This document shows positions 1-16,505 of a DNA stretch of 16,505 nt, in pieces (positions within the stretch are counted from its first letter, which is position 1; every line of letters starts with the position of its first letter). Made by a program: the position numbers and the translations under genes. The stretch is taken from contig CAMBPO010000049.1 of NCBI GenBank assembly GCA_945869725.1, forward strand, positions 1 to 16,505, given 5' to 3'. Source of the DNA: Klebsiella pneumoniae (lineage in GTDB: Bacteria; Pseudomonadota; Gammaproteobacteria; Pseudomonadales; Pseudohongiellaceae). Below the pieces are notes generated by a model. That model was not told the origin of the DNA and did not search any database. It saw only the letters and a list, made by a program, of their open reading frames with translations.

Positions 1-1
1 G

Positions 2-52
2 CCTGTGTCAGATCTCGAGTTGATCGAGGAGGTACGGCGCGACAACCCCTGA
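2..52 (+). CDS. 3' end of an unidentified gene, cut by the window edge
   Basis: Frame 2 is open from the left edge to a TGA at 50-52 and would encode a 16-residue acidic/basic tail ending ELIEEVRRDNP, which looks like the end of an amphipathic helix. The composition suits a real coding end, and the next gene begins about 150 nt later on the same strand. The family is not recognisable from so few residues. In related genomes the genes before a mucD-type protease are often the sigma-E regulators (rseA/mucA, rseB/mucB, rseC/mucC), but nothing here proves that. Confidence 0.4.
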   Translation, partial: PVSDLELIEEVRRDNP

Positions 53-94
53 GCCCAGACTATATTTCCTGGATACAGTCATATTTTTTACAAC

Positions 95-116
95 CGTTGA
101 ATGAATGCGTTCAACG
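95..116. repeat. short inverted repeat in the leader of the protease gene
   Basis: CGTTGAA at 95-101 is matched by its exact complement TTCAACG at 110-116, with an 8-nt spacer. It lies about 85 nt before the protease start codon. No T-run follows on either strand, so it is not a convincing intrinsic terminator. It could be an operator or an mRNA leader hairpin, and a 7-bp repeat can also arise by chance. The rest of 53-199 shows no convincing promoter; a TTGACC at 145-150 has no good -10 partner at 16-18 nt. Confidence 0.35.
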
Positions 117-199
117 AGGTATGTTTATCGGCATCTCTATTTGGTTGACCGGCTTTCAGGCAACCATCTGTCTCTGTCATCCAATCTGGAGAAAACAGA

Positions 200-1720
200 A
201 TGCTGATAAAATCGACCCGCCTGTTGCAAATCTTTCCAAACAGGACGTTGACCGCTGCCCCCCCCATCACTTCACGCTTATCAATTGTCGCGGTTATTGG
301 TCGGCTTTCCGGTTCACTTCCTGCATCTCTGTCCACCCTTATTTTCTCGGTGTTGGTCTTGATTCTGATGTCTTCTCCGGCGTCTGCTCAAAGAGGCCTG
401 CCGGATTTTGCCGATCTGGTAGAAGACAACGCTGCCACTATCGTAAACATCACCACGGTTCAACGTGTGCCGGTTGGATCAGGCGCACAACAGGGCGAGA
501 TCGAAGAACTGTTGCGTCAACTCAGACCGGACGGGTTACCCATTGATCCTGACGTCCAAACCCGCCCCAGAGGAGGTGTTGGCTCAGGCTTTATCATGAG
601 TGACGATGGCTACATCATCACCAATCATCATGTCGTGGCTAATGCTGACACGATCACCGTAACCCTGACCGACCGACGCGAATATTCTGCTGACATTATA
701 GGCAGTGATGAATTATCGGATGTTGCACTGATCAAGATTGATGCTACTGGATTACGCGCTGTCAAATTCGGGGACTCGGAACAGGTACGAGTTGGCGAAT
801 GGGTGCTGGCGATCGGCTCTCCTTTCGGACTTGAATTCTCTGCAGCCGCAGGGATAGTCAGCGCCAAATCCAGAAACGTTCCGTCGCGCGGCCCTGCAAA
901 TTATGTTTCGTTTATACAGACGGACGTTGCAATCAATCAGGGAAACTCAGGCGGACCGTTATTCAATCTGGAGGGAGAAGTCATCGGTATCAACTCGCAG
1001 ATCCTGAGCAGCACCGGCGGATCAAATGGCATTTCGTTTGCCATTCCCAGCAATATGGCACTGAATGTTGTTGAACAGTTAAGAGAAACCGGGGCAGTCA
1101 GTCGCGGCTTGTTAGGTGTTTTGATAAAGGATGTTGATAATGCACTTGCTCAGGCATTCAGTTTGGACAGACCTCGCGGCGCGTTTGTAGATGAAGTTCA
1201 ACCTGGCAGTCCGGCAGAACAGGCCGGTGTGCTCAACAACGATATCATCCTTGCATTTAATAGCATCCAGATTGAACAGTCGTCCCAGCTTCCATTTTAT
1301 GTAGGCCAGGTACGCCCGGGAACGGCTGCAGAACTTACTGTGCTGAGGGATGGCGAGACAGTCCAACTCCCTGTGATCGTTGGTTCTCTGCCGGGTGCTG
1401 ATCAGGCATCCACTGGCATGCGGCCCAGCGCTCCGCGCGGAAATAGTCTGGCTCTGACGGTACAGAATCTGGATACTGACCTGCGCTCCGCTGTGCCAGC
1501 GCTTGCCAAAGGTGGTGTACAAGTAGACCAGTTGCGTGACGGACCTGCACTATCTGCTGGATTAGAGAGTGGCGACGTCATTGTGTCGCTAAATCATCAG
1601 GCCATACAAAATGTTGATGATTTTAATCGTGTAGTTGAGGAACTTCCGGCACTAGGTTTTGTACCGATCAGAGTCGTACGTGAAGGCAGGGGAACAACTC
1701 TGGTGCTTGAATTGCGCTGA
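200..1720 (+). CDS. mucD: Periplasmic Do-like serine endoprotease with two PDZ domains (DegQ/MucD type)
   Basis: A 506-residue HtrA-family protease/chaperone that degrades misfolded envelope proteins in the periplasm. A hydrophobic stretch at about residues 44-59 ends in SPASA, giving likely signal peptidase cleavage after Ala63. The catalytic triad is visible: His144 in TNHHVV, Asp174 in SDVALI and Ser250 in GNSGGPL. Two PDZ domains follow, at about 305-395 and 415-505, as in DegP, DegQ and MucD. The ATG at 200 has a GGAG at 188-191 with 8-nt spacing, which supports this start, although it leaves an unusually long segment of about 43 residues before the hydrophobic core. The position just before lepA-lepB matches the mucD neighbourhood of pseudomonads, hence the symbol. 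degQ or degP would be equally defensible from sequence. The downstream lepA is separated by 58 nt. Confidence 0.93.
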   Translation: MLIKSTRLLQIFPNRTLTAAPPITSRLSIVAVIGRLSGSLPASLSTLIFSVLVLILMSSPASAQRGLPDFADLVEDNAATIVNITTVQRVPVGSGAQQGEIEELLRQLRPDGLPIDPDVQTRPRGGVGSGFIMSDDGYIITNHHVVANADTITVTLTDRREYSADIIGSDELSDVALIKIDATGLRAVKFGDSEQVRVGEWVLAIGSPFGLEFSAAAGIVSAKSRNVPSRGPANYVSFIQTDVAINQGNSGGPLFNLEGEVIGINSQILSSTGGSNGISFAIPSNMALNVVEQLRETGAVSRGLLGVLIKDVDNALAQAFSLDRPRGAFVDEVQPGSPAEQAGVLNNDIILAFNSIQIEQSSQLPFYVGQVRPGTAAELTVLRDGETVQLPVIVGSLPGADQASTGMRPSAPRGNSLALTVQNLDTDLRSAVPALAKGGVQVDQLRDGPALSAGLESGDVIVSLNHQAIQNVDDFNRVVEELPALGFVPIRVVREGRGTTLVLELR

Positions 1721-1778
1721 CAGTGCTAGCCAGATCATGTAGACTTGCGGCCTCCCGACTGATTGGTGATTCTGTTAA

Positions 1779-3578
1779 GTGACTGATTTAAGCCGTATTC
1801 GTAATTTTTCCATTATCGCTCACATCGATCACGGCAAGTCCACACTTGCCGATCGTTTCATTCAGCATTGCGGCGGCTTGAGCGACCGTGAAATGAGTGA
1901 ACAAGTGCTTGATTCCCTTGATATTGAAAAGGAACGTGGCATCACCATCAAAGCGCAGAGTGTCACGCTGTTTTACGATTCCAAAGATGGTGAACGGTAT
2001 CAATTAAATTTCATTGATACGCCCGGCCATGTCGATTTTTCTTACGAAGTTTCCCGCTCGCTGGCTGCCTGCGAAGGTGCTTTGTTGGTTGTTGATGCAG
2101 GGCAGGGGGTGGAAGCCCAGTCTGTTGCCACCTGTTATACCGCAATCGAGCAAGGGCTTGAGGTTATCCCGATACTTAACAAGATGGATCTGCCGCAGGC
2201 TGATCCAGACAAAGTACGCATGGAAATCGAAGAAATTATTGGCATTGATGCATCCTCTGCAGTCAGTGCCAGTGCCAAAACCGGCATGGGTATCATTGAA
2301 ATCCTCGAAGAGATTATCCGCCTGATCCCGCCGCCAGAAGGTGATCGCAGCGCGCCACTGCAAGCATTAATCATCGACTCATGGTTCGATAACTACCTCG
2401 GGGTAGTTTCTTTAGTCAGGGTCATGCAAGGCACACTTAAAGTCGGCGATAAGATTATCGCCAAGAGCATCGGCAAAGCACACCACGTTGACCATGTTGG
2501 TTTTTTTAATCCCAAACGAAACGATCTCCCGTTACTTCAGGCAGGTGAAGTGGGTTACATCATTGCGGGAATAAAAGATATTCAAGGTGCTCCGGTTGGA
2601 GACACCATCACCTTGTCTTCTACACCGGACACCCTTCCTTTAGAGGGATTCCGACGCATACAACCTCAAGTGTATGCCGGGTTGTACCCGGTTTCTGCGG
2701 ACGACTTTGAGGAGTTTCGTGACGCCCTGGAAAAACTGACTCTGAATGACGCATCACTTTTTTATGAACCTGAAAGTTCAGATGCGCTTGGATTTGGATT
2801 TCGATGCGGATTCCTCGGCATGCTGCACATGGAAATTGTGCAGGAGCGACTGGAACGGGAATACGATATCAATTTGATCACCACCGCGCCCACCGTGGTG
2901 TACGAAGTTGTACTACGCAATAACGAAGTGGTCCGCGTTGAGAGCCCATCATCGCTTCCTCCTGTAGCCTCCATAATTGAAACACGCGAACCCATCGTTA
3001 TCGCGAACATACTGACACCCCATGAACATCTGGGTAATATCATCAATTTGTGTATCGCCAGACGCGGTATCCAACGCGATATGCAGTTTATTGGCAGCCA
3101 GGTGTCACTCTCATACGAGTTACCGATGGCAGAAGTGGTGATGGACTTTTTCGACAAACTCAAATCAGCAAGTCGCGGTTACGCCTCGCTGGATTATCAC
3201 TTTATCCGCTTCCAGACTGCGAGCCTGGTACGATTGGATGTACTGATCAATTCTGAAAGAGTTGATGCACTGGCTTTGATTGTGCATCGCGATCAGGCGC
3301 ATCATAAAGGACGCCTGCTGGTCGAAAAAATGAAAGAATTGATTCCAAGACAAATGTTTGACGTGGCAATCCAGGCCGCGATAGGCGGTCAGATTGTTGC
3401 ACGTTCAACCGTTAAGGCGTTGCGTAAAAACGTGATAGCGAAGTGTTATGGTGGCGATGTCAGCCGTAAGAAGAAGTTGCTGGAAAAACAGAAAGCCGGC
3501 AAAAAGCGCATGAAACAGGTTGGAAATGTTGAAGTCCCACAAGAAGCATTCCTGGCAGTTCTCAAGGTAGATAGCTGA
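1779..3578 (+). CDS. lepA: Elongation factor 4, ribosome-associated GTPase LepA
   Basis: A 599-residue translational GTPase, the usual length for LepA/EF4, which acts on the ribosome in initiation/assembly and translocation fidelity. GTPase motifs are intact: G1 AHIDHGKST at 14-22, the switch I region [10 protein letters not shown] near 51-60, G3 DTPGH at 80-84, G4 NKMD at 134-137 and G5 SAK at 165-167. The C-terminal part carries the EF-G-like domains and the LepA-specific basic tail ([20 protein letters not shown] region). The start is GTG at 1779, with only a weak GGTGA-like ribosome binding site upstream. It is chosen because the family N-terminus begins a few residues before [14 protein letters not shown]. 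The TGA stop overlaps the lepB ATG by one base (TGATG), indicating translational coupling. Confidence 0.97.
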
Positions 3579-4351
3579 TGAATATAGATTTTTCCTTAGT
3601 TCTGGTCATTCTTGTCACGATCTGCGGAGTTATCTGGCTTATCGATCATTTCTTGTTCGCAAAAGCGCGTGATAAGTCCGGGGCTACAGAAGAACCTATC
3701 GTTGTTGAGTACGCAAAGTCATTTTTCCCGGTTCTGTTTATTGTACTGATGCTGCGCTCCTTTGTGATTGAACCGTTCCAGATACCCTCGGGATCAATGA
3801 TACCGACACTGGAGGTTGGTGACTTTATTCTGGTCAACAAGTACCACTACGGCTTAAAGTTACCCGTTGTTGGTACAAAGATTATGGAAAACAATTCTCC
3901 CCAGCGTGGCGAAGTGATGGTTTTTATCCCGCCCCATGATCCGCGTTATTTTATCAAGCGCGTCGTAGGCCTGCCTGGGGATCGGATTGACTATGAGAAT
4001 AAAATTCTGCGCATTAATGGTGAACAGCTTGAGGTGGATATCGTCGATGAAGTGATGATTGAAACCGCTGTTGGTATGCGTTCAGGAATTCTGTTTAATG
4101 AGCAGCTCGGATCCGTTAATCATAACGCCCAGATCGTCACCAGCGACTCACGGGGATCATCACGCACCAGTTGGATTGTGCCTCCGGGGCATTACTTTAT
4201 GATGGGAGATAACCGTGACAACAGCGCCGACAGCAGAGTCTGGGGGCCGGTTCCTGAGGAGAACATCGTAGGCAAGGCTATCGCGGTGTGGATGCACAAA
4301 GATCCCGGTTTTAATCTTCCATCCTTCAGTCGTAACCAGCGCATATACTGA
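3578..4351 (+). CDS. lepB: Signal peptidase I
   Basis: A 257-residue inner-membrane serine protease that removes signal peptides from exported proteins. Two hydrophobic segments, at about residues 5-27 and 49-63, fit the two N-terminal membrane anchors of proteobacterial LepB. The catalytic Ser73 lies in IPSGSMIPTL and the general base Lys127 in YFIKRVVGLPGD. The conserved box GDNRDNSADSR is at 210-220. The protein is shorter than the 324-residue E. coli enzyme, as in many non-enteric gammaproteobacteria. Its ATG overlaps the lepA stop by one base, and the DUF4845 gene begins two nucleotides after its own stop, so it sits inside one transcription unit. Its product would process the secreted protease encoded upstream. 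Confidence 0.97.
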   Translation: MNIDFSLVLVILVTICGVIWLIDHFLFAKARDKSGATEEPIVVEYAKSFFPVLFIVLMLRSFVIEPFQIPSGSMIPTLEVGDFILVNKYHYGLKLPVVGTKIMENNSPQRGEVMVFIPPHDPRYFIKRVVGLPGDRIDYENKILRINGEQLEVDIVDEVMIETAVGMRSGILFNEQLGSVNHNAQIVTSDSRGSSRTSWIVPPGHYFMMGDNRDNSADSRVWGPVPEENIVGKAIAVWMHKDPGFNLPSFSRNQRIY

Positions 4352-4353
4352 AA

Positions 4354-4698
4354 GTGATTCTTCGTAATACCCTCAAGGCTGTTGTCGCTGTGACACTCAT
4401 GGTCCCTTTGGCAATGACTGCCAGCAAATTGTTTGAGGCAACTCTAGAGCACTTTTTTGTTACCCAGACTGTGCGTCTGATTGTTACTGAACCCGGCATA
4501 AATACTCGTTCAGCGTTACAGCTAAAACAGGATTTGGTTTCCAGATTGCGTCTGCAACATATAGATTCAATGACCACTGAACAGATTCAAGTTGTCCGGC
4601 TCAGTTCTGTCACCCGTCTTCAGGTTCAGTACAATCAACCGGTTGAACTGTTTGGAACAAAGATTTTTACACTGCACTTTGACGAGACATTTCCATGA
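4354..4698 (+). CDS. Small single-pass membrane protein, DUF4845 family
   Basis: A 114-residue protein with one hydrophobic segment at about residues 6-22 and a small C-terminal domain ending in a beta-rich stretch (LQVQYNQPVELF, then FTLHFDETFP). This matches my recollection of the DUF4845 family: an N-terminal anchor, a short helical part and a YE/YN-x-P-V-x-L-F-type strand. Members sit between lepB and rnc in many beta- and gammaproteobacteria, as here. The function is unknown and none is asserted. The start is taken as GTG at 4354, two bases after the lepB stop; no ATG near the N-terminus would preserve the hydrophobic segment. Its TGA overlaps the rnc ATG (ATGA), implying coupled translation. 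Confidence 0.8.
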   Translation: MILRNTLKAVVAVTLMVPLAMTASKLFEATLEHFFVTQTVRLIVTEPGINTRSALQLKQDLVSRLRLQHIDSMTTEQIQVVRLSSVTRLQVQYNQPVELFGTKIFTLHFDETFP

Positions 4699-5414
4699 AC
4701 TCCACAAAGCATCAGGCGTTGAAAATACTGCAACAAGCACTGGACTATGAATTCAACAACAAGGAATTGCTGACCCTAGCGCTGACACATCGAAGTGCTG
4801 CACGTCATCACAATCAACGTCTTGAGTTCCTGGGTGATGCGGCACTGGGTTTGGTTATGGCTGACATTCTTTATCAACGCTTTCCAGACTCAACTGAAGG
4901 TGACTTGAGTCAAGTGCGAGCATCTCTTGTGAACCGCAGCACATTGGCGGCTATCGCCCGCACGCTAGGTCTGGGAGACATCATTGTGCTCGGGCTTGGA
5001 GAGCAAAAAAGTGGCGGCCAGCAACGTGATTCCATTTTATGTGATGCACTTGAGGCTTTACTCGGCGCACTTTATCTCGATGGCGGCATGCAAGCCTGTA
5101 CAGCCTGCATCAAAAGATTATTCGAATCTCAGCTTGCCCCTGGTGGTGAACAGCAGTTAAAAGATAGCAAAGACGCAAAAACCAGACTTCAGGAACTGAT
5201 GCAAGCACAGGCGCTTTCGCTGCCATTCTACGAAGTGCAAGATATCCGTGGTGATGAGCATCAACAGGAATTTTATGTGTCATGTCGCGTGCCAATTTTA
5301 AATTTGACCGCCACAGGATTTGGAAGATCACGACGTGAAGCGGAACAACATGCAGCACAACAAGTATTGGCGAACCTAGAAAGTTTGTCAGCCAAACCTA
5401 CTGATCAAGGCTGA
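4695..5414 (+). CDS. rnc: Ribonuclease III
   Basis: A 239-residue double-strand-specific endoribonuclease for rRNA precursor and mRNA processing in the cytoplasm. The endonuclease domain occupies about residues 1-155 with the signature RLEFLGDAALG at 42-52, and a double-stranded RNA-binding domain lies at about 160-230. Acidic metal ligands corresponding to E. coli E41, D45, E65, D114 and E117 are present as Glu44, Asp48, Glu67, Asp116 and Glu119. The residue aligned with E. coli Glu38 is Gln41; the same Gln occurs in alphaproteobacterial enzymes from memory, so activity is expected. The ATG start overlaps the upstream stop by four bases, and era follows after 12 nt. The rnc-era-recO order is classical. 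Confidence 0.97.
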   Translation: MNSTKHQALKILQQALDYEFNNKELLTLALTHRSAARHHNQRLEFLGDAALGLVMADILYQRFPDSTEGDLSQVRASLVNRSTLAAIARTLGLGDIIVLGLGEQKSGGQQRDSILCDALEALLGALYLDGGMQACTACIKRLFESQLAPGGEQQLKDSKDAKTRLQELMQAQALSLPFYEVQDIRGDEHQQEFYVSCRVPILNLTATGFGRSRREAEQHAAQQVLANLESLSAKPTDQG

Positions 5415-5426
5415 GAGCACGAGTTC

Positions 5427-6317
5427 ATGAACGAAAACAGTGAGACACGTTGTGGGTTTATTGCCATCGTTGGACGCCCCAATGTCGGCAAATCGACACT
5501 ATTGAACCATTTGCTTGAGCAAAAAATCAGCATTACATCTCGCAAACCTCAAACCACCAGACACCGAATAACCGGTATAAAAACTGAAGGTGATGTGCAG
5601 TTTGTTTATGTTGATACTCCGGGGCTACACAAGGACCAGAAGCGGGCTTTAAACCGTGCGATGAATGCTACGGTCGCTGAAGTATTAAAAGATGTTGATG
5701 TCGTGCTGTTTGTAGTAGAACGTCTGGTATTTAATGATGAGGATGAAATGGTTCTACAGGCCATGGCAAAACTGAACATTCCTGTGCTGCTGCTGATTAA
5801 CAAATGTGATCAGATAGACAATCGTGAACGCCTTTTGCCGCATATCCAGAAGATTGCTGCCAAACGCAACTTTGCTGAAGTGATCCCCATCGCAGTACTG
5901 ACTGGTCATAACCTGGACACTGTTCAGAGCTGTGTTGCCAAGTATCTGCCTCAAGGTCCATTTATGTTTCCGGAAGATCAAATCACCGACCGGAGCTCGA
6001 AGTTTCTTGCAGCTGAATTGATTCGTGAAAAAATAACGCGTCAACTTGGTGATGAACTACCCTATGATGTGAATGTGGAAATCGAAAAGTTTGTTATCGA
6101 GGGGCCGGTGATTCACATCCACGGCCTGATTCTGGTAGATAAACCAGGCCAAAAACAAATTATCATCGGTCACGAAGGGGATCGGCTGAAAACCATTGGT
6201 AAAGCCGCCAGATTGGATATGGAAATAGCCTTTGACAGCAAAGTGATGCTGCACCTGTGGGTAAAAGTGAAAACAGGTTGGGCAGATGATGAAAGAGCTT
6301 TCCAGAGTTTATCCTGA
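5427..6317 (+). CDS. era: GTPase Era
   Basis: A 296-residue GTPase that binds the 3' end of 16S rRNA and assists 30S subunit maturation, partly at the inner membrane. GTPase motifs are G1 GRPNVGKST at 16-24, the Era switch I region [13 protein letters not shown] near 36-48, G3 DTPG at 63-66 and G4 NKCD at 125-128. G4 is usually NKVD or NKID in this family; Cys at the third position is a tolerated variant. The C-terminal KH domain is at about 205-285, with [15 protein letters not shown] carrying the GxxG-like RNA-binding loop. Length is typical. It lies 12 nt after rnc and 25 nt before recO, in the expected operon. Confidence 0.97.
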
Positions 6318-6342
6318 GTATTGACGACAGGCGAGGTCTGAA

Positions 6343-7119
6343 GTGGTTCGGAAAATTGAGTTGCAACCGGCCTATGTCCTGCACACACGCGAATACCGGG
6401 ACACCAGCCTGTTGGTTGATTTTCTGACACTCGATTATGGTCTTGTGCGTGCGGTAGCACGGGGTGTCAGAGGCGGAAAATCGCAAAAGCGCGCATTACT
6501 TCAACCACTGCAACCGTTACTGGTATCAATGAGTGGTCGCAGCGAATTGTTAACAATGGGGGCAATGGAGCCTGCAGCGCCGGTATTCCAACTTCATGGT
6601 GAAAGACTGTTTTCGGTGCTGTATCTCAACGAGATACTTTGCCGATTGTTGCAATCCGGACAGTCTCACCCAGAGATCTATCGTCTTTATCAAACCACAT
6701 TAGTATCTCTTCTTAATCATTCATTAATTGAAATTGTGCTCAGAAGATTTGAATACCGATTGCTGCTGGAGTTGGGATACGGCCCTGATCTGACCATCGA
6801 TGCCAGTACCGGAAACGCTGTGCTGGCAGATCAGCACTATTTGTTTGACCCGCAATTCGGACTCAAACTATGTGATGAAATCAGGAATAATCCTCAGGCA
6901 AATCGCTTCCATGGACAGCAACTGATTAAGATGAATCAGTTGCTATCAAGCGACCATGAATTCAAGGAAAACAAACCGTTGTTATCGGACGCCAAACGAT
7001 TCATGCGTCAGGCGCTCAGGCCCCTGTTAGGGATAAAGCCGCTCAACAGTCGGCAATTGTTTATCTCTGCTAACTCATCGACTGTCAATAACCTACACCA
7101 AGACCACGATAACAGGTAA
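6343..7119 (+). CDS. recO: DNA repair and recombination mediator RecO
   Basis: A 258-residue protein of the RecFOR pathway that helps load RecA onto SSB-coated single-stranded DNA and promotes annealing. The N-terminal OB-fold region is recognisable (AYVLHTREYRDTSLLVDFLT, then GLVRAVARGVRG near 33-44), followed by the helical C-terminal domain with YLNEILCRLL and FEYRLLLELGYGPDL. The zinc-binding cysteines found in some RecO proteins are absent, as in the E. coli protein. The GTG start at 6343 is supported by a GAGG at 6333-6336. In many gammaproteobacteria pdxJ and acpS follow; here the next gene is cysM, about 80 nt downstream. Confidence 0.93.
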   Translation: MVRKIELQPAYVLHTREYRDTSLLVDFLTLDYGLVRAVARGVRGGKSQKRALLQPLQPLLVSMSGRSELLTMGAMEPAAPVFQLHGERLFSVLYLNEILCRLLQSGQSHPEIYRLYQTTLVSLLNHSLIEIVLRRFEYRLLLELGYGPDLTIDASTGNAVLADQHYLFDPQFGLKLCDEIRNNPQANRFHGQQLIKMNQLLSSDHEFKENKPLLSDAKRFMRQALRPLLGIKPLNSRQLFISANSSTVNNLHQDHDNR

Positions 7120-7138
7120 AATCTGGCCAGTTCATCGG

Positions 7139-7169
7139 GGCTGTCAAAAATGCGCGAAGCTTGTCAGCC
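7139..7169. repeat. imperfect inverted repeat upstream of cysM
   Basis: GGCTGTCAA at 7139-7147 pairs with TTGTCAGCC at 7161-7169 apart from a central T/T mismatch, with a 13-nt spacer. It lies in the 80-nt gap between recO and cysM and ends about 30 nt before the cysM ATG. No T-run follows, so an intrinsic terminator is not well supported. It could be a leader hairpin or an operator. A TAGAAT at 7180-7185 is too close (13 nt) to the TTGTCA in the right arm to form a standard promoter. Confidence 0.3.
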
Positions 7170-7199
7170 AAAAGTTGCCTAGAATCCCAGAAGTTTATC

Positions 7200-8087
7200 A
7201 TGTCATATCCCACGATAGATGCGTTTGTAGGTAATACTCCATTAGTCCAGCTGAAACGGCTGGTGGGTGATACCAGTAATACAATTCTTGTAAAACTCGA
7301 GGGAAATAACCCGGCAGGCTCGGTAAAAGATCGACCAGCCTACAACATGATTGTTCAGGCAGAGTTGCGGGGCACGATAAAACCTGGTGATACATTGATT
7401 GAGGCCACCAGCGGAAATACAGGCATTGCGCTGGCGATGGTTGCGGCTATTCGCGGATACAAAATGATTCTGATTATGCCTGACAGCATGTCTGCTGAAC
7501 GCAAAGCATCTATGGCAGCTTATGGCGCACAGTTGATTCTGGTCAATGATAAACAGGGTATGGAGGGTGCACGCGATCTGGCCTGTCAGATGGCTGGACA
7601 GGGTCAGGGCAAAATACTCGATCAGTTTGCCAACCCGGATAACCCTGACGCTCATTATCGGATGACGGGGCCTGAGATCTGGCGTGACACGCATGGCCAG
7701 GTTACTCACTTTGTGGCGTCAATGGGAACAACTGGCACTATCATGGGTGTTTCCCGCTTTCTGAAGGAACAAAATCCAGCAGTTAACATTATTGGCCTGC
7801 AACCTCAGAATGGTTCAAAAATTCCGGGTATCCGCCGCTGGCAAAAAGAATATTTGCCTAAAATTTTTCAGGCAGAAAGGGTAGACCGGATCATCGACGT
7901 GAACCAGAGTGACGCTGAAAGAACCATGAAAGCGCTGGCAACGCAGGAAGGCATTTTCTGCGGCGTGTCATCCGGGGGTTCCGTTTTTGGAGCTCTGCAA
8001 ATCAGTCAAGAAGTAAAAAATGCAGTGATCGTTGCAATTGTTTGTGATCGTGGCGACCGTTACCTTTCAACTGGCGTGTTCTCCTGA
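7200..8087 (+). CDS. cysM: Cysteine synthase B (O-acetylserine sulfhydrylase, CysM type)
   Basis: A 295-residue pyridoxal-phosphate enzyme that makes cysteine from O-acetylserine and sulfide, or S-sulfocysteine from thiosulfate. The start is set at ATG 7200 because the family N-terminus is reached almost at once (YPTIDAFVGNTPLVQL). A TTG start at 7161 would add 13 residues of no family resemblance. The Schiff-base lysine is Lys43 in GNNPAGSVKDRP, and the phosphate-binding loop motif EATSGNTGIALA is intact. The GVSSGGS motif near the C-terminus is also present. The short C-terminus ending CDRGDRYLSTGVF is typical of CysM rather than CysK. The neighbours rlmD, relA and mazG repeat the cysM-rlmD-relA-mazG arrangement I recall from Pseudomonas. 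Confidence 0.93.
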   Translation: MSYPTIDAFVGNTPLVQLKRLVGDTSNTILVKLEGNNPAGSVKDRPAYNMIVQAELRGTIKPGDTLIEATSGNTGIALAMVAAIRGYKMILIMPDSMSAERKASMAAYGAQLILVNDKQGMEGARDLACQMAGQGQGKILDQFANPDNPDAHYRMTGPEIWRDTHGQVTHFVASMGTTGTIMGVSRFLKEQNPAVNIIGLQPQNGSKIPGIRRWQKEYLPKIFQAERVDRIIDVNQSDAERTMKALATQEGIFCGVSSGGSVFGALQISQEVKNAVIVAIVCDRGDRYLSTGVFS

Positions 8088-8116
8088 CACCACAATTCAG
8101 CGAGTGAGACCTGTTT

Positions 8117-9499
8117 ATGAGCAATAACCGACGACGCCGTCAAAACCTGCCTGCGCATCCCGAAACGCTGACCATCGAGCGTATGAGCCACGAAGGTCGT
8201 GGGGTAGCAAGGATTGATGGAAAAATCGCTTTTGTAGATGGCGCTCTGACCGGTGAGACGGTAACCGCCACATTCACATCCCGCCGAAGCCAGTTTGATG
8301 AACTAAAGCTTTTAGAGGTTCTGCAGGCCTCCGAAAAGCGTGTCCAGGCACCTTGCTCTGTAGCCGCCATTTGTGGCGGTTGCCTGCTGCAACATATGAG
8401 GCTGGACGCACAGATAGAACTGAAACAACAGGTTTTATTCGACCATCTCAAGCACACCGCAGGAATTATTGATTACAGCGTGTTGCCAGCCATGACATCC
8501 TCAACTCAGTCCTATCGAAGAAAGGCTCGCCTGGCTGTCAGGTATGTTCATAAAAAATCGGATGTGCTGGTGGGATTTCGTGAGAAAGCAAACACCTTTA
8601 TTACCGACATGGATCACTGCACGACACTGGTACCCGCTGTTGGCACTCTCATAAAACCCTTACGCGCGCTGATATTGTCTCTGGATGGGTGCCGCGATAT
8701 TCCGCAGATAGAAATTGCCGTTGGTGAAAAATTATGTGTCGCCACTGAGCAACTTGACAGTGTGCTGCGAGTCACGATGACCTTGAGACACATGGAGCCT
8801 TTGTCTGAGGCTGACAGGCAAAAACTGCGTGACTTCGCAGACCATTATCAAATCGAATGGTTTTTGCAATCCGGCGGGCCCAATACCGTGATGCGTTTCT
8901 GGCCAGAAACTGCCGACAATCATTTACAGTATTTTTTGCCTGATGATACCGGAGATCTGTGTATCTCATTTTTCCCGGGCGACTTTACTCAAGTAAATGC
9001 CGACATCAATCGAAAAATGATACATCAGGCGATTGAGTTGCTGGATCTGAAAGATGACGACAATGTTCTGGATCTGTTCTGCGGGCTTGGCAATTTTACC
9101 TTGCCGATGGCCAGACGCTGCCTGTCAGTCACCGGCGTGGAAGGCAGCGAAGACATGGTTGTGCGTGCAGCGCTTAACGCACAAAACAATCAACTGTTGA
9201 ACACGCGGTTTTTTTCTGCGGATTTGTTCACAGATTTTGACAGCACACGCTGGGCTACATCGGGATATAGCAAGTTACTGCTGGATCCGCCTCGCTCCGG
9301 CGCCATCGAACTGGTGTCCCGAATCCGTGAATTGCTTCCGCAAGTCATCGTATACGTCTCCTGCAATCCTGCAACCTTGGCGCGCGATGCAGCGGAGTTG
9401 ACTAAACAGGGGTATCGGTTGACTCATGCCGGCGTCATGGACATGTTCCCCCATACCGGCCATGTCGAATCCATGGCTCGTTTTGAACGAGTCAAATAA
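8117..9499 (+). CDS. rlmD: 23S rRNA (uracil-1939-C5)-methyltransferase RlmD
   Basis: A 460-residue SAM-dependent RNA methyltransferase of the RumA/TrmA family that makes 5-methyluridine at position 1939 of 23S rRNA. An N-terminal TRAM domain (about 13-70, MSHEGRGVARIDGKIAFVDG) precedes four [4Fe-4S] cysteines: Cys80, Cys86, Cys89 and Cys168. The SAM-binding motif VLDLFCGLGNFTL begins at about 317, LLDPPRSGA is at about 388-396, and the catalytic nucleophile Cys416 lies in YVSCNPATL. The four cluster cysteines and the general organisation favour RlmD over RlmC or TrmA. It lies 29 nt after cysM and 12 nt before relA. Confidence 0.94.
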   Translation: MSNNRRRRQNLPAHPETLTIERMSHEGRGVARIDGKIAFVDGALTGETVTATFTSRRSQFDELKLLEVLQASEKRVQAPCSVAAICGGCLLQHMRLDAQIELKQQVLFDHLKHTAGIIDYSVLPAMTSSTQSYRRKARLAVRYVHKKSDVLVGFREKANTFITDMDHCTTLVPAVGTLIKPLRALILSLDGCRDIPQIEIAVGEKLCVATEQLDSVLRVTMTLRHMEPLSEADRQKLRDFADHYQIEWFLQSGGPNTVMRFWPETADNHLQYFLPDDTGDLCISFFPGDFTQVNADINRKMIHQAIELLDLKDDDNVLDLFCGLGNFTLPMARRCLSVTGVEGSEDMVVRAALNAQNNQLLNTRFFSADLFTDFDSTRWATSGYSKLLLDPPRSGAIELVSRIRELLPQVIVYVSCNPATLARDAAELTKQGYRLTHAGVMDMFPHTGHVESMARFERVK

Positions 9500-9511
9500 A
9501 CAGGTTTCTGT

Positions 9512-11542
9512 ATGGTCCAGGTTCGCGAAGAGTACTCGTTTAATCCTGACGGCAGCGTCAACTTTGAGCAGTGGCTGAATCGGCTGGAAACATATGTCGG
9601 CCTGTCAAAACACGAAGAATTGCAAAAAGCCTGTCACCTGAGCTGGCAGCTTGAACAACAGACCGTTGCGGAGCATAACGCCTGGTCGCCCGGCATCAGT
9701 AGTTATCGCACCGGCCTGGAGATGGCGGAAATTCTTGCCCAGCTACATCTGGACAGTGAAGCGATTGTTGTCGCATTGTTATATAGGCCTGTGCGCGAGT
9801 CGCGATTACCGCTTGTAGAGGTCAGACAAGAATTTGGCGACAGTGTGGCACGCCTTCTGGAAGGCGTTTTGCGCATGGCCGCAATCAACGAGACTGATAC
9901 CAGCAAAACTCGCGTCCTGGGTCAAAGCCAGGATCAAATTGAAAACGTTCGCAAAATGCTGCTTGCGATGGTTGATGATGTTAGGGTCGCACTGATCAAA
10001 CTGGCGGAAAGAACCTGTGCCATACGTTCTGTCAAAAATGCCAGTGAAGAAAAGCGTCAGCGCGTCGCGAAAGAAATTTTTGATATTTATGCGCCGCTTG
10101 CACACCGACTGGGTATAGGACAACTCAAGTGGGAATTGGAGGACTTATCATTCCGATACCTGCAATCTGATAACTACAAGCGCATCGCCAGCCTGATCGA
10201 TGAGCGCAGGGTAGACAGGGAGCGATTCATCACCGAGGTGACTGAGGAGTTGCGAAGGCAGTTCAATCGTGCAGGAATTGATGCTGAGATAAATGGCCGA
10301 GCTAAAAATATTTACAGCATCTGGCGCAAGATGCAGCGCAAGCAACTAGATTTCAGCCAGATCTATGATATCCGCGCAGTCAGAGTGCTTGTACCCGAAG
10401 TGAGGGACTGTTACGCAGCGCTTGGTATTGTGCACAATATCTGGCGCGTAATTCCGAATGAATTTGACGATTACATCGCCAATCCTAAGGAAAACGGGTA
10501 TCAGTCACTGCATACTGCGGTCATCGGCCCGCATCAGAAAGTTTTCGAGATTCAGATCCGTACTTATGCGATGGATGATGACGCTGAACTGGGGGTCTGC
10601 GCACATTGGCGCTATAAAGAAGGGATTGTAGATCCCAACTATAAAGATGGATTCGAAGAAAAAATTGAGTGGCTACGTCAGGTGCTCGCATGGCACGATG
10701 AAATGGGCATGGTTGGCGGCCTGGCAGAGCAACTACGCAGTGATGCACGAGGGGACGACAGAATATACGTGTTTACACCGGAAGGGCACGTTGTTGATCT
10801 GATGGCTGGCGCTACACCGCTTGATTTTGCGTATTACGTGCACACTGAAGTTGGTCACCACTGTTCAGGGGCGCGTGTTAACGACAAAATTGTTCCGCTT
10901 AACTATCAGCTTAAAACCGGTGACCGGGTAGAAGTCATGTCGAATCCATTAAACATGCCCGATAGAGAATGGCTCAAACCTCACCTGGGTTACGCAAACA
11001 CCCCCAGATCCCGTGCAAAGCTTGTGCAATGGTTCAAATTGCAGAACAAAGAGCAGAATCTGCAGTATGGTAAGGACTGGCTGATGAATGAATTCAAAAG
11101 ACTGGCGATTCGCAATATTCCCTATGAGGAGATTGCGCGAAAGCTGGGCTGTAAGAGTGTCGAGGGGCTGTTTGTGTCAGTAGGCACAGGTGCGATTTCA
11201 GTATCCGAAGTAATCGATATTCTCAGACAGCTCAGAACAGAAGTCGCAACGACTGACTTGTTTTCCGGCATTCAGACTGAGACGCGTGAGCAACAATCCC
11301 TGACTCTGCAACTGGGGATCCTCGCACACGACAGGACGGGGCTGCTGCGCGATGTGTCTACGATACTGGCGGGCGAAAGTATTTACATACTCGCAATCAA
11401 TACACGTAGTAACAGGCAATCTGCCACTGCCTACATGCAACTTGAAATTGAAACTGACTCATTCAGCCGACTGGCACGGGCGCTGGATCACCTTAATGAC
11501 CTTGATAGTGTCATTGAGGCGACTCGTCTGGAGGATCAATAA
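9512..11542 (+). CDS. relA: (p)ppGpp synthetase RelA lacking the zinc-finger/RIS domain
   Basis: A 676-residue long RSH protein that transfers pyrophosphate from ATP to GDP/GTP during the stringent response. The N-terminal domain (about 30-200) is a RelA-type dead hydrolase: GLEMAEILAQLHLDSEAIVV followed by LLYRPVRE, with no HD metal motif. The synthetase domain (about 235-370) has YDIRAVRV with Asp286, the EFDD motif at 317-320 that marks monofunctional RelA (bifunctional enzymes carry RxKD), and FEIQIRT. A TGS domain (about 417-478) and helical segment follow, then a C-terminal ACT domain (about 597-672, HDRTGLLRDVSTILA). The Cys-rich ZFD/RIS domain normally found before ACT (CC-x-P-x-PGD and a later H-x(3)-C) is absent, replaced by about 20 residues. 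E. coli RelA is 744 residues, which agrees with this loss. mazG follows after one base. Confidence 0.95.
   Translation: MVQVREEYSFNPDGSVNFEQWLNRLETYVGLSKHEELQKACHLSWQLEQQTVAEHNAWSPGISSYRTGLEMAEILAQLHLDSEAIVVALLYRPVRESRLPLVEVRQEFGDSVARLLEGVLRMAAINETDTSKTRVLGQSQDQIENVRKMLLAMVDDVRVALIKLAERTCAIRSVKNASEEKRQRVAKEIFDIYAPLAHRLGIGQLKWELEDLSFRYLQSDNYKRIASLIDERRVDRERFITEVTEELRRQFNRAGIDAEINGRAKNIYSIWRKMQRKQLDFSQIYDIRAVRVLVPEVRDCYAALGIVHNIWRVIPNEFDDYIANPKENGYQSLHTAVIGPHQKVFEIQIRTYAMDDDAELGVCAHWRYKEGIVDPNYKDGFEEKIEWLRQVLAWHDEMGMVGGLAEQLRSDARGDDRIYVFTPEGHVVDLMAGATPLDFAYYVHTEVGHHCSGARVNDKIVPLNYQLKTGDRVEVMSNPLNMPDREWLKPHLGYANTPRSRAKLVQWFKLQNKEQNLQYGKDWLMNEFKRLAIRNIPYEEIARKLGCKSVEGLFVSVGTGAISVSEVIDILRQLRTEVATTDLFSGIQTETREQQSLTLQLGILAHDRTGLLRDVSTILAGESIYILAINTRSNRQSATAYMQLEIETDSFSRLARALDHLNDLDSVIEATRLEDQ
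11530..11534 (+). promoter_or_regulatory. ribosome binding site that sets the mazG start
   Basis: GGAGG lies inside the last codons of relA, 9 nt before the GTG at 11544. It decides the mazG start against the in-frame ATG at 11352, which lies deep inside relA and would add 64 residues unlike MazG. The arrangement suggests translational coupling between relA and mazG. Confidence 0.75.
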
Positions 11543-11543
11543 C

Positions 11544-12377
11544 GTGAAAAGTAATCTCTCACAATCTGAGGCCATTGAAACACTGCTGACTTTGATGGCA
11601 AACCTAAGAGATCCTCAAAACGGATGCTCATGGGACCGAAAACAGACTCTTTCATCCCTGACCCGACATACACTTGAGGAAGTTTATGAGGTGATTGATG
11701 CCATAGATCAAGGCAATCCTGAAAAAATCTGTGATGAACTTGGGGATTTGCTGTTTCAAGTGGTATTTTACGCTCGGATTGCTCAGGAACAGGGCTGGTT
11801 CGATCTGAAAGATGTTGCTGAGGCGATTACACAAAAATTGTTACATCGACATCCTCATATTTTCCCAGATGGAACACTTGGCAGCTTTGGTCAGGCAACT
11901 TCATTGACCGCCCAGGAAGTTGAAAGAAACTGGGAAAAAATAAAAAATGTGGAACGAGTACGCGAGGCGCAAGGACGCTCTGTCAGTGTGATGGACGATG
12001 TGCCAACATCCATGCCCGCGCTGGACAGAGCCGCAAAACTTCAAAAACGTGCTGCTTCCGTTGGTTTTGACTGGTCAAGTGCTGGGGGGGTGATAGCCAA
12101 ACTTGATGAAGAAGTCATCGAATTAAAGGAAGCCGTATCATCAGGTAACGAAAAGCAGCAACATCACGAGTTGGGTGATTTGCTTTTTACTTGCGTCAAC
12201 CTCGCTCGACATCTCGGGCTGGATCCTGATGCGACATTGAGAGATGCAAACAAAAGATTTGAATCACGATTCAAATTCATTGAACAAACAGCGGCCAGAT
12301 CTGATAAAGATTTGGCAGAGTGTGATGTCACCCTGCTTGACCAGTGGTGGCAAGACGCAAAAAATCAGAAAAATTAA
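11544..12377 (+). CDS. mazG: Nucleoside triphosphate pyrophosphohydrolase MazG
   Basis: A 277-residue protein (from GTG 11544) that hydrolyses NTPs and dNTPs to monophosphates and pyrophosphate; in E. coli it is linked to lowering ppGpp and to stress survival. It contains two MazG repeats. The first has Glu45, Glu46 and Glu49 (LEEVYEV), then Glu64 and Asp67 in DELGDLLFQ. The second has EEVIELKEA at about 189-197, then HELGDLLF with Glu209 and Asp212. The N-terminal DPQNGCSWDRKQT motif is diagnostic of the long two-domain form. The start one base after the relA stop and the shared operon fit a role balancing nucleotide and alarmone pools with RelA. Confidence 0.93.
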   Translation: MKSNLSQSEAIETLLTLMANLRDPQNGCSWDRKQTLSSLTRHTLEEVYEVIDAIDQGNPEKICDELGDLLFQVVFYARIAQEQGWFDLKDVAEAITQKLLHRHPHIFPDGTLGSFGQATSLTAQEVERNWEKIKNVERVREAQGRSVSVMDDVPTSMPALDRAAKLQKRAASVGFDWSSAGGVIAKLDEEVIELKEAVSSGNEKQQHHELGDLLFTCVNLARHLGLDPDATLRDANKRFESRFKFIEQTAARSDKDLAECDVTLLDQWWQDAKNQKN

Positions 12378-12410
12378 AATTACTATTGAACACTGAACAC
12401 TGGAGAAGAC

Positions 12411-13061
12411 ATGCGCATAATCTTATTGGGAGCCCCGGGCTCCGGCAAAGGTACACAAGCACAGTTTATCACCTCCGAATTGGGTATTCCGCAGATCTCC
12501 ACTGGTGACATGCTGCGTGCTGCCGTCAAGGCTGGCAGCGAGCTCGGCAAATTGGTTTCCGGAGTAATGAACAGTGGGGGATTGGTAACGGATGAAATTA
12601 TTATTGCATTGGTTGAGGAACGTATTAAACAACCAGATTGCGAGAACGGCTATTTGTTTGATGGTTTTCCACGCACAATTCCACAAGCTCAGGCGATGGT
12701 GGATGCGGGTATCGATATTGATCGAGTGATCGAGATTCGTGTCAACGATGAGGAAATTGTCAGCAGACTCAGTGGCCGCCGCGTGCATCCTGCGTCAGGG
12801 CGTATCTATCACATAAGGCATAATCCTCCGACACGGGAAGGCGTAGACGATCTGACTGGTGAAGCATTAATCCAACGCGATGATGATAATGAAGCAACTG
12901 TTAGAAACAGACTCACTGTTTATCATGAACAAACCAAACCTTTGGTGAATTTTTATGAAACTCTCGAAAAATCCGGTGCCAGTGTTCAGGTAGTGAGTAT
13001 TGATGGACAGGACAGCGTGCAGGAAATCCGCTCCAGACTTGCGCGGGTATTACGCAAATAA
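12411..13061 (+). CDS. adk: Adenylate kinase
   Basis: A 216-residue cytosolic enzyme catalysing ATP + AMP = 2 ADP. The P-loop GAPGSGKGT is at 7-15, the AMP-binding motif DGFPRT at 84-89, and the LID domain lies at about 122-159 ([13 protein letters not shown] through [23 protein letters not shown]). The LID lacks the four zinc cysteines seen in Gram-positive enzymes, as in E. coli. A GGAG a few bases before ATG 12411 supports the start. It lies 33 nt after mazG and could be co-transcribed with it. A candidate weak terminator follows the gene. Confidence 0.97.
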
Positions 13062-13098
13062 CTGCTACTTTATTCCAGCAAACCATCTGTTATTTAAC

Positions 13099-13126
13099 CC
13101 ATATCACTGTATGGTAATTTTTTTTT
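13099..13126 (+). terminator. candidate weak intrinsic terminator after adk
   Basis: CCATA (13099-13103) and TATGG (13110-13114) form a 5-bp stem with a 6-nt loop, and a run of nine T residues follows at 13118-13126 after TAA. The stem is short and AT-rich, so termination would be partial at best. It is placed sensibly, about 40 nt after the adk stop and before the H1-like gene. The remaining 84 nt to that gene show no promoter I would defend. Confidence 0.4.
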
Positions 13127-13196
13127 GTGTTATCGTGCCGTCGAAACACGGATCTGTCCGCGTTCAGTGATGATGGTGGTTGTCTTCCACAGTAAT

Positions 13197-13202
13197 GGAG
13201 AG
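13197..13202 (+). promoter_or_regulatory. strong ribosome binding site of the H1-like gene
   Basis: GGAGAG lies 8 nt before the ATG at 13211. It fixes the start of the lysine-rich protein and suggests efficient translation, as expected for an abundant nucleoid-type protein. Confidence 0.7.
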
Positions 13203-13210
13203 TTAATTGT

Positions 13211-14410
13211 ATGGCCAAAGTAAAAGCGAAAAAGAAAACGTCTGCCGTGTCAGCAGTAAAAAAATTGAAAGACGCTGCCTTGGCAAAAGCAGAAGCCTCT
13301 CTGGCAAAAGTTGAAAAAGAACTTGCAGCCGGAAAAAAGAAACTGGAAGCCGCTGAAGCCAAAGTAAAGGCCGCAGCAGTTAAAGCAGCAAAAAGTACTA
13401 CCGCAGCTGGAAAAAAGGCTTTGCTGAGTGCTCAAACCGCCGCAAAAAATGCTGCCGGAAACTTGACCGCCATAAACGATAAACTCAAGGCTGCCAGATC
13501 GCAGGTGAAAACCATCTCTGATTCAGCAAAAGCTAAAGCTGCAATAGAAGCGACAAAACAGTCCGCCGAAGCACGCAAGGCACAGATTGCCGCCAAAGCT
13601 GAAGCTGATCTTGATAAAGCAGTTAAAGCATTTGCCGCCCAGTTCGTAAAGAAACGTAAAAAATCCGATGCAGCGAAAGAAGCTGCCCGAAACAAAAAAC
13701 AAAAGAACAAAGAAAAAGCTGCTGCAAAAAAAGCTGCTGCTAAAGCAAAATCAGCTGCCAGAAAAGCCGCTGCTAAAGCCAAGTCTTTAGCAAAATCGAT
13801 TGCAGTCCGCGAAAAGGCCGCGGCAAAAAAAGCTGCAGCGAAAGCAAAAGCCGCAGCAAAATTAAAAGCAACCCGCGATAAAGCTGCTGCAAAGAAAGCT
13901 GCAATCCAGGCAAAAATTGCTAAAGCGAATGCAAAAGCTAAACCTGCCAAAAGCGCAACTGCCATAAAAGCAGCCGTAAAACCCGCAGCAGCAAAACCAG
14001 CAGTTAAAGCAGCTGCGGCGACCAAATCGCCTAAAAAAGCACCCCTCGCCAAGAAGGCTGCAGCAAAACCAGCGCTAAAAAAAGCATCAGCGAAAAAGCA
14101 GGCTGCAAAACCCGCAGCTGCTAAGGCTCCTGCAAAGAAAGCTGGGACCAAACTCATTTCCGCACCAAAAGCAGCAATCAAGAAAGTAGTTGCTGCGAAA
14201 AAACCTGCTGCTGTCAAAGCTGCCGCCAAACCAGCGGTAACCAAGCCAGCAGCAGCTAAAGCAGCCGCTGCGAAAAAAGCTCCGGTTGTAGTAGGCAAAT
14301 CAGCTGCGACCAAGGCGCCTGCCAAACGTGCAGTTAAAAAGCCACAAGCTGCTGCGACAACCCCCGCTGCACCTTCGGCACCTGCCGCAGAAGCGACAGT
14401 TCAAAGCTGA
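13211..14410 (+). CDS. Histone H1-like, Lys/Ala-rich coiled-coil protein (AlgP-like)
   Basis: A 399-residue, extremely basic protein made almost entirely of Ala, Lys, Val, Pro and Ser. Residues 1-150 form a predicted long helix with coiled-coil character (KAEASLAKVEKELAAGKKKL, then alternating Ala/Lys/Glu heptads). Residues 150-240 carry near-exact KAAAKKAAAKAK repeats. From about 245 to the end the sequence becomes Pro-containing (KPAAAKPAVKAAA style), like the disordered tail of histone H1. This layout matches AlgP/AlgR3 of Pseudomonas, an H1-like DNA-binding regulator of alginate genes, but low-complexity composition makes homology claims weak. Likely role, by inference, is non-specific DNA binding and compaction. 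It stands between adk and tsaB. Use of AAA for Lys makes the coding strand strongly A-rich. Confidence 0.8.
   Translation: MAKVKAKKKTSAVSAVKKLKDAALAKAEASLAKVEKELAAGKKKLEAAEAKVKAAAVKAAKSTTAAGKKALLSAQTAAKNAAGNLTAINDKLKAARSQVKTISDSAKAKAAIEATKQSAEARKAQIAAKAEADLDKAVKAFAAQFVKKRKKSDAAKEAARNKKQKNKEKAAAKKAAAKAKSAARKAAAKAKSLAKSIAVREKAAAKKAAAKAKAAAKLKATRDKAAAKKAAIQAKIAKANAKAKPAKSATAIKAAVKPAAAKPAVKAAAATKSPKKAPLAKKAAAKPALKKASAKKQAAKPAAAKAPAKKAGTKLISAPKAAIKKVVAAKKPAAVKAAAKPAVTKPAAAKAAAAKKAPVVVGKSAATKAPAKRAVKKPQAAATTPAAPSAPAAEATVQS
13712..13915 (+). repeat. three copies of a 13-residue Lys/Ala repeat within the H1-like gene
   Basis: The segments starting at residues 168, 201 and 223 (nt 13712, 13811 and 13877) read EKAAAKKAAAKAK, EKAAAKKAAAKAK and DKAAAKKAAIQAK. 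The last two are preceded by VR and TR. The nucleotide copies differ at third positions, so the repeat has been kept at protein level while drifting at DNA level. Confidence 0.75.
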
Positions 14411-14425
14411 TCCTCCCGCAGACAA

Positions 14426-14454
14426 ATCACATCCGGTGTTTCACCGGATGTGAT
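14426..14454. terminator. perfect 13-bp hairpin between the H1-like gene and tsaB
   Basis: ATCACATCCGGTG at 14426-14438 is exactly complementary to 14442-14454, with a TTT loop. It begins 16 nt after the H1-like stop codon. A GAC/GTC pairing can extend it across a two-base bulge. No T-run follows on the + strand, so it is not a textbook intrinsic terminator; it may stabilise the 3' end of the mRNA or attenuate read-through. The candidate tsaB ATG at 14453 starts inside its 3' arm, so the structure could also hide that start codon. Confidence 0.6.
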
Positions 14455-15262
14455 GTCTGAACCTTCGAATCCAGTTAGAACGTCGGAATACGCAGTGTCA
14501 GACATTGATAAACATCCTCCGGCCCTGATCGATTCCTTCACCATACTTGCCATAGATAGTGCCTTTGATAAATGCTCGGTCGGATTGATCTCATCTGTTA
14601 CCCGTAGCATACAAAGCAGCAATCAACCGCGTAAGCATGCTGATGAAGTTTTAACGATGGTTCAGAGTATTCTTAATCAGCATGATCTTGCACTTTCGTC
14701 AATCAACGCTATTGCCATGATCAGTGGACCAGGGTCTTTTACCGGTTTACGCATTGGCGCAGCCGTGACGCAAGGGCTTGCTTTTGGAGCAGGGTGCCAG
14801 GTCGTTTGCGTGTCATCTTTAGCGATGATGGCCTACGATAGCCTACGCAAGCGTGATCATAAAAACACATCAGAGATAACTTTGATTGCAGTGTGTGTGC
14901 ATGCGCGCGAATCCGAGTTTTATTTTGCAGTTTACTCGTTAGACGAAGCTGGTTTCCCAACGGAAAAACTACCTGATCAAATGCTCGACGCCAGACAATT
15001 GCAGACCACTCTTGAAGATCTGGCTATTTCCGAGGTATCACATTCTAGACCCTTGCGATGGATAGCATCAGGGGCAGGGTGGGGACATGCCTTACTTGCT
15101 GACGTGAAGACACCTTTTAATGAGCATGACTTCAATCCTTCATGTGATGCATTACTGCTTGCCGATCTTGCAATCCATCAATTCCACACTGTTGGTGGCC
15201 TGTCACCCGAGCATGCCCTACCTGTGTATCTGAATGACGATCTGCACTATGCAACTGTCTAA
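14453..15262 (+). CDS. tsaB: tRNA threonylcarbamoyladenosine biosynthesis protein TsaB
   Basis: A protein of about 269 residues (from ATG 14453), scaffold partner of TsaD in making t6A37 in ANN-decoding tRNAs. The ASKHA N-terminal strand ILAIDSAFDKCSVGLIS is at about residues 34-50 and the diagnostic SGPGSFTGLRIG at 91-102. E. coli TsaB is 231 residues and starts almost at the ILAIDT strand, so the first 30 or so residues here have no family match. The start is therefore uncertain: ATG 14453 lies in a hairpin arm with a poor ribosome binding site, and an in-frame GTG at 14495 would shorten the extension to about 18 residues. rsmJ follows after 29 nt. Confidence 0.9.
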   Translation: MSEPSNPVRTSEYAVSDIDKHPPALIDSFTILAIDSAFDKCSVGLISSVTRSIQSSNQPRKHADEVLTMVQSILNQHDLALSSINAIAMISGPGSFTGLRIGAAVTQGLAFGAGCQVVCVSSLAMMAYDSLRKRDHKNTSEITLIAVCVHARESEFYFAVYSLDEAGFPTEKLPDQMLDARQLQTTLEDLAISEVSHSRPLRWIASGAGWGHALLADVKTPFNEHDFNPSCDALLLADLAIHQFHTVGGLSPEHALPVYLNDDLHYATV

Positions 15263-15278
15263 GAAGTTGTGACGGGGC

Positions 15279-15283
15279 GGAGG
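15279..15283 (+). promoter_or_regulatory. ribosome binding site supporting the TTG start of rsmJ
   Basis: GGAGG lies 8 nt before TTG 15292. The frame upstream is open only to a TGA at 15235-15237 and holds no ATG, so the strong site makes TTG the best start. Confidence 0.65.
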
Positions 15284-15291
15284 CACAAGAC

Positions 15292-16032
15292 TTGCGAACA
15301 GAACTGTTCCATCAAAACGAACGACTTTATCTGCATCTACCTGATGAGCCCGAGGCTGGGGTGCTTTGCGTAGACTTTTGTGAACCGGCACTGCAACATA
15401 GAATCAGTAAAGCGTTGTCTGCTGAGGCCGTTGTCAAAGCCATGGGGCAACGACCGCTGAACACAACAACAGCACATCCCTTAAATTCTTGCGAATCCCC
15501 AATGGTAACAGCAGCGCATTTGATAGATGCCACTGCGGGCCTTGGTCTTGATGCATTTATCCTGGCGTGTGCTGGCTGGCATGTAACTCTGATCGAACAA
15601 TCGCCTCTGATCCATGCACTGCTCGCAGACGGGATGAAGAGAGGGATGCAGTCTGGCAAAAGCGACTCCTCCGCGGCGTTACTCACAAAGGAAGCATTAA
15701 GCAGGATGCATCTGTGTTCTGCCGGCAGCAGTCTTGACGTGATGCTGACTCTGCCTGAGGCCCAAGTTATCTATCTGGATCCGATGTTTCCAGACAGGGA
15801 TAAAAGCGCCCGGGTTAAAAAAAATCGCTACCTGCTGCAACAACTGCACGGAGAGGAAGCCTTGGGAAATAATCTGTTGCCACTGGCACTAACGCTTGCG
15901 CGCAAGGTAGTTGTTAAAAGACCTTTACGTGCTCTGCCTCTGGATAACATACAAGCTTCAGCATCAATCAAAGGCAAGACCAGTCGCTTTGACATTTATG
16001 CAGGCAGCAACAATCGTCTGATGATTCCCTGA
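15292..16032 (+). CDS. rsmJ: 16S rRNA (guanine-1516-N2)-methyltransferase RsmJ
   Basis: A 246-residue SAM-dependent methyltransferase that modifies G1516 of 16S rRNA. The SAM-binding motif DATAGLGLDAF is at 79-89 and is followed by a WHVTLIEQSP acidic motif. The signature YLDPMFPDRDKSARVKK begins at residue 161, and a late VVKRP and SRFDIYAG complete the family pattern. Compared with the E. coli protein as I recall it, about 35 N-terminal residues are missing, while the middle is slightly longer. The TTG start has a strong GGAGG. The last 37 nt overlap the end of dapE on the opposite strand. Confidence 0.9.
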   Translation: MRTELFHQNERLYLHLPDEPEAGVLCVDFCEPALQHRISKALSAEAVVKAMGQRPLNTTTAHPLNSCESPMVTAAHLIDATAGLGLDAFILACAGWHVTLIEQSPLIHALLADGMKRGMQSGKSDSSAALLTKEALSRMHLCSAGSSLDVMLTLPEAQVIYLDPMFPDRDKSARVKKNRYLLQQLHGEEALGNNLLPLALTLARKVVVKRPLRALPLDNIQASASIKGKTSRFDIYAGSNNRLMIP

Positions 16033-16505
16033 TATATCAGCCCGAGCTCATCCAGATCCGCCAAACGCACATGCTCATCAATTTTGTGGATACTGGCATT
16101 ACACGGGCCCACTTCGACCACTTCTGCACCCGTAGGGGCGATAAAACGACCATCAGACGTCCCGCCAGTTGTAGAAGGGGTTGTGGTAACACCATTAACC
16201 TCGAAGATGCTGCCTCTGACAGCATCGATCAGCACGGCATTACGGGTCAGAAATGGCAGCCCGGACAACTTCCAGTCCAAGCTGTACTCCAGCTCAAATT
16301 TATCGAGGATGGCCTCAGTCCGTTGACGGATAATTGTTTCATTGAGCTCGGTTGAAAAGCGAAAATTGAATAAGGCCTCCAGCGCACCGGGAATCACATT
16401 ATCAACCCCTGTTCCTGAATGAATATTGGAAATCTGAAAACTGGTGGGTGGGAAGACTTCGTTGCCTTGATCCCAGATCTCTTGAGTCAGTTCGTATAAA
16501 GGCTG
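15996..16505 (-). CDS. dapE: Succinyl-diaminopimelate desuccinylase, C-terminal part (5' end beyond the window)
   Basis: The - strand frame is open from the right edge to a TAA at 15998-15996, giving 169 C-terminal residues. DapE is a di-zinc hydrolase that cleaves N-succinyl-LL-2,6-diaminopimelate in lysine and peptidoglycan precursor synthesis. Visible family motifs are FPPTSFQISNIHSGTG, NVIPG, FNFRFS, SGLPFLT and STTGGTSDGRFIAPTGAEVV. The late metal-binding histidine is in GPCNASIHKIDEHV. The catalytic domain's N-terminal metal ligands lie outside the window. It is convergent with, and overlaps, rsmJ. Confidence 0.95.
   Translation of the reverse strand, partial: QPLYELTQEIWDQGNEVFPPTSFQISNIHSGTGVDNVIPGALEALFNFRFSTELNETIIRQRTEAILDKFELEYSLDWKLSGLPFLTRNAVLIDAVRGSIFEVNGVTTTPSTTGGTSDGRFIAPTGAEVVEVGPCNASIHKIDEHVRLADLDELGLIYQGIIRRLLLPA

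Follow-up and report, generated by a model that had tools for sequence, protein, structure and literature searches.

The window analysed here, a stretch of 16,505 nucleotides, carries on its forward strand a relA gene (9512–11542) whose 676-residue product lacks the RIS/zinc-finger domain, as judged from the list of open reading frames, Pfam and NCBIfam matches, and a phmmer comparison with E. coli RelA. An rlmD-like gene for a 23S rRNA methyltransferase lies directly upstream (8117–9499) and a mazG-like gene with a GTG start lies directly downstream (11544–12377), both on the forward strand, taken from the list of open reading frames and named from their protein sequences. The gene order rlmD-relA-mazG is shared with E. 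coli, and the mazEF genes of E. coli are absent from the window locus. The forward strand also holds, at 13211–14410, a 399-residue frame that is extremely rich in alanine and lysine and that presumably resembles histone-H1-like or AlgP-like repeat proteins.

All domains of the window RelA are encoded on the forward strand. The N-terminal domain is an HD-like pseudo-hydrolase (residues about 1–230, 9512–10201; Pfam HD_4 at residues 49–202, and alignment), in which ALLYRPVRES is aligned at the place of the missing HDxxED motif. It is followed by a (p)ppGpp synthetase domain (residues 262–371, 10295–10624; Pfam PF04607), which is of the EFDDY type by column counts and retains, in the aligned columns, the equivalents of E. 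coli G251, D275 and E335. Both features agree with an earlier, sequence-only reading of this DNA, which had described a retained EFDD synthetase and pseudo-hydrolase. The TGS domain (residues 418–475, 10763–10936; Pfam PF02824) contains H444, the counterpart of E. coli H432, which reads the CCA end of tRNA. The alpha-helical (AH) domain (residues about 485–578, 10964–11245; alignment) ends in a predicted helix, residues 564–578 (11201–11245), located at the position of Linker Helix 2. The ACT/RRM domain (residues 595–672, 11294–11527; Pfam ACT_4, 44 bits) is confidently modelled as a beta-alpha-beta-beta-alpha-beta fold that resembles the ACT structures of Rel proteins. The structure model of the whole protein has a mean pLDDT of 67 and a pTM of 0.41, with a poor catalytic half, and the C-terminal half alone was used.

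The window protein is a genuine orthologue of RelA and comes from a Pseudohongiella-like gammaproteobacterium. Together with the loss of HDxxED, the EFDD-type synthetase and the gene order, its nearest kin place it in the RelA orthologous group, other RelA proteins being 68–98% identical and SpoT 36% (genome G001). It passes the broader family model TIGR00691 spoT_relA (513.7 versus a cut-off of 499.2) and misses the equivalog PRK10872 (664.2 bits versus a cut-off of 728), for which the best-matching stretch extends to residue 573. The protein possesses the TGS domain with the CCA-binding histidine, AH and ACT, and lacks the RIS/ZFD/CC domain with its CC...H-x3-C signature; it therefore lies outside the canonical six-domain long RSH.

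In the phmmer alignment with E. coli RelA (5iqr), residues 62–574 of the window RelA match residues 54–563, and residues 595–674 match residues 663–742, leaving 20 residues (575–594) between the two blocks versus 99 (564–662) in E. coli. The sequence-only reading had proposed a RelA without RIS, with only about 20 residues before ACT, and had placed the gap at 11200–11310; the alignment bears out both points. Its figure of 70–90 residues as usual for long RSHs is slightly low, the span being about 99 in E. coli. Specifically, RIS is replaced by a tether of about 16 residues (residues 579–594, 11246–11293, delimited by pLDDT, dN/dS and length counts), a net loss of about 60–80 residues. Measured from the end of AH (window residue 574) to an aspartate of ACT (window residue 607), the span is 31–34 residues in 24 alignment rows of the window's clade and 34–52 in 8 rows of a second RIS-less group, versus 94–106 in 20 RIS-bearing rows of the same family and 101–111 in 9 other rows including E. 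coli. The Pfam model RelA_AH_RIS matches the window RelA through its AH half alone (profile positions 8–85 of 185), with 15.9 bits against a cut-off of 23.8. Furthermore, a motif search and the alignment found no CC-x-P...H-x3-C motif anywhere in the window RelA, and the alignment likewise revealed no diverged RIS elsewhere in the protein. Tether residues 579–593 have pLDDT values below 50 and are predicted to be disordered.

In 137 genomes of the window's family (f1; genera g1–g8), RelA proper turned up in all g1 genomes but one (14 of 15, the one without it being 72% complete), in the single g5 genome, and in 13 of 14 g6 genomes. RIS is missing from all 14 g1 proteins and the g5 protein, and is kept in all 13 g6 proteins, so that the absence is a clade-wide trait (15 of 15 RelA found in g1 and g5), one of the options that the sequence-only reading had listed. 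Genus g1 probably corresponds to Pseudohongiella, judging from named relatives; for example, the tree columns of the g1 locus L102 are identical to those of P. nitratireducens L011. RIS-less RelA occurs in records titled Pseudohongiella sp. O18, P. nitratireducens SCS-49 and LSUCC0112. In g2, g3, g4, g7 and g8, the listed matches are SpoT-like (33–38% identity) and none is RelA, an apparent total loss of relA in gammaproteobacteria alongside the RIS loss of sister genera. The genera without RelA include genomes that are 97–100% complete; g4 is represented by one genome, 92% complete. In g2 genomes such as G002, G005 and G007 there is a second PF04607 match besides SpoT, perhaps a small alarmone synthetase, and even the top match is weak in G009 (5.1e-21) and G011 (3.5e-18).

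Among the best 120 of 7989 database relatives, 116 are longer than 640 residues, and 78 of those lack CC...HxxxC. The RIS-less proteins number 77 of these 116 near full-length relatives, many of them nearly identical, with P0084 left out for partial RIS loss. P0084 (733 residues) is very like P0093 (753 residues) and lacks about 20 RIS residues including the CC pair; it is encoded on a lone 2590-base contig, and may be an error such as a collapsed assembly, a deletion confined to its strain, or an intermediate. Some RIS-less relatives (P0033, P0040 and P0046) carry names of the 'bifunctional synthetase/hydrolase' type, and HDxxED is absent from them in the alignment. Among 78 genome-contig loci, all but L070 were read, and of these 77, 12 are RIS-less and 65 are RIS-bearing (61 by motif and 4 by alignment). 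Several candidates for RIS-less RelA were rejected, as they were products of an over-strict motif and RIS is present by alignment (L046, L047, L049, L050, L051, L053, L054, L055, L057, L058, L059, L060, L064, L065, L071, L072, P0080 and P0107). Two loci, L006 (in a record titled Rhodoferax sp. OV413 MAG) and L015 (Klebsiella pneumoniae MAG), bear RelA of the Pseudohongiellaceae type, and their labels or bins therefore look wrong.

At the order level (293 genomes, at least 270 with a match, 150 listed), a single alignment runs through the end of ACT in 7 g1 rows only, with frames of 679–710 residues; in the other 143 listed rows, the alignment ends at 568–600 and the frames have at least 739 residues. 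At the class level (369 genomes, at least 235 with a match, 150 listed), G001 alone is aligned through to the end. At both levels, the criteria for a row were where its alignment ends and how long its frame is, and ten class-level rows, mostly picked for short frames, were inspected individually, leaving out G654 (600 residues) and G683 (650 residues), whose shorter frames lie at contig ends. CC...HxxxC is present in 10 of 10, and the short rows among them either reach the end of their contig, have a broken frame or lack residues outside RIS. By these criteria, no further RIS-less RelA was found among the 150 order-level and 150 class-level matches listed.

A tree built on the catalytic, TGS and AH columns, with RIS and ACT excluded, recovers the window's clade as monophyletic (support 100/99) and groups the second RIS-less group (the g5 locus L103 and its kin) with the RIS-bearing protein P0078 (95/99). 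A topology that unites every RIS-less row is weakly rejected (p-AU 0.026), and two independent losses of RIS are weakly favoured, a reading that hangs on P0078, one protein from one contig. The second RIS-less group forms one clade in 16% of bootstraps of the careful tree and has a support of 83 in a quick tree that included more rows. One loss with a later regain of RIS is also possible. E. coli R629, a RIS residue located beside the A-site finger, is arginine in 8 of 8 outgroup rows and in 0 of 20 RIS-bearing rows of the family, suggesting that the RIS contact may have weakened ahead of the deletions. At this position, family members with RIS, such as L104, L106 and P0116, have N, H, G or E.

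RIS-less RelA is under purifying selection apart from the tether. All 32 RIS-less rows carry the equivalents of G251, D275, E335 and TGS H432 without exception; the histidine is present in 24 of 24 rows of the window's clade and 8 of 8 of the second group, and equally in the RIS-bearing rows of the family (20 of 20) and in the outgroup (8 of 8). We defined conserved columns as those with at least 95% identity in 29 RIS-bearing rows, and altered columns as those changed in at least one quarter of the rows of a group. In the window's clade (24 rows), altered columns number 2 of 65 in HD, 0 of 70 in the synthetase, 0 of 26 in TGS, 1 of 13 in AH and 0 of 12 in ACT; in the second group (8 rows), there are 2 in the synthetase, 1 in ACT and none in TGS or AH. 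Between the window and L001, dN/dS is 0.005/0.177 for the synthetase, 0.007/0.071 for TGS, 0.010/0.241 for AH, 0.024/0.215 for ACT and 0.129/0.316 for the tether. The pooled dN/dS is 0.138 for ACT (15 pairs) and 0.75 for the tether (18 pairs), limited to pairs with dS of 0–1.5 (5–18 pairs per domain), many other pairs being saturated. The tether, measured on residues 575–596, thus has the highest dN/dS within RelA and is weakly constrained. The invariant catalytic residues, the kept columns and the low dN/dS indicate that RIS-less RelA is being maintained, with loose constraint on the tether, and that the gene is no pseudogene.

The C-terminal domains nevertheless evolve faster in RIS-less proteins than in RIS-bearing ones. 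Relative to the catalytic half, and compared with g6-like RIS-bearing rows, the rate in the window's clade is 1.65-fold for TGS, 1.61-fold for AH and 2.04-fold for ACT, and that in the second RIS-less group is 1.96-fold, 1.43-fold and 1.46-fold, respectively (60 column bootstraps; ratio at most 1 in 0–4 of 60). In ACT, the equivalent of R739, which contacts the A-site finger in E. coli, is arginine in all 20 RIS-bearing rows of the family, in 10 of 24 rows of the window's clade and in 5 of 8 rows of the second group. Together, the faster change of TGS, AH and ACT and the variation of R739 indicate that the ribosome interface is held less tightly in RIS-less RelA, and they allow a weakening of ribosome dependence altogether. 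The loss of R739 is not decisive, because this residue also varies in the outgroup (arginine in 1 of 8 rows). The equivalent of R670, the second ACT residue located at the finger, is a residue other than arginine in 31 of 32 RIS-less rows and likewise in all 20 RIS-bearing rows of the family.

A search for spoT, which the sequence-only reading had proposed, was run in the g1 and g5 relatives. SpoT with HDxxED, the synthetase motif and CC...HxxxC is present in 16 of 16 genomes (15 of g1, including G024, and 1 of g5), and all 14 g1 genomes bearing RelA have a separate SpoT. When 70 residues of RIS were used to search 13 RIS-less genomes (12 of g1 and 1 of g5), the only matches below E = 0.05 belonged to SpoT, giving no sign of a detached RIS. 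There is no frame of the size of a short alarmone synthetase among the listed PF04607 matches of g1; the third match of G023 falls outside the listing.

On the ribosome side, the relevant stretch of 23S rRNA was recovered from 6 of 17 genomes (5 of 7 for g1, 1 of 2 for g8 and 0 of 5 for g6). Nucleotides 883–888 and 892–896, which make the RIS and ACT contacts on the A-site finger, are identical to those of E. coli in 5 of 5 g1 genomes and likewise in G135, a g8 genome in which no RelA was found. Other positions of the finger differ from E. coli at 13–15 of 95 columns in g1 and at 17 of 95 in G135, and the g1 flanks differ at 21–26 of 236 columns, a slightly lower share than the finger. A change of the A-site finger as compensation for the loss of RIS was rejected, since in the five g1 genomes and G135 the contact nucleotides are unaltered and the differences lie elsewhere.

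In E. coli, RIS and ACT are reported to anchor RelA at intersubunit bridge B1a even without tRNA, RIS contacting the A-site finger and S19 and ACT contacting the finger and L16, and Linker Helix 2 packs on ACT after tRNA binding (PMC4974054). The comparisons above, all made on sequences and models, are consistent with the proposal of the sequence-only reading that a RelA lacking RIS would bind or sense ribosomes differently. We give a probability of about one half to a specific form of this proposal, in which RIS-less RelA would still be activated by the ribosome and tRNA, and would be recruited mainly with deacylated tRNA, without pre-docking at B1a. Ribosome-bound deacylated tRNA would still trigger (p)ppGpp synthesis by the protein, and its activation would proceed via the contact of TGS with the CCA end, the contact of AH with tRNA, and ACT beside Linker Helix 2, where the length of the tether would let ACT lie. 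Pre-docking through RIS at B1a (A-site finger and S19) would be lost; therefore RIS-less RelA would bind ribosomes with an empty A site poorly and would depend mainly on recruitment with deacylated tRNA. The response would have a higher threshold or a slower onset, and SpoT, with RIS intact, would supply hydrolysis and probably basal synthesis. Truncations of the A-site finger reduce activation of E. coli RelA 30- and 4-fold and leave residual activity (PMC5829649), suggesting that a RelA without RIS could work. In B. subtilis, a CC-to-AA mutant of the Rel zinc finger is reported still to support growth on minimal medium (PMC7058999).

A more radical version, with clearly less than even chances, is that the order of recruitment is reversed, RIS-less RelA entering only together with deacylated tRNA or acting off the ribosome. 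If the order is indeed reversed, a stringent response could work without pre-docking by RIS, whose loss could serve as a tuning step.

Loss of RIS might instead have uncoupled RelA from starved ribosomes, leaving a low-level off-ribosome synthetase restrained by TGS, AH and ACT or by an ACT ligand. The RIS mutation C638F, which lets E. coli RelA synthesise (p)ppGpp without ribosomes (PMC7669825), and the relatively relaxed TGS, AH and ACT of both RIS-less clades are in line with such uncoupling. We consider it unlikely, since the H432 equivalent is retained in 32 of 32 RIS-less rows, nearly all strongly conserved columns of TGS, AH and ACT are kept, and the contact nucleotides of the A-site finger are unaltered in 5 of 5 g1 genomes. 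Moreover, B. subtilis Rel without RRM and ZFD is described as almost non-toxic (PMC7058999), so that losing these domains need not activate Rel. A slightly poorer candidate is decay of RelA across the family, with erosion of its ribosome contacts, deletion of RIS, and disappearance of the whole gene from other genera, which are left with SpoT only; RIS-less RelA would then be a near-useless remnant. The retention of RelA in 14 of 15 g1 genomes (the exception being 72% complete), with invariant catalytic residues, low dN/dS in every folded domain and intact frames, runs against decay, which would otherwise account for the lack of RelA in g2, g3, g7 and g8 (some genomes being 97–100% complete) and in the single g4 genome, for the non-arginine residue at the R629 position in all 20 RIS-bearing rows of the family, and for the faster change of TGS, AH and ACT in RIS-less clades. 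Finally, an assembly collapse or a deletion confined to the window's strain was rejected as exceedingly improbable, as the same architecture occurs in named Pseudohongiella records and many other assemblies.

The preferred reading, recruitment mainly with deacylated tRNA, bears on how RelA finds stalled ribosomes. One model, from PMC5829649, has RelA bind the empty ribosome first and then recruit tRNA; another, from crosslinking, has it arrive as a RelA-tRNA complex (PMC8012599). A RelA that combines the absence of RIS with tRNA recognition, ACT and unchanged docking nucleotides could help to decide between these models with no need for engineered mutants, and its close RIS-bearing kin in g6 make it a natural comparison.

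The closest known system is E. coli RelA (5iqr, 5kps and 5l3p), which resembles the window RelA in its pseudo-hydrolase, EFDD synthetase, TGS histidine for CCA, AH, ACT and gene order, and differs in residues 564–662, mostly RIS with C612, C613 and C638, where the window RelA has the short tether. Among natural domain losses, SpoT of Haemophilus ducreyi and Actinobacillus pleuropneumoniae has lost the conserved-cysteine domain and kept ACT (Atkinson 2011, PMC3153485); that case concerns SpoT and includes loss of the helical domain, whereas the present case concerns RelA, RIS alone and the whole sampled genus. RelA of Francisella and Methylotenera also lacks one C-terminal regulatory domain, but this is ACT, not RIS (PMC3153485), and Francisella RelA without ACT is reported to be wild-type-like in assays (PMC6719525). 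Some RSHs are without both CC and ACT, and in plant Rsh1, a plastid long RSH, the CC domain is unconserved but not cleanly absent as in the window RelA (PMC3153485). Engineered delta-RRM and delta-ZFD-RRM forms of E. coli RelA and B. subtilis Rel remove the C-terminal domains singly or jointly (PMC6719525 and PMC7058999); removal of ZFD alone with RRM/ACT kept, which is exactly the state of the window RelA, does not appear in the accessible sections of these two papers. A RelA lacking RIS alone is likewise absent from the domain-loss list in the accessible part of PMC3153485 and from the other literature searched, and may exist in print. Judged against these sources, rare domain losses in RSHs are already known, and a RelA that has lost RIS only appears to be new.
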